This document shows positions 1-64,000 of a stretch of DNA of 64,000 nt, one piece after another (position 1 is the first letter of the stretch; each line of letters starts with the position of its first letter). Source of the DNA: Sphaerochaeta associata (lineage in GTDB: Bacteria > Spirochaetota > Spirochaetia > Sphaerochaetales > Sphaerochaetaceae). Location of the stretch: the NCBI RefSeq assembly GCF_022869165.1, contig NZ_CP094929.1, positions 1,674,001-1,738,000 on the forward strand. The letters are read 5' to 3'. The notes beneath the pieces are model-generated. The model worked only from the letters and a program-made list of their open reading frames with translations, did not search any database and was not told the DNA's origin. The translations under genes were made by a program, and so were the position numbers.

Positions 1-27
1 TTTGGGCTTATTATTCTCTTCCGTCAT
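1..27 (-). CDS. infB: Translation initiation factor IF-2, first nine codons only
   Basis: Only the start lies in the window. An ATG at 27-25 opens a frame beginning MTEENNKPK, 19 nt after the nusA stop, with a Shine-Dalgarno-like AGAGGA upstream. The identity is inferred from the conserved rimP-nusA-infB order, since nine residues cannot identify a protein. A hydrophilic, charged N-terminus fits IF-2. Confidence 0.6.
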
Positions 28-46
28 TATTTCCTCTTGGATGGTT

Positions 47-1543
47 TTACTCTACCTCAAATGCCAGACCTGTTCCACAGCTGGGGCACACGGTCATATC
101 CATGGTGATGGAGGCACCGCAATTGGGGCAGACATATTCGGTCTCTCCATCCTCTTCGTCCTCAACGATATCTACATACTCGTTGATGGTGTCCTTGATT
201 GCGATGATCTCTTCCTCATTCAAATCACCGAACCCTGCCAACTCCTCGTCACTGAGGTTGATGAACTCTTCAACACTATATACATCGTGGAATTGAAGCT
301 TCTTGAGCAACATGGAATCGAGGGGGAGTTCAGAAAGTGCAATCTCATCCTCTTCGACAAAGCTCTCAGCCTCCGCCTCAACAGCCACTTCAGTGGCAAC
401 GAACTCCTGTTGAGGTATCTGTTCCTGTTCAAAGATTGGTTCACCATTACCGAAAATGCTTTCAGCCCTGAACCTGGCTTCCTTGGCGATATCCATCTCA
501 TCGAATTGGGCCTGGGTTTTCACATCAATCATCCAATCGACCAGTTTATTTGCCAATCGAACATTGAGGCCCTGCTTTCCAATGGCAAGAGAGAGTTGAC
601 TGTCCTCGACAATCGCTACTGCATGATAAATGTTCTTATCGATGATCACGACATCCTTGACCTGAGCGGGCGACAGGGCGTTGCGGATATAGTTTGCAGG
701 ATTCGTGTCATAGCGCAGAATATCGATTTTCTCTCCCTCTATCTCACTCATGATAGTCTGAATTCGATTTCCCTTCAACCCGACGCAAGCACCGACCGGA
801 TCGATATCGTCATTACGGCTGGCTACAGCAACCTTGGAGCGATATCCCGCCTCACGAACAATCTTGATGATGTCAATCTGGTTCTGGGCTATTTCAGGAA
901 CTTCGACCTCAAAGAGCTTGCGAATCAGTTCGGGGCTGGTCCTGGAGAGGACGACGCGAAGTCCACGTTCTGCTTTTTCGACTTTTTCCACATAGCACTT
1001 GATCTTGTCGTTGCTGCCATAGCTTTCTCGACTGGATTGGTTTCTTCTGGGGAGCAATCCTTCGGTGGTCCCGATATCCACATAGATATCGCCATTGGGA
1101 AGCTGCCGGCGATAGTAGCCGATGATCAACTGTCCTTCCTTGGCCTTGTACTCGCTGTACAGGGTATCCTTCTGGATGTCCCTGAAGCTCTGATGGGCAC
1201 GCTGCTTTGCACTCTGGACGCTGATGCGGTCGAACTCCTTGAGATCGACCGGAATGAGCAATTCGTCGCCGATCTCACACTCCTCATGAATCTCCTTGGC
1301 CTCGCTGAGAGGAATCTCAGTAACCTCATTGTACCAGTTGTCATCGTCAACAATCTTTCTGCGGCTGGCAAGCTCGACCGACATGTAGTCTTCACTGAAT
1401 TCAATGACTGCATTCTCATCGGTACCGAATTTACGTTTATACGCTGCGCGAAGTATGTCCTCGATGGTGCTGATGACCAGCTCTTCGGAAATGTTCTTTT
1501 CCGCTACCATACTCCGGATAGCGTCACCTATTTCAGTTGCCAT
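47..1543 (-). CDS. nusA: Transcription termination/antitermination factor NusA with C-terminal zinc ribbon
   Basis: NusA binds RNA polymerase and nascent RNA, and modulates pausing, termination and antitermination. The 498-residue protein has the usual order: an N-terminal RNAP-binding domain, an S1 domain at about 135-200, and two KH domains (GLKG near 254, GKQG near 322). A long acidic linker and a helix-hairpin-helix-like segment (about 405-455) follow. The last 29 residues form a Cys4 zinc ribbon (C472, C475, C486, C489), absent from E. coli NusA. The start ATG has a GGGAGG Shine-Dalgarno and lies inside the 3' end of rimP (11-nt overlap), which implies coupled translation. infB follows 19 nt downstream. 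The family call is secure; the function of the zinc ribbon is unknown to me. Confidence 0.97.
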   Translation of the reverse strand: MATEIGDAIRSMVAEKNISEELVISTIEDILRAAYKRKFGTDENAVIEFSEDYMSVELASRRKIVDDDNWYNEVTEIPLSEAKEIHEECEIGDELLIPVDLKEFDRISVQSAKQRAHQSFRDIQKDTLYSEYKAKEGQLIIGYYRRQLPNGDIYVDIGTTEGLLPRRNQSSRESYGSNDKIKCYVEKVEKAERGLRVVLSRTSPELIRKLFEVEVPEIAQNQIDIIKIVREAGYRSKVAVASRNDDIDPVGACVGLKGNRIQTIMSEIEGEKIDILRYDTNPANYIRNALSPAQVKDVVIIDKNIYHAVAIVEDSQLSLAIGKQGLNVRLANKLVDWMIDVKTQAQFDEMDIAKEARFRAESIFGNGEPIFEQEQIPQQEFVATEVAVEAEAESFVEEDEIALSELPLDSMLLKKLQFHDVYSVEEFINLSDEELAGFGDLNEEEIIAIKDTINEYVDIVEDEEDGETEYVCPNCGASITMDMTVCPSCGTGLAFEVE

Positions 1544-2033
1544 GTGAATCGTCCTCCCATCTATAGTCGAGCTTTGCCTTCTGGATGTCGGAAAAAGCTA
1601 CAGACATAGTCTCAATCATCTCTTTTGCATCCTCAATAAAAACCTGTGAGAGCTGTACGGAAGTCTGGTCGGCCTGTGCTATGATTCCACTGACCCACGC
1701 TTCCTTGCTCGTATCATACACTCTGACTCGCTTGCCCGTAAACAAGCCGAACTCGTACACATCCTTAAACGTTCGCTGCAGTCCAGGCGTACTGACTTCG
1801 AGCTGAAGATCACGTTCTCCAAGCTGCAACTCCATACGTGGATACACAAGGCGGTAGACCTTTGCACAGTGGTCAACGCTCACTTCTGCTTCTTTTGCGA
1901 CTATCACCATGGTAACGGTGACACTTTTTCCCCGATCAATGCGATTGATGTCTACCAGAGTAATCCCCATCGCCTCGAGCAGCGGTTCATACTCCATGAA
2001 CAAATTGGTTTTTTGTATTCCTGTTGCTAACAT
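1533..2033 (-). CDS. rimP: Ribosome maturation factor RimP
   Basis: RimP assists 30S subunit maturation in the cytoplasm. The 166-residue protein has the family's two-domain layout: an N-terminal alpha/beta domain with a GITLVDI strand and a 'VEVSTPGLQR'-like segment (here LEVSTPGLQRTFKD, near residue 95), then an SH3-like C-terminal domain with 'GKRVRVY'. It is the first gene of the rimP-nusA-infB operon and overlaps nusA by 11 nt. The start ATG is preceded by AGGA. A strong promoter and a terminator-like hairpin lie in its leader. Confidence 0.95.
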   Translation of the reverse strand: MLATGIQKTNLFMEYEPLLEAMGITLVDINRIDRGKSVTVTMVIVAKEAEVSVDHCAKVYRLVYPRMELQLGERDLQLEVSTPGLQRTFKDVYEFGLFTGKRVRVYDTSKEAWVSGIIAQADQTSVQLSQVFIEDAKEMIETMSVAFSDIQKAKLDYRWEDDSHGN

Positions 2034-2052
2034 ATAATTCCTAAAAATTCAT

Positions 2053-2081
2053 AAAAAAGGGATACGCCTGCCAGCGATCCC
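2053..2081 (-). terminator. Terminator-like hairpin in the rimP-nusA leader (possible attenuator)
   Basis: Read on the minus strand, GGGATCGC and GCGTATCCC form a stem with one bulge and a 6-nt loop, followed directly by six Us. It sits between the promoter at 2109-2137 and the rimP start at 2033, so transcripts must pass it. This is the layout of an attenuator. Regulation by NusA itself would be logical but is inference. Confidence 0.6.
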
Positions 2082-2108
2082 CCAATAATCAAACATATCC
2101 TGATTTGC

Positions 2109-2137
2109 ATAGTAAGCACTTGCTTCATTTTTGTCAA
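2109..2137 (-). promoter_or_regulatory. Sigma-70 promoter of rimP-nusA-infB
   Basis: On the minus strand, TTGACA (2137-2132), a 17-nt spacer and TACTAT (2114-2109) give a near-consensus promoter. The expected start is near 2102, giving a leader of about 70 nt before rimP that contains the hairpin at 2053-2081. In the 308-bp gap between rimP and the next gene, I see nothing convincing from 2138 to 2261. Confidence 0.75.
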
Positions 2138-2261
2138 CTCAGCAACCAATGTCTGCAGCGTCATGGGGATTCTTCTTCAAGAAAGTGCATCAGATTCCGC
2201 ATGTAATGCCTGTCATTCGCCTTAAGAGAAAAATTTAAGCAGATTCTAAGCACATAAAATT

Positions 2262-2290
2262 TACACAATAGTAAAAATGTCGAATATACT
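2262..2290 (+). promoter_or_regulatory. Possible promoter of the first ABC transporter operon
   Basis: TACACA (2262-2267), a 17-nt spacer and TATACT (2285-2290). The -10 is good and the -35 matches at four of six positions, as is common for activated promoters. The expected start is about 45 nt before the first permease gene. Confidence 0.4.
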
Positions 2291-2341
2291 TATCATGTGC
2301 AGGGTCTTGCCGATAGTGAAAACTATACATGGAGGTGGTGA

Positions 2342-3256
2342 GTGGCACCGTTCAGTCGTAAAAGATTGTTGCATGGCATGTCCAAGCGGGAAGTACGTGA
2401 TTTGTATGCCTTTATTGGCTTTACCGCACCGACTTTCATTTTACTGGGTGTTTTCATTTTCTGGCCCATTTTCTACAGCTTCTACTTGAGCCTGTTCAAG
2501 TGGAATATGATTTCACCCAGAAAAACATTCCTGGGTTTTCAGAATTATCAAGACATGTTCAATGATGCCGTATTCTGGTTGGTGGTTAAAAACACCCTTC
2601 TGATGGCTTTCTTCACCGTTATCGTTAAAATGGCCATTTCCTTGTATCTGGCAGCCCAGCTCAACAAGAAGGTGAAAGGAAGCTCGGTGTACCGAGCAAT
2701 TATTTTCTCCCCCACATTCACGGCCAATGTTGCGATTGCCATGGTCTGGGCTTGGATTTTTGAACCTACATACGGTCTGCTCAGAGTAGTAATGAAACCT
2801 TTGGGATTTCCGATGATCGATTGGATACACAGCACTACACATTCGCTGCCGGCGGTGATCATCGTTTTGATTTGGAGCGGTATAGGCTATGATATGGTTC
2901 TATTTCTTGCAGCACTTAAAAACATATCCTTGGAAATATACGACGCAGCTTTGGTCGATGGAGCAAATCCCTTCCAGACTTTCTGGCATATCACCTTTCC
3001 TTTGATCTCTCCTACCACATTCTTCTTATTGATAACAGGATTCATCAATGTATTGAAAGCGTTCGACATCGTGCGAATCATGACTGAGGGAGGGCCGTTG
3101 AACTCCTCCAACGTTGTTGTTCATTTTCTGTATCAAAATGCCTTCCAATGGTTCAGAACCGGCTATGCATCGGCATTGGCGCTGATGCTCTTTGTATTCA
3201 TCATGTTCATCACCCTGATTCAGAACCGGTTGTCAAAACGGTGGGTGCATTATTAG
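2342..3256 (+). CDS. CUT1-type ABC transporter permease (MalF/UgpA-like)
   Basis: Inner-membrane permease of a binding-protein-dependent importer of the carbohydrate uptake-1 class. The 304-residue protein has about six hydrophobic segments. The cytoplasmic EAA loop that docks the ATPase reads DAALVDGA near residue 205, followed by the family's F-W-x-I-T-x-P-L pattern. The start is GTG, chosen because GGAGG lies 5 nt upstream; a later in-frame ATG at 2378 has no ribosome-binding site. A second permease and a binding protein follow in the same operon. There is no ATPase gene, so a shared MsmX/UgpC-type ATPase elsewhere is expected. The substrate is not predictable from sequence alone. Confidence 0.92.
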   Translation: MAPFSRKRLLHGMSKREVRDLYAFIGFTAPTFILLGVFIFWPIFYSFYLSLFKWNMISPRKTFLGFQNYQDMFNDAVFWLVVKNTLLMAFFTVIVKMAISLYLAAQLNKKVKGSSVYRAIIFSPTFTANVAIAMVWAWIFEPTYGLLRVVMKPLGFPMIDWIHSTTHSLPAVIIVLIWSGIGYDMVLFLAALKNISLEIYDAALVDGANPFQTFWHITFPLISPTTFFLLITGFINVLKAFDIVRIMTEGGPLNSSNVVVHFLYQNAFQWFRTGYASALALMLFVFIMFITLIQNRLSKRWVHY

Positions 3257-3264
3257 GAGGCGGT

Positions 3265-4119
3265 ATGCAAGTGAATCAGATTCAACCGAACCGATTATAC
3301 AAGATTGCCTCCAAATTCATTACACACAGTATTCTCTTTCTGGCGACCATCGGTATCGGAATGCCTTTTGTCTGGATGCTCATCACGGCAATCAAGAGTC
3401 CCCAGGAAGTGTCAATCTTTCCGCCCATATGGTGGCCTGAAGTAGTCAGGTGGGATAACTTTGTCACTGCGTGGCAGACTGCTCCTTTCGGGCGTTTTTA
3501 TATAAACAGCATCGTGACTGCAGCCGCAGGCGTACTTTTTGGCTTGATCACTTCATCCTTCGCAGCCTATGCATTTGCCCGAATCCGTTTCAGATACAGG
3601 GATTTCTTCTTCTTGCTGATGCTTGCTGCCATGATGATTCCCGGCCAAATCGCCTTGATTCCCAATTATGTGATTCTTGCGAAACTAAAATGGATCAATA
3701 CGTATCAAGGCATTGTAGTGCCCCATATAGCGAATGTATTCGGGGCTTTCCTGTTGAGACAGTATTTCATGACCATTCCTGATTCCCTGTACGATGCTGC
3801 TGAAATAGATGGTCTGGGCCATCTGAAAATCATGCTGCATGTCGCCCTCCCCCTTTCAAAACCTGTTTTTGGAACCTTGCTGCTCTATTTGTTCATTCAG
3901 AAGTGGAACGCATACCTGTGGCCGTTGATTGTTACTTCCAAGCAAAACATGCGGACACTTCCAGTCGGTCTTGCAATGATACGTTCTGCAGAATATGCAA
4001 TAGGCCCGGAACATCTGATGGCGGCATCAATTTTTGTTCTTGTGCCTGTATTGATAATCTACTTCTTCGCACAAAAGCAATTAATCGAAGGAATTGCGTC
4101 CGGCGCCGTCAAAGGTTAA
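3265..4119 (+). CDS. CUT1-type ABC transporter permease (MalG/UgpE-like)
   Basis: Partner permease of the preceding gene, 284 residues from the ATG at 3265. That start has an AGGAGG site 5 nt upstream and lies 8 nt after the previous stop. An upstream in-frame extension overlaps the first permease and lacks a good site. The protein has six predicted membrane segments and an EAA loop (DAAEIDGLG, near residue 178) with the MalG-type 'P-L-S-K-P' continuation. It should form the heterodimeric channel with the first permease. The substrate is unknown. Confidence 0.93.
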   Translation: MQVNQIQPNRLYKIASKFITHSILFLATIGIGMPFVWMLITAIKSPQEVSIFPPIWWPEVVRWDNFVTAWQTAPFGRFYINSIVTAAAGVLFGLITSSFAAYAFARIRFRYRDFFFLLMLAAMMIPGQIALIPNYVILAKLKWINTYQGIVVPHIANVFGAFLLRQYFMTIPDSLYDAAEIDGLGHLKIMLHVALPLSKPVFGTLLLYLFIQKWNAYLWPLIVTSKQNMRTLPVGLAMIRSAEYAIGPEHLMAASIFVLVPVLIIYFFAQKQLIEGIASGAVKG

Positions 4120-4171
4120 CCAAAGGAGATTCGGTATTTTACCGATTTGTTAGTTCAAGGAGGAGTTCAAG

Positions 4172-5458
4172 ATGAAGAAAAACGTTGCTATCGTACTATT
4201 GATTGCGATGGTTCTGTTCGTGACCACCGGTTTATCGGCCGCAGGTCAGGTAGAGCAAGCGAAACCGAGTGGACCAATCAAAATCATCTACTGGAGAAGC
4301 CTGACCGGAGTAGCCGGGGAAGCCCAGGAAGAGATTGTAAAGCGCTTCAATGCATCAAGAAGCGACATCATCGTCGAATCTCAGTTCCAAGGCGCCTATG
4401 CAGAAATCCTGCAGAAGTTGCAAGCCGGTCTTGCCGCCGGTGATGTACCCGATCTTGTTCTGCTCGATTCACCCCATTTACAGATTTTTGCGAAAGAGGG
4501 GGTATTGGTAAATCTTGATGCCTTTGTGGCAAAGGAGCCGAAAGCATTCCTTGACGATTACATACCTGGACTGCTGGCCGACAGTTACTATAATAAAAAC
4601 CTCTATGCACTTCCGGCACTCAGAAGCACCCCGCTGCTCTATATCAATGAGGATATGCTGGAGGAGGCCGGACTTCCCAGAAAAGCCCCTGCTACGTGGG
4701 ATGAATTCCGTGAGTATTGCAAGAGGTTGACAAAAGTCGATGCCAATGGAGAAACAATCCAATATGGTGTCGGCTTTACGATGGGAGCCACCACAGCCCA
4801 TTGGTATTTCCAAGGTGCAGTGTACGCCTTTGATGGAAAAATCAGCGACGAAACGTTTGCAGTGCATTTGACCGAACCTCCTACGGTAGCTGCAGCTACA
4901 CTCTGGCAGGATATGGTATTCAAGGATAAGAGTGCTGTTCCTTCCACCTCTCATGACGACCTGTTCAACAAGAAGGTTGCCATGGTATTCGGTTCCACCG
5001 GCTCAATGGGCAATGTGATGAACCGCTCGACCTTCAAAGTCCTTCCAGCATTCATCCCCGGACAGGTTCGCAATGGTGTGCCGGTAGGAGGATCGGTGCT
5101 TGCAATGCCCAGTACCGACAAGTGGCGACAATGGGCGGCGTGGGAGTTCATGAAGTACTTTACCGGTACCGACAGCCAGGCATATCTTGCCGAGAAAACG
5201 GGATACATGCCCAACAGCACCTCTGCAAGCAAGCATCCCGATCTTGTAAAGTATTACGCCGCGAATCCTCAATGGAAGGTTGCCATCGACCAACTGAAAT
5301 ACGTCCAACCCCAAGCCAGTGTAATTAGTCTTCCCAAGGGGACGGAGATTCTTCGTCAGATGGTTGAGAAGCTGCTTATCGCAAATATGGATGTCAACAA
5401 AGTAATGGCTGAAACCAAAGCAGATCTCGAGAAAGAGTACAACGAGAATTTCAAATAG
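4172..5458 (+). CDS. ABC transporter extracellular solute-binding protein, family 1
   Basis: Periplasmic receptor that delivers a sugar-like solute to the two permeases upstream. The 428-residue protein has an N-terminal signal peptide (Lys-rich start, hydrophobic core, cleavage probably near residue 24). There is no lipobox cysteine, so it is probably periplasmic rather than a lipoprotein. The body has the family-1 pattern: 'IIYWRSL' first strand, 'KLQAGLAAGDVPDLV', and a late 'AAWEFMKYF' helix. A strong AAGGAGGAG site precedes the ATG. A small stem (TCGGTA/TACCGA, 4131-4145) lies between it and the permease gene, which could help it outnumber the permeases. Substrate unassigned. Confidence 0.92.
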   Translation: MKKNVAIVLLIAMVLFVTTGLSAAGQVEQAKPSGPIKIIYWRSLTGVAGEAQEEIVKRFNASRSDIIVESQFQGAYAEILQKLQAGLAAGDVPDLVLLDSPHLQIFAKEGVLVNLDAFVAKEPKAFLDDYIPGLLADSYYNKNLYALPALRSTPLLYINEDMLEEAGLPRKAPATWDEFREYCKRLTKVDANGETIQYGVGFTMGATTAHWYFQGAVYAFDGKISDETFAVHLTEPPTVAAATLWQDMVFKDKSAVPSTSHDDLFNKKVAMVFGSTGSMGNVMNRSTFKVLPAFIPGQVRNGVPVGGSVLAMPSTDKWRQWAAWEFMKYFTGTDSQAYLAEKTGYMPNSTSASKHPDLVKYYAANPQWKVAIDQLKYVQPQASVISLPKGTEILRQMVEKLLIANMDVNKVMAETKADLEKEYNENFK

Positions 5459-5471
5459 AGAATAGGAGTGT

Positions 5472-5493
5472 GATGGCCGCTTGTGCGGCCATC
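5472..5493. terminator. Strong symmetric hairpin between convergent genes
   Basis: A perfect 9-bp stem (GATGGCCGC/GCGGCCATC) with a 4-nt loop lies 13 nt after the binding-protein stop and 54 nt beyond the comF stop on the other strand. Neither strand has a clear U-tract after it. It may terminate both converging transcripts or protect their 3' ends; this is inference from position. Confidence 0.5.
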
Positions 5494-5547
5494 AACGTCA
5501 TATCGTTGCTATACAAGTGCTCATGCAACGTCCCTTGGCTCTTGCAT

Positions 5548-6201
5548 TCATGCTCGAGCCAATATGCATACTCCGACAGAAACGTCTCCTGTTGTCTGTA
5601 TGAGTTCGCGTGCCCTCCTACAGGTATTACCCGTAGTGAAGATGTCATCGAGAATGAGAAAGTTGTGGGTGCCGTCTTGGAAATAGGCTTGCATGTTCTT
5701 CAAGGCTTTCTTTTTTAGTATGAGATTGTTTGTCTGTTGACGCTGTTTTCGCGTCAACAGTGTGTACAAATCATGTCTTTGTTGTGCGAGCAATCGAACG
5801 GATGAAAGATGTAATCGTCTGCAGAGTATGGCTGTCACCAGTGCCATGTGGTCGAATCCCAGATTCCGTTTTCCCGATATTGAGGATGGGATGGGAATGA
5901 GTATCGGTGAGCCGAATTTTCTCACTAAAGGCTCAAAGAGGGTTGCCAACTGCCAGGCTGCCTGAACGTTGCCGGCATGCTTGTATGACGTAATAAGTTG
6001 CTCGAGAATCCCATCATACACGCCATAAGAAAGCAGTGCATCCTGACAGAAATCACATCCATACGCCGTATCGAGAACAGGCGTGCCGCAGGTTGGGCAA
6101 CGGTGCTCATAGAGCTGTGCATAAGAAAGTGAAGCGAGCTTTTTCCTGCACCCTGAGCAGAGTGGAGCATCGGAGAGGGCATTGCATGTCAAACACCACA
6201 T
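5548..6201 (-). CDS. comF: ComF-family phosphoribosyltransferase-like protein
   Basis: ComF proteins are linked to DNA uptake in competent bacteria, and many non-competent species also keep one. The 217-residue protein starts with two zinc-ribbon knuckles (CLTC...CSGC and CPTCG...CDFC in the first 55 residues). It ends with a phosphoribosyltransferase fold carrying the PRPP-loop pattern FLILDDIFTTGNT near 180-192, so both halves of the family are intact. It is last in the tamB-bamA-mutS-comF run, 22 nt after mutS. A role in DNA metabolism fits next to mutS, but competence itself cannot be claimed. Confidence 0.9.
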   Translation of the reverse strand: MWCLTCNALSDAPLCSGCRKKLASLSYAQLYEHRCPTCGTPVLDTAYGCDFCQDALLSYGVYDGILEQLITSYKHAGNVQAAWQLATLFEPLVRKFGSPILIPIPSSISGKRNLGFDHMALVTAILCRRLHLSSVRLLAQQRHDLYTLLTRKQRQQTNNLILKKKALKNMQAYFQDGTHNFLILDDIFTTGNTCRRARELIQTTGDVSVGVCILARA

Positions 6202-6223
6202 ACCCCTTAAGAGGCAATGGTTG

Positions 6224-8821
6224 TCATTTTGCTTGCAGCATCTCCTGTAATCCTTTCAGAAACAGAAGCGCTTCCAAAGGCGATGACTGCTCTATCGAGA
6301 AAGAACGCAATCGATGCAATGCTTCCTGTTCACTTTCATCGTAATATATGTGCTGCGGCGAATCCTCATTGATTGCACTGAATAAATCCGGTTGCACGGA
6401 AATAAAATCATACTCGGCGAAATGTTGTTTCTGGAATGTTCGGGCATGGGTCAGGACATCCCTGCCGATACCAGCCATACGCGCAACATTCAAACCATAG
6501 GATGAGTTTGCGATTCCTTCCACCACCCTTCGCAGGAACCTCACCTGCCCGCCTTGCTCCGAAACTTGCAGGGTGAGCAGCTGGATGGCGGAGGTGTCGA
6601 TTCTGGCCAGCTCATGGTAGTGGGTGGCAAAGAGCGTTTTTGCCTGCATTTGCAGTAGCTGTTGCATCACGGCATATGCGATGGACATTCCGTCCTGGGT
6701 GCTGGTTCCCCTTCCGAGCTCATCGACGATGACCAAGGAGTTTCTGCTGGCGGTGCGCAGAATGTGGGCGGCTTCCTGCATCTCCACCAAGAATGTCGAC
6801 TCGCCTCGAGCCAGATTGTCACTTGCACCTACCCGGCAGTAGAGCTTGTCTACAATCCCCAAGCGGGCCTTTGCAGCCGGAACATAGCTGCCGATCTGGC
6901 TGAGCAACACTAAAAGTGCTGTCTGCCTGAGGAACGTGGATTTACCTGCCATATTAGGACCGGTTATGAGACAAAACCGTTTACCGGTACTGCCGATTAC
7001 GAGATCGTTGGCAACAAACTGACCGGCTCCGAGGTGTTGTTCAACCACTGGATGCCTGCCACCCTCAAACTCCAACACATCCTCATCCGTGAAAACGGGT
7101 TTGCAATAGGAGTGCGTTACGGCCGTAGATGCAAAACTCTGCAGACAGTCCAAATCACTGAGGAAACGGCTGATCGACAAGAGGGATTGCTGCAGATTCA
7201 TCACCTCTTCAACCAACGTCTCATACACCTGCCGTTCCCGCTTTTCGGCTTCGTAGGAGCTGGCAAGTATTTTCTGTTCACATGCTATGAGTTCATCACT
7301 GGTAAAGCGCTCGGCATTGACGAGAGTCTGTTTCCGATAGAATGTGGCCGGAACTCTGTCCGCCTGGGCCTTGGAGACTTCAATATAGTGGCCCAGGATC
7401 TTGTTCGAGGAGAGACGGAGCGTTGTAATGCCGGTTTCCCCCCTGATCTTATCCAGATACGCATCCAAAATAGCCTTGCCGCCACCCTTTACCGCTCTGA
7501 GTTCATCCAGTTCAGCATCAAAGCCTGAGACGATGATTTTCCCTTCCTCGAAGGGACCCTGATGATCGTCGGCTATGCCATCAGCAATGCGTCTGGCAAC
7601 AACAGCAAGTGCCGTAAGTGTCTCTTCCTGCAAGCCATCACCCAATAACTCTTGGTATCTGCCATCTGCAAGGTTGAAAAACGAGCGGATGGTTTGGCTG
7701 ATACCTACTAAATCCTTGGGCACATGGCGGTGCATGGCCAACCGACTGGAAAGACGTTGTAAATCGAGTACTTGCTTCAGATGTGAACGAACTCTGGCCA
7801 GTTCGCCGCGGTCTTCATATAAAAGTGTTACCCAACGCTGCCTGAACGTAATCTTTGCAATATCGGTAAGTGGACTTGCAATCCATTGTTTCAGTTGCCT
7901 TGCTCCCATACTGGTCAAGGTTGCATTGATTGAAGCATAGAGGGTGTACTTCTCCGATCCGTCTGCGAGATTGGTCAAGAGTTCAAGGCTCTTCCGACTT
8001 GCCTCGTCGATGTGGAGAAATTGCGATTCGGGGACGACGGTGTATCCTTCAATCTGGTTGAGGCTGGTCTTTGCCGTCTCCCTAAGGTACCACAGCAATG
8101 CCCCGGCACTGCTGAGCATCGGATCTTTCGCTTCAAGTCCGAATGCTTTCAGCGAAGCCGATCCAATCTGATTGCAGAGCCTCTGATATCCTTCAGAAAT
8201 ACTGAAGTGCCAGGAGGGAAGTTTGGTGACCATGGCCGGATGGCCGTCCATCAGGGCTTGGAAGTCCTGATGAAGGAAATAGTCATCCTCATTTACTAAG
8301 ATTTCACGTGGGTTGACCTGCTGCAGTACACTGAGCAGCATGGCGTACCGATTGTCCTTATCGACCAAGCGCAGGAAAAATTGTCCGCTGGTGATGTCGG
8401 CATAACTTATGGAAAAACCTTGTTTCTGAAAGGAGAGACTGAGGACAAAACTGTCCCGGTCGGCTTGCAAAAAATCCTCTTCCACCACAGTGGCGGGTGT
8501 AACCACCTGCACCACTTCGCGTTTGGCAAGCTGGCGTGTGCCGTCAGGCAGCTCAGTCTGTTCGCATATGGCGATTTTCTTACCTGCTTCCAAAAGACGT
8601 TTGATGTAGACTTTTGCTGCATGGTAGGGAATTCCGCACATCGGTTGACCGTTGCGTTTGGTTAGCGTGAGATTGAGAAGACGAGAAACCTCGACGGCAT
8701 CCTCTTCGAACATCTCGTAGAAATCACCGAGACGGAAGAAAAGGATGCTCTGTTGGTGTTGCTCCTTGATCTGACGGTACTGTACCATCATCGGAGTCAA
8801 TTTCTCTGCTTCTTTTTCCAT
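6224..8821 (-). CDS. mutS: DNA mismatch repair protein MutS
   Basis: MutS recognises mismatches and small loops and starts mismatch repair with MutL. At 865 residues it has the normal length. The N-terminal mismatch-reading motif is intact (GDFYEMFEEDA near residue 32), as are Walker A (GPNMAGKST near 620), the 'STFLVEMQE' segment, Walker B (LVIVDELGRGTST) and the 'THYHEL' switch. The start ATG is 2 nt from the bamA stop, so expression is probably coupled to bamA and tamB upstream. No MutL gene is in this window. Confidence 0.98.
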   Translation of the reverse strand: MEKEAEKLTPMMVQYRQIKEQHQQSILFFRLGDFYEMFEEDAVEVSRLLNLTLTKRNGQPMCGIPYHAAKVYIKRLLEAGKKIAICEQTELPDGTRQLAKREVVQVVTPATVVEEDFLQADRDSFVLSLSFQKQGFSISYADITSGQFFLRLVDKDNRYAMLLSVLQQVNPREILVNEDDYFLHQDFQALMDGHPAMVTKLPSWHFSISEGYQRLCNQIGSASLKAFGLEAKDPMLSSAGALLWYLRETAKTSLNQIEGYTVVPESQFLHIDEASRKSLELLTNLADGSEKYTLYASINATLTSMGARQLKQWIASPLTDIAKITFRQRWVTLLYEDRGELARVRSHLKQVLDLQRLSSRLAMHRHVPKDLVGISQTIRSFFNLADGRYQELLGDGLQEETLTALAVVARRIADGIADDHQGPFEEGKIIVSGFDAELDELRAVKGGGKAILDAYLDKIRGETGITTLRLSSNKILGHYIEVSKAQADRVPATFYRKQTLVNAERFTSDELIACEQKILASSYEAEKRERQVYETLVEEVMNLQQSLLSISRFLSDLDCLQSFASTAVTHSYCKPVFTDEDVLEFEGGRHPVVEQHLGAGQFVANDLVIGSTGKRFCLITGPNMAGKSTFLRQTALLVLLSQIGSYVPAAKARLGIVDKLYCRVGASDNLARGESTFLVEMQEAAHILRTASRNSLVIVDELGRGTSTQDGMSIAYAVMQQLLQMQAKTLFATHYHELARIDTSAIQLLTLQVSEQGGQVRFLRRVVEGIANSSYGLNVARMAGIGRDVLTHARTFQKQHFAEYDFISVQPDLFSAINEDSPQHIYYDESEQEALHRLRSFSIEQSSPLEALLFLKGLQEMLQAK

Positions 8822-8823
8822 GC

Positions 8824-11379
8824 TTAGTACAACGTCGTGGTAATGGCGAGGACCAGTTTCAGCCCGCTCTCATCACTCTTACCCTTGAAAATATTTCCTC
8901 CGACCCACGAGAATGCATCATCGATGTAGCTTGCATTCTTAACCAAATACAAGCCGAGCGGGAAACCTGGAACCTTCAGCTTTATGCCGGCCCCTGCAGA
9001 GAAGTACCACGCCAAATCCGATGCACCGATGGTATTCAGATCCGTGCTCACACCGGTGGCACTTGCATATACCTCGGCTGAGAGTACATTGTGGGCAAGC
9101 GGCCAGCTGATGGAAACTTGGTTGTCCCATAAATAAGCCTGGTCAAAAACCACGTTGAATCCGCGGCCTGTATTCATCCCGTCGATGTACAGCATTTCGT
9201 AGCGGGTGGCTCCCTGTTTTGCATCGTACCAATTCCAGGAGTCTGTATCATAGTGCTTGTAGTACTGCGGGAGCATTGCACTGAGGCTGGTGGTGACTCC
9301 AAACACAACATTGGCAGGCTTCTCATCCAAATCAAAAGTGAACAGCGTAAGATAGCCGCTTGCCGAGCTTGATGTCCTGATGTAGTTGGAAAGTCCCCCG
9401 AGGATGCCTCCTGCATAGGTGAAGCTCTGACTCAAGTAATAACCACGGCTGGTGTTCTCGATCAAATCCCTCCCGTCCCAGGCGAAGGAGAGCGTGAGGC
9501 GATTGCTGAACTGCCATTTATCGTGGTAGAGCTTGATAAGTCTCTCATACGGATCATATACATTATCGTCGTACTGGGCGTAGTTCAGTCCGACGGTGAT
9601 GCCTCCGCCGACATTCAGCGAACCAGGTTGGAACATGAAGGTGTAGCCGGTATTGTATCCCAAGGAAATACGATAGTAGGTATAGCTCATCAAATAGCGT
9701 GAGGAAGGCAGGGCTTGGTCGGCTGCCAGGTAACTGGCGTAACTGTCATACCCATAGGGATACGGATTCTCTTCAATGGAGATCTCATCGTGGCCTGTGT
9801 AGTATTTGCTGCCGATACCCCGCTGCAACGCAGAATCCTTGACACTGCGTTCAAAATTGAAGGAGAGTCCATTCGACCAACGCCTGTTTCCGAACCATCC
9901 ATCGGTGAATGAAATGGATATGTTCTGGGTATCAGGGCTGAGGTTTGTGGCGATGGCAAGGTCTCGTCCAGTACCACCGAGGTTCTTGTCCGACCACTGC
10001 AGGAAGCCTGAGACGGGGAACCCGTCCACGTTGCCGCCGAAGGTTGCACCAAACTGGATATCCATCTGGTTGCCCTCCACCACCGTAAATACGGGGATGA
10101 CGCTTCCTTCCTGAGTACCGTTGATGATATCAAACTGCACATCGGTAACGATCAAGGTATTGTAGATGTTCTGGGCGCTCTTGATCAGTTTTTCCTTCGA
10201 GAAGATATCACCTTTTGCAAAGGTTAGTTCACGCTCGAATACATAGGGCTTTGTTTTGGTCAGTCCTTCGATGCGGATATCCTCGATGACTGCCTGTTGA
10301 TTCTCCTGCACCTTGAGGATATAGGTGACTGTCTTGTCCTCGTCACTACGCACAAGATCGCTTGAGATCAGATTGAAGATGTATCCGTTGTTCCAGTACA
10401 GGTCGGTGACCGCGGTGATTTCACGCTGCACGCGCGATACATCAAGCACCGAACCCTGCTTCATGGAAATGAGCGACTGGAACTGCTCATCGGTAAAGAC
10501 CGTGTTTCCCTCAACCTCGATGCCGCCGAAGAACCACTGTTCTCCCTCTTTGACCGTGAATACAACCCTGAGTCGCGTGTAGGCATCGTCATCGGTGCTG
10601 ATGTCCTCGGTTCGTACATCCATGATTTCAGCATCGATGTAGCCTCTGCTTTGGTAGAAGGAGATAAGCTTTTGCTTGTCGGTTTCTATGGTAAGTGGAT
10701 TGTAATACCCTGAGTTGAAGTAACTGACCTGCTTGGATGAGAGTTGCTTGGAGAGCATGTCGGATGAAAGCTTCTCATTGCCTTCGAAGACAATTTGTCC
10801 AATGCGCTTCTGCTGATTTTCAATAATCCGGTAGGTAAGATCGGCTGAATTGCTTGCTTCATCGATGGTATATTCACTTTCAACGGTTGCATCGGCAAAA
10901 CCTTTTTCCTGATACAAGGAGACAATCTTTTGCTTGGAAAGTTCGATATTCTGCTCATCCAGGAACAACCCTTCCTTGGCGAGCAAAACTTCTGCTATAT
11001 CCTTCGTCTTGATGCCCTGGTTCCCTGCAATTGTTGCTGTACGGATATACGGCAACTCATAAAACGTCATGGCAATCTGCAGTTCGTTGTTGCCCTCCCC
11101 TGTCCTCTGGGCATCGGCAAGGAAGTACAGAAAGTTCTCCAGACCATAGAGTTCACCCTGCAACTCATTAAATACTGCATCACTGAAAGTTTTGCCGATA
11201 TACTTGTACTGGATATCCAATACAACGCTCTCCTTTACATTCTGCAACCCGCTGTTGGAAAAGGATGCAATACGCTTTCCGACATACCAAGGGTCGGTAT
11301 CAGCGGCGGCAAGGAATGAAAAAGATAGGGCTGAAATGAGCACAATGCTCACAAGAAAGCGTGTAAGGCGCTTGTCCAT
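8824..11379 (-). CDS. bamA: Outer membrane protein assembly factor BamA
   Basis: BamA is the central component of the machine that folds beta-barrels into the outer membrane. From the ATG at 11379 (GAGGAG just upstream) it has 851 residues: a signal peptide of about 25, five POTRA-type repeats to about residue 420, then a 16-stranded barrel of the Omp85 family. The 'GGTGRDL' turn, the 'LSFAWDGRD' segment near 670 and the 'NVGGGITVGLNYAQYD' stretch fit Omp85 barrels. The last residue is Tyr (ending TTTLY), consistent with an aromatic C-terminal signal. It is 22 nt downstream of tamB, giving the usual TAM/BAM pairing. A longer in-frame start exists but reaches towards tamB and has no ribosome site. 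Confidence 0.96.
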   Translation of the reverse strand: MDKRLTRFLVSIVLISALSFSFLAAADTDPWYVGKRIASFSNSGLQNVKESVVLDIQYKYIGKTFSDAVFNELQGELYGLENFLYFLADAQRTGEGNNELQIAMTFYELPYIRTATIAGNQGIKTKDIAEVLLAKEGLFLDEQNIELSKQKIVSLYQEKGFADATVESEYTIDEASNSADLTYRIIENQQKRIGQIVFEGNEKLSSDMLSKQLSSKQVSYFNSGYYNPLTIETDKQKLISFYQSRGYIDAEIMDVRTEDISTDDDAYTRLRVVFTVKEGEQWFFGGIEVEGNTVFTDEQFQSLISMKQGSVLDVSRVQREITAVTDLYWNNGYIFNLISSDLVRSDEDKTVTYILKVQENQQAVIEDIRIEGLTKTKPYVFERELTFAKGDIFSKEKLIKSAQNIYNTLIVTDVQFDIINGTQEGSVIPVFTVVEGNQMDIQFGATFGGNVDGFPVSGFLQWSDKNLGGTGRDLAIATNLSPDTQNISISFTDGWFGNRRWSNGLSFNFERSVKDSALQRGIGSKYYTGHDEISIEENPYPYGYDSYASYLAADQALPSSRYLMSYTYYRISLGYNTGYTFMFQPGSLNVGGGITVGLNYAQYDDNVYDPYERLIKLYHDKWQFSNRLTLSFAWDGRDLIENTSRGYYLSQSFTYAGGILGGLSNYIRTSSSASGYLTLFTFDLDEKPANVVFGVTTSLSAMLPQYYKHYDTDSWNWYDAKQGATRYEMLYIDGMNTGRGFNVVFDQAYLWDNQVSISWPLAHNVLSAEVYASATGVSTDLNTIGASDLAWYFSAGAGIKLKVPGFPLGLYLVKNASYIDDAFSWVGGNIFKGKSDESGLKLVLAITTTLY

Positions 11380-11401
11380 GATGTCTCCTCTATAAACGTG
11401 T

Positions 11402-14400
11402 TTAACGCAAAACAATTCGTTTGGTTACACTAAAGCCAATGGTATCCAAAATATTAGTGAACGACAACTCGTTGGGTTGGGTAAAGAAGGAGAATGTCCC
11501 CAGCGGGTTCACCCAATCCAGCGAGAGCTCGAGATCGAGGGAGATGTCGGGTGAAATGAACGAACGCTTCACCCGGGAACGGTCCATGGCGCTCAGATGC
11601 ACAAGAGCCTGCAGGAAAAACTGTCTTCCCACATACTTGCCCATGAAGATGGACGTATTGTTCAGATACCGAGCCAAGGGAGTAAGCGTTCCTCCGATGT
11701 TGCTTCCCGGCAGTGCATCAAACAGAATGTTCTGCAAAATATTGCTGCGAATGCTGAACATATCCAGGCCGAGAGAGATGCGAATGGACTCGGTCAAGGC
11801 GGTTGTCTGACTTGCATCTATGTACCCGAGCCTCTCGGCAACATCGGTGGCAGCGGCCGCAAGGCTCACGACGCTGTACAGGTTCACCTCTCCATATGCT
11901 CCGGTGGGCAGGATTGACTGGCCCAGGATCTCCAGAATCTCATTCACATCCTTGGAGGGAATCGATTCAAATTGTGGATTGAGGTTGGAGAGTCCGGAAT
12001 CACGCAGCACCAAAAAGATATCCACGCGATTGCCCTGAGCATCGAAGTCGGTCATTTTTGCTCGAAGGTTGATGGTTGGTTGAATCTGATTCCTGCCGGT
12101 CAAGGCATCGGTATGGATGGCCAATGACCCTTCGGTTATGAAGAAGTTCTTCTGGAAATAATAGATTTCACCACTTCTGAAGGAAAGCGTACCGTCGGCA
12201 ACAAACTCATCGGTGATGTGGTCATACAAGAATGAAATATTCTGGTTTTCCGTTATGGTCGCTTTTATGAACGGATTGGGGGTATTGGGGTAGTAGAAGG
12301 AAACATTCTTGCCGGTAACTACATCAAAATTGGTCGTAGTCAGGTTGTTCGCAATATACCAATCAGGCAAATCCCTGATACCCAAGGTCATCGTGGTATC
12401 CTGGATGGTGACCTTCCCGTCAAGCCATGTTTCGAATCCAACACCGAACAAGTTGAACGTTCCGCCGGCATACGTTCTAATATCTGCATCGAATCCCTGC
12501 ATGGGTATCCATACATATACCTTCTCATCGCCGCTATCTGCATGGATTTCGTAGTTTTCCAAGCGCAAACCATCAAAGGATGCACCGAGCCATCCATATC
12601 CCTCAATGGTTTTGCCGGTAACACTGTTGGTGGAGAAGAACGGGACACGCGCTGTGATGGCACGGCTTCCATCGCTGGTCGCACTCACGTTCTTCATTGT
12701 GATGATGTCCTGAGGAAGCCAGAAGAGTTGCATCCGGGCCGAGTCGACCCACAACTGTCCATACGGCCTGAACCCGTCCTCTGTTTTGGCAATGAACAAC
12801 TCCCCTTCGGCCACACCGTCAAGGAAGGAAAAAATCGGTTTGAGGAATGTTCGATTCAAAAAAGGAAGAGGCATATGGATATCGGTGATGCTCAACCCGA
12901 AATCAGAATCAGAAACAGAACCTTCAACGGCAAACCCTATACCGAAGGATTTGTTGAGTGCAGCCTTCAATTGTCCGGTTGCATGTGCATAGGTGAGATC
13001 GAGATGGTCGCCGCCGATCGAAAGCAGGCCATCGTCGAGATTGATGAAATAGGTGCCGTCGCTGATGCCTCCTTCTCCATATACAAGAACATCGGAGATG
13101 CTGAGCTTTGCCATAAGGTTGCCGCCGAGTATCGGCTTGAGGGCTGCTGGAAGTGTAAATATCGATTGCATGGTTCCAAGATCGATGGATACATCATAGC
13201 TAAGCTGTGACATCTGATCATTGTAGGAGAGATGCCTGATATGTTCAAATCTACCGGAGGAACCAAGCATTGTTCCATCGAACGTTACAGCTTCACCTTC
13301 ATAGGAAAAATCAGGCATGGTGAGTCTGGATTCGTAAAAATTCAATGCATTCTGGTTGAATGCAAGTTTGGAACTGAAGATGGCATCGCCGCGTGCAAGA
13401 TCCAGAAGTCCGTCAACACTCGCCGTACTCTTGAAATCGGAATACCCGACCGCTGAGAAAGTAACTACGGTATTTTCCAGGGTTTTTGAGAATCGGTCCA
13501 AGGGAAGCGCAGAGAGCTCTATGGCTCCGCTTATCCGGTCCGCTTCTCCTAGGAGTGAAATGGAGATTTTTCTCTTTTCTTGCGCATCAAGGCTGAAAAC
13601 AGCCTCGAATGGTGCAAGGAAGGAGGCTTGGATAAGTGTTGCAAAATCGGTTCCCCGATAGCTGAGCCTGCCGGGGAATACAAACTCGCCTTCCTTCAGC
13701 ATAAGGTCCGAAAGTAAAAGCTCCCGCTCCGATGCAGTAAGTGATGTATTGACATCATACAACCTGTTTTGGAATTGCACCCCTTCAAGGGCGAGCCGGC
13801 TGCTTCTCACATGCCAATCACGAAGGTTGAAGTATTCTGCTTCCAAGTCGCCGTAAATTGAAGCAAGAGCAAAAAATCCAGAATCCGGCAGCCGCAGGCC
13901 ATCGAATTTCAAGGAAGTAATGAGCGGAGGAGCAAGATTCGCCGTCAGGCCCAGATGCTCCATTTGGTCGAGTGAGAATTGAAGCGTACTTGTATCAAGA
14001 CGAAAGGTGAAGGGATACGTGGTTGAGAAGACAGAGAAGTCTGCACTTCCTACAATGTATTTGGAGGCTTCCCTGCTGATCGTCCCTTCTACAAGCAGGG
14101 ATGGCTCGAAGGGGGTGGTGACATTAAATCGATATTCTGACGGCGGGATGTCTAAAAAATTGATGGAAAGCATGCGCTGACCATCGTCGATGCGGAACAG
14201 GTCCAATCCTCCACGGGGCAACCAGTAGTTGAGTTCGGTTGAGCCCGAAAAAACAAGACGATAGCCGCTGCTGGCAAGCGTCATGGCATCGACGAGAATC
14301 GAGTCCCCTTGGATATCGGCGAGGAATGTGAATCCGGCATCCAGTTCAACCTTGCCCACTTTCGCCGAGAGCAACGCCAACTCGATGGCGGCCTTGCCAT

Positions 14401-16045
14401 CGAATGGAAGTATGCTCCCCCCCCCCTTCGACGACTGGAAGGAGATGTTTCCGATCAGATTTGTTCCTTCCTGGTAGTAAGGCTTGATGAACGGTGCATA
14501 CGTCTCGAACATCGGGGAGAGGATGCTCAAGGGGAAATTATCCAGACGAGAGGCAATATGGAAGGTGCCTTCGGAGGAGGATGGCAGATTGTAGATCGAT
14601 CGGATTGACAGCTTGTCCTGATAATCAAGTTCAGCCTGCAATTGGCTGGTTTGTCGGTTTGACTGGTAGGAGAATCGAGCCGAAAGTGGTTTTGTCGTAA
14701 AAGAAGAGTTCAAGCTGGTGAACAGGGCCGAGCTGCTGAGCGATGTGTCGTCCTCTCGATATGCAAACGATGCTGAGAGCGGTGAAGTGATGAATATGTC
14801 CCTCTCTTGGAACAAGGCTTGAGCATTCGCTTGCAGGCTCAGCTCGATATCCATCAGTCTCAAGCCATCAAGATTTGCATTGGCCTCGACGTATACGCCG
14901 GTAAGACCTGCAGCAAGCGCATCATCCGCATACTGTATACGTCCCAGTGAAAGTTGGAGTTTCAAGGTATCATCGGCTGTATACTGTGCGTTTGCCAGCA
15001 GGCTCTCCAGCTCAAGTGAAAGCTCCTGTCCATACACAGCCGTGAAGCGCGATCCCTGCTTGATAGCAAGACCGAAAGACAGGTTTTCATCCTGTTTTCG
15101 CGCAGTAAAGGTCGCTGTCGGCGAAAGAACATGAATCCGGCCATAGTCAACTGAAAGCAAGTCGTATGAGAGTGTTGTATAGTCAAAGGCGCCATCCTTG
15201 AGTTGGATATTGCCCGAGAGTGTGGGAACAGAAGCATTCAATGGTTCCGCCGAGACCGTCAAGTCGGACAACGATAGGTCTATCGAGGTACCGAGGTCGG
15301 AAAACGAAAGTGAATCAAGTGCCCCCAAAGCCACCAGCTGGTTGAATGAGATTTCCAAGCCCTGTCCCAGCAAACTGACTTTGCTGACTCTGACCAAGGC
15401 ATTTCCTGCACCGTCAAGACTCAGATCCGATTCATCGAACATCCCTTTCCCCAAGGGTGTTGTGAAATCAAAGGCAGAAATACTGCCTCTGACAGAGGGA
15501 AAGGTATTCTTGCTGTCCAGCAGGAAAGTGATTGAGGAATTCTCTACATCTGCAGTAAAATCTGGTACATCCACTGAAGCACGAAGATTCTTGAAATCTA
15601 TGGAGACCGTGTTTGATTCCAACCAGGTTTTCAGAGGCGAGGAGGAGGCTGAGCCTTCAAAAGACAATTGGTCCAGGGTGCCTGCAATACGCACTTCAGG
15701 CTTTTCAACGGAAATTGAAATCTGCTTGGAACCGAATAAGAACGAGTTCAGCAACTCGGGAAGACCCCCCGCTACTTCAATGTGGGATGCGGTAACGGAA
15801 GAGTCTCCAGAAAGAGACAGAGAAGGATTGTTGATGATGAGCGTTTTCAGGAACATTCGGTCGATACTCTCAGCCTTGAAGGAGACAGGTTTTCCTGCAT
15901 CGAAGGATTGCAGAAGACGGTCGGCAATATATTGGCTTGGATTTCCCATACCCAGGTTGACCATTCCATACAGGCAAAGAATGGCACAGCTTATGAGAAC
16001 AAGAACCGAAACCGTAATGTCTTTGAGAGTTGTATGATATCTCAC
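11402..16045 (-). CDS. tamB: TamB-like translocation and assembly module protein
   Basis: TamB-family proteins are long periplasmic beta-helical/AsmA-like proteins anchored in the inner membrane. They are implicated in outer-membrane protein insertion and lipid transport. At 1547 residues it has an N-terminal membrane anchor (about 10-30), a long repeat-rich beta body, and the C-terminal DUF490 region (from about 1150) ending near the barrel-partner segment. The start is GTG. An adjacent bamA and the absence of a separate TamA suggest that it works with BamA, as proposed for diderms lacking TamA. A run of ten Gs at 14417-14426 encodes K-G-G-G near residue 540. The N-terminal two thirds are poorly conserved in this family, so domain limits are approximate. 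Confidence 0.93.
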   Translation of the reverse strand: MRYHTTLKDITVSVLVLISCAILCLYGMVNLGMGNPSQYIADRLLQSFDAGKPVSFKAESIDRMFLKTLIINNPSLSLSGDSSVTASHIEVAGGLPELLNSFLFGSKQISISVEKPEVRIAGTLDQLSFEGSASSSPLKTWLESNTVSIDFKNLRASVDVPDFTADVENSSITFLLDSKNTFPSVRGSISAFDFTTPLGKGMFDESDLSLDGAGNALVRVSKVSLLGQGLEISFNQLVALGALDSLSFSDLGTSIDLSLSDLTVSAEPLNASVPTLSGNIQLKDGAFDYTTLSYDLLSVDYGRIHVLSPTATFTARKQDENLSFGLAIKQGSRFTAVYGQELSLELESLLANAQYTADDTLKLQLSLGRIQYADDALAAGLTGVYVEANANLDGLRLMDIELSLQANAQALFQERDIFITSPLSASFAYREDDTSLSSSALFTSLNSSFTTKPLSARFSYQSNRQTSQLQAELDYQDKLSIRSIYNLPSSSEGTFHIASRLDNFPLSILSPMFETYAPFIKPYYQEGTNLIGNISFQSSKGGGSILPFDGKAAIELALLSAKVGKVELDAGFTFLADIQGDSILVDAMTLASSGYRLVFSGSTELNYWLPRGGLDLFRIDDGQRMLSINFLDIPPSEYRFNVTTPFEPSLLVEGTISREASKYIVGSADFSVFSTTYPFTFRLDTSTLQFSLDQMEHLGLTANLAPPLITSLKFDGLRLPDSGFFALASIYGDLEAEYFNLRDWHVRSSRLALEGVQFQNRLYDVNTSLTASERELLLSDLMLKEGEFVFPGRLSYRGTDFATLIQASFLAPFEAVFSLDAQEKRKISISLLGEADRISGAIELSALPLDRFSKTLENTVVTFSAVGYSDFKSTASVDGLLDLARGDAIFSSKLAFNQNALNFYESRLTMPDFSYEGEAVTFDGTMLGSSGRFEHIRHLSYNDQMSQLSYDVSIDLGTMQSIFTLPAALKPILGGNLMAKLSISDVLVYGEGGISDGTYFINLDDGLLSIGGDHLDLTYAHATGQLKAALNKSFGIGFAVEGSVSDSDFGLSITDIHMPLPFLNRTFLKPIFSFLDGVAEGELFIAKTEDGFRPYGQLWVDSARMQLFWLPQDIITMKNVSATSDGSRAITARVPFFSTNSVTGKTIEGYGWLGASFDGLRLENYEIHADSGDEKVYVWIPMQGFDADIRTYAGGTFNLFGVGFETWLDGKVTIQDTTMTLGIRDLPDWYIANNLTTTNFDVVTGKNVSFYYPNTPNPFIKATITENQNISFLYDHITDEFVADGTLSFRSGEIYYFQKNFFITEGSLAIHTDALTGRNQIQPTINLRAKMTDFDAQGNRVDIFLVLRDSGLSNLNPQFESIPSKDVNEILEILGQSILPTGAYGEVNLYSVVSLAAAATDVAERLGYIDASQTTALTESIRISLGLDMFSIRSNILQNILFDALPGSNIGGTLTPLARYLNNTSIFMGKYVGRQFFLQALVHLSAMDRSRVKRSFISPDISLDLELSLDWVNPLGTFSFFTQPNELSFTNILDTIGFSVTKRIVLR
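14417..14426 (-). repeat. Poly-G tract (10 bases) inside tamB
   Basis: Ten consecutive Gs on the coding (minus) strand, about one third of the way into tamB (codons 540-543). It is the longest G/C homopolymer I saw in the window. Gain or loss of one base would frameshift tamB. Poly-G tracts of this length are known phase-variation elements in Treponema; whether this one varies is unknown. Confidence 0.85.
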
Positions 16046-16189
16046 CTTTCATCCAGTATAGCCCATTGTCGAAATCTTGGGCACCTCTTTTCATGTTGGT
16101 TCGATGGAGTTTGATAAGGCTGGGATGAAAAACTCATTTACCTTGCTTCGCTTTTACCGTACCATACAGTCATGATAGGAGATATGCAT

Positions 16190-16801
16190 ATGCCTTCAGT
16201 ATTGACCAATTTTATCGTTTTTGAGGGTTTGGACGGGGCCGGAACCACCACGCAGATGCAACTGCTTGCAGAGGCGTGCGATCGGTCGGACCGCCCGTGC
16301 CGTGCAACATTCGAACCAACCGACAAACCTATCGGGCGTTTGGTTCGATCGGTGTTGCAAAAGCAGATACTTACCACCCCCTTGGCGCTGGCTATGTTGT
16401 ATGCAGCCGATAGGGAGGACCACCTGTATAATCCGGTATATGGGCTTGTACACGATTTGGAAGCCGGTAAACTGGTGATATCCGATCGATATCTTTACTC
16501 TTCACTTTCCTATCAAGGGGTGGAATGTGATTTTAAAAAGATTGCGAGCCTCAATGAGTTCCCCTCCCCCCAGTATGTTTTCTTCATCGACACACCGGTG
16601 GAGGAGTGCCTCAGGAGAATCAACAGCAGGGGAAACGAGGCCGAACTCTTCGAGAAGCAGGAGTTCCTGCATAAAGTAAAGGAAAATTACGAACGCATTT
16701 TCAGCTCGCTCGACCCTGCGGTTACCCTTGTTCGCTTGGACGGACTTTTGAAGAAAGAGGAGATAGCTGCTCAGATCCAAGAGATTCTTTTCAGCAAATG
16801 A
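16190..16801 (+). CDS. tmk: Thymidylate kinase with non-canonical P-loop
   Basis: dTMP kinase phosphorylates dTMP to dTDP, an essential step of dTTP synthesis. The 203-residue product (ATG at 16190, AGGAG 8 nt upstream; two nearer ATGs at 16172 and 16184 are worse placed) has the expected length. It carries 'FEGLDGAG' at the start, the dTMP-binding 'TFEPTDKPIG', the DR(Y/H) motif as 'SDRYLYSS', and an Arg-containing lid (RRINSRGNEAEL). Walker A reads GLDGAGTTTQ, so the invariant lysine of GxxGxGK(S/T) is a threonine; the codons GGA ACC ACC ACG are unambiguous. All other signatures are intact, so the gene does not look decayed. It converges on queA with an 11-nt overlap. Confidence 0.93.
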   Translation: MPSVLTNFIVFEGLDGAGTTTQMQLLAEACDRSDRPCRATFEPTDKPIGRLVRSVLQKQILTTPLALAMLYAADREDHLYNPVYGLVHDLEAGKLVISDRYLYSSLSYQGVECDFKKIASLNEFPSPQYVFFIDTPVEECLRRINSRGNEAELFEKQEFLHKVKENYERIFSSLDPAVTLVRLDGLLKKEEIAAQIQEILFSK

Positions 16802-17831
16802 ACATCGCATCCCCGTAACTGAAGAATCGGTATGACTCGGAAACAGCATGCCTGTAAGCCTTGTCTATCAGTTCTTTCCCGGCGAAGGTGGAGACCAGGA
16901 CCAAGAGAGTCGATTCCGGGGTGTGGAAATTCGTCAGTAGCTGGTCCACAATCTTGAATGCATAGGGGGGTCGGATAAAGAGATTCGTCCGACCCTGCCC
17001 ATGTTCCAGCAAACCGGTTTCGGTGTTGAAGGCACTCTCCAGGGTTCTTACGCTGGTCGTCCCCGTGGCAACAATCTTCCGTCCTTGCGCCTTCGCCTCA
17101 TTGATGATGCGTGCACTCTCTTGCGAGATCTCATAGGACTCATAATGCATATGATGATCTTCAAGATTTTCCGTCCTGACAGGAAGAAAAGTTCCAGGTC
17201 CAACATGCAGCGTTACTGCAACGATGGTGCAACCTTTGTCCCGAACCGAAGCGAGTATCTCATCGGTGAAATGAAGCCCCGCGGTCGGTGCGGCAACCGA
17301 CCCTTCCTTCTGTGCATACACGGTCTGGTATCGATTCTCATCGGCAAAGCTGTCATCGCGCTTGATGTACGGAGGGAGTGGAACATGCCCGAGTTTTGTG
17401 AAAAACATCTCATCCAGTATTTGGTCGAACCTGATGGTTCTGGTGCCGTCATCGTTGGCCTTGATGATGCAGCCGGTTCGGACATAGCTTCCTTGGGCAT
17501 CACTGAAGGTGTAGTGTTTGCCTACATGCTGCTTCTTGGTTTTTGTGACCATGACGTTCCAGCTGTGGTCGAGATTCTCCTCCAAGAAAAGAAACTCCAC
17601 GCGACTGCCCGTTTCGCTTACGGCGTACACGCGAGCTTTTCGTACCTTGCTGTTGTTTATAACCAAAACACTTCCTTTCTCAATATAAGAGGAAAAGTTG
17701 GTCATCTGTTCATCGATTATGGTTCCAGTCTGCTTGTCGAGCACCAGTAGACGATCGGTGCCTCGTCGGTCGACCGGTGTCTGTGCTATCAGGTGCTCGG
17801 GCAGGTCAAAAGAGTATTCCTTGATTGTCAT
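16791..17831 (-). CDS. queA: tRNA preQ1(34) S-adenosylmethionine ribosyltransferase-isomerase
   Basis: QueA transfers and isomerises the ribosyl part of SAM onto preQ1 at tRNA position 34, giving epoxyqueuosine. The 346-residue protein has the family signatures '[10 protein letters not shown]' near the start, 'DRLLVLD', '[10 protein letters not shown]', 'APTAGLHFT' and '[10 protein letters not shown]'. The ATG at 17831 is chosen for its AAAGGA site; the frame opens further upstream inside ruvB. It overlaps the ruvB 3' end by 26 nt and is the last gene of yebC-ruvCAB-queA. The ruv-queA linkage is common in bacteria. Confidence 0.97.
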
Positions 17832-18867
17832 CCATGTTCCTTTTGCAGGGAATACCCAGCAAATCATAAGCTTTTTTAGTGGTCATTCGTCCACGGGGAG
17901 TTCTCTTGAGGTATCCTTTTTGAATCAGGTACGGTTCGTAAAAATCCTCAAGCGACTCAATGGCTTCCCCGACACTGATCGAAAGCGTCTCAGCCCCTAC
18001 CGGTCCACCGTCGTAAAACTCAATGATGGTTCGCAAAATATTGCGGTCCTGGGTCTCAAGGCCGTTGGTATCGATGCCAAGTCGTTCCATTCCATGGTCG
18101 ACTATGGGGATGGTTACGTTTCCGTCCCCCATAACCGATGCAAAGTCCCGAAGCCTTCTGAGCAGGCGGTTTGCGATTCTCGGGGTTCCTCGGCTGCATC
18201 GGGCAAGGTGCGCAATGGCATCCTTGTCAATGTGTACGGCCATGATCTCCGCCGATCGATGAATGATTGATGCGAGCTCGGCCTCATTGTAGAAATCGAT
18301 GTGGCAGGTGATGCCGAAGCGTGATGAGAGCGGGCTGGATACTGAACCGGCCTTGGTGGTTGCTCCCACCAAGGTGAACTTAGGCAGAGGGATGCGCATC
18401 GTGCGGGCTGCAGGACCTTGCCCGATCACCCAGTCGATCTCAAAATCCTCCATGGCGATGTAGAGCATTTCTTCAAGAGCCGGCTTGAGTCGATGAATTT
18501 CATCGATGAAAAATACCGATCCCTCGGTGACATTGGTGAGAATACCCGCAAGGTCCTTTGGCTTATCCAACGCCGGTGCGCTGGTCATCCTGATCTCAGC
18601 TCCCATTTCATTGGCAATGATGCTTGCCAATGTTGTTTTCCCAAGTCCCGGAGGGCCGATAAGAAACGTATGATCAAGTGGTTCCTTGCGCTCCCGGGCC
18701 GCCTGAATGAATACTGCCAGGTTGTCCTTCAGCCGCTGTTGGCCTTGAAAGTCTTTCAACATTTTCGGCCGAAGGATATTCTCCTGCTTGTCCGCCTCCT
18801 GTTGGAAGGAGGTGGAGACAACAGAGCTTTGTATCAAGTCGTTCAATTCAGTTTGGTGTGTGTCCAT
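17806..18867 (-). CDS. ruvB: Holliday junction branch migration DNA helicase RuvB
   Basis: RuvB is the hexameric AAA+ motor that drives branch migration with RuvA. The 353-residue protein has Walker A (GPPGLGKTT near 70), Walker B (FFIDEIHRL), sensor 'LVGATTKAG', the arginine finger region 'SSRFGI' and a C-terminal winged helix ending in '[13 protein letters not shown]'. The ATG at 18867 is supported by AGGAGAGG; a GTG 15 nt upstream is less likely. It starts 12 nt after the ruvA stop. Confidence 0.98.
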
Positions 18868-18878
18868 TCCCTCTCCTA

Positions 18879-19511
18879 TCACCCAAGCAATTTGACAGCA
18901 TTGCGAAACAACAGTTGTTCTGCATCATGGTGGCTGAGTTTCCCGATTGCTTCAGCTTCCTGCTGGCTCAGCGAATCAATTACTTCCTCAACCTTGCGTC
19001 TATCATAGCCCATATCGACCAATGCGTTGACAATGTCAGACCATGCACTGGCTTTGCCCTGGTTGCGCTGTACACCGGCTTTGCTTCGTTCATCCTCAAA
19101 AACAAGCACATTGCGAAGAGCAAGAATCATTTTCTGGCCTGTTTTAGGGCCGATACCCGGAATTGAGGAAAGAAGTTTCAGGTTCCCGGTATCGAGGGCT
19201 TCCGCAAGATGCCTGACACTGATGCCGCTGAGTATTTTCAACGCCTGCTTGGATCCGATTCCGGAGACGGTCTGCAGCTGCAGAAACGCTTCGCGCTCGG
19301 CTTCATCAAAGAAACCGAACAGCGACATGCTGTCCTCTCGATGCACCAGGACGGTCAGTACCCGTATACCCTTCCTCTCTTCAATGCCGAGGTTGCTGAG
19401 CTTGCTTGTGGTCTGTGCGGAGACAGAAAGAATGTACTCCACAAATCCTGCACGGAGTATAACCTCACCTTCCTGTACTCGAACTACATCTCCAATGATT
19501 GCGTTGATCAT
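18879..19511 (-). CDS. ruvA: Holliday junction DNA helicase subunit RuvA
   Basis: RuvA binds the four-way junction and loads RuvB. At 210 residues it has the three expected domains: an OB fold (1-65), tandem helix-hairpin-helix motifs ([13 protein letters not shown] and [13 protein letters not shown], about 80-130) and a C-terminal RuvB-binding domain (about 160-210). Its ATG shares one base with the ruvC stop (TAATG), so the two are translationally coupled. Confidence 0.97.
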
Positions 19512-20002
19512 TACAATTTCATCCTTATCTGGGTAAAATCATATACAGCGAGGCATAAGGCTGCAGCCAAGGCATCCGACGCATGGTCCGGCTTGGGAAT
19601 CTTATCAAAGCCCAACAGGATGCGGACCATCTCCTGGACCTGATGTTTCTCGGCACCACCGTACCCGGTAACCACCGTTTTAATAGTAGGCGGACTATAC
19701 AACCGTACTGGAATTTCCAGCAAGGACAGTTGATGAATGCATGCACCGATGACTTTTGCCACCGGGATGGCGGAACTGACATTCTTGGTGAAGAAAATAT
19801 CTTCCATCCCACAGATGGCAACATTGTGTTTGGTTGCCAACTCCCCTACTGATTTGGCAATGAAATGAATTCGTTCACTGTCAGGTTGCGTCGTGGAAGT
19901 CTTTATGACACCAAACGAAACAGGCCGGTTATGCTGTCCATCTGATTCGACAACACCCCAGCCTGTCTGTGCATATCCTGGATCGATGCCTAGGATTCGC
20001 AT
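19511..20002 (-). CDS. ruvC: Crossover junction endodeoxyribonuclease RuvC
   Basis: RuvC resolves Holliday junctions by paired nicks. The 163-residue protein begins MRILGIDPG, with the first catalytic Asp at residue 7. It also has the Glu in 'GMEDIFF' near 66 and the C-terminal acidic pair in 'KPDHASDALAAAL', so all four catalytic carboxylates appear present. It starts 3 nt after the yebC stop. Confidence 0.97.
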   Translation of the reverse strand: MRILGIDPGYAQTGWGVVESDGQHNRPVSFGVIKTSTTQPDSERIHFIAKSVGELATKHNVAICGMEDIFFTKNVSSAIPVAKVIGACIHQLSLLEIPVRLYSPPTIKTVVTGYGGAEKHQVQEMVRILLGFDKIPKPDHASDALAAALCLAVYDFTQIRMKL

Positions 20003-20005
20003 GCG

Positions 20006-20755
20006 TTATTCTTCGTCGCTGTCCTCAAAATCATCGGGGAGTTCCAGATTTGAGGAGACCTGCTGGACGTCGTCCAGTTCCTCGAGTTTGTCGATGATCT
20101 TGAGTACTTTGCGGGCTTTTTCACTTTCCAGTGTTACGGTCTGGTCTGCAACCTTCTCAACCTCAGCACTCTCCTGCTCGAAACCGGCACCCTGCATAGC
20201 TTCCAAGACGTTGGCAAAATCAGAGGGAGTGGTGATGACTTCTATGACTCCATCGCTGGTGGTCACATCATCGGCCCCGTTTTCCAAGGCTACCTCGAAA
20301 ATCTGTTCTTCGCTGTATTTGCCTGCATCATAGGTGATGATGCCTTTGGTCTGGAACATGTAGGAGACACAACCGGTTGCACCGAGGGTGCCGCCGTTCT
20401 TGGTGAGTGTCGAACGAACATCGCTTGCTGTTCTGTTCTTATTATCGGTCAGTGTATCGATAATCAAGGCAACTCCACCAAGAGCATACCCTTCGTAGGT
20501 GAGTTCATAATACGTGGAGTTGTCGAGTTCCCCGGCACCTTTTTTGATTGCCCTGTCAATATTGTCCTTGGGCATATTCTCTGCGCGAGCCTTGAGGACT
20601 GCGGTACGAAGCCGTGCGTTGCTTTCAGGGTCTGAACCACCCATTTTAGCTGCAACGGAAATTTCCTTGATCAGCTTTGTAAACTTCTGACCGCGCTTTG
20701 CATCGGCGATACCCTTCTTGTGTTTGATTGTAGCCCATTTACTATGGCCGGACAT
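20006..20755 (-). CDS. yebC: YebC/PmpR-family protein
   Basis: A 249-residue member of the YebC family, beginning MSGHSKWATIKHKK as almost all members do. Some members repress transcription (PmpR), and others are reported to help ribosomes translate proline-rich stretches; sequence does not tell which applies. Three domains are recognisable, and the C-terminus is a low-complexity acidic tail (DDFEDSDEE). It heads the yebC-ruvC-ruvA-ruvB-queA run with its own promoter and an AGAGG site before the ATG. The yebC-ruvC linkage is widely conserved. Confidence 0.96.
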   Translation of the reverse strand: MSGHSKWATIKHKKGIADAKRGQKFTKLIKEISVAAKMGGSDPESNARLRTAVLKARAENMPKDNIDRAIKKGAGELDNSTYYELTYEGYALGGVALIIDTLTDNKNRTASDVRSTLTKNGGTLGATGCVSYMFQTKGIITYDAGKYSEEQIFEVALENGADDVTTSDGVIEVITTPSDFANVLEAMQGAGFEQESAEVEKVADQTVTLESEKARKVLKIIDKLEELDDVQQVSSNLELPDDFEDSDEE

Positions 20756-20804
20756 AATTGAACCTCTTAACTTTATAGAATGCGTGAATTATCTCAACCC
20801 AATT

Positions 20805-20833
20805 AAGCTATCACAACAGGTAGAGGCGGTCAA
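20805..20833 (-). promoter_or_regulatory. Probable promoter of yebC-ruvCAB-queA
   Basis: TTGACC (20833-20828), a 17-nt spacer and TAGCTT (20810-20805) on the minus strand, giving a leader of about 45 nt. It shares the ten bases TTGTGATAGC with the lepB promoter 2.2 kb upstream. Confidence 0.45.
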
Positions 20834-20837
20834 GGGC

Positions 20838-22001
20838 TTACGAGATTACCAAGGCCAAACGGAGCAGGATTTCGTCAAGTACCATAAATCCATATTCTGT
20901 CAATACAAAGAGATCTTTTGCATCGTTGAACCAAGAGGAATCGAGGGCGGAAATTACTGGTAAAAAAAGTGTATCGAAATCTTTGCAATACCGTGCCTGA
21001 AATACCTGCTTGTCAATGCCCGTATTGGTTCGCAGTGCCATCATCAGGTACTCCTCCATTTGTTGGTTTGAATCAACAATCTCTTCCTCGTACCCGGTGA
21101 AGAGGGGTGAAGATGCATAATCGCGCAAATCCTGTACTTGGGAATAGTGGCGTGATACGGTTCCTTCCCTGATCGTTGAGGCTGCGCTGCTGCCAAGTCC
21201 AAGGTAATCATCCAGTTTCCAATACACCATATTATGTCTGCTCTTCTTCTCGTTGCGGCAGAAGTTTGAAACTTCGTAGTGGTCGAAGTGCAGACGACCG
21301 AGCTCTGCCCAAATCCCTGATAAAAAGTTCTGCTGACCGTCCTCATCCAAGACTGTTGTTGTACCGAGGCCGACCTGCTCGGCAAGCTCTGTTCCCTCTT
21401 CCACCGTAAGGCAATAGAGGCTGATGTGATCGGCCTCGCTGAGTGTGAGAACTTCCTTTAGGTCGGAGATTGCATCGTCGACGGTTTGCCCTGGAAGGCA
21501 AACCATCAGATCAAAGGAAAGTTCAATGCCATAGGCTTCATGCGCTTTCTGTGCAAGATTGATGCCCCTAAGGTTATCACATCGTCTGGCATTACGACCC
21601 AACCGATTCAGTGTAGCATCGTCCATGCTTTGGATGCCCATGCTCAGTCTGGTAACCAAACCTTCTGAAAATACATCGAAGAACGCTTCAGAAAAAGTTT
21701 CGGGATTCATCTCTACGGTGACTTCATCACTCAGACCGGCTTTAGCGGCTACAAGCAGTCTTCGTAATTGCTCGGCCGAAAGTGAGCCTGGATTGCCGCC
21801 ACCGATGAAAATTGTGGCAAAACGTTCCACTCTGGAAGCGACTGCAAGAATCTCCTGTTCAAGTCGATCCACATAGGCGTTTAGAAATGCAGTATTTTCA
21901 TTGATTGGTTCTGAATAGAAGGCACAATAACTGCAACAGGTGGTACAGAACGGGATGTGCAGATAGAGTGACAGGTCTCCATCGGAGGGAAAGCTGAGCA
22001 C
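20838..22001 (-). CDS. hemW: Radical SAM heme chaperone HemW
   Basis: HemW resembles oxygen-independent coproporphyrinogen oxidase but acts as a heme chaperone. The 387-residue protein has the radical SAM CX3CX2C cluster motif (HIPFCTTCCSYC near residue 15-26; the extra Cys is within the CX3C spacer) and 'FIGGGNPGSL'. It also has HNMVYW near 265, the HNxxYW pattern that marks HemW rather than HemN. The start is GTG, sharing one base with the lepB stop (TAGTG), so it is co-translated with lepB. No heme biosynthesis genes are in the window. Confidence 0.9.
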   Translation of the reverse strand: MLSFPSDGDLSLYLHIPFCTTCCSYCAFYSEPINENTAFLNAYVDRLEQEILAVASRVERFATIFIGGGNPGSLSAEQLRRLLVAAKAGLSDEVTVEMNPETFSEAFFDVFSEGLVTRLSMGIQSMDDATLNRLGRNARRCDNLRGINLAQKAHEAYGIELSFDLMVCLPGQTVDDAISDLKEVLTLSEADHISLYCLTVEEGTELAEQVGLGTTTVLDEDGQQNFLSGIWAELGRLHFDHYEVSNFCRNEKKSRHNMVYWKLDDYLGLGSSAASTIREGTVSRHYSQVQDLRDYASSPLFTGYEEEIVDSNQQMEEYLMMALRTNTGIDKQVFQARYCKDFDTLFLPVISALDSSWFNDAKDLFVLTEYGFMVLDEILLRLALVIS

Positions 22002-23008
22002 TATTTGTTCCCCATGTACCTGATTCTACTGAGAGGCCAAAAGAGAAATCTCACGCTGCCGTTGATTTTCTTTTGGGAGACGGGACCGAAGTATCTGCCG
22101 TCGCGACTGTTGTCCCTATTGTCGCCGAGCGGCAATACAGAACCTTGCGGAATATAGATGCCTCTTTTCATGGAGACACTAGCACTTCTTGCACTGCTGT
22201 CTGAAGGGTCGAAGAGATGTTTGCTCCGGTTCTTCGCCATTTCAAAGGCATACATATCATCGGGATAGTTGTCGTTTTGGACCAGCGCATAATTGCTCTT
22301 CAAATAAGAAGGTACACTGTTCATGTCCACACCCTTTTCTTGATAACCGAACAAAGAACCCCATGCCTTGATGCCGTTGTACAGATTGGCATCGATGCTG
22401 CGGTGAGGGCCGTCGACCAAGGAGAGTGATGTCCGAAAACTTTGGTCATCGATATAGTCGGAGAACCCGGCGCGCTTGATCTCAATATTGCCGTCGTTGA
22501 AACGGACATGTTCCAATCCCATCCCTATTGCTCGTTTCACATACAGTCGTTCGGCGATGCTGCCGTCCTCGTTTCGGTCGATGTTTACCAAAGAAAAGGT
22601 CCCCATGTAGATGATTTGCGAGAGGATGTCAAAAAAGGGTCCTTTGGATTTGTACTCGGGGTTGTAAAAGGTGATGATGTCATCGCGGTTTACTTGTCTG
22701 TTCGCCGATAGGATTTTCGGTCCGCTTGGATAGACTTCAATGCCATAGATGGTCTTGCTTACAAACACACGGTCGCCGACATTGAGCGTTCCGTCCATGG
22801 ATGGCGTAGGGATGACAAAGAGTTGGAAAATGTATTGGTTGATCAGCAACACTGCAAATACGGCGAAAACGAGAGCATCAGCCCAACCTTTTACTTCACC
22901 GATGAAGGTCCGTTTGGGCTTGTTTGCAACTTCATAGGCTTTCAAGGCTTTCCTATGAGTGAGAAACCGTATGGTATTTCGCTCGATAAAACTCAACAAT
23001 TGTTCCAT
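22001..23008 (-). CDS. lepB: Signal peptidase I
   Basis: Membrane-bound type I signal peptidase that removes signal peptides of exported proteins. The 335-residue protein has one N-terminal membrane segment, the catalytic serine in 'TPSMDGTL', the catalytic lysine in 'YVKRAIGM' and box E 'GDNRDNSRDGRYFG'. The first ATG (23008) is used; a TTG 36 nt upstream would lie over the promoter. There is no Shine-Dalgarno before this ATG, and the predicted transcription start is within about one base of it, so the message looks leaderless. The long insertion between the Ser and Lys motifs is typical of larger members. Confidence 0.93.
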   Translation of the reverse strand: MEQLLSFIERNTIRFLTHRKALKAYEVANKPKRTFIGEVKGWADALVFAVFAVLLINQYIFQLFVIPTPSMDGTLNVGDRVFVSKTIYGIEVYPSGPKILSANRQVNRDDIITFYNPEYKSKGPFFDILSQIIYMGTFSLVNIDRNEDGSIAERLYVKRAIGMGLEHVRFNDGNIEIKRAGFSDYIDDQSFRTSLSLVDGPHRSIDANLYNGIKAWGSLFGYQEKGVDMNSVPSYLKSNYALVQNDNYPDDMYAFEMAKNRSKHLFDPSDSSARSASVSMKRGIYIPQGSVLPLGDNRDNSRDGRYFGPVSQKKINGSVRFLFWPLSRIRYMGNK

Positions 23009-23015
23009 AGCAAGC

Positions 23016-23044
23016 ACGCTATCACAATAGGTCTGAGTTGACAA
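23016..23044 (-). promoter_or_regulatory. lepB-hemW promoter, apparently leaderless
   Basis: On the minus strand, TTGTCA (23044-23039), a 17-nt spacer and TAGCGT (23021-23016). Seven nt separate the -10 from the lepB ATG, so transcription should begin at or next to the start codon. The -35 overlaps, on the opposite strand, the -35 of the divergent promoter. Confidence 0.55.
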
Positions 23045-23066
23045 GCCAAGGGCGGACCGCTACCTT
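23038..23066 (+). promoter_or_regulatory. Promoter of the SUMF1-domain gene and smpB, apparently leaderless
   Basis: TTGACA (23038-23043), a 17-nt spacer and TACCTT (23061-23066). Seven nt separate the -10 from the ATG at 23074, and there is no Shine-Dalgarno. The -35 shares five bases with the lepB -35 on the other strand. Confidence 0.5.
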
Positions 23067-23073
23067 ACTATGT

Positions 23074-24525
23074 ATGAAAAGACGTATCGTTCTTCCTGAT
23101 GTAGAAGAGGTGAAGCTGCCAGTTCTTTTTTCGATGAGACCCGGCCTCTATCTCCTTATTCTCTACACCATCTGCATCCTTGCTGTTCTTTTTTGTATTG
23201 CGTACCTCCCTGGTATTCTCAAGGGTGGTCGGTACGTCACCTTCACCGCCCCACTCTCCGAGAGCGGTGTAGTCCTCGATGGAACCTATCTGGGTGCTGC
23301 AGACAACCAATATTTCGTACGCAGCGGGGAGCATGAGGTTACCTACATGAAGGGAGGTGTTGCCTACGCTTCCCATACGCTTGATGTCGACCACCCGGTC
23401 TTCTTGACCTGGCTCTTTCATCGTACCAAGCAGGTAGGTGTTCCGGCTTTACAATTGGATGACGACCAAAAGAAACAGATCATCTCCTATGATCTTGAAC
23501 AGATCCAGACTGCCGGCGCCATTCTCTCGTACGACGCGGTTACCCGCTACGAACCGGTGTACTCCAATTTGGCCGCAGACCTGAAGGCCTTGGATGTCCA
23601 CCAAGACACGGCACAACAGGCACTCGAGCTTGCTCTTTTATATAGTTCCAATCAGACCATGCTTGAAGAAGCCAAAGAGGCGCTTGAATCATCTCAGATA
23701 AGCCGGACTTCCTTCATGCAGGAAATCCTCGTCTCGGCAGAAAGCCTATTTACAACAGGTACTTCATCAGTCGGAATGTCCTTTACAACCCCCACGATAC
23801 GCAAACAAGAAACATCCCTCAACGCCGGTGACTTCGTGCTTCCAGGGTACGTGTATCCTCAGACGAGTTTTGTAATGGGACGCTCCACAGAACATACGTA
23901 TCCGGCAATCAATGAGGCAGGTGTACAGATGACCACCCCTGCTTTTGCACTATCTGCTTATGAGGTCAACCAATATCAATGGGCTCTTTTTTTGGAAGAA
24001 AATCCGATGTGGGCGAAGGGCAATCTTTCCTCGCTTATAGAACAAGGCTTGGTCGATGAAGCATATTTGGCCGGCATTTCACCCTCAACTATTTTTGTGA
24101 CCAATAGACCCATCCATAATGTAAGTTACTATGCCGCCCAAGCTTTTTGCGCATGGCTGAGTGAGAAAACCGGAAAAACCGTTTTCCTCCCCTCCGAGGG
24201 CATGTGGACGCTTGCTGCAGCAAGTCATGACAATTTGAAGTTCGATGCCTCACTTTCCCCTATTCCATCACAGCTTAAGGAGCCGGTTGCTCTACTTGGT
24301 GGTGTTTGGGAACTGACGCAAACCACGCATATTCCGTTGGCAAGGATTACGGATTACCAGAAAGCTCATGCTTTGCATCGGAGTTTCGGTCTTCCCCCGC
24401 AGCCGATCGTGAAAGGTGGAAGTTACCTCAATGATGCGAAGAGCATCTCATCCAATACCGTTGGAGTTGTCGATCCCGATGCATGCGGAGACCTCATCGG
24501 TTTCCGTGTTGCCTGGTATGAATAA
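23074..24525 (+). CDS. Membrane-anchored protein with C-terminal SUMF1/FGE-like domain
   Basis: A 483-residue protein with one membrane helix near residues 26-47. A beta-rich extracytoplasmic segment (about 50-125, PEGA-like in feel), a helical middle and a C-terminal formylglycine-generating-enzyme-type (SUMF1) domain from about 270 follow. Recognisable pieces are 'LSAYEVNQYQWALFL', 'NVSYYAAQAFCAWLSE', 'GGVWELTQ' and the closing 'KGGSYLNDA...IGFRVAWYE'. I do not see the paired catalytic cysteines of true FGE, so an enzymatic role is doubtful; many bacterial SUMF1 domains are carbohydrate- or partner-binding. Its stop directly abuts the smpB start. Function unknown. Confidence 0.75.
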   Translation: MKRRIVLPDVEEVKLPVLFSMRPGLYLLILYTICILAVLFCIAYLPGILKGGRYVTFTAPLSESGVVLDGTYLGAADNQYFVRSGEHEVTYMKGGVAYASHTLDVDHPVFLTWLFHRTKQVGVPALQLDDDQKKQIISYDLEQIQTAGAILSYDAVTRYEPVYSNLAADLKALDVHQDTAQQALELALLYSSNQTMLEEAKEALESSQISRTSFMQEILVSAESLFTTGTSSVGMSFTTPTIRKQETSLNAGDFVLPGYVYPQTSFVMGRSTEHTYPAINEAGVQMTTPAFALSAYEVNQYQWALFLEENPMWAKGNLSSLIEQGLVDEAYLAGISPSTIFVTNRPIHNVSYYAAQAFCAWLSEKTGKTVFLPSEGMWTLAAASHDNLKFDASLSPIPSQLKEPVALLGGVWELTQTTHIPLARITDYQKAHALHRSFGLPPQPIVKGGSYLNDAKSISSNTVGVVDPDACGDLIGFRVAWYE

Positions 24526-24996
24526 ATGAAACAAGATAAGAACACATTCAAGCCGCTTCAGAAGAACAAGAAGGCCTACTTCAATTATGAAGTCATAGAA
24601 GATTTGGAATGCGGCATTGCTTTGGTGGGTACTGAAGTGAAATCGTTGCGTGAAGGCCGTTTTAGTTTTGCCGACAGTTATGTAACAGTCACCGACCGGA
24701 CGCTGACTCTGGTAGGACTTACCATACAACCCTACACACATGGGAACATCCATAACCATGACCCTAACAGGAACAGAAGACTGCTTGCCCACAAGAGTGA
24801 GATCAAGAGGCTCAAGCGCAAGGTAATAGAAAAAGGCTTTACCCTCGTCCCTACTTCCATCTATCTTCGAGGCAACTTGGTGAAAGTGCAAGTATCCTTG
24901 TGCCGTGGTAAACAATTGCATGACAAACGTGCCGCAACCAAGGAACGTGATTTGAACAGGGATATGCGCAGGGAAGTCAAGCAGCTACAGTACTAA
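24526..24996 (+). CDS. smpB: SsrA-binding protein SmpB
   Basis: SmpB carries tmRNA to stalled ribosomes for trans-translation. The 156-residue protein matches the family in full: 'NKKAYFNYEVIEDLECGIAL', 'GTEVKSLREGR', 'DSYV', a central 'HDPNRNRRLLAHK' and a basic tail (HDKRAATKERDLNRD). Its ATG directly follows the previous stop codon, so it depends on upstream translation. Its RNA partner ssrA is about 5 kb away at 29907-30281. A rho-independent terminator follows. Confidence 0.97.
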   Translation: MKQDKNTFKPLQKNKKAYFNYEVIEDLECGIALVGTEVKSLREGRFSFADSYVTVTDRTLTLVGLTIQPYTHGNIHNHDPNRNRRLLAHKSEIKRLKRKVIEKGFTLVPTSIYLRGNLVKVQVSLCRGKQLHDKRAATKERDLNRDMRREVKQLQY

Positions 24997-25021
24997 AAGA
25001 ATCCAATCGGAGTCATAAGAG

Positions 25022-25054
25022 AACACCAAGGAAGCAATTTCTTGGTGTTTTTTT
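25022..25054 (+). terminator. Rho-independent terminator of smpB
   Basis: AACACCAAG and CTTGGTGTT form a perfect 9-bp stem with a 10-nt loop, followed by a run of Ts. Confidence 0.9.
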
Positions 25055-25113
25055 CTGTCCAAATGTAAGAAAAAATTTTCTAATGTTTATAATAGAAAAA
25101 ATTATAAGAATCA

Positions 25114-25363
25114 ATACTGCTGATAAGGTGATAGATTGAATTTATAAATTACATAATGTATAGATATGTCATAAATAACTAGTAGGAATGTATAAATTTA
25201 TGTATATGTATTAATATGCAAGATTATAGAATATATCTTATATACCATCCAGTATTATATATATGTTTTTAAGCACAAGAAATATTATATTAAGGATTTT
25301 TTAATATTTTATAGTTAAATAAAATCCAATAATCAAATATATATACTGCTAATTTGGTAGATT
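25114..25363 (+). repeat. Spaced direct repeat ATACTGCT...GGT...AGATT
   Basis: Two related copies lie in the AT-rich segment: 25114-25137 (ATACTGCT, GATAAGGT, GATAGATT) and 25343-25363 (ATACTGCT, AATTTGGT, AGATT). They share the first eight bases, GGT and AGATT, with a 3-bp length difference. Their start points are 229 bp apart in the same orientation. Their relative GC content stands out locally. They could be recombinase arm-type sites. Confidence 0.5.
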
Positions 25364-25446
25364 ATGTTATATAAAAAAAATGGATATTACCTACAATTTA
25401 TATGCATATACATTATATATAATATAAATATATTTTTATACATAAC

Positions 25447-25481
25447 TATACATACTTACTCTATATAAGTAAGTATGTATA
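25447..25481. repeat. Perfect 14-bp inverted repeat upstream of the integrase
   Basis: The left arm (TATACATACTTACT, 25447-25460) and right arm (AGTAAGTATGTATA, 25468-25481) are exact reverse complements around a 7-nt centre. This is the layout of a tyrosine-recombinase core site (two inverted arms with a 6-8-nt crossover) or of a dimeric regulator's operator. It ends 137 bp before the integrase ATG. No U-tract follows on either strand, so it is not an obvious terminator. Confidence 0.75.
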
Positions 25482-25618
25482 AGATTAATCTCGACACAGA
25501 ATAAGTTTTAGTCTACTATATTATATAGATATAAATATTTTTAATGTTTCTAATAGTATTCAAAAATTTGATACGATTGAACAATAAGTTGAACAAATAG
25601 TCCAAATGGAGATACACA

Positions 25619-26902
25619 ATGGCGAGCCCTGCACCCTACACGCTTTGTAGAATATATCGAGGTGAAAGAGTCTATTATTATGCACTTTTTCGTGATCCAA
25701 CAACCGGGAAACGCACGAATAAGAAAAGCGTTGAGACGCTGCGCAAGGCTCTTGGGATTATTGAGACAGCCCCAATCAAGAGAAGGGATGAAGCTATTCG
25801 TATCTGCCAAAAGGCTTTGGAACAAGGATTGATCTTCGAAAAGAAACAGGAACGAACACTTCTCTCCTACCTACAGGACTTTTATACCTGGGAAGAGAGT
25901 GAGTATGTGAAGCGTAGAAATACTTTATCACCTGGCAGTATCTCGATCGATTACATAGGAACACGGAAAAACCTCCTGGATAACCATGTGTTTCCTTTGC
26001 TTGACAAGAATCTGTTACTCTCTAAAGTAACAGTAGGAATCCTTGAACAATTGCAGCTTCAATTGGTTGAACAAGGTGTTTTACATCATGCAACGATCAA
26101 CATATGCATGACAGCTGTTTCAACCGCACTGCGGGAAGCACAACGAAAAGGCTACATCCCATCTTCCACTTCTCTCTTCATTGCAGGCTTGCCGTGCATT
26201 CATACGCCCAGGGGAATTCTTAGCGAGCGGGAACTTGCTCTCTTCATGCAGTATGCAAAAGAAAAGAGTGAAAAACGAATATATCTGGCTTGTTTGGTAG
26301 CTCTTCTGACTGGAATGCGTTCAGGGGAACTGAGAGCACTCAGGTATGATGCTATTGGATGTGAGATGATTACCATTGACCAAGCCTATGCAGACAGGGC
26401 GGGAATAAAAGCACCGAAAGGGAAAAAGACGCGTTATGTCCCCTGTCCTGAGTTCCTGTGCACCGCTTTAAAGGAGTTGGCATTGGAAAATCCATTCGTT
26501 ACCATGCCGTCATTGGTATTCTGGAGCAAAAGAAATGGTTCTGTGGTATCGAGCCACTACTTCAGCGAACGATTCACCCAGGAACTTGTACGTTCGTCCC
26601 TATTCACAAAATCTGCATTGGCGGAAAGAAACATTAGCTTTCATAGCCTGCGACACATGGCTAATACCCTACTCCGGGGATCGGTCGATGAACATGTACT
26701 GCGTATGACCATCGGGCACAGCAGTCAGCAACTGAGTGATCTCTATACGCACTTAAGTCAGCGCGGCTTGAAAAGTGTCGCCCTTGCACAGCAGAACAAT
26801 ATATTGCCATTGCTGGGGCAAGGGTTCGCATTATCACCAGAACAAGTGGATGAACAGGAACAAGAGGACAAAGAGTATATTGACGATGGTGAAGAAGCCT
26901 AG
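25619..26902 (+). CDS. Tyrosine recombinase/phage-type integrase
   Basis: A 427-residue site-specific recombinase. It has an N-terminal AP2-like arm-binding segment (first 50 residues, 'YYYALFRDPTTGKRTNKKS'), a helical core-binding domain (about 75-190) and a complete catalytic domain. The catalytic residues are Arg in 'GMRSGEL', Lys in 'PKGKKTRY', His-x-x-Arg in 'FHSLRHMA', His in 'IGHSS' and the nucleophilic Tyr in 'SDLYTH'. It is larger than XerC/D and has an arm domain, so it is an integrative-element integrase. No excisionase, cargo or second att site is evident. The last 23 codons, an acidic tail, lie antisense to the end of the neighbouring transporter gene. GGAG lies upstream of the ATG. 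Confidence 0.93.
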   Translation: MASPAPYTLCRIYRGERVYYYALFRDPTTGKRTNKKSVETLRKALGIIETAPIKRRDEAIRICQKALEQGLIFEKKQERTLLSYLQDFYTWEESEYVKRRNTLSPGSISIDYIGTRKNLLDNHVFPLLDKNLLLSKVTVGILEQLQLQLVEQGVLHHATINICMTAVSTALREAQRKGYIPSSTSLFIAGLPCIHTPRGILSERELALFMQYAKEKSEKRIYLACLVALLTGMRSGELRALRYDAIGCEMITIDQAYADRAGIKAPKGKKTRYVPCPEFLCTALKELALENPFVTMPSLVFWSKRNGSVVSSHYFSERFTQELVRSSLFTKSALAERNISFHSLRHMANTLLRGSVDEHVLRMTIGHSSQQLSDLYTHLSQRGLKSVALAQQNNILPLLGQGFALSPEQVDEQEQEDKEYIDDGEEA

Positions 26903-27940
26903 GTACACAATCGTTCGCTTGGCTTCGTAGTGGGCGAAAATCTTGAAGGAAATCACCGAGGCCATGGATGCAATCAGGGTGCCGCATCCTCCTGCATTCA
27001 CACCTTTCAAGAGTTCAGTAGCATTGCCGGTAAATTGGGCGAGCAACAATGTTGCAGGAACATTGCTGATAATTTGGCTGGCAAGAAGGGATACAAAGAA
27101 CTCACGTTTTTCCAATAACCTTGTCAAGGAGTCGGTAACTTGCTTGAGGTGTCCGATATTACCAACAAAAACAAAGAAACCTACAAAGGTAAGGAGCAAA
27201 GAATAGTCCACATCCTTGAGGAGCAGCTTCTCACTTGCAACCACCACTATGAGGACCGCAACAGGCCAGGAAACAAAATCAAATACTGCGGCCAGTGATA
27301 CCAGGAATAGAAGCGTATATCGAATCAGTTTTCCCTTGGCAATTGAAGGAGTCTCCTGCACCTGAAGGGTGAAGGACTGAGAGACTTTGGGGATGAAGAG
27401 TAGCAGGAGGCCTACCAGGACACCGCCTGAAAATACATATGGGAACATGGTAAGAAAGAAATCTCCAAGTCCGATGTGATAATACGAATAGATGAAGAGG
27501 TTCTGAGGATTACCGACCGGCGTAAGAGAACTGCCGACATTGGCAGCCACTGTCTGCAGTATGACGGTGAACAGGATCGGTCTAGTCTCTTTGCATAACG
27601 AGAAAACAACGATCGTCAACGGAACGAAGGTGATCAAGGCGACATCATTGGTCACCAGCATGGATGAGAAGAAGGTCACCCCCACCAAAATCATGCTTAC
27701 TTGTCTGGGTGTATGTGCATATCGTAAAAGAATTGTTGATAGCTTGGTAAACAGATACATTTTCCTGAAACCTGCGACGACGAGCATCAAGGCAAATAGG
27801 CAGCCAAGGGTTTTCCAATCAATATAATCGATATACCCCATACTAGGTGGCACGAAAAAAAGGGAAATGCACGCCAGAACCAAGGCAATGCTTAAAACAG
27901 GTTCCTTCTGTAAAAATGCACGAATCGAGCGAGCTTTCAT
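26834..27940 (-). CDS. ArsB/CitM-superfamily (SLC13-like) membrane transporter
   Basis: An ion-transporter-superfamily permease of 368 residues with about 10-11 hydrophobic segments. Two signature re-entrant motifs are visible: 'VTNDVALITFVPL' near 95-107 and 'TPVGNPQNLFIY' near 140-150. A second-half counterpart lies near 'IISNVPATLLL'. This family moves arsenite, citrate or other anions and Na+/H+; the substrate cannot be read from sequence. It is slightly short for the family but has both halves. Its last 69 nt overlap the integrase gene tail to tail. GAGGGTGG precedes the ATG. Confidence 0.82.
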   Translation of the reverse strand: MKARSIRAFLQKEPVLSIALVLACISLFFVPPSMGYIDYIDWKTLGCLFALMLVVAGFRKMYLFTKLSTILLRYAHTPRQVSMILVGVTFFSSMLVTNDVALITFVPLTIVVFSLCKETRPILFTVILQTVAANVGSSLTPVGNPQNLFIYSYYHIGLGDFFLTMFPYVFSGGVLVGLLLLFIPKVSQSFTLQVQETPSIAKGKLIRYTLLFLVSLAAVFDFVSWPVAVLIVVVASEKLLLKDVDYSLLLTFVGFFVFVGNIGHLKQVTDSLTRLLEKREFFVSLLASQIISNVPATLLLAQFTGNATELLKGVNAGGCGTLIASMASVISFKIFAHYEAKRTIVYLGFFTIVNILFVLLFLFIHLFW

Positions 27941-27962
27941 TCACACCACCCTCACCGAGGGT

Positions 27963-27991
27963 ACAATACTGCTCTTTCGGTATTTTTGCAA
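27963..27991 (-). promoter_or_regulatory. Promoter of the ArsB/CitM-type transporter
   Basis: On the minus strand, TTGCAA (27991-27986), a 17-nt spacer and TATTGT (27968-27963). The leader is about 16 nt and contains the Shine-Dalgarno. Confidence 0.6.
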
Positions 27992-28050
27992 TGAGTCCTA
28001 AACTTTCTGAAAGCAAGAAATTGTGCATAGGAGCGGGTGCAAAGGTTTTC

Positions 28051-28079
28051 TTGCACTTGGTCGTATGGTAGAGTATTTG
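28051..28079 (+). promoter_or_regulatory. Promoter of the metallophosphoesterase gene
   Basis: TTGCAC (28051-28056), a 17-nt spacer and TATTTG (28074-28079). It is followed by GAGGAGGT and an ATG at 28105. Confidence 0.5.
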
Positions 28080-28104
28080 CATATACCACAGAGGAGGTAG
28101 CAAG

Positions 28105-28836
28105 ATGAAGTGTGCAGTGCTCAGTGACATCCATGGAAACCTACGAGCCTTCGAAGCGGTACTCGCAGATGCTAAGGCCTCCGGCGCTGATAGTATAATT
28201 TTTCTTGGAGATCTCATATTCATGGGTTTGGACCCACAGCTTTGTTACGATCTGCTGATGGAACAAAAACCAATAGTCGCCATCAAGGGCAACACCGATG
28301 AAAATTTGGAACATATAGCTGAGTTGAGCGGAACATCCTCCAAAGAGGAACATCTGCTCAAACTCATCAAATATGCTCATATCCGCATGCACGAGCAGGC
28401 GAAAAAACACCTCGCAACCCTTCCTACTGTAAAACGGATGGAGCTTGAAGGGTTGTCTGTCTTGTGTTGCCACGGAACACCGTACAGCGTAGATGAAGGA
28501 ATCTATCAAAACCAACCGTTCTCACCTGCATTTGCAAAGCAATTATCCGATGAGAAAGTAGAACTTGTCCTCAGTGGTCATACCCATATCCATGCCGACT
28601 TCGTACGCAACGGCATTCGATTCATCAACCCAGGTGCAGTCGGGTATTCTTTTGACGGGGATGTTCGTGCAAGCTATGCTCTGCTCTCGCTTTCAGATGG
28701 CAGTGTGCAGTGCAAGATTCGCAGGGTTGAATATGATATCAAACGCTACCAGATGGAAGTAGATCATGCAATGGAAGGATTCAAACTACTGGATCGACTT
28801 CAATATGCACTGACGTATGGCAAGCCGTTGAATTGA
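28105..28836 (+). CDS. Metallophosphoesterase (YfcE/DUF2437-type)
   Basis: A cytoplasmic calcineurin-fold phosphoesterase of 243 residues. The metal-binding motifs are complete: 'SDIHGN' at 8-13, 'FLGDLIF' near 33, 'GNTDE' near 61, 'CCHGTP' near 118 and 'SGHTHIH' near 155. The C-terminal third is longer than in minimal YfcE proteins. The natural substrate (phosphodiester or nucleotide) is unknown. A strong GAGGAGGT site precedes the ATG, and the gene ends 9 nt from the convergent antiporter gene. Confidence 0.88.
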   Translation: MKCAVLSDIHGNLRAFEAVLADAKASGADSIIFLGDLIFMGLDPQLCYDLLMEQKPIVAIKGNTDENLEHIAELSGTSSKEEHLLKLIKYAHIRMHEQAKKHLATLPTVKRMELEGLSVLCCHGTPYSVDEGIYQNQPFSPAFAKQLSDEKVELVLSGHTHIHADFVRNGIRFINPGAVGYSFDGDVRASYALLSLSDGSVQCKIRRVEYDIKRYQMEVDHAMEGFKLLDRLQYALTYGKPLN

Positions 28837-28845
28837 GGACTCTGA

Positions 28846-29811
28846 TCAGGCGGTGAAAATCAAAACCGTTGTATAGATTGCATACATAATCAGCAGTCCG
28901 GCCCCTTCGAATCGGTTCACCCGGCCTTGTCTGTTCTTCCTGAAGCCGTAGCCGATGATGAAGAGAGATATTGTAAGTATGGTCATCACCACCATGTCAC
29001 GGCTGAGAACAAGGCTGTCAACCGTAAACGGTTTAATCGCACCGGCAACACCGACTACCGCTGTTGTATTGAACAGGTTCGAGCCGATGACATTTCCAAT
29101 GGCAATATCGTGTTCACCTTTCTTGGCTGCAAGGATCGAGGAGGCCAATTCAGGCAAAGACGTTCCGACCGCAACGATTGTCAGGCCGATTATCAAATCA
29201 CTCACTCCAAAAATTTGTGCAATTTCGACAGCGCCCCAGACGAGAAGACGGGAGCTTAGAATTAAAAAGAGCAGACCGAATACCAGGTACAGCATGGCCC
29301 GCCGAAGACTTATCGGTTTAGGCACAGCTCGCTCGATGTCATCGGCCAAAGCATCAGGTTCTTTCTTAAGTCCATTGAAAAATGTCCAAATCATCAGAAG
29401 CGCCAACAGCAGAAGCAACAATGCTGCGTCGAACAAGGATAGTTCCAAATCCAACAAGAGAAATCCAGAGAACAAAGTAACGAAAGTAAGAATCGGCAAC
29501 TCTTTTCTCAAGATTTTTGAACTGACCTGTACGGGATTGAGCAATGCAGTCAAGCCTAATATCAGGGCAATGTTTGCGATGTTGGAACCATAGGCATTTC
29601 CGATGGCGAGGCCAGGATTACCATCCATTGCAGCAAGCATCGATACCACCAACTCTGGTGCGCTTGTTCCAAACCCGACAATCACCATACCGATGAGTAA
29701 GGAAGGCATTCCAAAAAACCGAGCAGTAGCTGCAGCTCCGTCGACAAAACGGTCGGAGCTGATAACCAGGACAATCAAGCCGCCGACGACGGCAAGGATG
29801 GGAAGTAGCAT
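28846..29811 (-). CDS. Calcium/sodium antiporter (CaCA family, YrbG-like)
   Basis: An inner-membrane cation/Ca2+ exchanger of 321 residues with about ten membrane helices in two inverted halves. Each half carries an alpha-repeat: 'VGFGTSAPELVVS' with 'GNAYGSNIANI' in the first, and 'VAVGTSLPELASS' with 'GNVIGSNLFNT' in the second. Both ion-binding Glu residues (in APEL and LPEL) are present. AAAGGA precedes the ATG. A Na+-coupled exchanger fits the Na+-type V-ATPase predicted in this window, but the coupling ion is inferred from the family. Confidence 0.92.
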   Translation of the reverse strand: MLLPILAVVGGLIVLVISSDRFVDGAAATARFFGMPSLLIGMVIVGFGTSAPELVVSMLAAMDGNPGLAIGNAYGSNIANIALILGLTALLNPVQVSSKILRKELPILTFVTLFSGFLLLDLELSLFDAALLLLLLALLMIWTFFNGLKKEPDALADDIERAVPKPISLRRAMLYLVFGLLFLILSSRLLVWGAVEIAQIFGVSDLIIGLTIVAVGTSLPELASSILAAKKGEHDIAIGNVIGSNLFNTTAVVGVAGAIKPFTVDSLVLSRDMVVMTILTISLFIIGYGFRKNRQGRVNRFEGAGLLIMYAIYTTVLIFTA

Positions 29812-29863
29812 ACAAATCCTTTCTTGTGGTCATACACAAGGTTTCATAGAGTAATTCCAAAAG

Positions 29864-29898
29864 AAACCGGACCACTCATTTGGTGAGTAATCCGGTTT
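29864..29898 (-). terminator. Rho-independent terminator of ssrA
   Basis: On the minus strand, AAACCGGATTACTCA and TGAGTGGTCCGGTTT pair (two G-U pairs) around a 5-nt loop, followed by a T-rich stretch (CTTTTGG). It lies just beyond the tmRNA 3' end and before the antiporter gene. Confidence 0.85.
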
Positions 29899-29906
29899 CG
29901 GTGTTT

Positions 29907-30281
29907 TGGAGGTGGGGGGATTCGAACCCCCGTCCTAACGTGCCACCCAGGGACGTCTACAAGCTTAGCCTGTGATCAAATGTTCCAGAGGACGTTGGGT
30001 TCACCGGCAAGACGTCCATCCTCTGTATCCTACTTTAGTGTCCCCTCTCTCCATAGGAACTAGAGCGGGTAAGCCCTTGCTTTTACAGGGAACCGATACT
30101 TAAGAGCGGCAGTATTCGGACCTGTACGTCATCGTGCTGTTAAGCAGCGAAGGCGTATTCTGCGTCGAAGGAGACTTCGTCTTCTTTTTTGGCAGTTAAA
30201 TGTTTTTGCTAGTTTAAGGAGTTGGCGCTCCGCTTGCAGCCACTGGCCTGATCTTCCGCCAGTCGAAACCGAAACACCCCC
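29907..30281 (-). ncRNA. ssrA: Transfer-messenger RNA (tmRNA)
   Basis: tmRNA rescues stalled ribosomes with SmpB. The 5' end GGGGGUG pairs with the 3' CACCUCC to form the acceptor stem. The diagnostic 'GGUUUCGAC' follows the 5' stem, and the 3' T-arm reads GGGGGUUCGAAUCCCCC. The end is ...CCUCCA, so CCA is not encoded. The best tag frame starts at GCC (30193-30191) and encodes A-K-K-E-D-E-V-S-F-D-A-E-Y-A-F-A-A before TAA (30142-30140). Its SFD...YA.AA pattern fits spirochaete tags; the resume codon is inferred. The mature length is about 375 nt. Confidence 0.95.
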
Positions 30282-30308
30282 TTTGGATTACTCCATCGAG
30301 GTAATGAA

Positions 30309-30337
30309 ACTATACTCATACTTGAACAAATAATCAA
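30309..30337 (-). promoter_or_regulatory. Promoter of ssrA
   Basis: On the minus strand, TTGATT (30337-30332), a 17-nt spacer and TATAGT (30314-30309). The start is expected about 20 nt upstream of the mature tmRNA 5' end, leaving a short leader for RNase P processing. Confidence 0.65.
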
Positions 30338-30357
30338 GGGAGGGATTTCTCCCTCCC
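30338..30357. terminator. GC-rich hairpin between the sirtuin gene and the ssrA promoter
   Basis: A perfect 8-bp stem (GGGAGGGA/TCCCTCCC) with a 4-nt loop abuts the ssrA -35 box. On the minus strand it is followed by TTGATTATTTG, moderately T-rich. It may end the folD-miaB-sirtuin transcript and insulate ssrA. From 30358 to 30529 I see nothing else. Confidence 0.5.
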
Positions 30358-30529
30358 CGATTCTTGCTTTTCTTTGGTTGCCTAGAGTGCGCGGATACCA
30401 TCAAAGGCTATGCTACAAGACTCAGGCCCAGCGTATCTCATTGTATAAGTGCACAAATGAGAGCCTTCGTCGTCTGCTACCAGTACCTTCATGTGCTTTA
30501 TTGTACGGCCAAATGCACACGAATGAAAG

Positions 30530-31330
30530 TCAAACCAATAGTTTTCGAGGTTCCAAGGCAACCAAATACTTTTCAAGGGCCTCAGAGAATTGCTGCAGGT
30601 CTGTAAACCGAAGCGTGGCCGAACCATCAAAGCTGGTCTTTTGTGCGTTTACTATAACCAACGGGGCTCCCCGATGCACGGTATATGCAGGAAAAGATGC
30701 TGCAGGTTGAACAACCAAGGAGGAACCCAAAACCAGGCACAGATGGGCATGATTGAACATCTCATAGGCTCTGCTGAGGGTGAAGCCATCAAGGTTTTCT
30801 CCGTAAAACACGATGTCGGGCTTGATCACAGAACCGCACTCGGTGCATCGTGGAACCTGTCCGGTTAGTACGATTGGTGCAACCCAGTGGTAGGAGTAGT
30901 ATGCATTGCAGTTGGTGCAGTGATGATGCTCAGCACTTCCATGAACCTCATAACATTTCCTGCTTCCCGCTTTCTTGTGAAGCATATCGATGTTCTGGGT
31001 GAAGAGACCTTCAAGGTATCCCTTCTGTTCAAGCAGAGCCAAAGCTGTATGTACCGTATTTGGTTTATAATCATCAAGCTTGTACCAATATTCTTTGGCC
31101 CATGCATAGAAGATTTCCGGATTATGTTTGAAAAAAGAGATGCTGAGGATCTCCTCCACCTGGTAAGATTTCCACGTGGTGGCGTACACTCCCGAGGAGC
31201 TGCGAAAATCGGGTATGCCCGAGAGCGTGGAGATGCCGGCGCCGGTAAGCACGACCGTCGATCGGGAATTTTTAATCAACGCCTTGAGGATTTCAAACTT
31301 CTTTGCAAAGACCGCCTCTTTCTCCGCCAC
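30530..31330 (-). CDS. Sirtuin family NAD-dependent protein deacylase
   Basis: A cytoplasmic NAD+-dependent deacetylase/deacylase of 266 residues. The NAD-binding motif 'GAGISTLSGIPDFRS', the 'TQNIDMLH' motif, the catalytic His in 'YEVHGSAEH', four zinc cysteines (CTNC...CTEC) and the late 'VLGSSLVVQPA' are all intact. I chose the GTG at 31330 because TAAGGAG lies 7-8 nt upstream; an earlier GTG at 31363 lies inside miaB without a site. It is third in folD-miaB-sirtuin, starting 16 nt after miaB. The acyl preference is not readable. Confidence 0.94.
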   Translation of the reverse strand: MAEKEAVFAKKFEILKALIKNSRSTVVLTGAGISTLSGIPDFRSSSGVYATTWKSYQVEEILSISFFKHNPEIFYAWAKEYWYKLDDYKPNTVHTALALLEQKGYLEGLFTQNIDMLHKKAGSRKCYEVHGSAEHHHCTNCNAYYSYHWVAPIVLTGQVPRCTECGSVIKPDIVFYGENLDGFTLSRAYEMFNHAHLCLVLGSSLVVQPAASFPAYTVHRGAPLVIVNAQKTSFDGSATLRFTDLQQFSEALEKYLVALEPRKLLV

Positions 31331-31346
31331 CCTTGGACTCCTTATG

Positions 31347-32648
31347 CTAGGGACATTGTACACCCGTATAGGTATTACCGGAGAGAGACGTCAGCTGAAC
31401 AACGACAAACTCCCCTATGCGGGCTGTAGAGGGAAAAGCCACCATTTCGTTGTGTTCGGTTTTTCCGAGCATGTTCTTATGGTCATGTTTCGAAACCTGT
31501 GTTACCAGTACTTCAACCATCGAGCCAATCCGTTTTTGTTTTTCCCTGGCAAAGATAGCATGCTGGAACTCAATCATGGCCTGAAGCCGCCTTCCCTTCT
31601 CCTCCTCATCGATCTGCTCCTGCATTTCAACAGCCTTTGTGCCTTCACGAGGGTTATAGTAATACATGAAAGCTTCAAGACACCGCATATGCGAGAGGAC
31701 AGAAAGCGTCTCCTGATATTCCTCCTCTGTTTCAGAGGGGAAGCCCACCATTACATCGGTGGAGAACGTTATGGATGGAACAGCAAGCCTCAGATCGTCT
31801 ATGAGCGATAGAAACTGTGTACGCGAATACTTTCGGTTCATCAAGGACAAAATGCGTGAAGAGCCGCTTTGCAGCGGCATGTGCAGGTGTCTGGCAATCT
31901 GCTTTTCTTCCTTGATCACCTGTATGAGTTCCTGTGAGAAGTCCTTGGGATGAGGGCTGTCAAAACGTATCCATTTGATGGAATTCTTCTCACTGCAGAT
32001 TCTTTTCAGCAACTTTGGGAAGTTGACGACCTGCCCATCCGCTTCAATGTAGTGGTAGCTGTTGACGTTTTGTCCAAGCAGTGTCACTTCCTTGACACCC
32101 TTTGAGTCCAGGAATGCGAGCTCCTTCAGAATATCTTCAACAGGACGTGAAACCTCTCGGCCACGCACATAGGGAACAATGCAGTAGGCGCAGAAGTTGT
32201 TGCATCCGTTCATGATGGGGATGTAGGAACTGAATTCACCTTCCTGATAATATGAGGTGCCGAAGGTGTAGGAGTGGGAGTGCTCGTCCATTTTCCCATC
32301 CACTGATGTGAGAATATCTACGATTCTTTGTTTGTCGTTGGTACCAATTACATAATCGATTTGCGGGGCTTCATCCTTCAGGTCTTCTTGAAGACGTTCA
32401 GCCATGCAGCCTGTAACAATCAGGGTCAAGGGCTTTTTACTTTTTATATGGGTGAAGAATCCGAGTCTTCCCCATATGCGGTTGTCGGCGCTTTTGCGCA
32501 CCGTGCAAGTATTGAGTATGGCGCAGTCTGCATCCTCTGCTTTTTCTGCCGGCACCAGTCCTGCCCCTTTGAGCTGAAGTTCCAGTGCATTGCTTTCAGC
32601 TACGTTCATCTGGCAACCATAGGTTTCCAGCCAATAGGTATGAATCAT
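31347..32648 (-). CDS. miaB: tRNA-2-methylthio-N6-dimethylallyladenosine synthase MiaB
   Basis: A radical SAM methylthiotransferase that modifies A37 of tRNAs reading UNN codons. The 433-residue protein has the N-terminal UPF0004 domain with its three cluster cysteines (ETYGCQMN, NTCTVR, TGCMAE), the radical SAM motif CNNFCAYC near 152 and a C-terminal TRAM domain. 'FMYYYNPREGTKA' supports MiaB rather than RimO or MtaB. Its ATG overlaps the folD stop by one base (TAATG), which fixes the start and indicates coupling. Confidence 0.96.
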   Translation of the reverse strand: MIHTYWLETYGCQMNVAESNALELQLKGAGLVPAEKAEDADCAILNTCTVRKSADNRIWGRLGFFTHIKSKKPLTLIVTGCMAERLQEDLKDEAPQIDYVIGTNDKQRIVDILTSVDGKMDEHSHSYTFGTSYYQEGEFSSYIPIMNGCNNFCAYCIVPYVRGREVSRPVEDILKELAFLDSKGVKEVTLLGQNVNSYHYIEADGQVVNFPKLLKRICSEKNSIKWIRFDSPHPKDFSQELIQVIKEEKQIARHLHMPLQSGSSRILSLMNRKYSRTQFLSLIDDLRLAVPSITFSTDVMVGFPSETEEEYQETLSVLSHMRCLEAFMYYYNPREGTKAVEMQEQIDEEEKGRRLQAMIEFQHAIFAREKQKRIGSMVEVLVTQVSKHDHKNMLGKTEHNEMVAFPSTARIGEFVVVQLTSLSGNTYTGVQCP

Positions 32649-33529
32649 TACATTTCCTTCTGTGCAAGCTGTAAAGCTGCTTGCATAGTGTTTTTCATGA
32701 GCATGGCTATGGTCATGACCCCGACCCCACCGGGAACCGGAGTAATGGCCTTGCAATGGGGAGCAACGTGTTCATAGTCCACATCCCCGACCAGTCGATA
32801 GCCACGTTTTCGACTGGGGTCTTCTACACGATTGATTCCGACATCGATGACAATACAGCCCTCTTTGACCATGGATTCGGTCACAAACAGCGGTTTGCCA
32901 ATGGCTGCAATGAGAATGTCGGCTTGTTTGGTAATCTGTTCAAGCTCTTCCGTCTTGGAGTGGCAGATGGTTACCGTTGCATCCCTGCCCTTTTGCATCA
33001 ACAGGCTCGCCATGGGCTTGCCTACGATGTTGCTGCGGCCAAGCACGACAACATGCTTTCCTTCACAGGAGAGGGCGTAGTAATCCAAAATATGTAATAC
33101 ACCAAGCGGCGTGCAACTGATAAAGCCTGGTTTTCCGATCAGAAGATTTCCTACATTCTGCGGATGAAATCCGTCGACATCCTTTTCCACCTTGATGTTC
33201 TGTATTACCAGGTCGGCATCCAAATGAGGGGGAAGCGGCATTTGTACGAGGATACCATGGACCGAAGGATCATTGTTCAATGTATGAATAAGCTCAAGCA
33301 GTTCATCTTGGCTTGTTTCTGCATCGAGATGATAATCGCGATGGCCGAACCCAAGAGAGAGGCAAGCCTGTTTTTTGCCCTGCACATAACTCTGGCTTGC
33401 CGGATCGGTCCCTACGAGAATCACAGCCAACGTTGGGGGAAAACCATACTTCTCCACAAATGCGTTGCAATCGGATTGCAGTGTTTCGTATACTTTTTCC
33501 GCTACTTCTTTTCCTGTTAGTATCTGCAT
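32648..33529 (-). CDS. folD: Bifunctional methylenetetrahydrofolate dehydrogenase/cyclohydrolase FolD
   Basis: Interconverts 5,10-methylene- and 10-formyl-tetrahydrofolate in one-carbon metabolism. At 293 residues it has the family length, with the catalytic lysine in 'YVQGKKQA', 'VQMPLPPHL', 'KDVDGFHP', 'CTPLGV', the Rossmann 'VVLGRSNIVGKP' and the closing 'TPVPGGVGVMT'. A GAGGAG site precedes the ATG. It heads the folD-miaB-sirtuin operon. Confidence 0.97.
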   Translation of the reverse strand: MQILTGKEVAEKVYETLQSDCNAFVEKYGFPPTLAVILVGTDPASQSYVQGKKQACLSLGFGHRDYHLDAETSQDELLELIHTLNNDPSVHGILVQMPLPPHLDADLVIQNIKVEKDVDGFHPQNVGNLLIGKPGFISCTPLGVLHILDYYALSCEGKHVVVLGRSNIVGKPMASLLMQKGRDATVTICHSKTEELEQITKQADILIAAIGKPLFVTESMVKEGCIVIDVGINRVEDPSRKRGYRLVGDVDYEHVAPHCKAITPVPGGVGVMTIAMLMKNTMQAALQLAQKEM

Positions 33530-33602
33530 CGCTTTCTCCTCACGTTCAAAGAGTACAGTACCCTAAAACGTTTGTTTTTGGCAACAAACCCTACAATGGG
33601 AT

Positions 33603-33631
33603 TTGCCTTTCGGCTAGACACTTACTATACT
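33603..33631 (+). promoter_or_regulatory. Promoter of the outer-membrane protein/lipoprotein pair
   Basis: TTGCCT (33603-33608), a 17-nt spacer and TATACT (33626-33631). The leader before the ATG at 33735 is about 97 nt, with GAGG as ribosome site. I see no strong hairpin in that leader. Confidence 0.6.
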
Positions 33632-33734
33632 GCAAGCAGGTATGCATACCGCTTTGTATCGGGTATAGTCTTACCAACGCTTATTGTAACGGAACATTCA
33701 TATGAGTTGTTCTCTACGTACATTGAGGTATTGA

Positions 33735-34325
33735 ATGAAAAAATTCCTTCTGCTTGTAGTATTGATGTCTATAGCCATCACGTCGGCTTTTGCCGTTCCC
33801 TATTATGACAAGGGAAACCAGATGTTCTCCTTTACCCTGGGCACATCGTTTCCCACATTCACTTATTTTTTTGAGGACAATGAGTTCCGTGCAGGTCTTG
33901 GAGAGGGCAATACCGGTGCCAAGATCGGTGGTTATGGAGCTATTAGTTATCAGGTGTTCAATTCCCCTACATCGGCAATCGGTGGTGAGATCGGATACGA
34001 TTTCAACTTTTCGGCATCCAACATGCTTTTCACCGCTGTTCCCTTCTATGCCAAATATTCGTTCTTCCCGGTCCAAGGCCAATTGGACCTTCCTATTTCA
34101 TTCGGCCTCGGCGGGGCGTACATCAAGTACAACGATGCCTCCCTGATGACTCTGTTCGCCAATATGCAGGTTGGACTTACTTGGTATCCCGGCGATCATT
34201 GGGGATTTGGATTGACTACCGGGCTTTGGCTGATTCCTGAGTTCAACTACGACGATGCACTCAAACAGGATAATGCCCTTGCCGGCTTCATTCCTCTCAC
34301 GCTTTCCATTACATATAGACAATAG
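33735..34325 (+). CDS. Small outer-membrane beta-barrel protein (TP0733/OmpW-like)
   Basis: A 196-residue protein with a signal peptide (cleavage after 'SAFA', residue 20). It is followed by alternating hydrophobic strands rich in Gly, Tyr and Phe and by short turns ('NTGAKIGGYGAISYQVF', 'LDLPISFGLGGAYIKY', 'GDHWGFGLTTGLWLIP'). That pattern predicts an eight-stranded barrel. It resembles the TP0733 family of spirochaetes; the role is unknown. The terminal residues are ITYRQ, lacking the classical final Phe. It is followed 11 nt later by a lipoprotein gene. Confidence 0.75.
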   Translation: MKKFLLLVVLMSIAITSAFAVPYYDKGNQMFSFTLGTSFPTFTYFFEDNEFRAGLGEGNTGAKIGGYGAISYQVFNSPTSAIGGEIGYDFNFSASNMLFTAVPFYAKYSFFPVQGQLDLPISFGLGGAYIKYNDASLMTLFANMQVGLTWYPGDHWGFGLTTGLWLIPEFNYDDALKQDNALAGFIPLTLSITYRQ

Positions 34326-34336
34326 GAGCAGCAACC

Positions 34337-35533
34337 ATGAAGACAAAGCGGACATATAGTATTCTTTTTTCAATTCTTGCAGCACTTCTGGTAATTACTG
34401 GCTGTAATGCCGATGCTTCAGCTGGTTTGTTCAGGCAGATCAGCGAGTCCACCAAGCCTGTGGGGATACAGTATAAACAGCTGTTAGGGCTTGATGCAAC
34501 GAAAACTGTTCTGTATTACTCTACTACTAAAGGAATTTACAAAAGTCCCAATGATCCTCTTAAATCCAGTGTTAAAGATGAGATCATTCAATCGACATTT
34601 TACGATACTGCTTCAACGGAAGTCGCATATCTGACAAATGAAGATTCTGTGAGTATCAATATTTTTAATGTTGGTAGTCCGAATTCTGTTACCGTGATCA
34701 CTCCAACAGATGGGGCTCTCGATCCAAGTGAAACAGTTAGAATCGTAAACTTATATCCCAATGGATTGGTTATGTTGCAAGGAACCTCAGCTGCTGATGC
34801 AACCAAAACACTATATGCATTGGGACAGTATGGATCGGGAACAACAACCTCAAAAATCACTTTCCCGGAAATGGATGGCTACAGTTTAGTATCAGTTATT
34901 CAAGAATCGGGTTTCGAACAGTCTCTTCTCAGTACTACTTCTCCAGTAATAATTTCTTTTGTTGATAATGCCACAAAGAATATATACAGGCATGTTTTCT
35001 ATGATGGCACCACTAGACAGGAATTACCTTCTACTTTTAGCGATAAGCGTTTAGCTGGTTTCTCCATAGATACATCTTCTAACATCTACATCATAACAAC
35101 ACTTGGGGAACTATACGGAGGAACAGCCACCGGGGCTTTCGTCGAGATGTATGATGCTGCAAAAACATATGATGTGCATGGGTTTATGTATATGGCAGAA
35201 GGAACAACAAATACTCACATCATTACAAAATCATCTAGTAAAAATGATGCACTTTTTGTGTATAGTTTTCCCAAAGGTTCCATCGCAGCAAACGTAACAT
35301 CAACTAATTCAATTCGTAGTGGATACGGAGAATACTTATTCTCTGCTGAAATTGTAAGCACATTGTATCTAGGCAGTAATTCAGGCATAGATACCTTATT
35401 AATTGCAACGAATGAAAATGGTTTATTTAAAATTGGAATTAAAGTTGATACAGCCAACCAAGATAGCAGTAACAACGGTAGATCCAGCCAATCTGAGGAA
35501 TATCAAGACTTCACCCTATATAGTACATTATAG
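34337..35533 (+). CDS. Uncharacterised lipoprotein
   Basis: A 398-residue predicted lipoprotein: a signal peptide ending in a lipobox (LVITGC, Cys near residue 23), then a Ser/Thr/Asn-rich body with no domain I recognise. Repeated short beta-strand-like units ('TKGIYKSPND', 'NIYIITTLGELYGG', 'NENGLFKIGIK') look like a degenerate beta-propeller. The C-terminal 25 residues are polar and low-complexity. Its codons look noticeably more A+T-rich than neighbouring genes, suggesting a fast-evolving or acquired surface protein. It is probably co-transcribed with the barrel protein upstream. Function unknown. Confidence 0.7.
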   Translation: MKTKRTYSILFSILAALLVITGCNADASAGLFRQISESTKPVGIQYKQLLGLDATKTVLYYSTTKGIYKSPNDPLKSSVKDEIIQSTFYDTASTEVAYLTNEDSVSINIFNVGSPNSVTVITPTDGALDPSETVRIVNLYPNGLVMLQGTSAADATKTLYALGQYGSGTTTSKITFPEMDGYSLVSVIQESGFEQSLLSTTSPVIISFVDNATKNIYRHVFYDGTTRQELPSTFSDKRLAGFSIDTSSNIYIITTLGELYGGTATGAFVEMYDAAKTYDVHGFMYMAEGTTNTHIITKSSSKNDALFVYSFPKGSIAANVTSTNSIRSGYGEYLFSAEIVSTLYLGSNSGIDTLLIATNENGLFKIGIKVDTANQDSSNNGRSSQSEEYQDFTLYSTL

Positions 35534-35543
35534 GGAACGTAAC

Positions 35544-35580
35544 AACACCCCAAGGATTCCTCCCTGGGGTGTTCTTTTTT
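35544..35580 (+). terminator. Rho-independent terminator of the lipoprotein gene
   Basis: AACACCCCAAGGA pairs with TCCCTGGGGTGTT around a 4-nt loop (one mismatch), followed by CTTTTTT. Confidence 0.9.
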
Positions 35581-35597
35581 CTAGTTCTTGATGGCTT

Positions 35598-36506
35598 TTA
35601 GTTCATCCAGCTATCTTTGGTATCAAATACCTGATAATTCTTCTTGTCATCCATTACAACCTTGATCAAGCCATCGTTGAGAGTCAGATGATACTCTGCT
35701 CCATAGCGCTTGTAGTTGTTGTAGACGGTCATGCTGTCGAGCTGGTCATGCATGGCAACAACGATCCTGGCGTTGAGGTTCTTGATCCATCTCAGGCTGT
35801 TCGAGGTATCACCGCCATGATGATTTGCTTTCGCCACATCAGCTTGCAACAGCTCACCGTATTTGGTAATCAGAGTGCGCTCTTGCGCCATATACAGGTC
35901 ACCCGAGAACCAAGCCGTCGACTCTCCATATGTAAGTTTCATCGCAAGTGATTGGTTGTTGATGAATTGGGTGGAATTGTCAGGGTAATTCTTCGGATAC
36001 GTAATTTCCTTCGGAGGATTGTAGATATCCACCTTGACGTAGTCACCAAACATGAAAGAATCACCTTCACTGAGTATGGTGACCGGCAGGTTGTACTGCT
36101 CCATCGCCTGAAGGGCTGCCTGATTCACATTGGTACCATACTCAAGAGACGAACGATACACCTGCTTCACCGCAAACCTTGCAGCCACCTGTGGAAAACC
36201 TCCAATGTGGTCGATATGCGGGTGTGAAGCAACAAAGATGTCTATAGTCTTCACATCAAGCGCTTCCAAGGCATCTATAACCAAATGAGCACTCTCAGGG
36301 TGGCCGCTATCAAGAAGCATCACCTTCCCTTCCGGACTGATGAGAATCGTAGAGTCGCCACTCTTGTCAACAGCTTCAGGACTTACCTCTAAATCAAGAA
36401 AATAGAGAGCAAGAGCACCGTTCTCCCTGGTCAGATGCACCGATGCGAACAGTGATACTGAAATACAGACTATGAGAATGAGAGAAAGAAATCGTCTCTT
36501 ATGCAT
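35598..36506 (-). CDS. Exported metallo-beta-lactamase-fold hydrolase (ComEC C-domain-like)
   Basis: A 302-residue protein with a signal peptide (MHKRRFLSL..., cleavage near 'LFASV') followed by an MBL domain. The metal ligands are in place: 'SHPHIDHIGG' (HxHxDH), 'WFSGDLYM' and 'ANHHGGDTSN'. Without a membrane domain it resembles the lone C-terminal domain of ComEC. Its ATG lies within the GDPD gene's last codons (8-nt overlap), so it belongs to the ugp operon. An extracytoplasmic phosphodiesterase that supplies the Ugp transporter is a reasonable inference; nuclease or other esterase activity is possible. Confidence 0.8.
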   Translation of the reverse strand: MHKRRFLSLILIVCISVSLFASVHLTRENGALALYFLDLEVSPEAVDKSGDSTILISPEGKVMLLDSGHPESAHLVIDALEALDVKTIDIFVASHPHIDHIGGFPQVAARFAVKQVYRSSLEYGTNVNQAALQAMEQYNLPVTILSEGDSFMFGDYVKVDIYNPPKEITYPKNYPDNSTQFINNQSLAMKLTYGESTAWFSGDLYMAQERTLITKYGELLQADVAKANHHGGDTSNSLRWIKNLNARIVVAMHDQLDSMTVYNNYKRYGAEYHLTLNDGLIKVVMDDKKNYQVFDTKDSWMN

Positions 36507-37218
36507 GCTTTTCTCCCAGCAGAGCAAGGACGGGAGCACAGTGATTGGTGAACACACCATCGACGTTCCAGGTAATCATCTTATGCAACAGCCCCAAGTC
36601 ATCGATCGTCCACACATTTACCCCGACACCTTGATCCTTACACTCGTCAACGGCAGCCTTCGTGAGAAAAGCTCCATCCGGATGGTAGTACTCCACCTTG
36701 AAATTCTTTGCATAGCTGCCGACATTGGCAAGTCCCCTGCCGCCGACTAAGAAAGCACACTGCATACTTTCGCACAGTTGACGCATCCTGATAACAGAGC
36801 CATGATTAAAAGAACTTATCAGGGTTTGCTCAATCAAATTATACTTCTCAAGCAAAGCCAACACCTTTTCTTCAATGCCAGGATAGTAAATCAAATTGGT
36901 CTTAATCTCTACATTGGTGAAAATCCCATGTTGCTTCGCCCACCGGCAATACGTATCAAGACTGGGAATGGCTTGAAATTGTTCCTCCGTGCCGGCATTG
37001 AAAGCTTGTAATTCAGCCAAAGTATGGGAGCAGACCAAACCTTTTGCATTGGTTGTCCGGTCTAGCATCTCATCATGGATGATGACCAGCTCCCCGTCCT
37101 TGGAGAGATGCACATCGAGTTCCATTGCCTTGCATCCAGCTTCTCGTGCCTTATCGAACGCCAACATTGTGTTTTCAGGATACAACCCGCTGTATCCCCG
37201 ATGTGCGAAGACTCTCAT
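36499..37218 (-). CDS. ugpQ: Cytoplasmic glycerophosphodiester phosphodiesterase
   Basis: Hydrolyses glycerophosphodiesters to glycerol 3-phosphate and an alcohol. The 239-residue GDPD-fold protein has the signature 'AHRGYSGLYPENT' with catalytic His and Arg at 5-7, the metal Glu/Asp pair in 'MELDVHLSKDG', the second catalytic His in 'VIIHDE', and 'NVEIKTN'. It has no signal peptide, so it is cytoplasmic like E. coli UgpQ. It lies 11 nt after the permease gene of a UgpBAE-like importer, which strongly supports the substrate class. Confidence 0.92.
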   Translation of the reverse strand: MRVFAHRGYSGLYPENTMLAFDKAREAGCKAMELDVHLSKDGELVIIHDEMLDRTTNAKGLVCSHTLAELQAFNAGTEEQFQAIPSLDTYCRWAKQHGIFTNVEIKTNLIYYPGIEEKVLALLEKYNLIEQTLISSFNHGSVIRMRQLCESMQCAFLVGGRGLANVGSYAKNFKVEYYHPDGAFLTKAAVDECKDQGVGVNVWTIDDLGLLHKMITWNVDGVFTNHCAPVLALLGEKHA

Positions 37219-37229
37219 ATAAACCTTCC

Positions 37230-38117
37230 TTATTTCATTGCGGTTTTTTCATAACCGGTAAGCATATACTTTTGGAAAATGAAGAACAGGACAATTACGG
37301 GAAGAACTGCGAGCACGGCACCAGCCATGATCTCATGATTATTCATCGTATCGAGTCCTGCGAATGTGTTGCGCAGATGAACCAGACCAACCGTCAACAC
37401 CCTTCTTGTTTCATTCTTGGCTATGATCTTCGGCCAGAAATACGAGTTCCAGCCATTCGTGAACGTAACCAAGGTAATGGTAATCAAGGTGGACTTGCAC
37501 ATCGGAACCAAAACACGGGTGATAATACCAAGTCTTCCCATGCCGTCGAGCTTAGCCGCCTCGATATAAGAATCATCAACCGTAAGAAAAGCCTGACGCA
37601 TCATGAAGATGTAGTACGGGCTGACCATCTCGGGAAGAATAAGGCCCAAAAAGGTATCGGTTAATTTCCAATTGGCGAACATTATGTACAAGGGGATGAA
37701 GGTAACCTGCAGAGGAATCATCAAAGCTCCGAGAACGAGAAGAAACAAAATCTTCTGCCCCTTGAATCGGCCCTTTGAGAACCCATAAGCAGCCAATACT
37801 CCCGTTACCACCTGGCTGAACAGAATGCCTGCCGTCATCACAATGGTGTTATAGTAGTACTTGCTGAAATTTGCCCGGCTGAGTACGTTACTGTAATTCT
37901 CGAAATGCCACTCCTTGGGCCAGAATGTAGGCAGTGCAAGCAAAACCTCTTCCTGTGACTTTACGCTGGTAATGAACATCCAGTAGAGCGGGAAAATCAT
38001 AAAGAGAGTAACACCGACAGCAAACACATATTGAAGGACGGTTGCTGCTTTGCGTTTCGCAATCGCCCTTTGGTTGAGCAAAATCGCCTGCTCTTGGGAA
38101 AGAGGTTCATGCGTCAT
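37230..38117 (-). CDS. ugpE: ABC transporter permease, glycerol-3-phosphate/sugar type (UgpE-like)
   Basis: CUT1 permease of 295 residues with six membrane helices and an EAA loop 'EAAKLDGMGR' near 195. The N-terminus is a longer cytoplasmic stretch. It overlaps the ugpA 3' end by 11 nt. The ugp name rests on the adjacent GDPD gene and the order B-A-E-Q; a different phosphorylated or sugar substrate is possible. Confidence 0.85.
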   Translation of the reverse strand: MTHEPLSQEQAILLNQRAIAKRKAATVLQYVFAVGVTLFMIFPLYWMFITSVKSQEEVLLALPTFWPKEWHFENYSNVLSRANFSKYYYNTIVMTAGILFSQVVTGVLAAYGFSKGRFKGQKILFLLVLGALMIPLQVTFIPLYIMFANWKLTDTFLGLILPEMVSPYYIFMMRQAFLTVDDSYIEAAKLDGMGRLGIITRVLVPMCKSTLITITLVTFTNGWNSYFWPKIIAKNETRRVLTVGLVHLRNTFAGLDTMNNHEIMAGAVLAVLPVIVLFFIFQKYMLTGYEKTAMK

Positions 38118-39012
38118 AATTCACCCTCTTGTTTGAAATCCTCATCGTGGCTGCGGTAATTGCAAGCAGGACGACGAAGAAGAATACTGCAATGGTGGAA
38201 GCACGATCCATTCTGAAGTCTTCCATTGCATATTTGTAGATCATGAACACAATCACTTCAGTGGACCTATAGGGACCGCCTCCGGTCAAGACGTCAACCG
38301 ATTGGAATACCTTCATCGCTGAAATAAATGTTGTGACAAAGAGGAACAACGTTGTCGGCGAAAGAAGCGGCAACGTGATTCGGGTGAACTGTACAAACTT
38401 ACTCGCACCATCAATGGAAGCTGCTTCGTAGTAGTTCTTGCTGATACCCCGCATCGATGCTATGTATATCATCATGCCATAGCCGACGGTTCTCCAACCT
38501 GTCAGCATAAGAATGGAGCCCAGGGCCCTATTCTTATCACCAAGCCAATTGACCCGGTTCTGCCCTATCTGTTCCAAAAAATAGTTTAAAATACCGTTTT
38601 GGGTATTGAGTATCCAAATGAATACGACAGCGGCGCTGGACATGGCCACATATTTTGGTAAGAAGACCAAAGCGCGCATTATTGAAAAACTCGTGGTGAT
38701 CCGATTGAGTATGATTGCGAACATCATGCCACCGATTATGGTGATGGCAAGCTCCCCAAGGGTATATAAGGCTGTTACTTTCAGTGAATTGAGCAGATAT
38801 TTTGTACCTGACCCTTGGAACAGCCAGATCCAATTTTTCATCCCGACATACGAATAATTGTCGTTGATGAGATTCCAGTTGGTGAAACTGATGCGTATCA
38901 CCTGTACTACCGGATAGTAGACAAATATACCCAGGAACAACAACGCAGGTAATACCGTTCCTAAATCTTTACCTTCCTGTATTCGTCTATGCAAGGATTT
39001 TTGCTGTTTCAT
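38107..39012 (-). CDS. ugpA: ABC transporter permease, glycerol-3-phosphate/sugar type (UgpA-like)
   Basis: CUT1 permease of 301 residues with six predicted membrane helices and an EAA loop 'EAASIDGASKF' near 205. The following 'LTGGGPYRSTEVIVFMIY' segment is typical of MalF/UgpA proteins. It lies 80 nt after ugpB, separated by a strong hairpin. No ATPase gene is in the operon. Confidence 0.86.
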   Translation of the reverse strand: MKQQKSLHRRIQEGKDLGTVLPALLFLGIFVYYPVVQVIRISFTNWNLINDNYSYVGMKNWIWLFQGSGTKYLLNSLKVTALYTLGELAITIIGGMMFAIILNRITTSFSIMRALVFLPKYVAMSSAAVVFIWILNTQNGILNYFLEQIGQNRVNWLGDKNRALGSILMLTGWRTVGYGMMIYIASMRGISKNYYEAASIDGASKFVQFTRITLPLLSPTTLFLFVTTFISAMKVFQSVDVLTGGGPYRSTEVIVFMIYKYAMEDFRMDRASTIAVFFFVVLLAITAATMRISNKRVNYDA

Positions 39013-39049
39013 TGTAATTGTGTATCCTTATCCAATTGAAAAGAGATAA

Positions 39050-39075
39050 TGCCGCCCGGTTTACACCGGACGGCA
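39050..39075 (-). terminator. Intercistronic hairpin between ugpB and ugpA
   Basis: TGCCGTCCGG and CCGGGCGGCA (one U-G pair) form a 10-bp stem with a 6-nt loop, followed by TTATCTCTTTT on the minus strand. The placement between the binding-protein and permease genes matches the partial terminators/stabilisers of malE-malF type, which keep binding protein in excess. Confidence 0.7.
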
Positions 39076-39092
39076 ATGTAATGCAAATACGC

Positions 39093-40409
39093 CTATTCAG
39101 AGTCTTCGAGGACTTCGTTGATCTCTTCAGCCATCATCGTCAGGTGACTGTCTACATCAACTCCTTCAATCATAATCTGGTCGAGGTAGGATTTCCAGAT
39201 GGTAGCCAACTGGTTCCAACCCGGATGCTGAATGCGGGGATTGATCTCATCGAGATTATCGAAGATTGCCTTGAAAGCAGGCTTCCTGTTCAGGAACTCC
39301 TGACCTTCGCTCGAGGTGAGCACGGAGTTTCTGGTCGGAATATAACCCGTTCCATCAGCCCACTTCATGTTGACATCCTTTCCGATCAGGTACTGCAGGA
39401 AAGCCCATGCGGCATTCTTGGTTTTCTGGTCGTTCTTTGCAGGGATGAGCAGGACGCTGCCGCCGATCTCACTGATTTTGGTATCGCCCGCAGGAAGCCA
39501 TGCCATTCCAACTTCAAAGTCCTTCACCAAATTGACATAGGTGTTATACAGCGAGCTGGTGTGAATGACGGAGAAAGCCTTCTGGTCGATGAAATTCTGT
39601 CTCATGTTGGAAGAAGCACTGGTACCTGAAGCCCAGTAGGTGTAACCCTTGTTGACCCAATCCTGGAACTTCTTGGTAAGAGCGGTTGCAGCAGGACCGG
39701 CAAGATCTGTGCTGATACGATCATCGTTCACAATCTTTACACCGCTGTTGAGATAGAAGGTCTCGAAATACCACTGGTCCCAACCAGGAATGATGGTGGC
39801 CCAGCGGGTGGTTGTGCCGTCGGCTGCTTTCTTGGTAGCCTTTGCAAGGAATGCTTCCATGTCATCGATTTTGGCAGGAATGACGATTCCTTCCTTATCA
39901 GCCATGGTCTTGTTGTAGTACATGACCTGGGTTGAGATGAGGAACGGAACGGTGACCTGCTTGCCCTCATAGCTGGTGGCAGTAATCATACCAGAACCGA
40001 AATCATCGATATCGTAACCGGTAGCCTTGATGTATGGAGTCAAATTCTCAGTCAAACCACCCTTGCCATACTCTGCTACATACGGAGTATTTGCTGCACT
40101 GAGGGCAGGAAGGCCGGTACCTGCTGCATGGGCCGCAACCAACGTCTCATTGAGTGTTGTGTAGTTGCCGATGTACTTGGCTTCGACTTTGATCAAGGGA
40201 TGGGTGGTGTTGAATCCACCAACAATCTCATCAACCAACGGCCAATACTGCTGTTCCAGTGCATGCCACCATTCAATGGTAATCGGTTCGGTTACTTCAT
40301 ACGAAACAGCTGGAGCAGCGGGTGCTGCCTTTGTTTCTGCAGCGCCTCCTGCAAACACCATGCCCATTACGAGAAGCAAGGTTGCCGACAAAAGTACAAA
40401 TCTTTTCAT
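39093..40409 (-). CDS. ugpB: ABC transporter solute-binding protein, glycerol-3-phosphate/sugar type (UgpB-like)
   Basis: A 438-residue periplasmic family-1 binding protein. The signal peptide ends near 'GMVFAGGAAE' (residue 20-25), followed by an Ala/Pro-rich linker and 'ITIEWWHALEQQYW'. That W-W-H-x-(M/L) start is typical of UgpB/MalE-class proteins. The late 'AAWAFLQYLIGKDVNMKWA' helix is also characteristic. It heads the operon from a near-consensus promoter with AAGGAG before the ATG. Ligand assignment to glycerol 3-phosphate or its diesters rests on the neighbouring GDPD. Confidence 0.86.
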   Translation of the reverse strand: MKRFVLLSATLLLVMGMVFAGGAAETKAAPAAPAVSYEVTEPITIEWWHALEQQYWPLVDEIVGGFNTTHPLIKVEAKYIGNYTTLNETLVAAHAAGTGLPALSAANTPYVAEYGKGGLTENLTPYIKATGYDIDDFGSGMITATSYEGKQVTVPFLISTQVMYYNKTMADKEGIVIPAKIDDMEAFLAKATKKAADGTTTRWATIIPGWDQWYFETFYLNSGVKIVNDDRISTDLAGPAATALTKKFQDWVNKGYTYWASGTSASSNMRQNFIDQKAFSVIHTSSLYNTYVNLVKDFEVGMAWLPAGDTKISEIGGSVLLIPAKNDQKTKNAAWAFLQYLIGKDVNMKWADGTGYIPTRNSVLTSSEGQEFLNRKPAFKAIFDNLDEINPRIQHPGWNQLATIWKSYLDQIMIEGVDVDSHLTMMAEEINEVLEDSE

Positions 40410-40445
40410 CTAACGTTCTCCTTGTGTGGGGTTATCCCATGAGAC

Positions 40446-40474
40446 AGTCTACGTTGGACCGGCCCATATGTCAA
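40446..40474 (-). promoter_or_regulatory. Promoter of the ugp-like operon
   Basis: On the minus strand, TTGACA (40474-40469), a 17-nt spacer and TAGACT (40451-40446). The leader is about 30 nt with AAGGAG. Upstream to 40590 is AT-rich DNA where I see no further clear site. Confidence 0.7.
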
Positions 40475-40590
40475 AGTAAATTTGTGAATTACCATGTTAA
40501 AATGTGTTAAATATTTATGTATAATTTTATATATATTAAGCTAATTTAAACATATGCCTTACTGTGAAACAGATAATTGCTTATATAGAT

Positions 40591-41196
40591 TTAATTAATT
40601 ACATAAGCGCCAATCCGTTTATACAACAATCTGAGAAACATGGAAACCACAATACAAGCGGGTCCTGCTGAAAAGATAATTGTTGCAGGAAGAGCGTATA
40701 TGCTTAAAAACCAAAGTACTATCACTACAAGTACAGTAATGGTTGTGGCAATATGGGTGATCGAAAGGATGAACGCTCGTGTACAATGTTCCTTTATCGT
40801 TTTCTCCTGCACACTCATGAGGGCGAAGATATGTAGACTCGGAAACAACAACAATACGTAAAGAGCAACTGCAGCAAAAAAGAGAAATGGGATCGTATTA
40901 AGAAAGAACCACGCATCAAAGGCTAAAAATACCGTTGCGGCCAGCACTATGATGGTAACGACAATCCCTTGCTTGAAAGACGAAGCAAACGTTGAGAAGA
41001 ATGTCCGTAACAGATATGATTCGCGACCATCCAAGAGTGCAAAACAATACGTAAATAGAGCTATTGTTGCAGGTCCCAGGGTGATGATGGGAAGACTGCA
41101 GATAAACCAGAGCAACCCGGCCAGAGCGAGGGAGTAGAGCTTCATCAGAAAGGACCACACTGCGTTATCAGGGTCGAAGATTGTCTGGATGTCCAC
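40591..41196 (-). CDS. DUF624 (YesL-like) membrane protein
   Basis: A 201-residue membrane protein of the DUF624/YesL family, with about five hydrophobic helices and the family's start 'VDIQTIFDPDNAVWSF' and 'WFICSLPIITLGPAT'. DUF624 genes commonly sit next to CUT1 ABC transporters, as here (181 nt upstream of ugpB), but their function is unknown. I chose the GTG at 41196: AGCGAGG lies 8 nt upstream, and a strong promoter (41234-41262) lies between it and the more distal ATG at 41265. Confidence 0.82.
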   Translation of the reverse strand: MDIQTIFDPDNAVWSFLMKLYSLALAGLLWFICSLPIITLGPATIALFTYCFALLDGRESYLLRTFFSTFASSFKQGIVVTIIVLAATVFLAFDAWFFLNTIPFLFFAAVALYVLLLFPSLHIFALMSVQEKTIKEHCTRAFILSITHIATTITVLVVIVLWFLSIYALPATIIFSAGPACIVVSMFLRLLYKRIGAYVIN

Positions 41197-41233
41197 CGAT
41201 ATACCTCGCTTTTCATTGATGAAGATAGATAGT

Positions 41234-41262
41234 ATCATACGTGGAATGGAAAAGTGAGGCAA
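41234..41262 (-). promoter_or_regulatory. Promoter of the DUF624 gene
   Basis: On the minus strand, TTGCCT (41262-41257), a 17-nt spacer and TATGAT (41239-41234). Its position excludes the ATG at 41265 as the start. It lies directly in front of the divergent gene at 41270. Confidence 0.65.
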
Positions 41263-41269
41263 CATACGC

Positions 41270-41863
41270 GTGAAACGGTTTCAGAGACCCAGTATCATCC
41301 AAATACTACTACTACTTGTTGGTTTGCTTGTTGCTGTTTATGTGGCTGACTTGCTTATCCAACGGACAAAAACAATCGTGCTCCAGTTGTTTGTTGCAAA
41401 CGACGACCAGGATGTGTTTGAGGCAAAACGCATCGAATCGGAGCTGGCTTCAGTATTCTCCATTCAATCTGATGAACGCATCATCGTCGATGATTCTCTG
41501 TATGTGGTACTTGGCAGCAGCGACCATTATGTGGAGTCGAGCCTTTCTAAAATCTATGCTTATATGGCTGCAAAGGAACTCGACGCCCTGATAGCTCCTC
41601 TGAATGTAGTCGAGCACTATGTAAAAGGGCTGCCGATGCTCGACTTTCCCACCCTGCTTTCCCAAAGACCCGGGCTGCTGGAGCATCTTGCCCCATTTCT
41701 TAAAGTTGCTGAATCAATTGATGGCCAAGAAAAAGAATACCTGCTTGATTTGACTCAAAGCAGGTATGAACCTTCTACGCCATTTTATATGGCAATACCT
41801 CAAAGCGTACCGCATACTCAGGCGCTCATCACATTTCTACAGTACCTGTTTCCTCTCTACTGA
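41270..41863 (+). CDS. Membrane-anchored protein of unknown function
   Basis: A 197-residue protein with a single N-terminal membrane helix (about 9-28, 'IIQILLLLVGLLVAVYVA'). An extracytoplasmic domain follows that begins with an alternating strand/helix pattern ('IVLQLFVANDDQDVFEAKR', 'IIVDDSLYVVLGSS') and has a helical middle. I do not recognise a family. It is divergent from the DUF624 gene, and its last 7 nt overlap the phosphoribosyltransferase gene. The start is GTG with a weak GAGG 10 nt upstream. The divergence and the shared 70-bp control region suggest a functional link with DUF624 and the ugp transporter. Confidence 0.65.
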   Translation: MKRFQRPSIIQILLLLVGLLVAVYVADLLIQRTKTIVLQLFVANDDQDVFEAKRIESELASVFSIQSDERIIVDDSLYVVLGSSDHYVESSLSKIYAYMAAKELDALIAPLNVVEHYVKGLPMLDFPTLLSQRPGLLEHLAPFLKVAESIDGQEKEYLLDLTQSRYEPSTPFYMAIPQSVPHTQALITFLQYLFPLY

Positions 41864-42477
41864 TCGCCCCGGACTTCGTGGAGAATTTCCCTGACCTCCG
41901 GATCGGTGAACTGCTCATCGACTTCCTGCGAGCTCAAGCCAAGGAACTCGTGGCAGTTGTAATGAATCCATCGTTCATCATCAGGACTGTTGAGAATATG
42001 TTTTCTGCAGTAGTAATCCGGCTGGATTGGAAGCGGTTCTTCCTTTTTATAGAGCGGCACCTTGTAGTCGAACACGACAATCTTGATATCCTCACGGGGA
42101 ATGCCTTTCTGCATAATGATCTGTGCAAGGGCATTCACCGTTTTACCGGTATCAAAAATATCATCGACAAGCAGAATCTTGTCACCGGTGCGCAAATGTT
42201 CGGGAGAATAGGTCCAACCATCGACCATGACATTTGTCTGGCTTCTTAAAAAACCATAGGAACGGGCAACAACCGCAGCATAAAAGACAGGTCTTCCCTG
42301 CTCACGGATACGAACCATTTTGTAATATTCACTGAACACGTTGGCCATGTATGCACCGCCGCGTAAGGAAGCGTAGATAATATCGGGCACAAAGCGGTCT
42401 TGTTTGTACATCTGATGCGCAAGCTTCAATGCACTGTCGCGAATTGTGTCACAACTGATGAATTCCTTGATTACCAT
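41857..42477 (-). CDS. Phosphoribosyltransferase family protein
   Basis: A type I phosphoribosyltransferase of 206 residues. The PRPP-binding loop is 'ILLVDDIFDTGKTV' near 102-115, and 'YASLRGGAYMA' near 35 is the first catalytic loop. Family members salvage purines (Hpt/Gpt), but the hood region 'WIHYNCHEFLG' near the C-terminus does not let me choose the base. It lies 16 nt after map at the end of a long minus-strand run. GAGGAG precedes the ATG. Confidence 0.85.
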   Translation of the reverse strand: MVIKEFISCDTIRDSALKLAHQMYKQDRFVPDIIYASLRGGAYMANVFSEYYKMVRIREQGRPVFYAAVVARSYGFLRSQTNVMVDGWTYSPEHLRTGDKILLVDDIFDTGKTVNALAQIIMQKGIPREDIKIVVFDYKVPLYKKEEPLPIQPDYYCRKHILNSPDDERWIHYNCHEFLGLSSQEVDEQFTDPEVREILHEVRGDQ

Positions 42478-42493
42478 AGCTTCTCCTCGGCTC

Positions 42494-43249
42494 TCAGACT
42501 ACTGTTAAGATTTCCAGCCCATTTTGTGTACACGCAACAGTATCCTCAAAATGTGCAGATGGCAACCCATCAAGGGTGACTACCGTCCAATCATTGGCCA
42601 GCACCTTCACCTTGTGGGTACCCAGATTGATCATAGGCTCGATCGCTAAAACCATTCCTTCACGAAGGCGGGGGTTTGGTAGATACGATGATGTGTAGTT
42701 GGGTATCTCGGGCTCCTCATGCACATCCAACCCTACACCGTGACCGCAATAGTCGCGAACGACACCATAGCCGTGCTTGGTGGCGTGCTTGTACACAGCA
42801 GCGCCGATATCCTGGATTCTTGCATTTTTTGCAGAGGCCGCTTCTATTCCAAGTACCAGGCATTGTTCGGTGACTTCACATAGTTTTCTGTACTCGTCCT
42901 TGGTTTTCCCGATAATGAAGGTCCGTGCCATATCGGAATAGTGACCATCAAGGTTGATCCCCAGATCGACGTCAACCAAATCTCCTTCCTTGACTATGGT
43001 TTTTTTGGACGGAATACCATGAATCACCTCTTCATTGACTGAAATGCAGGCGGTTGCCGGAAATCCTTCATAATGGAGAAACGCTGGAACACCTTTGTGC
43101 CTGGTTATGAAATCATAGCAATACTGATCAATATCCCATGTGGACATTCCCGGCTCGATGAAACTTGAAAGTTGCTGCATCAAACGTGCGGTCAGATGAC
43201 ACGATTCGCGAATCCTTTTGATCTGTTCTTCAGTCTTCAAACGTATCAT
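42494..43249 (-). CDS. map: Methionine aminopeptidase, type I
   Basis: Removes the initiator methionine from nascent proteins. The 251-residue protein has the catalytic His in 'GIPSKK' context, metal Asp residues in 'VDVDLGINLDGHYSDMA', the metal His in 'CGHGVGLDVHEEPEIPN' and Glu in 'LAIEPMIN'. It has no N-terminal extension, so it is the minimal bacterial form. It overlaps the nusB 3' end by 20 nt. Confidence 0.97.
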   Translation of the reverse strand: MIRLKTEEQIKRIRESCHLTARLMQQLSSFIEPGMSTWDIDQYCYDFITRHKGVPAFLHYEGFPATACISVNEEVIHGIPSKKTIVKEGDLVDVDLGINLDGHYSDMARTFIIGKTKDEYRKLCEVTEQCLVLGIEAASAKNARIQDIGAAVYKHATKHGYGVVRDYCGHGVGLDVHEEPEIPNYTSSYLPNPRLREGMVLAIEPMINLGTHKVKVLANDWTVVTLDGLPSAHFEDTVACTQNGLEILTVV

Positions 43250-43688
43250 GCCTGATATGCTCCTTCACGGGAAACAGCTGTTTTTGCATTGTATCAAGAA
43301 TTCCGTTGATGAACTTATAATTCACTTCTGTTGAAAAATCCTGGCTGAGCTTTACAGCTTCATCGATGATGATGTGTGGATGGATATCCCCGTAACGCAG
43401 GCAGAATACACTCATCCGCAACACATTGCGATCGACGATGTCGATACGCTCCAGAGGCCTGTTCAGAGAGTATTTACTGATGAGTTCATCTATCTCGACG
43501 AGGTTCTCCAGCGTCCCGCGAACCAGGTACATGCCGTACAGTTTAACCTCTTCCTCAAGCTGCTCATACTCTTCCTCCGTATTCCCGCTGAATATGGCGG
43601 GAATGTGGAGAATGTCGAGTTCCTTGTTGAAATCCATGGCGTACAGTGTCTGCAGTGCCAATTCTCGTGCTTTATGTCTCGTTTTCAT
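43230..43688 (-). CDS. nusB: Transcription antitermination factor NusB
   Basis: NusB binds boxA RNA with S10 (NusE) in rRNA antitermination. At 152 residues it has the all-helical family layout, with the RNA-binding start 'TRHKARELALQTLYAMD' and the closing 'KFINGILDTM' helix. It ends inside map (20-nt overlap) and starts 1 nt after the PPIase stop. nusA and rimP are at the other end of the window. Confidence 0.95.
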   Translation of the reverse strand: MKTRHKARELALQTLYAMDFNKELDILHIPAIFSGNTEEEYEQLEEEVKLYGMYLVRGTLENLVEIDELISKYSLNRPLERIDIVDRNVLRMSVFCLRYGDIHPHIIIDEAVKLSQDFSTEVNYKFINGILDTMQKQLFPVKEHIRHDTFED

Positions 43689-43689
43689 A

Positions 43690-44736
43690 TTACTTCTTGT
43701 AAAGGATGTTCACCGTGGCGCTCTTACGCAAATCATCAACCAAACCATTGATGGCCTGATAATATGTCTCCTGTTGTTTTGCGGAAGTAAGTTCGCTTCT
43801 GATGTAATCACGAATCGTACTGGTGGTATTGGGACTGATCGGTTCATCAAGTCCAAGAATCTTGGTCTCATTGTACGCCAGCACCTTGAGGATGTGATAG
43901 CCGGTCAGCGAGGTGACTACCGGGCTCGTGGTCCCTACATCGGTTGTGAAGGCAACATCGAAGAATGCATCGCCGAGCCCGGCCTGGGCATCGGTGTTGT
44001 CCATGGTGAGCCAGCCGATATCACCGGCTTTATTCTTACTCTGTGCATCCTGCGAATAATCGACGACAGCCTTTTCGAATGTCATCGTTCCAGCCTTGAT
44101 TTTTGCCGCCACCTCATCCAACGTCGCCTTATTCTTGTCATTGGTTGCCTGGTCGGCGGAAAAGGGAATATAGATGTGGCTGAGCTTTACAGTCTCAGGA
44201 CTTACGAACTGAGTCCTGTTCTTCCGATAAAAACTATTGATTTCAGTGTCGGTTATTGAAACAGGCTTGTTCAATACATCGGCCTTCTTCAGCCTGACAT
44301 ACGAATCCACCATCAATTGCTCACCTACCATCTTGCGATATGCTTCCACCGATCCGAAGTTGTTCTTGATTACCTCGGAGAACTGTTCATCGCTGATGTT
44401 CTGCCCGTAGGATGCTTCCAAATTTGCTTTCTGGGAAGCATACGCGCTATCGATCATACTATCGGTAATCTTGACTCCATCACGGGCTGCGCCTTGACGG
44501 AAGAGTTCATTGTTTATAAGAAGGTTTAAAACCTGCAGGGGATCGATGGTGGAGGGATCCTGTCCTGCCGTTTTTGCACTCTGTTGATATTCAGCAACTT
44601 CGGCATCAAGCTCAGCCATGCTGATCGGGGTGGTTTTCGTAAGTCTGACGGTTGCAGCAGGTGCTCCGATAGTGGCGGCAACAAGGTGAAAACCGACAAG
44701 CAGCATGACTGCGATAACAATTGCTCTACGTTTCAT
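43690..44736 (-). CDS. SurA-like periplasmic peptidyl-prolyl isomerase
   Basis: A 348-residue exported parvulin-type chaperone. The signal peptide ends near 'HLVAATIGAPA' (residue 20-25), the N-terminal SurA/trigger-like helical domain spans about 30-190, and one parvulin domain lies at about 200-300 ('VKLSHIYIPFSA', 'GDIGWLTMD', 'GYHILKVLAY'). It probably escorts outer-membrane proteins towards BamA. The ATG at 44736 is preceded by AGGAG; the frame opens 63 nt earlier without a site. Confidence 0.9.
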   Translation of the reverse strand: MKRRAIVIAVMLLVGFHLVAATIGAPAATVRLTKTTPISMAELDAEVAEYQQSAKTAGQDPSTIDPLQVLNLLINNELFRQGAARDGVKITDSMIDSAYASQKANLEASYGQNISDEQFSEVIKNNFGSVEAYRKMVGEQLMVDSYVRLKKADVLNKPVSITDTEINSFYRKNRTQFVSPETVKLSHIYIPFSADQATNDKNKATLDEVAAKIKAGTMTFEKAVVDYSQDAQSKNKAGDIGWLTMDNTDAQAGLGDAFFDVAFTTDVGTTSPVVTSLTGYHILKVLAYNETKILGLDEPISPNTTSTIRDYIRSELTSAKQQETYYQAINGLVDDLRKSATVNILYKK

Positions 44737-44795
44737 ATACGATACTCCTAGGGTCTTCATGCTCACAAGGTACTCTTTTACAGGAAGAGAATCAA

Positions 44796-45209
44796 TCAAA
44801 TCTGTAGATGTTTGCCAACAGCCTTGGCAAAATCAACTTTGGAAATCAGTTCGCTCTTTTTGAGGAACATTCCCTCTTTCTCCATGGCTTTCATCAGTGT
44901 CTGCAAGGTTTTCATCGATCGTACTCCACCCTTGGTAATAAATGCCATGCACCGCTTACCGGAAATACTGCCTGCAGTTTTCAGGAAGCCGGACACCGAG
45001 TTTGGGATTTTTCCACCAAAGAAGGTCGGGCTTTCCGTACCGATAATCAGATAATCGTAAAAGGAGACGATTTTACCCGTCTCAAGGGTCATATCAAGCA
45101 CGTCCACTTGGTGCCCCTGGGCTGAAATCCCCTCACTGAGCGCTTTGGCTATCGCCTTCATCTTCTCATTGCCTTTTGCAGCTGGTGCATACAGGACACA
45201 AACTCGCAT
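44796..45209 (-). CDS. Short flavodoxin-family protein
   Basis: A 137-residue flavodoxin-fold protein. The first strand and FMN-phosphate loop read 'VCVLYAPAAKGNEKM' (a degenerate S/T-x-T-G-N-T loop), with 'YDYLIIGTESPTFFGGKIP' as the mid-domain segment. The loop lacks the usual Thr residues, so FMN binding is not certain. The ATG at 45209 has GGGAGG upstream. It lies between secG and the PPIase gene. ispG in this window requires flavodoxin or ferredoxin as reductant, but pairing the two is speculative. Confidence 0.75.
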   Translation of the reverse strand: MRVCVLYAPAAKGNEKMKAIAKALSEGISAQGHQVDVLDMTLETGKIVSFYDYLIIGTESPTFFGGKIPNSVSGFLKTAGSISGKRCMAFITKGGVRSMKTLQTLMKAMEKEGMFLKKSELISKVDFAKAVGKHLQI

Positions 45210-45228
45210 GATACCTCCCTTGAAACAG

Positions 45229-45256
45229 CTACCGACCGCAATTACGCGGCCGGTAG
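45229..45256 (-). terminator. Hairpin between secG and the flavodoxin gene
   Basis: An 11-bp stem (CTACCGGCCGC/GCGGTCGGTAG, one G-U pair) with a 6-nt loop. No U-tract follows on the minus strand, so it looks like an intercistronic stabiliser or processing site rather than a full terminator. Confidence 0.55.
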
Positions 45257-45282
45257 TCACTAGTTAGAACGTTGCTACCGTC

Positions 45283-45627
45283 CTAGTTGGTACTGGGTAC
45301 TTCACCAGCGGCTGCAGCTTCACTGGCATTCCACCAGTCGGTTGTCTGCTGTACCTGTTCAGTGGTTACGGAGTCGAGCAGTTTGTCTTGAGACGGAGTC
45401 TTGTTGACAAAGGCTACTACGAGAGCCAGTACCAAAAAGAGTACGGCAAGCGTCCCCGTGGCCTTCGTTACAACACTGCTTGCGTGTGAACCAAAGGCGG
45501 TATTGCTTCCACCACCAAAAATGCCACCCAAGCCTTCACTCTGCTCATCTTGTACTGCAACAAGGAAGATCAAAAGCAGGCTGACAATCACGAATAAGAC
45601 CAACAGAATAATGCTCAAAACACCCAT
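45283..45627 (-). CDS. secG: Preprotein translocase subunit SecG
   Basis: Small SecYEG subunit of 114 residues with two membrane helices (about 3-24 and 53-72) joined by the conserved Gly-rich loop 'EGLGGIFGGGSNTAFGS'. The C-terminal tail (after residue 78) is longer and more polar than in E. coli. It lies 17 nt after tpiA, the common tpiA-secG linkage. Confidence 0.95.
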   Translation of the reverse strand: MGVLSIILLVLFVIVSLLLIFLVAVQDEQSEGLGGIFGGGSNTAFGSHASSVVTKATGTLAVLFLVLALVVAFVNKTPSQDKLLDSVTTEQVQQTTDWWNASEAAAAGEVPSTN

Positions 45628-45644
45628 TTCTCTACTCCGGTTAC

Positions 45645-46397
45645 TTACTTATCGAAGTTGACAATCGGAAGAAATTGCTCCACAGAAAGTGAAGCCCCAC
45701 CCACCAATGCACCATCGATATGTTCCTTGGACATCAAGGCTTTCGCATTCGAAGCCTTCACTGAACCACCATACTGTATAATGAGCTCTTCTGCAACACC
45801 CTTTGTATAGAGTTTTGCAATAAGAGAGCGGATAAAAGCATGAGCTGCATCAGCATCCTCGGGAGTTGCGGTCTTCCCGGTTCCAATAGCCCAAACCGGC
45901 TCATAGGCCAAGGTGATTCGCTTCATCTGCTGCTCGGATACACCCTTGAGTCCTTCAGTAACCTGTCTGGTCAAGACTTCCTCAAGTTTACCACCCTCTC
46001 GTTCAGAAAGCGTCTCACCGATGCACAGATCCACATCCATCTCCTGAGAAAGCGCCAACAACACTTTTTTATTGATGAACTGGTCGGTCTCCCCGTACAA
46101 GGATCTTCTTTCACTGTGGCCAAGAATGACGGTATTCACGCCAAGGTCCTTGAGCATCAGTGCGCTCACTTCACCGGTAAATGCACCGTTGAGATTGTCG
46201 CTCATATTCTGGGCGGCGACAATAATCGAAGAGCCTTTCACGGCCTCAACAACAGCAGGAATAGTCACAAACGGAGGAGCGATCATGACCTTCGTCGTCG
46301 AGCCTTTCAGTGCGCTTACCAACTCCTTGGCGAAGGCGGCGCCTTCGCTGGGGGTCATATTCATTTTCCAGTTGCCTGCAATATAGTGTTTTCTCAT
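45645..46397 (-). CDS. tpiA: Triosephosphate isomerase
   Basis: Interconverts dihydroxyacetone phosphate and glyceraldehyde 3-phosphate. The 250-residue TIM barrel has 'GNWKMN' (catalytic Lys), 'ILGHSERR' (catalytic His), 'AYEPVWAIGTGK' (catalytic Glu) and 'YGGSVK' for phosphate. The ATG at 46397 is fixed by the pgk stop 1 nt upstream. The frame stays open into pgk, but there is a true pgk stop, so this is not a PGK-TIM fusion. Confidence 0.98.
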   Translation of the reverse strand: MRKHYIAGNWKMNMTPSEGAAFAKELVSALKGSTTKVMIAPPFVTIPAVVEAVKGSSIIVAAQNMSDNLNGAFTGEVSALMLKDLGVNTVILGHSERRSLYGETDQFINKKVLLALSQEMDVDLCIGETLSEREGGKLEEVLTRQVTEGLKGVSEQQMKRITLAYEPVWAIGTGKTATPEDADAAHAFIRSLIAKLYTKGVAEELIIQYGGSVKASNAKALMSKEHIDGALVGGASLSVEQFLPIVNFDK

Positions 46398-46398
46398 C

Positions 46399-47577
46399 TT
46401 ATTTCTCCAAAGCCTTGATACCAGGAAGCACCTGGCCTTCGAGGAACTCGAGGGAGGCGCCACCGCCGGTACTGACGTGGCTGATTTTATCTGCGAGATC
46501 GAATTTGTTGATGGCTGCCACTGAGTCGCCTCCACCTACAACGGTTGTTGCACTGCTTTGCGCAAGAGCTTTTGCAACGGTAAGCGTCCCGTTGGCAAAC
46601 GAGTTGAACTCAAACACACCCATTGGACCGTTCCACACAACACTCTTAGCCTTTGTTACCGCAGCAACTATTAGCTCGACGGTTTTCGGCCCGATATCCA
46701 TGCCGATCAAGTTTTGGGGGATGTCGGCGCTGTCAACCTTGATTACAGCAGTATCTTCCTTGAACTCTTCACCGCAGAGATGGTCAACAGGAAGAATGAC
46801 CTGTACACCTTTCTCCTTTGCTTTCGCAAGGAAGGAGGCTGCAGTCTCCTTGTAGTCCTCTTCAACCAAACTCTTGCCGATGCTGTGACCTTGGACGGCA
46901 AGGAACGTATATGCCATACCCCCACCGATTACAATGGTATTGCAGGTTCGGACCAAACTCTCAAGCACGCTGATCTTACTGGAGACCTTTGAACCTCCGA
47001 TTATCGCCACAAACGGCTTGTCGGGATTCTCAAGCAGCGGAGCCATGAACTTGACTTCCTTTTCGATCAGGAAACCGGCATAGGAAGGCAGGTAGTGTGC
47101 AACTCCTTCAGTAGAGGCATGTGCACGGTGGGCGGTGCCGAAAGCATCGTTGACATAGACATCACCAAAAGCGGCCAGACTCTTTGCAAATTCAGGATCG
47201 TTTGCTTCCTCTTCTGCATAGAAGCGGACATTCTCAAGCAACAGTACATCACCCTTATTCAAAGCGGCGACCTGAGCGGCGACTTCACTGCCAATAACAT
47301 CCTTGGCAAGCACCACGGGTTTACCCAGAAGTTCAGAAAAGCGTTTAGCAATGGGGGCCATGGAGAATTCAGGGTTCTTCTTTCCCTTGGGTCTTCCGAA
47401 ATGGCTCATCACCACCACCGAGGCGCCCTTCTCGAGCAAATAGTTGATCGTAGGAAGAGCTGCCTGGATACGGGTATCATCTGTTACCACTCCATCCTTC
47501 AACGGCACATTGAAATCTACACGTACCAAGGCTTTCTTGTTGGAGAAATCACACTCCCGAATAGTATTAAGAATCAT
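46399..47577 (-). CDS. pgk: Phosphoglycerate kinase
   Basis: Glycolytic ATP-generating kinase. At 392 residues it has the family start '[12 protein letters not shown]', 'SHFGRPKG', the N-domain '[10 protein letters not shown]' and the C-domain nucleotide loops 'GGGMAYTF' and '[10 protein letters not shown]'. It sits 101 nt after gap, separated by a symmetric hairpin, and is co-transcribed with tpiA and secG. Confidence 0.98.
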
Positions 47578-47633
47578 AGGTTTCCTCTTTTGATTGGCAG
47601 GATAAAATCGTTTCTACAGCCTTAATGAGCGAA

Positions 47634-47659
47634 TCAGGCCTGCTATGAAACAGGCCTGA
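47634..47659. terminator. Hairpin between gap and pgk
   Basis: A perfect 9-bp stem (TCAGGCCTG/CAGGCCTGA) with an 8-nt loop, without a U-tract. It may set a higher level of gap than pgk message. Confidence 0.55.
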
Positions 47660-47678
47660 CCCAAATGTTTTATAAACG

Positions 47679-48722
<1,044 letters not shown>

Positions 48723-48724
48723 TT

Positions 48725-48754
48725 AATATACTGTTTTCCTTCTCTAAGGGTCAA
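48725..48754 (-). promoter_or_regulatory. Promoter of gap-pgk-tpiA-secG
   Basis: On the minus strand, TTGACC (48754-48749), an 18-nt spacer and TATATT (48730-48725). It begins 10 nt beyond the corC stop, with no obvious terminator between. Confidence 0.6.
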
Positions 48755-48763
48755 CGTATATAC

Positions 48764-49534
48764 TTATGATTTAACCACCAATTTCAATTGGTTGATCTTA
48801 TGCCCATCGATGTCCTCGACGGTAAAAATAGCCTCATCATCCTCGACCGACTCATCCTTGAGTGGAATTCTTCCGAACAACTCAAAGACATAGCCTCCGA
48901 TTGTCTCAAAATCCTCTTCAGAGAGATGCAGACCGACTGATTCATTGACTTCCTCGATGGAAGTTCGCGCCTCTACAACGAAGGTATTGTCATCCAGCTT
49001 GCAGATTCCATCGTCCTCATCCTCATCAAACTCATCCTGGATTTCACCGACGATGACTTCAAGGATGTCTTCCATGCAGACAATCCCGCTGACACCTCCG
49101 TACTCATCGATGGCGATGGCAATATGCACCTTGCGCAGCTTGAACTCCCTGAGCAGATCATCGAGATGCTTGCTTTCGGGAATGAAATACGGCTTACGCA
49201 TCAATGCTTTTGCATTGAAGCCGTTGGTGATGCCGTGTCTGAGAATATCCTTGGCGTACAAGACTCCGACGATGTTGTCGATCGTCTGTTCATACACAGG
49301 ATAGCGGGAGTACCCTTGTTCCTGGATGATCGTATATAAATCATCCAAATTGATGTCACTGCTGATAAACTGGACATCAACTCTGGGAACCATGATTTCC
49401 TTGACTGTCTTATCCCTCAGCTCCCGTATACCCTCTATCATGGTCTGCCGTTCTTCCAAATCAACCTTGGACTGCAATTCACGATCCTTGCCGTCCAGAC
49501 TTTTCCTAAACAGACCTCTCCATGGCAAGCTCAA
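48764..49534 (-). CDS. corC: CorC/YbeX-type CBS-domain protein
   Basis: A cytosolic CorC-like protein of 256 residues: 'VKEIMVPRVDVQFI', two CBS domains (about 47-105 and 110-165, with 'IDEYGGVSGIVCMEDILEVIVGEI') and a CorC_HlyC domain (about 175-256). It lacks the DUF21 membrane domain of TlyC-type proteins. Linked roles are Mg2+/Co2+ efflux and ribosome metabolism. The start is TTG, supported by GAGGGGGAG 6 nt upstream, and overlaps the ybeY stop by 4 nt. The phoH-ybeY-corC set matches E. coli ybeZ-ybeY-ybeX. Confidence 0.92.
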   Translation of the reverse strand: MSLPWRGLFRKSLDGKDRELQSKVDLEERQTMIEGIRELRDKTVKEIMVPRVDVQFISSDINLDDLYTIIQEQGYSRYPVYEQTIDNIVGVLYAKDILRHGITNGFNAKALMRKPYFIPESKHLDDLLREFKLRKVHIAIAIDEYGGVSGIVCMEDILEVIVGEIQDEFDEDEDDGICKLDDNTFVVEARTSIEEVNESVGLHLSEEDFETIGGYVFELFGRIPLKDESVEDDEAIFTVEDIDGHKINQLKLVVKS

Positions 49535-50031
49535 CGTTTGCTCCCCCTCACTTGCTGCAGCAGCTGCTCCTGTTTCACCAACATTGGTTCATCAGGGTCG
49601 TTGGTAGCATGATCCTCGCCCAATAAGTGCAAAAGACCATGAATCAACAAACGATGCAGCTCCTCATCTGGTTCTACACTAAAGGATAGTGCGTTTCTTT
49701 TCAAGGTATCAAGAGAAATAACCATGTCTCCGAGAACCTGAATTTCTTGTGGCAGCGACCCGGTTTCCTCAAAAACAACCTCAGGCCAAGTAAAATCCTC
49801 GACATCGTCTTCCTGGACGAACGAAAGGATGTCGGTAGGTTCATCCTTGCCCCTGTAGGTACGATTCAATTCCTGCATGGAGGCATCACTGACAAAACTG
49901 ACCGAGAATTCACAACCTGGTTGTTCCAACATTGTTAAAACCTGTTCCAACCGTTCTATGACGAGAGCCTGCCCTGCACTCTGTTCATACTCATCCTGCT
50001 CATACGCCACATCAATATAATACGTTTCCAA
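49531..50031 (-). CDS. ybeY: Endoribonuclease YbeY
   Basis: A metal-dependent RNase for 16S rRNA maturation and ribosome quality control. The zinc motif HxxxHxxGxxH is exact ('HGLLHLLGEDH' near residue 130), and the preceding 'DEPTDILSFV' is typical. I place the start at TTG 50031 (166 residues), because AGGGGAG lies upstream and the upstream gene stops at 50036. An ATG at 50067 would add 12 residues inside pgpH without a ribosome site. Confidence 0.92.
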   Translation of the reverse strand: METYYIDVAYEQDEYEQSAGQALVIERLEQVLTMLEQPGCEFSVSFVSDASMQELNRTYRGKDEPTDILSFVQEDDVEDFTWPEVVFEETGSLPQEIQVLGDMVISLDTLKRNALSFSVEPDEELHRLLIHGLLHLLGEDHATNDPDEPMLVKQEQLLQQVRGSKR

Positions 50032-50035
50032 TCTC

Positions 50036-52261
50036 CTACTCTCCCCTTGATTTCTGATCCGGTTCATCCGGATAATCGATTCTGTGATGGTCCCGTCCGA
50101 TCAAGGTCTGGACGAAAGCATCTTCAATTTGGTCAAGATCGGTCAGTGAAAGCTGTGAATCCTTGAGCTGGTCCCGTTCGAACTTACCCATGATGATCGC
50201 ATGTACCAATTTCTGGTATTTGGAGTGGTTGGGTTTCTTGATGGTCCTGCTTGCCGCTTCAACACAGTCGGCAAGCATGACTATCGCCGATTCAGGAAAG
50301 GTTGGTGGGCTACCGGTGTAGGAATAATCATCAGCCTTGACCTCGGCACCCGCCGACAGGGCCTGCTCCTTGGCTTCATTGTAAAAGAACTGAATAATAT
50401 CGTTGCCGTGATGTTGGGCGATGATGTCCAGAACTTCCTGGGGAAGTCCCGCCTCCCTGCCCTTTTCCAGGCCGAGTTTCACATGGCTTTTAATGATTGC
50501 CGCCGACAAACTCGGCTTGATGTCATCATGTTTATTCTCTGTTCCCTGGTTCTCAATAAAGTATTCAGGGTGATCGGACTTGCCGATATCGTGATAAATG
50601 CCGCCGACTTTAGCAAGCATGGCATTGACGCCGATGGCTTTTGCGGCCTGATATGCAAGATCCGAGACATAGCGTGAATGATTATAGGTTCCTTGGGCGA
50701 CGGTCCCAAGTCGGTCAAGAACGGGACTGTCCGTGAACGCCAGCTCGCTGAGTCGATAGGCGGTAGGGATGTTGAACCCACGTTCACATAAGGGAACAAG
50801 GGCCTCAACCAATACCAAGCTGATGGTAACGTTCAGAAGCATACCGCCGATAAGAGGAAGAACCGACTGCAGAGGAAGTCCTACCAGCAAGTTCAGTGCC
50901 AGGGCGGCAAAACTGCAGATGACACAGGCATAGAACCAGTTGAACAGGTCTTCCAGTCGTTTGAAGGTATATCGGAAGAAGTACAAACAGATTCCTCCAG
51001 CTGTAAGGCTGAAAAAGAAAGTCATTGCGGAAGCCTGAGGCATCAGCGAAGCATAGCAGGACAATAAAAAGGCGGCAACCAAGCCAAGACGTTTCTTACT
51101 GGTTATATGCGCCGTAAACATCGGTGCGAAGAGAATCGGAAGAAATGAATCAAGGAACAATATCGATTGGGTGTGCAAAAGATGTGATACTGCATACATG
51201 GCAAGCATGGAGAGGGCTACCGATGCTAGCATCAGGTTCAAATACAGGTAGAGTCGTTTTTCAGCATACAAAAATTGAATAAAAACATAGACCGATACGC
51301 TTGTCGCGAGCAGGATGAAAACAGCCCTTCCGATCATTTCAAGAATGGTGTACTGAAAGGCCTGATTGCCCATCGCCTCCAGCAAAGCCAACTGCTGTTC
51401 GGTGATGACGGTGTCCTTGGTGATGATTTTCTCGCCGCGCTCGACCAAAACCACAATGCTTTGAACGGAATCCGCAGCCTTTTGCCGCTCGGTCAGTGTT
51501 TGAACTTCCTCATAGACTACATTTTCTTCCAACAACCATGAAAGAGCATCCACCAACAGATACGGCTGGAAGGCCTGCTGCACCTTGCGGTACCCATCCA
51601 GCCAGGAAATCAAGACAGTTGCAAGATTCTCCTTGGTGAAGACCGTAGAAACCAATTGCGGTTCCAGCAGCTTCGCATCCTGCATCGAAACGGTATTTTG
51701 CAGCACATAGGAGTCATATCCTTCTGCCTCGATTACTGCAAGATCTGATGCAGAGAACAACCCCTGCTTAAGAATGACTTCGGCTGTTTCTTCAAGCGCT
51801 TGAAGGAAAAACCATCGGTCGGATTCTGTAAATGAACGAAGCCGCTCAATGACATTGCCAGTGTCAGTCAGCTGGGTCTGTGCGAGAAACGACTCTGCAC
51901 CATCTTCTCCGTTGTCCATAAGATCAATGAACAAATCGATTCGCTGGCGGCTGAGCATGGTAGAGCGCAGGGAGAAGGTGAACAAAGGCGCTACCGCCCT
52001 CTGCTTTTCTTGAATCAAAGCCTGGGTGCGCTTCTCATCGATATAGGAGAAGTTTTCAGTTGCATATACATCGTCCTCAGCCAACTCTCCAACCTGATGC
52101 ATCCGTCCCCTGTCCTGCAATAGACTATCAGCCGACTTGCTGCTGAAAAGGGGAACCAACATGGCCAAAACGACAATCAGGATGATGAGGGCGATGGAGA
52201 TTTGTCGCTCCAACTTATTCGGTTTGCGTTTCTCACCCAACCTCAATCGCTGATCTTTCAT
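50036..52261 (-). CDS. pgpH: 7TM-HD family phosphohydrolase (PgpH-like, probable c-di-AMP phosphodiesterase)
   Basis: A 741-residue membrane protein: an N-terminal helix (about 22-42), a large extracytoplasmic 7TMR-HDED domain (about 45-290), seven membrane helices (about 305-500) and a C-terminal HD domain. The HD domain includes 'SRYVSDLAYQAAKAIG', the HD pair in 'GGIYHDIGKSDHPEYF', 'KSHVKLGLEKG' and 'IAQHHGN'. This architecture is that of PgpH, which degrades cyclic di-AMP. It sits between phoH and ybeY, as in many Firmicutes. No c-di-AMP cyclase is in the window, so the substrate is inferred from the family. Confidence 0.9.
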   Translation of the reverse strand: MKDQRLRLGEKRKPNKLERQISIALIILIVVLAMLVPLFSSKSADSLLQDRGRMHQVGELAEDDVYATENFSYIDEKRTQALIQEKQRAVAPLFTFSLRSTMLSRQRIDLFIDLMDNGEDGAESFLAQTQLTDTGNVIERLRSFTESDRWFFLQALEETAEVILKQGLFSASDLAVIEAEGYDSYVLQNTVSMQDAKLLEPQLVSTVFTKENLATVLISWLDGYRKVQQAFQPYLLVDALSWLLEENVVYEEVQTLTERQKAADSVQSIVVLVERGEKIITKDTVITEQQLALLEAMGNQAFQYTILEMIGRAVFILLATSVSVYVFIQFLYAEKRLYLYLNLMLASVALSMLAMYAVSHLLHTQSILFLDSFLPILFAPMFTAHITSKKRLGLVAAFLLSCYASLMPQASAMTFFFSLTAGGICLYFFRYTFKRLEDLFNWFYACVICSFAALALNLLVGLPLQSVLPLIGGMLLNVTISLVLVEALVPLCERGFNIPTAYRLSELAFTDSPVLDRLGTVAQGTYNHSRYVSDLAYQAAKAIGVNAMLAKVGGIYHDIGKSDHPEYFIENQGTENKHDDIKPSLSAAIIKSHVKLGLEKGREAGLPQEVLDIIAQHHGNDIIQFFYNEAKEQALSAGAEVKADDYSYTGSPPTFPESAIVMLADCVEAASRTIKKPNHSKYQKLVHAIIMGKFERDQLKDSQLSLTDLDQIEDAFVQTLIGRDHHRIDYPDEPDQKSRGE

Positions 52262-53238
52262 AAGCTGCTCCGCTTCTGTTGATTGAGATCTTGCGCGTAC
52301 GCGTCGATGATATGGCTTACTATTCTTGAGCGAACCACATCACGAGAATCAAACAGAACAAAATCGAGGCCTTCGATATCCTTGAGAATATGCATGGCAT
52401 GTACCAATCCACTGTCCTTGTTGCGCGGCAGATCCACTTGGCTGATGTCGCCGGTGATGATGGCGCTGGAATTTTCCCCTAGGCGTGTCAAGAACATCTG
52501 CATCTGTTCCCTTGTGGTGTTCTGCGCTTCATCCAGTATGACTATGGCATTCTGCAACGAGCGACCCCGCATATACGCCAGAGGGGCGATTTCTATGCTT
52601 CCATTCTCTTCAAGACGTCTGATATTCTGTACGCTGATCATCGATTCCATTGCATCGTACAATGGTCGTAGATAAGGATTGATCTTTTGGGCCAAGTCTC
52701 CGGGGAGGAATCCCAGATTCTCACCCGCTTCCACAATAGGACGGGTGAGTATCAACTTATGCCGTTTTCCCGAGAGCAGTTGGCTCAAGGCGTAGGCTAC
52801 CGCCAAAAAGGTTTTGCCGGTACCGGCAGGCCCGATGCCAAAGACAATCTGGTTCTCTTCCATGCTCTTGATATATGTTTCCTGACGAGGACCTTTGGGA
52901 TACGCGAAGCGATTATGCACCAAAATGTACGGTTTCGCATCCGTTTGCGGCAACAGCACCTCGTCCAAGGTAATCGAAGCGTGCTTCAGACTTTGAAACT
53001 CCATGAAAATCTCTGATTCACTGAAGTAATGCTGCTGTTCGGAGACTCGTTGCAAGCGGGCGATCAATTGCTGGAATCGGTTGACGACCGTCTCATCCTT
53101 ACTCAGGCAGGAGACCGTGTTGCCTTTTACATACATATCACAACCCAACAAAGCCTCAATATACGGCAGGTTCCGGTCATTGATTCCGAGAACCCGCTGC
53201 ATCTGCTCTTCACTGGAGAAATCCACACTTCTTTCCAT
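52258..53238 (-). CDS. phoH: PhoH family ATPase (YbeZ-like)
   Basis: A 326-residue cytoplasmic protein. An N-terminal domain (about 1-110) is followed by the PhoH P-loop domain: Walker A 'GPAGTGKTFLA' near 147, 'LTRPIVEAGENLGFLPGD', Walker B 'AIVILDEAQNTT' and 'TGDISQVDLP'. It works with YbeY in RNA/ribosome metabolism. The ATG at 53238 lies 8 nt after the lptD stop. It overlaps pgpH by 4 nt (ATGA). Confidence 0.95.
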   Translation of the reverse strand: MERSVDFSSEEQMQRVLGINDRNLPYIEALLGCDMYVKGNTVSCLSKDETVVNRFQQLIARLQRVSEQQHYFSESEIFMEFQSLKHASITLDEVLLPQTDAKPYILVHNRFAYPKGPRQETYIKSMEENQIVFGIGPAGTGKTFLAVAYALSQLLSGKRHKLILTRPIVEAGENLGFLPGDLAQKINPYLRPLYDAMESMISVQNIRRLEENGSIEIAPLAYMRGRSLQNAIVILDEAQNTTREQMQMFLTRLGENSSAIITGDISQVDLPRNKDSGLVHAMHILKDIEGLDFVLFDSRDVVRSRIVSHIIDAYAQDLNQQKRSSL

Positions 53239-53246
53239 TCGCAATC

Positions 53247-56200
53247 CTATGTTGCCTGTGTACGAATCCATTCTTGGTTGGATTGCGTCCACTTCTCTTC
53301 TACATTCAACTCCGGGATGGTATTCCAAGTAAGGAAAACCGATACTGTAGGAACCCAGTTGTATTGATTGTTCGATAATACAACACTTCCGGTGTATTTA
53401 CAATTCAACGACCAATCGCCCAGATAATGGACCAAATCGAACGAGATCGAACTCAGGTTGAACTGGGTGAGGTAACGGCCGTTTCCGCTCATATCAAAGC
53501 TTCTGAGCAGGTCCTCCCATAAGAGCGGGAATGAAAACAATCCCTGATCGTCATAATACCGGAAGAAGCCGGTATTCGAACTCTTTACCGCTAGGTTGCA
53601 ATCCAAAAACTCTGCAATACTGAATCCGACGCTGCCCACCACATCCAGACTGCTGGCATACCGGTCCTGGAAATGGAAATTGAAGGAAGCATCCAAACCG
53701 AGCCTGAATTCGATGCGTCGTTTCCACAATCTGAATGACAGTTGTTTTGCACTGATGGTTGCACTCAGCTTTTGCGGTTCAAGCGTACCGACCTGCCCCT
53801 GCATCACATAGGTAAGGGCAACCGAAGGAATTTCAGCCTTGAATGTCAAATTTTCAATCCAATCTTGAATATTCTTTGTCGTAAGGCCTTGGTAAGAGAC
53901 GATTTGTGACAGTTTTACCTTGTTGGTAAAAAGTGAAGTACTCATGCTTTGCTTTACACTGAGCGCATCACGTGTACGAATGGGATTTCCCTTCAAATCA
54001 TAATTGGCATCGACTTGGAAGGTGAAGGCTGTAAGGGTATACCGTACCTGGCCGAACATTGCATCCTTCTTCAAGACCTGATCCTGCTCCGTCCAACGAT
54101 AGGAGGCCGAAAGAAGAAATGGTCCGTTCTTGTAGGAGAGCATGGGAAGCAAGGATTGGGTGACCGGGTACAGACCGGCTGTCACAGATGGTGTGAGCAT
54201 GCCATTCCCAAGCGGCACCGCCCTTTCAAATTTAAGCTGATGAACGGTTACCGTATCCTTGGTGAAAGCGTATTCCTCTTCTTTGGTGTCCACAATCACC
54301 GTTACAGGATTTGTCGAGGTTCTTGTCTGTGTCTCCTGCAAGCGGTATAAGCGTTGGCTGAGTGTATAGGAGAGCCCGAGGGCGGGGAGTTCGGCCTTGG
54401 TGACGCTGAACAGTTGCACCTCTTGGTTATAAAACACATTCTTGCTCTGGTCCTCAACAACACTGACCTGGGGTATGATCTCCTGGGTCAGCTTGAGCAT
54501 GTGCGTGTGCGGTGAAGCTGACAGGACGAAAGAACCTTTGGTAAAGCTGTACAGATACGCATCGTCCTCCCAATCGAGGGCGGTAGTGGTTGCGGTGAGG
54601 GAGTGAGTAAGTTTCTGGTCGATTGAATAGGTGAAAGAGAGGTTCCGGTTTGCACCAACCTTACTTTTTTGTGCATCAGACAGACCTGTCTCATATGCTT
54701 TGGGAACCAGCGGAGGAAGCTCAAGAGAGGCCGTTTGAACCTTTTCCGCTTTCTTTGCTTCGATGGGTGAAGATAATGAAAGCAGAGAACCGGAAATGTT
54801 CGCCTGAAGTTCGGGGATGACTACGTTCTTCAGTACATAGGAATATGTACTGTCCTCCTTCTGCCAATCCCACTTTGCCTGTGCACTGAGATTTGAAATG
54901 TTCAGTGAATTCAGGTAGGGAGACAGCGTAGTCTTGGGAAGGGAGAAAGAACCGGCAAGTTTCCAGGTATAACTGGTAATGTCATTGTTGAAATCAGTTG
55001 GGAACTCCTGTGCCTTTCCCAAGGGCGCATCGAAGGAGAACATGGATAATCGATTGGCATAGAGACGTTTCACCTTGGGGTCCGAGTAATAAGGAAGATC
55101 AAGGCGGACATCAAGGAGGTTTGTGTCGAGCTTGAGGGTATGTTCTCCGTAATACCGATAAACAGGCACATCAGAGTAAGCAGCCAGGACATCCTTGCCA
55201 TCAGCATAGAGGGCGAGAGAATCATGTATATCGATACTGAGTTTTTTCTCAAAAAGAGAGATATGACCGGTAAGGCCGGTGTGTAGTCCAGCCAGTTCAT
55301 ATGCATCTGCGAGAAATGTGAGGTAGGAGCCGCTCAGGCGCGCCCAGCTCTGAAATCCAGTCTCACGTTCTCTTGGGGTGTAGAGGATTCCATCGGGAAA
55401 CAAGGCCTGGCTGTTGGATGCAGAGAGCAGGCTGGCAAAGCTTGATTTCTCGCTTTCCGAGAGTTTTGGATTGGTGCCGAACAATTCAAAACTCGTGGAA
55501 ACAAACATCCCTCGTTCACTGGCAAACCCCATGGCGGGATTACCCGTCATCCGATTTCCCGGAAACAAGAAAAACGGAGTCCAAAATACCGGCACACGCC
55601 CTACATGCAACGATGCCCGATGCACCATCAAATCTCCACCGGGAAGGAACATCATCTGTTTCGCCCTGATCGAGGAGAGGCTTTCCTCCTTCCTGGTGCC
55701 GATCCAACCATCAGTATAGAGAAGGCTTGAAGCGTTTCCGTCATAGGTGATCTGCGTTCCAGAAGTAAAAAGCGTAATCTTCTGGTCCTCACTGTTTGTT
55801 TTCTCGCTTTGCGTAGTCGCTCCCCTGATAAAAAGGGTTGAATTCGACCAATCCAGGGTGATTATGGAGGCGTCGACGTCTTGCAGAGCACTGTCAATCG
55901 TCGGATCTTCGTAGGATACTGATCCTTGCGCACTGAGCATGGTATGCTCAAGATCGATGAGCATTTTCTGTGCGGATAACCTTTTTTCCTTGCTCTCGCC
56001 TTCCAGCTTGAATGAGATCACCACATTTCCCTGCAATTGGACGAGTGAGGAAGCACCGTCGGTGGACAGCTCATCGGCATGGAGGATGGTCATCTCATAC
56101 TGTCTATCCTTCCCTTCCTGCAATGGGATGGATGCGACATCCAGATTATGGTAGGCGAGCAACTGCTGTCGCAAATCTTTTACATCTGCAGCAGTGATAT

Positions 56201-56360
56201 CCCGGAGCCGGGCCATTTCCTGCAATGTTCCCTCATCGGCCTGCTGGATGCTGAGTGCAAGCATCAGATTGTCCGTCTGTGCATGTAAAACAGAACCCAT
56301 GATGAAAATCAGGGCAAAAACACAGACAATCCTTTTTTGTTTTCGTTCAGCCTTTCTCAT
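53247..56360 (-). CDS. lptD: LptD-like LPS-assembly outer-membrane protein
   Basis: A 1037-residue predicted outer-membrane protein: a signal peptide (cleavage near 'SVLHAQ'), a helical N-terminal insert (about 30-90), an OstA/LptA-like beta-jellyroll ('[10 protein letters not shown]' to '[12 protein letters not shown]', about 95-200), then a very large beta-barrel. '[19 protein letters not shown]' near 285 matches the LptD segment between the jellyroll and barrel. It is larger than E. coli LptD (784). LptD-like proteins are reported from treponemes that lack classical LPS, so the lipid carried is uncertain. The start lies inside the uvrA 3' end (14-nt overlap). Confidence 0.82.
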
Positions 56361-59181
56361 GGAACATCTGAGCAAGATAATACCCTGTGTGGGAGTCCTT
56401 GCATAGGGCAAGTTGCTCAGGAGTTCCAGTTGCTACAACCATACCGCCGCCATCGCCGCCTTCAGGACCCAAGTCAATCACATGATCGGACTGCATGATT
56501 ACATCAAGATTATGTTCGATCAACAGAATGGTATTGCCTTGATCCACCAAACGATTAAGGACTTCCATCAATTTCTTGACATCGGCAAAGTGCAGACCTG
56601 TAGTAGGCTCATCGAGAACATACAAGGTCTTTCCCGTCCCGTACTTGGAGAGCTCAAGACTCAGCTTGACCCGTTGGGCCTCTCCTCCACTGAGGGTGAG
56701 GGCGCTTTGACCGAGTTTGATGTACTCAAGACCTACGGAAATGAGGGTGTCTATCTTGCGCTTGATCTTGGGAATGGCAGAGAAGAACCCACTCGCCTCT
56801 TCCATGGTCATCTCCAAAACCTCATGAATATTTTTACCCTTGTATCTTACAGCCAACGTTTCCTTATTGAAGCGCTTTCCATGACACACATCGCAGGTTA
56901 CATACACATCCGGCAGGAAATTCATCTCAATTTTCAGATTCCCGTCACCTTGGCAATTCTCACAGCGGCCTCCTTGGACATTGAAGGAGAAACGCCCGCT
57001 CTTATACCCCCTGGCCTTGCTGTCGGGCAAAGAGGCAAAGAGATCACGGATCGCCGTGAATACACCGACATACGTGGCGGGATTGCTCCTTGGCGTTCTT
57101 CCGATCGGGCTCTGATCGATATTGATCACCTTATCAAGATGCTCCACCCCTGAGATGGAGGAAAACCCATCGTAATTAGGATTCTTTCGGGAGAGCTGCC
57201 TGCGAACCGCAGGAAGCAGCACTTCATTGAGCAGAGAGCTTTTGCCGCTGCCGCTTACTCCGGTGAATACAACCAATTTGCCAAGCGGTATCTCCACATC
57301 GATGTGTTTGAGATTGTTCTTGTTAGCCCCTTCGACACGAATCACACTTTTGTTGCCCGTCCTGCGTTTTGTGGGGATATCCATACGTAAGGCACCACTT
57401 AGATATTGACCGGTTATGCTGTTTGGATTACGGGCAACTTCTTCGGGTCTCCCTTGGGCGGTGATATAGCCGCCGTGTACACCGGCCCCCGGTCCTAAAT
57501 CCACAAGATAGTCGGCTTCCCGAATCGTAGCCTCGTCGTGCTCTACGACCAGAACCGTATTGCCCAGATCCCTGAGATGCTTCAAGGTATCGATCAGCTT
57601 CTGATTATCCCGCTGATGCAGCCCGATGGATGGTTCATCCAGTACATAGAGCACTCCGCTGAGAGCCGACCCTATCTGCGTGGCTAGTCGTATGCGCTGT
57701 GCTTCACCGCCGCTGAGCGTGGCGCTGCTGCGATCGAGGGTCAGATAGTTCAATCCGACATCACGCAGAAATGAGAGGCGACTGCGGATTTCTTTGAGAA
57801 TCTGGTAGGAAATCTGTTGCTGGCTCTCGGTAAGTGTCAATGTTTGGAAAAAGGCATTTGCTTCTTTTACCGACAACCTCGTAGTCTGCATGATGTTCAT
57901 GCCGTTGATCGATACTGCAAGGGCTTCCTCCCGAAGTCGGTCCCCATGACACGTTGGACACACTTTCGAGGTTTGGAATCCATTCATCCACATTTTAATC
58001 TGCATGCTGTTCGTCTCATAATAACGACGTTGCAAATCAGAAATAATACCGGGGAACGGCTTTTCCACGCGATACGTCTGGCTCGACTTCTCCCTGGTAT
58101 ACTCAACGAAAATCCTCTCCTCGGTTCCATAGAGTATTGCCTGGATGGTTTTTTCACTTAAGTCTGCGAATGGAGTATCCAAGGTAAAATGAAAATGTTT
58201 TGCAAGGGCTTCGAATTGCGAACGAGACCACTGGGCATCCGGATTCATCGTGGCTATCGCCCCTTCATTGAAGCTTTTCGAGTAGTCGGGAATGATTAGA
58301 TCAGGATCGAATTCAGTCTTGACACCCAGACCATTGCACTCAGGACATGCTCCGAAGGGATTGTTGAAACTGAACAACCTCGGTTCAAGTTCAGGCATGG
58401 TGATCCCGCAATGGGCGCAACTATTGCGTTCACTGTAGATCTCCTCATGCTCCTCATCATTTGCACCCAGAAAAGTAATCTTAACCAATCCTTGGGTCAT
58501 CTCGATACAGGTCTCGATGCTGGAGGCAAGACGAGTTCGGATATCGCTCTTGAGTATCAAGCGATCGACAACCACATCGATGGAGTGCTTGTACTGCTTA
58601 TCCAACTTGATGGGGTCTTCCAGACTTACCATCTGCCCATCCACTTTCACACGCACAAACCCGGAGGCTTTCGCATCGTCGAAGACCTTCTTGAACTCCC
58701 CTTTCTTACCTATGGCAACGGGAGCACTGACTATGATTTTTGTCCCCTCCTGGGCTTTGAAAATGGCATCGATAATTTGATCGACGCTCATCTCACTGAT
58801 AGGACGACCGCACACATGACAGTGGGGTTCTCCGACACGAGCCCACAAAAGACGGAAATAGTCATATATTTCAGTAACCGTACCAACAGTCGAACGAGGA
58901 TTGCGGTGCGTCGATTTCTGTTCGATGGCGATGGCGGGACTCAACCCCTCCATGTAATCTACATCGGGTTTGTCCATTCGATCCAAAAACATACGCGCAT
59001 AAGAGCTGAGGCTTTCGACGTACCGCCGCTGTCCCTCGGCGAAAATGGTATCAAAGGCAAGCGAACTTTTACCGCTGCCGGAAATCCCACTGATGACGAT
59101 CAGTTGGTCCTTGGTCAATTCAAGGTCTATATTTTTCAGATTGTGCTCTCTCGCACCTTTGATGATCAATGTATTAAGCAT
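56347..59181 (-). CDS. uvrA: Excinuclease ABC subunit A
   Basis: Damage-recognition ATPase of nucleotide excision repair. The 944-residue protein has both ATPase halves: Walker A '[12 protein letters not shown]' near 31 and '[13 protein letters not shown]' near 640, and two 'LSGGEAQR' signatures. It has the zinc fingers 'CAHCG...CPECNG' and 'CENCQGDG...CDVCHGKR'. The ATG at 59181 overlaps the last codons of ispG by 8 nt. It ends within the start of lptD. Confidence 0.98.
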
Positions 59182-60214
59182 GTTCAATGGCTTCCAACAA
59201 AGCAGCTTTAGCATCCTGCTGCGTCACTTTCTTTATCAACGTACCCTTCTCATAGAGAAAAATACTATTACCGATGCCTGTGATGGCCAAATCAGCTGCT
59301 TTGGCTTCCCCGGGCCCATTTACCTGACAACCCATAATGGCTACTGTCAAATCCTTGTCCATCATCAGCAAATCAGACTCGATGGACTCTAGGAATCCTT
59401 GGGAATCAAAACTATGCCTTCCGCAACGGGGACAGCTGACAACCCTGATCCCCTTCTTTCTCAAGCCAAGGGTCCTCAGCAGTTCGACACCCGCCTGTAC
59501 TTCAGTCTCAATGTCACCGGTGATGCTGATTCGAAGCGTATTCCCGATTCCCTCGCTGAGAAGCTGTCCCAAAGCCCATGTCGAGCGGGTGATTGCACTG
59601 ACAACCGACCCAGCCTCGGTTACACCGAGGTGCAGAGGATAATCACTGAGCTTTGCAAAGAGACGGTTCGCCTCAAGCGTCACCTCGGTATCGCTGGCTT
59701 TCAAGGAAACCACCGTATTGTAGAAATGCGCCTGCTCAAACCACGAGAGATACGTCAAGGCGGTGTTGCACATCAAAGTCGGCACAGGATCGTTTCCTTT
59801 GGGAAGGGAGCCGCTGTTCAAACCAATGCGTATGGCGACATTATGATCCTTTGCACTCTTGACCACCTCATCGACTTTCCACCTTGCCCCGATGTTCCCG
59901 GGATTGATGCGGATTTTCTGGCATCCGCATGCTATGGCGTCAAGGGCGAGCTGGTAATCAAAATGAATATCAGCCACTACAGGGATAGGGCTTCGTTTAC
60001 ATATATAGGAGAACGAATCTTGGTCATCCTTTGAAGGATATGAGAACCTAATAATATCGCAACCCATTGCATTGAGCTTTCCAATACGTCTGAGCAGTTC
60101 ATCGAGGGCCTCTCCCTCCTTGGGAAGGGCGCTGTCATACATCGTTTGAATAAGAACAGGGAAGCCTTTGCCGAGCATTGCATTCCCGATCATTACCTGA
60201 TGATCACCTGTCAT
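59174..60214 (-). CDS. ispG: 4-hydroxy-3-methylbut-2-en-1-yl diphosphate synthase (flavodoxin)
   Basis: A 4Fe-4S enzyme of the MEP isoprenoid pathway. The 346-residue protein has the TIM-barrel half ('[14 protein letters not shown]', '[10 protein letters not shown]', 'RIGLNSGSL') and the cluster half ('[11 protein letters not shown]', '[18 protein letters not shown]', three Cys ligands). The ATG at 60214 has AGGAG; a second ATG at 60193 is possible. A palindrome-bearing promoter lies directly upstream. It heads a seven-gene run to corC. Confidence 0.96.
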
Positions 60215-60231
60215 TGTGCATCTCCTCGTAC

Positions 60232-60262
60232 ATCGTACACAAACACTTTACAATTGTAAAGT
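60232..60262 (-). promoter_or_regulatory. ispG operon promoter with 18-bp palindromic operator
   Basis: On the minus strand, TTTACA (60260-60255), a 17-nt spacer and TACGAT (60237-60232). The -35 lies inside a perfect 18-bp palindrome ACTTTACAATTGTAAAGT (60245-60262), a typical repressor-site arrangement. The TTACAATTGTAA core resembles Fur/PerR-family boxes, which would suit an Fe-S enzyme gene; the regulator is not identified. Confidence 0.65.
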
Positions 60263-60268
60263 ACATGC

Positions 60269-60700
60269 CTACGGTTGTAGAACAATTGTCATTCGTCTTA
60301 CCACAGAAGGTGAATTCGTGCATGCAATACCCAAGGCATACGGCTCACGCGGTAAAAACAGGGTAAACATACCCTTTTTGGCTGTCACCACAGCTTTGAT
60401 GGGACTGTCGTCGATGGCCAACCAACCCTTTTCATCTCTGGCGATTCCCTTGCATCGCTCGCTGTATGTCAGGCCGAACAACTCTTCTCCCTCAAGCATC
60501 ACCACCACAGTGGCAGCCGATTCATGAGCCCTGAAGCTGCCTGAAAAGGTGGATGGAACATATGATTCCACCTTCACAAGGAGTCTGCCGATTTCATAGG
60601 TCCCGTCTTCGTAGGCGTTTCCCAGAACATTTGAAATCTGATCGATACCATCGAGTATCGGAGCATACTGCATAAGATTTGAGAGACTGTCGTGAATCAT
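60269..60700 (-). CDS. YhcH/YjgK/YiaL (DUF386) family protein
   Basis: A 143-residue cupin-like protein. The family pattern is visible: 'RLLVKVESYVPS', 'FRAHESAATVVVMLEGEE' and the closing 'KKGMFTLFLPREPYALGIA'. Members are linked to sialic acid or other sugar-acid catabolism, but some act as protein partners; none of those pathways is in the window. The ATG at 60700 has AGGTGAGG 5 nt upstream; a GTG 6 nt earlier is less likely. It ends 54 nt before ispG. Confidence 0.85.
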   Translation of the reverse strand: MIHDSLSNLMQYAPILDGIDQISNVLGNAYEDGTYEIGRLLVKVESYVPSTFSGSFRAHESAATVVVMLEGEELFGLTYSERCKGIARDEKGWLAIDDSPIKAVVTAKKGMFTLFLPREPYALGIACTNSPSVVRRMTIVLQP

Positions 60701-60720
60701 TGCCACCTCACCTGAATGCT

Positions 60721-60749
60721 AGGATATACCGAATGGAAATTCCTTACAA
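60721..60749 (-). promoter_or_regulatory. Promoter of the YhcH-family gene
   Basis: On the minus strand, TTGTAA (60749-60744), a 17-nt spacer and TATCCT (60726-60721). The leader is about 14 nt and includes the Shine-Dalgarno. Confidence 0.55.
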
Positions 60750-60771
60750 GAAGCGTCGTTGACCTGATACC

Positions 60772-60800
60772 TTGCCAACTTTGGGATGGTACCGTACAGT
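60772..60800 (+). promoter_or_regulatory. Promoter of ogt, apparently leaderless
   Basis: TTGCCA (60772-60777), a 17-nt spacer and TACAGT (60795-60800). Seven nt separate it from the ATG at 60808, the same geometry as at lepB and the SUMF1 gene. Confidence 0.5.
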
Positions 60801-60807
60801 AATTGGC

Positions 60808-61272
60808 ATGCAGTACGAAAGAACATATCACAGCCCGATAGGCCCTCTCTATTTGAGATGCAGTGACACGCACATCGTCGAACTCTCGTTTCATGGAGAG
60901 GCTTCGGAAGTCGAAGCACATCATCATCTGCTTGATTTGGCACATCTGCAATTGGATGAGTATTTTGCCGGAAGCAGAAAAGCATTCACCCTTCCCTTGT
61001 TGATCGGAGGGACCCCCTTTCAAAAGAAAGTGTATGAAGCTCTGCTTTCCATCGAATACGGCCAAACGGCAAGCTATGAGGAAATTGCCATGAGAATCGG
61101 CAATCCAAAGGCCTGCAGGGCGGTCGGGATGGCGAACAACCGCAATCGATTGGCCCTGCTCATTCCCTGCCATCGTGTAGTCGGCAAGCATGGCTCTTTA
61201 GTAGGTTATGAGGGAGGTTTGGAGAAAAAGGCCTGGCTGCTGGATTTCGAACGCAGGCATCGTTCCTCATAA
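60808..61272 (+). CDS. ogt: Methylated-DNA--protein-cysteine S-methyltransferase
   Basis: Repairs O6-alkylguanine by suicide transfer to its own cysteine. The 154-residue protein has the helix-turn-helix segment 'SYEEIAMRIGNPKACRAVG', the Arg/Asn 'MANNRN' and the active site 'LIPCHRVVG'. It has Ogt length, without the Ada regulatory domain. The ATG at 60808 has no Shine-Dalgarno; the frame opens 36 nt earlier, but that start would lie in the promoter. It ends at the terminator shared with the V-ATPase operon. Confidence 0.93.
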   Translation: MQYERTYHSPIGPLYLRCSDTHIVELSFHGEASEVEAHHHLLDLAHLQLDEYFAGSRKAFTLPLLIGGTPFQKKVYEALLSIEYGQTASYEEIAMRIGNPKACRAVGMANNRNRLALLIPCHRVVGKHGSLVGYEGGLEKKAWLLDFERRHRSS

Positions 61273-61299
61273 AAAAGAACATCCCGGAAAGGGATGCTC
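61271..61299 (-). terminator. Terminator of the V-ATPase operon (shared with ogt)
   Basis: On the minus strand, GAGCATCCC and GGGATGTTC pair (one G-U) around a 5-nt loop, followed by six Us. The stem begins 5 nt after the ogt stop, so it may also end ogt transcripts. Confidence 0.85.
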
Positions 61300-61329
61300 T
61301 CTATCATGAACCGTTGCTTGGTAAGCTGC

Positions 61330-61767
61330 TTATTGCAGGGCGAGCAGGCTGAAGACCAAGGTGAAGAGTGCCACGGTCTCAACGATACCGATAACGATGA
61401 AGTAGTTGGCGGTTCCCTTGCCGGTTTCAGCAAGCGCATCACAGGCATTGGCTGCAACCTTTCCCTGCATCCAGGCTGAAAGCCCGATGGCAAGACCACC
61501 AAAGACACCAACGCCGAGGGCAAGTGTAGAAGCTGCGCCTGCTGCGATGGCGGCGGCGATGAAGTTCATCAACAAGAAGCCATAGATGGTCTGGGTCAGC
61601 GGGGCACCAGCGAACGCAACCATGATGAAGGGAGCAGGCTTTCCATTGGCATAGCACTTCTTCCAACCACCAACAGCCGCCTGTGCAGCTGCACCTGCGC
61701 CGAGACCGGAGCCGAGAGCAGAAAGAGCCAAAGCGCAAGCCATTCCGATAAATTCCAAATTTGCCAT
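61330..61767 (-). CDS. atpK: V-type ATP synthase proteolipid subunit K, Na+-type binding residues
   Basis: Rotor-ring subunit of the membrane V0 sector. The 145-residue protein has four membrane helices (two fused hairpins), as in NtpK of Enterococcus hirae. The ion-binding Glu is E130 in helix 4 ('VETVALF'), and T58, Q59 and Y62 lie in helix 2. Q101 lies at the end of helix 3. These match by spacing the Thr64, Gln65, Tyr68, Gln110 and Glu139 set that coordinates or locks Na+ in E. hirae NtpK. The ATG at 61767 has AAGGAG. It is last in the operon. Confidence 0.94.
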   Translation of the reverse strand: MANLEFIGMACALALSALGSGLGAGAAAQAAVGGWKKCYANGKPAPFIMVAFAGAPLTQTIYGFLLMNFIAAAIAAGAASTLALGVGVFGGLAIGLSAWMQGKVAANACDALAETGKGTANYFIVIGIVETVALFTLVFSLLALQ

Positions 61768-61798
61768 GATTTTCTCCTTAGTTGTTACCAAACAACGA

Positions 61799-63637
61799 TC
61801 AGTTTTCTTCCACCGTTTGTGCAAACGGTTCATATGCGATTCCGGTCCACTCCATTCCTAGCTGGCCGGAGAACTCCAAGAGATTGAGACGTACGCCATG
61901 TACGACCACACTGAGCAAACCCATGACCAAGTTCAAGGAGTGCCCGATAACCAAAATCAGAATACCGGCCGGTAAAGCCCAGCCGCTGAGCATGCCGCTT
62001 GCCATACTGTTGAAACTTTGAGCAATCGCAACCGATGCCATACCCACCGCAAACAACCTGATGTAGCTCATGATATTTGAGAAGGCGCTGATGGTGTTGA
62101 GAAAGGTGGTAAAGAAACCACCCAACCCGCTGAGGAACCCTTTCAGAAAAGGCACTCCAGGAGCTTGACTTCCGAAGCTGACAACCAAAAGGAAACCAAT
62201 TCCTACAATGCTGAATATCAGCATTACATCCGCAGGTTCTCCCACAACCAGTTGCAGGACGATGAAATAGAGCGCAAGGATATCGATCAACCACCCGATA
62301 TCGGCGACAAAACTGAGGTCTTTCTTGGGAATCTTGTGCATGATGTTCATAATGCACGCAAGAGAAAGCTGAACAGTTCCAATGATGAAGCAGAACTTCA
62401 TCACCTGGTTCTGCGCATCCACCGCAGTCAAGCCAAAGAGCTCCGGATAGTTCGAGATGGAAGGAATTACCAAGTTCTGAAGGAAGGGGAAAGCGACCAA
62501 GATTGCTTTGGAACCGAACCAGGTTCCTGTCAGGCTCCCCCACACCAGTGTTGCGATACTCAGTACATAGATGAGCATCACCAAGGTGGTTGCCTTTTTC
62601 TGCTTTGCATGCAAACCCACTGCAGCACCCAAGAAAATCAAGCCATAGCCTGCATCTCCGATGATCATGGCAAAGAAAAGGGTGAAGAAGAGCAAGAACC
62701 AGGTACTGATGTCATTCTCGCGATATCCGGGTACCGTGCCCAAGATATCGAACACAGGCTTGATGATTCCAAGACCCTTTGCATACTTGACCAACGTCGG
62801 AGGAGTGTCCTCTTCTGAAACATCATCGAGCAGATAAGCCCACTGATGAGAAGCTGCAAGACTGGTGAATTTCTCAACTTCCATTTCTGGCAGATATCCG
62901 CAAATCCACGTCAACTCCTCGGTTGCTTGTAAAGACTCACCCACCCGTTCAAAACGCATCGCCATCTCGATTTTCTTGAGTTGCAGGGCAAAAGCATCAA
63001 GATATTCTGCGCCATGCTTGAGGTTTTGAACAATGTGCGAAAGCTGCTTCTGATCCGAGGCGAACCTCTTCTGCAGAAATCCAAGCCCATACTCCGGAAG
63101 GTAGAAACGAGTGGCCGAGACCTCGGAGGGAAGTTCACTCCCAACCGTTGCAATGGCCTCCAGACTGCCTACAGGAGCCAAGGGAAGGTACTGGATTGAA
63201 GCGTCTAGTTTTTCCAGGTCTTTCTTGGTGATGGTATAGAAATACAGCTTGATTCCTTGCATTGCAAGTGTACGTACCTGATCGGGATCGAAATCACCCC
63301 AGGCACTTAGTGCTTCAATTTGAATCTTGTCATGAGAAATCTGCTCTTCAAGCTTCTTTCTACTCTCCAAGAGTCCTTGATAGCGTTCCGCAACTTCGGC
63401 AAAGACTTCATCAGAGAGCGTCAGCTGCTCCTTAGGTTTTTTCTTATCCTGCAAATCTGCAATGGCAGAGCGAATTTGGCTGATCTGGTCATACGTCTTT
63501 TCAAGCCCTTCAATCCGATCATTGCGGACCTGCTGGGTGTCGATATGCAGGAGCCCGGCTTTTCTCAGGTCCCTGAGCATGGAGCGACCATTATGCGCCT
63601 GTACAATGATATAGGCTTTTTTCATTGGTACTATCAT
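61799..63637 (-). CDS. atpI: V-type ATP synthase subunit I
   Basis: Stator/a-subunit homologue: a large cytoplasmic N-terminal arm (about 1-330, including coiled-coil segments such as 60-110) and a C-terminal membrane half with seven or eight helices. The family's essential Arg region lies in the later helices ('SYIRLFAVGMASVAIAQSFN'), and the closing 'HSLNLVMGLLSVVVHGVRLNLLEF' is typical. The 612-residue length is normal. The ATG at 63637 lies next to the atpD stop; an ATG 12 nt later is possible. Confidence 0.94.
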   Translation of the reverse strand: MIVPMKKAYIIVQAHNGRSMLRDLRKAGLLHIDTQQVRNDRIEGLEKTYDQISQIRSAIADLQDKKKPKEQLTLSDEVFAEVAERYQGLLESRKKLEEQISHDKIQIEALSAWGDFDPDQVRTLAMQGIKLYFYTITKKDLEKLDASIQYLPLAPVGSLEAIATVGSELPSEVSATRFYLPEYGLGFLQKRFASDQKQLSHIVQNLKHGAEYLDAFALQLKKIEMAMRFERVGESLQATEELTWICGYLPEMEVEKFTSLAASHQWAYLLDDVSEEDTPPTLVKYAKGLGIIKPVFDILGTVPGYRENDISTWFLLFFTLFFAMIIGDAGYGLIFLGAAVGLHAKQKKATTLVMLIYVLSIATLVWGSLTGTWFGSKAILVAFPFLQNLVIPSISNYPELFGLTAVDAQNQVMKFCFIIGTVQLSLACIMNIMHKIPKKDLSFVADIGWLIDILALYFIVLQLVVGEPADVMLIFSIVGIGFLLVVSFGSQAPGVPFLKGFLSGLGGFFTTFLNTISAFSNIMSYIRLFAVGMASVAIAQSFNSMASGMLSGWALPAGILILVIGHSLNLVMGLLSVVVHGVRLNLLEFSGQLGMEWTGIAYEPFAQTVEEN

Positions 63638-63638
63638 A

Positions 63639-64000
63639 TCAGGCCCCCTGCACCAGTTTTTTCTTGGCGATTTTACCCCGGACGACGGCAGCAGTCTGCT
63701 GATCTCCCAGATAAATCCCAATGCGTCTGATATTATCTTTCGCCTCAGGAATTTTTACTTTCTCAAAAAGATTGACTCGTTGGCTCGTGGTTCTCAACTC
63801 CCTTCCCAGCAACTTGATCTGCTGTTCCAAAGTTGATATCAAGGCATCGTACCGGGCACAATCACGAAGACTTTCCAATCCTTTATCGACCCACAGGGGA
63901 AACTCCCTCAAATCGTAGGAGATGGGAACAAACGTCAATTCCTTGAAAACAGGAATGTTAACCCCTGCAATATTTCCCTTGGTACGAACCACCCGGTCGA
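63639..64000 (-). CDS. atpD: V-type ATP synthase subunit D (C-terminal part)
   Basis: The window edge cuts this gene, so about the last 120 codons are seen and the start lies beyond 64000. The segment 'RTTSQRVNLFEKVKIPEA' and the following 'NIRRIGIYLGDQQTAAVVRGKI' are the conserved C-terminal coiled-coil of the V/A-type D (central stalk) subunit. Order D-I-K matches V-ATPase operons of spirochaetes. The stop is next to the atpI start. Confidence 0.93.
   Translation of the reverse strand, partial: DRVVRTKGNIAGVNIPVFKELTFVPISYDLREFPLWVDKGLESLRDCARYDALISTLEQQIKLLGRELRTTSQRVNLFEKVKIPEAKDNIRRIGIYLGDQQTAAVVRGKIAKKKLVQGA

Follow-up and report, generated by a model that had tools for sequence, protein, structure and literature searches.

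A single -35 element very probably serves two back-to-back promoters of leaderless type between lepB and a SUMF1-domain gene in spirochaetes

How are two divergent genes transcribed and translated when a gap of only 65 nt lies between their start codons? The question is raised by a locus of Sphaerochaeta associata within the 64-kb stretch of DNA analysed here, which we call the window. On the minus strand, lepB (22001-23008) encodes a signal peptidase I of 335 aa (PF10502, E = 6e-29; TIGR02227 above its cut-off). On the plus strand, positions 23074-24525 encode a membrane protein of 483 aa, which combines an N-terminal hydrophobic stretch, seen in its sequence, with a SUMF1/FGE-like C-terminal domain (PF03781, E = 1.7e-16). 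The sequence between the ATG at 23074 (+) and the ATG at 23008 (-) very probably holds two back-to-back promoters built on one -35, from which two essentially leaderless messages would be made.

The initial annotation had described this arrangement, and every element that it names was recovered from the sequence at the stated position. The -35 box of the SUMF1-domain gene, TTGACA (23038-23043, +), is a perfect match to the consensus, and that of lepB, TTGTCA (23039-23044, -), has a mismatch at position 4. The two boxes overlap by five base pairs (23039-23043), and T23038 and A23044 are the bases that each belong to one -35 and lie outside the other. A spacer of 17 bp leads in each direction to a -10 box, TACCTT for the SUMF1-domain gene (23061-23066, +) and TAGCGT for lepB (23016-23021, -), both assigned by spacing and conservation and both matching TATAAT at only three of six positions (T1, A2 and T6). 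Directly upstream of the lepB -10, the sequence TGTGA (23022-23026, -) provides an extended -10 of the TGn type. The layout of a sigma-70-type promoter (a TTGACA-like -35, a TAnnnT -10 and a spacer of 16-18 bp) is thus present in both directions. Each -10 ends 7 nt before its ATG (intervals 23067-23073, +, and 23009-23015, -), which places the predicted 5' ends at or within a few nucleotides of 23074 and 23008, respectively. As the annotation had also claimed, both ATGs lack a Shine-Dalgarno-like tetramer within usable range, despite an intact anti-Shine-Dalgarno sequence in the 16S rRNA (three copies in the genome).

Within the genus, the ATG-to-ATG gap measures 63-67 nt in all 24 loci in which both starts were found, a set that includes near duplicates and two loci, L006 and L031, from the same contig. 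The conserved blocks in these 24 loci are TTGACAA, TACCTT and the lepB -10 together with its TGn extension. For the family, 97 loci were entered, from which three without the N-terminus of the SUMF1-domain protein were removed. TTGACA is found in the expected region upstream of the SUMF1-domain gene in 91 of the remaining 94; in the other three (L098, L150 and L160), which were left out, it is absent from the range or the sequence is too short. A plus-strand promoter, defined as TTGACA, 16-18 bp, TAnnnT and 4-13 nt to an in-frame start, is present in 82/94 loci, and 72/94 also carry the mirror promoter with an in-frame lepB start. In all 72 of these two-way loci the lepB -35 is TTGTCA, though the search did not constrain it. 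The plus-strand test is failed by 12 loci and the two-way test by 22. About ten of the failures, all from the g16 group, retain the -35 but lack a TAnnnT -10. In this part of the genus g16 (L095, L096, L136, L145, L146, L148, L149, L151, L152 and L154) the SUMF1-side -10 is replaced by a GACTAT-like hexamer at unchanged spacing (17, by eye), while TTGTTGACAAG stays; this hexamer is possibly a lineage-specific -10 preference.

Spacing was measured after the removal of identical sequences, which left 84 loci, 81 of them with a divergent lepB, and with no selection for a -10. TAnnnT stands at spacer 17 in 63/81 loci on the plus strand and in 68/81 on the minus strand, and spacer 18 adds 8 and 9, respectively; at no other spacer from 0 to 39 does the count exceed 11 (plus) or 16 (minus) of 81. 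Information content is high at the -35, at T1, A2 and T6 of both -10 boxes and at base 7 of TTGACAA, and stays below 0.5 bit in most spacer columns. This comparison shows strong selection, within the family, on the element itself, on its symmetry and spacing and on how far it stands from the start codons; in other families the same holds for as long as the gene pair persists.

The distance from -10 to start was examined in 65 loci, the subset of the 81 unique ones with both promoters and both in-frame starts. It is 6-10 nt on the SUMF1 side in 61/65 (range 4-11, most often 6) and 6-8 nt on the lepB side in 64/65 (11 in one locus, most often 7). Shine-Dalgarno-like tetramers (GGAG, GAGG or AGGA) precede the start at 2/65 SUMF1-domain genes and at no lepB, versus 206 of the 371 genes that were called in a 464-kb portion of this genome; a control window further upstream holds such a tetramer in 37 of the 371. 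Both genes therefore have the form expected of leaderless genes, a -10 about 5-9 nt before the start and no Shine-Dalgarno sequence, and the case for leaderless messages from lepB and its neighbour is good; we infer that their 5' ends lie at the two ATGs. A different outcome, in which the promoters are correct and the messages carry short leaders of ~3-10 nt, or in which one predicted ATG is not the start, is unlikely. The 4-11 nt range on the plus strand would allow a leader of several nucleotides in some species, and in this species an out-of-frame ATG occurs at 23070, 4 nt upstream of the SUMF1-domain start. The commonest distances on either side, however, put the +1 on or beside the A of the start codon, and in most relatives the protein alignments begin at the ATGs corresponding to 23074 and 23008.

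The genome as a whole is dominated by Shine-Dalgarno sequences, which in a crude gene calling peak ~4-9 nt before starts. A TAnnnT ending 6 nt before the start occurs in 16/371 genes versus 2-14 at other offsets, in a call set whose start caller placed the SUMF1-domain start at 23134 instead of 23074. When a -35 is also required, there are 16 matches at 6-8 nt versus between 1 and 6 in each of seven control groups of offsets, and a profile of TTGACA-TAnnnT-N0..24-ATG gives only a roughly twofold excess at 6-8 nt (computed by hand from the counts). The stricter pattern TTGACA-16..18-TAnnnT-6..8-ATG has 19 sites in the genome versus 2 for the reversed pattern; 13 of the 19, including the lepB/SUMF1 locus, head ORFs of at least 100 aa, and the lepB/SUMF1 locus is the only one of the 19 with a mirror promoter and start. 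Base 7 alone is not specific to two-way promoters, since TTGACAA is present at 8 of these sites, including the lepB/SUMF1 locus. The other 12 of these 13 ORFs, which likewise start 6-8 nt after such a promoter (within L032-L050), have N-termini that we take to resemble PadR, MarR, BirA, endonuclease IV and U32 peptidase proteins. Judged by these patterns, only a small minority of the genes in this Shine-Dalgarno genome are leaderless. This is in keeping with an extract of PMC3160421, in which leaderless genes are reported in 6 of 18 Spirochaetes genomes, at 3.9% on average.

Of 294 genomes from the phylum, 80 yielded homologues of the SUMF1-domain protein and 178 yielded LepB relatives with E-values of 1e-30 or lower. 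Outside the family, 22 of 45 loci carry the two-way element with a common TTGACAA (21 found by script and L191 by eye, as the script's LepB pattern missed it), and they belong to ten families (f2, f4, f6, f7, f8, f9, f12, f14, f17 and f18). In most two-way loci of other families the SUMF1-side -10 is TATAAT or TATACT, with TATAAT the commonest. The SUMF1-side start lies 6-9 nt from the -10 in all 22, and the lepB-side start 5-10 nt from it in 17; the LepB proteins of seven of these loci are 30-38% identical to that of the window. In L172, L173, L183, L192 and L202, lepB has a leader of 27-38 nt with a Shine-Dalgarno-like sequence and the common -35 is kept, so that a leaderless lepB is not obligatory to the arrangement. 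Other lineages have taken the element apart. In f16 (L199 and L207) and f10 (L203 and L213) the promoters stand separately, each with its own TTGACA. In seven f8 loci (L188, L190 and L193-L197) and in L206 no SUMF1-domain gene was found beside lepB and the box is absent. In the eight f5 loci, presumably Borrelia-like by their gene content, the common box is gone, and four of them have TTGACA-18-TATACT-7-ATG on the SUMF1 side and a lepB with GAGG before its start. In f3, which we take to be Treponema-like, no match to the SUMF1-domain protein was listed at the threshold used, and the LepB-like protein is different and longer. Together, the f16, f10, f8, f5 and g16 cases indicate that the common box goes with the gene pair, and that the common -35 and a leaderless lepB are separable.

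The overlap itself could still be incidental if the SUMF1-domain gene alone used the -35 and lepB worked from its extended -10 (TGnTAnnnT). The mismatch of TTGTCA at position 4 and the TGTGA that precedes the lepB -10 in this genus both speak for such a promoter. Across the family, however, the TGn extension is far from universal (T kept in 45 and G in 48 of 81 unique loci), whereas the base that follows TTGACA and is required by the lepB promoter alone is A in 80/81, and the lepB-side spacer is 17 or 18 in 77/81. The separated promoters of f16 argue in the same direction: in L199 and L207 the copy at a distance of 17 bp from the lepB -10 still reads TTGACAAG, while the copy that serves the other gene alone is TTGACAC or TTGACAG. 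We therefore regard an independence of lepB from the -35 as very unlikely.

A palindromic and nearly invariant sequence between two divergent genes could also be the operator of a regulator that controls both, with the true promoters elsewhere. We consider this highly improbable, because the palindrome is itself a -35 consensus match with TAnnnT 17-18 bp off on both sides, the plus-strand -10 becomes TATAAT in other families, and the one-sided TTGACA-TAnnnT-ATG layout heads the 12 other ORFs of this genome. Moreover, any further promoter would have to lie within the coding regions, as the 65-bp gap has no space for one.

A single genome would be insufficient as proof, since the -10 boxes match at half of their positions and a fixed-consensus promoter scan lists neither the lepB nor the SUMF1-side promoter (22 promoters found versus 24.0, sd 4.7, in shuffles). 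The scan passed over both because of those weak -10 boxes, and the omission was not counted against the promoters. TAnnnT-17-TTGACAA-17-TAnnnT has one exact match in the window and four in the 3.55-Mb genome, among which only the lepB/SUMF1 locus has leaderless-type starts on both sides. When up to two mismatches are allowed, the genome yields 126 matches versus 78 for the reversed control, which indicates that the loose matches are mostly due to chance. It should be noted that the genome holds a second divergent pair (L216, G000:C1:2723882-2723932) in which a common TTGACAA has TAnnnT 17 bp off on both sides. Its genes are a presumed endonuclease IV, named by its N-terminal sequence, and a 491-aa ORF; one start is of the leaderless type and the other has a 25-nt leader with AGAGGAG. 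A functionless chance match at the lepB/SUMF1 locus, for which the weak -10 boxes and the silent scan might speak, is refuted by the fixed spacing conserved throughout the family and across families. Conservation lifts the element far beyond chance, and the reading of the initial annotation, two overlapping promoters that start leaderless messages, emerges strongly supported as to the promoters, by -35/-10 pairs and 17-18 bp spacers kept across families, and well supported as to the messages, by the short -10-to-start distances kept in this family and ten others.

The plus-strand promoter probably serves more than the SUMF1-domain gene. Directly behind that gene lies smpB (24526-24996, +; PF01668, E = 4.5e-55), and a terminator-like stem-loop with a T-run follows at 25022-25055 (+; seen in the sequence as inverted repeat I4). 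The two genes are predicted to share one transcript, and smpB lies on the same strand immediately 3' of the SUMF1-domain gene in 29/30 loci tested. Since smpB stands directly behind and the hairpin comes only after it, ribosome rescue probably also depends on the SUMF1-side promoter. At the junction TAAATG (24523-24528) the smpB start begins at the base after the SUMF1-domain stop, and smpB has no Shine-Dalgarno sequence of its own; together these suggest that smpB is translated by reinitiation. SmpB is the protein partner of tmRNA, whose gene, ssrA (29904-30281, -; tag AKKEDEVSFDAEYAFAA), lies ~5 kb from smpB on the opposite strand. Between the two, at 25060-26902, the DNA is first very rich in AT and then carries a gene for a tyrosine recombinase; this region may be a mobile element close to the tmRNA gene.

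Divergent overlapping promoters, bidirectional promoters with a common -10 and leaderless genes are all known already. The pLS20 conjugation switch reportedly uses overlapping divergent promoters. There, too, two promoters compete for the same DNA; at the lepB/SUMF1 locus, by contrast, the conserved part is the core promoter, with no evidence of a regulator or of DNA looping. In the bidirectional promoters described by Warman, Grainger and colleagues, likewise, one short symmetrical element drives divergent transcription with one polymerase orientation at a time (PMC12825309, in extract). These have a common -10 and divergent starts mostly 18 bp apart, with 10 and 23 also frequent, whereas at the lepB/SUMF1 locus the -35 is common, ~65 bp separate the predicted starts and neither message is predicted to have a leader. 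With its separate -10 boxes, the locus falls outside the definition given in that extract (a symmetrical common -10 and starts mostly 10-23 bp apart), under which separate divergent promoters do not count as bidirectional. Known leaderless genes, as extracts of PMC3160421 and PMC5243855 describe them, likewise have a -10 a few nucleotides before the ATG and no Shine-Dalgarno sequence, and L. interrogans has ~440 mRNAs with a 5' UTR under 10 nt (PMC5243855, in extract). The difference here is that two such genes stand back to back on one -35, an arrangement conserved over many families. A -35, rather than a -10, common to two leaderless genes and kept over many families was not found in the literature searched, which also yielded no account of the lepB/SUMF1 promoter and no paper that treats both Sphaerochaeta and leaderless genes; coverage of that search was partial, and such absences carry little weight.

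On this basis, we propose that the 65-bp gap consists of two complete housekeeping (sigma-70 type) promoters on a palindromic 7-bp -35, TTG-A-CAA. Region 4 of sigma would contact either TTGACA or, on the opposite strand, TTGTCA, and the polymerase would open whichever TAnnnT box stands 17 bp beyond. With a start site ~6-8 nt beyond the -10, each message would begin on the ATG or no more than a few bases from it. Both lepB and the SUMF1-domain gene, the latter together with smpB, would then be produced from essentially leaderless messages. Because one -35 is common to both promoters, simultaneous occupancy by two polymerases should be sterically excluded. The mutually exclusive firing that the initial annotation predicted would be a possible regulatory consequence. 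At five E. coli bidirectional promoters, according to the same extract of PMC12825309, basal activity was too low for polymerases to compete, and competition appeared once one side was activated.

We speculate, with considerable doubt, that the common -35 is an ancient ratio-setting device in this class of spirochaetes, in which one sigma contact is split between signal peptidase and the SUMF1-domain/smpB message, so that raising one lowers the other. If so, translation of both messages, being leaderless, would also follow the supply of 70S ribosomes, and protein export and ribosome rescue would be linked to the state of the ribosome. The two directions are separable experimentally, since T23038 and A23044 each belong to one -35 only. 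A promoter layout rarely outlives the divergence of its proteins to about a third identity, and this one is kept while the genes stay neighbours. It thus offers a naturally occurring case in which to study the effect of polymerase competition at a common -35, and to ask if there is a reason why both messages have stayed leaderless.

Follow-up and report, generated by a model that had tools for sequence, protein, structure and literature searches.

In lambda-type recombination sites the core consists of half-sites around a 7-bp overlap. The attP site of a phage is built from a pair of inverted half-sites that enclose 7 bp, accompanied by direct repeats and an A+T-rich stretch next to the int gene. 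The cer and psi sites, at which plasmid multimers are resolved, combine a core with long accessory DNA in cis. A different arrangement is found in XerS/difSL and XerH/difH, where a single recombinase is encoded beside its single site (PMC5357621). When a tyrosine recombinase carries an arm-binding domain, this is taken as strongly predicting that it mobilizes a phage or an ICE, and the domestication of mobile integrases by their hosts is debated (PMC8138268). Because recombinases with such a domain are described as strongly tied to mobile elements, a vertically inherited integrase with a site of its own is a notable exception. In the collection of papers that we searched, there was no report of the lone integrase of Sphaerochaeta.

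The integrase is encoded in a window of 64,000 nucleotides (G000:C1:1674001-1738000), the whole stretch that was analyzed, taken from a closed Sphaerochaeta-like chromosome of 3.55 Mb. All feature positions below are those of the window unless a contig is named. An earlier note on this DNA had described a complete tyrosine recombinase after A+T-rich, gene-free DNA beside smpB, and the analysis bears this out: the integrase ORF (25619-26902, plus strand, 427 aa) is complete and matches the Pfam family Phage_integrase (PF00589, E = 9.7e-18), and the conserved upstream neighbor is smpB (24526-24996, plus strand; Pfam SmpB, E = 4.5e-55). An intrinsic terminator of smpB can be read from the sequence at about 25027-25056 (plus strand; hairpin ACACCAAG...CTTGGTGT followed by a T-run), and the tract begins immediately past this hairpin, as had also been noted. 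It extends over 564 bp to the integrase (25055-25618, no strand), has an A+T content of roughly 80% (75-83% per 100-bp bin) versus about 54% in the integrase gene and contains no plausible ORF. The gene after the integrase is a convergent transporter. Reading the locus from smpB to the next gene, we agree with the earlier note that there is neither cargo nor an excisionase, and we found no flanking repeat pair; an integron cassette array (attC) is likewise absent from the locus.

The catalytic domain is of the lambda-Int type with the full set of R-K-H-R-H-Y residues (R234, K269, H342, R345, H367 and the nucleophile Y376), which are invariant in an alignment of 16 orthologs and unchanged across 52-85% identity. 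In the predicted structure (mean pLDDT 79, pTM 0.51, with an uncertain domain arrangement) the N-terminus forms three short strands and a helix (beta-beta-beta-alpha). Tn916/lambda-type arm-binding domains have been described with this order of three strands and a helix (PMC8138268). Among PDB folds, full-length lambda integrase in complex with core DNA ranked first, ahead of the Tn1549 integrase and XerH; SroF of phi3T is also among the matches. Pfam did not recognize the arm-binding domain proposed in the earlier note, and we infer its probable presence from the predicted N-terminus together with the match to full-length lambda integrase. The protein scored far below the cut-offs of the Xer family models (XerD: 43.9 bits, cut-off 329.6; XerC: 38.9, cut-off 335; XerS: 23, cut-off 267) and also below that of the integron-integrase model (32.2 bits, cut-off 265). 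By fold, it is among the lambda-Int-like enzymes, yet the mobility that defines them was not found here.

Within the A+T-rich tract lies an exact 14-bp inverted repeat with a 7-bp spacer (TATACATACTTACT-ctatata-AGTAAGTATGTATA, 25447-25481, no strand). It contains the core site TACTTACT-ctatata-AGTAAGTA (25453-25475, no strand), a putative site of strand exchange. When at least 14 of the 16 arm bases and a 7-bp spacer were required, the pattern TACTTACT-N7-AGTAAGTA was found 162-182 bp upstream of the integrase at 25/25 loci with readable upstream DNA, the G000 locus included. The arms are near-invariant and the spacer is constantly 7 bp long while its sequence varies widely, and this conservation persists down to 44% protein identity. 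A reversed control of the pattern gave no match in 24 of the 26 genomes. Judged from this comparison, the inverted repeat is beyond chance, since its 16 innermost bases reappear at every one of the 25 loci at a matching distance from the gene, and the suggestion that it represents the core site is very likely correct. A spaced direct repeat (ATACTGCT..., at about 25113 and 25350) that had been put forward as an arm site has no counterpart in relatives and is not the arm site.

Besides the core, the sole conserved signal in the tract is a set of TTGA[A/G]CA direct repeats about 30-60 bp 5' of the start codon, typically 12 bp apart. In the window, copy 1 of TTGAACA occupies 25577-25583 and copy 2 follows 12 bp later at 25589-25595 (both plus strand; conserved at about -42 and -30); they are putative arm-type sites or operators. 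Pairs of TTGAACA are also numerous elsewhere in the genome, exceeding the reversed control; they probably lie in coding sequence and carry no information on the site. The remainder of the tract diverges in sequence between relatives and retains its A+T richness: the region from -400 to -60 has 74-90% A+T (25 loci) while the AT3 (third-position A+T) of the gene spans 27-86%. As the tract is A+T-rich whatever the AT3 of the gene, its composition itself seems to be kept. Several draft assemblies break in the tract, outside the core, probably owing to sequencing drop-out.

The core is a single site. No second copy was detected in the 3.55-Mb G000 genome at up to 3 mismatches, which agrees with the absence of a second att copy remarked on earlier, and none of the 25 sites is occupied or duplicated, nor do two cores flank an insert in any genome. 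Programmed rearrangement, which had been offered as a possible host function, is unsupported because the genome has a single site. The only near-match to the core is the palindrome TAGTTACTTTCCATAAGTAAGTA (L081:4645-4667; G000:C1:2690644-2690666), which is conserved across the genus and coincides with the promoter of a sugar-isomerase-like operon that has a ROK-family repressor gene alongside. We rejected it as a second att copy; since its spacer does not match that of the core, it is probably the operator of the repressor. The window also carries a tmRNA gene (29907-30281, minus strand), which encodes the tag AKKEDEVSFDAEYAFAA and lies 3.0 kb away from the integrase. Genes of this kind (ssrA) are common integration targets, but the core motif has no second match in the genome. 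Two further interpretations of the core were discarded. There is no notable Rfam match, and the invariance of the arms, in place of covariation, favors protein binding over an RNA element. A telomere-resolvase site is at odds with the 7-bp non-palindromic spacer and with closed contigs that read through the site.

For the ortholog search we used 60 relatives, including 25 other genomes of the same genus, with one genome per species. Orthologs of the integrase are present in 21 of these 25 genomes (60-85% identical) and in a sister genus (G028, 53% identity), and a GTDB scan added further sister-lineage orthologs, including Pleomorphochaeta (44-54% identical). At each genus locus with a sufficiently long contig, smpB lies directly upstream of the integrase; in two sister-genus genomes the integrase is about 2.5 kb downstream of smpB. 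Comparing the smpB interval across relatives, as the earlier note had advised, revealed no clean empty site, because the four genomes without an ortholog either lack smpB in the assembly (G008 and G009), stop within the A+T tract (G005) or carry a transposase directly after smpB, near a contig end (G014). In the latter genome, a transposase-like gene (L134 / L276, G014:C7) stands where relatives carry the tract and the integrase, possibly reflecting loss of the module. A separate observation comes from a very A+T-rich sister lineage (L253:1-6460), in which the integrase and the core adjoin an antiporter gene away from smpB; therefore, either integrase and core are able to change place together or it is smpB that has moved.

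The integrase is under strong purifying selection (dN/dS of 0.053-0.098 in close ortholog pairs), and its protein distances track those of SmpB (Mantel r = 0.91, p = 0.0002, 16 genomes). The patchy presence and incongruent history of an integrative element were not found, the gene being present nearly throughout the genus, always at a single locus, and congruent with smpB. Neither were attL/attR or cargo: there is one core and no cargo. Viral, phage and plasmid collections contained no close relative of the integrase, nearly all matches having at most 30% identity. Its nearest paralogs (33-36% identical) are found in the same genus in integrative-element contexts near replication genes (DnaB-like, Lin1244-like), and they have neither the A+T tract nor the core. 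Two paralogous integrases (L270:7107-8414 and L272:3150-4469) with element-like surroundings both lie beside a similar lactonase-like gene and possibly share an insertion site. Relatives thus carry the same integrase and arm at this locus, diverged to a normal degree and free of alternative junctions, although such junctions could be missed with one genome per species. This is the outcome that the earlier note had itself named as speaking against its degraded or minimal element, and a degraded integrative element is therefore unsupported. In outline, its other proposal, that the arm has been retained to serve the host, gains support, as gene, core and A+T arm are conserved as a unit.

GC skew, sampled from stretches of the genome, flips sign around the window. 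Outside the window, at G000:C1:1647778-1647804 (minus strand), lies a candidate dif for the genus, AATAATATATATTCTGTTAACT, whose left end varies. Canonical dif, present as one copy in 16 of the 26 genomes, is located at the GC-skew maximum (1647778 in G000), and the core is found 47-52 kb from it in six genomes (G000, G018, G016, G019, G001 and G015). Like a site of the Xer/dif type, the core is therefore single-copy and near the terminus. Its closeness to dif may be ordinary shared synteny, given that the distance from xerD to dif is also fairly steady in five of these six genomes (115-171 kb). All 26 genomes have at least one Xer homolog; both XerC- and XerD-like matches were obtained in 23, and the other three are draft assemblies. 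In G000, the genes for XerC and XerD adjoin ftsAZ and hslVU.

How does the locus compare with the described systems? With lambda integrase and attP it shares the predicted three-part fold with a putative arm-binding-like domain at the N-terminus, the intact R-K-H-R-H-Y residues, inverted half-sites around a 7-bp overlap, distant direct repeats and A+T-rich DNA by the integrase gene. It differs in having no phage, excisionase or attL/attR, and in its vertical inheritance at one locus. XerS/difSL and XerH/difH resemble it as single chromosomal recombinases beside a single-copy site, vertically inherited and near the terminus, whereas the integrase described here has an N-terminus of predicted arm-binding type, is accompanied by a long A+T arm and occurs together with XerCD/dif, and its core differs in geometry. 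The integron integrase and attI of sedentary chromosomal integrons are likewise a host-resident tyrosine recombinase by its own primary site, but our locus lacks cassettes and attC sites and the protein stays below the integron-integrase cut-off. The cer and psi sites share a core with long accessory DNA in cis; in contrast, the module studied here is chromosomal and has its own dedicated recombinase, and the accessory role of its tract is putative.

Integrase and site almost certainly form a resident module of a recombinase plus its site. The module is vertically inherited, gene and site are conserved together, each genome has one site and the active site is intact. Core, repeats and tract together are best read as a complete attP-like site, intact, single and permanently chromosomal. 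That a lambda-integrase-type recombinase has been permanent since the ancestor of Sphaerochaeta and its sister Sphaerochaetaceae, kept with its own unoccupied site and most likely self-recombining, is in our estimate about evenly balanced between right and wrong. As to function, we favor self-recombination over a landing platform and the latter over a regulator, and only tentatively propose that the module may act as a second dif/cer-like system. Somewhat more guardedly, a lambda-Int-type integrase and an attP-like site could have been domesticated as a second near-terminus chromosomal system throughout a whole lineage that also keeps XerCD/dif.

In such a system the cis part would comprise the core, with two inverted 8-9-bp half-sites around the 7-bp overlap, direct repeats to be bound by the putative arm-binding domain at the N-terminus, and accessory DNA, rich in A+T, over about 450 bp. 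The catalytic part of the integrase would bind the core and its N-terminus the repeats, and strands would be exchanged at the core. The most likely, still unproven, partner would be an identical copy of the core on the sister chromosome or in a dimer, with the arm DNA serving as a topological filter like the accessory sequences of plasmid multimer-resolution sites, and the chromosome would then have, in addition to XerCD/dif, a second system for resolution or unlinking. An identical copy is the preferred partner, as for dif, because the overlap drifts freely, to which a fixed external partner is less well suited. Against this reading, known Xer-type resolvases have no arm-binding domain, which is described as strongly predictive of mobility (PMC8138268), and since Xer homologs and dif coexist, a second system is not needed for dimer resolution.

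The arm-binding-like domain and the arm repeats, which resemble a complete attP, would also suit a sedentary landing platform, where an integrase and site kept by the host capture, or are exploited by, incoming circles with a matching core, in the way that integron integrases use attI or IMEX use Xer/dif. Some elements are known to rely on recombinases of their host (PMC5357621). We consider this unlikely, though it is the strongest of the alternatives: all 25 sites are unoccupied and unduplicated, the overlap drifts freely between species, and 22 viral contigs bearing the palindrome have no such integrase nearby and an ordinary base composition, and were taken as chance matches.

A more doubtful explanation is that the protein is mainly a DNA-binding regulator or nucleoid organizer at its own A+T-rich locus, with the core as operator. 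Both the core and the TTGAACA repeats lie within the integrase's own upstream region, phage repressors with an integrase fold exist (SroF), and the similar palindrome beside the ROK-family repressor gene looks operator-like; however, pure binding would not require catalytic residues that are all invariant over 52-85% identity. A slow selfish or mobile mini-element, consisting of the A+T arm and the integrase, persisting by chance and occasionally moving, is very improbable. The different neighborhood of the module in L253 and the related integrases in integrative-element contexts of the same genus would fit such an element, but the fixed locus in the genus, the congruence with smpB, a dN/dS of 0.05-0.10, the missing att pair and the lack of tract and core in the mobile relatives do not. 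Finally, the module as the chromosome's main dif/Xer system, like streptococcal XerS/difSL, is largely refuted: a recombinase beside a single near-terminus site, as in xerS/difSL and xerH/difH (PMC5357621), and a locus near the GC-skew switch are outweighed by the presence of XerC and XerD genes, located next to ftsAZ and hslVU, and of a canonical dif in single copy where the skew is maximal.

Taken together, the preferred reading of a resident, probably self-recombining module suggests that a virus-type integrase has been taken over for a host job. An integrase of putative arm-binding type that is a core gene with a conserved site and no element is a counterexample to its automatic annotation as part of a mobile element. 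It is also an approachable example in which to ask how a host uses an integrase, a question made testable by the conservation of the core and by the fact that members of the genus have been cultured.
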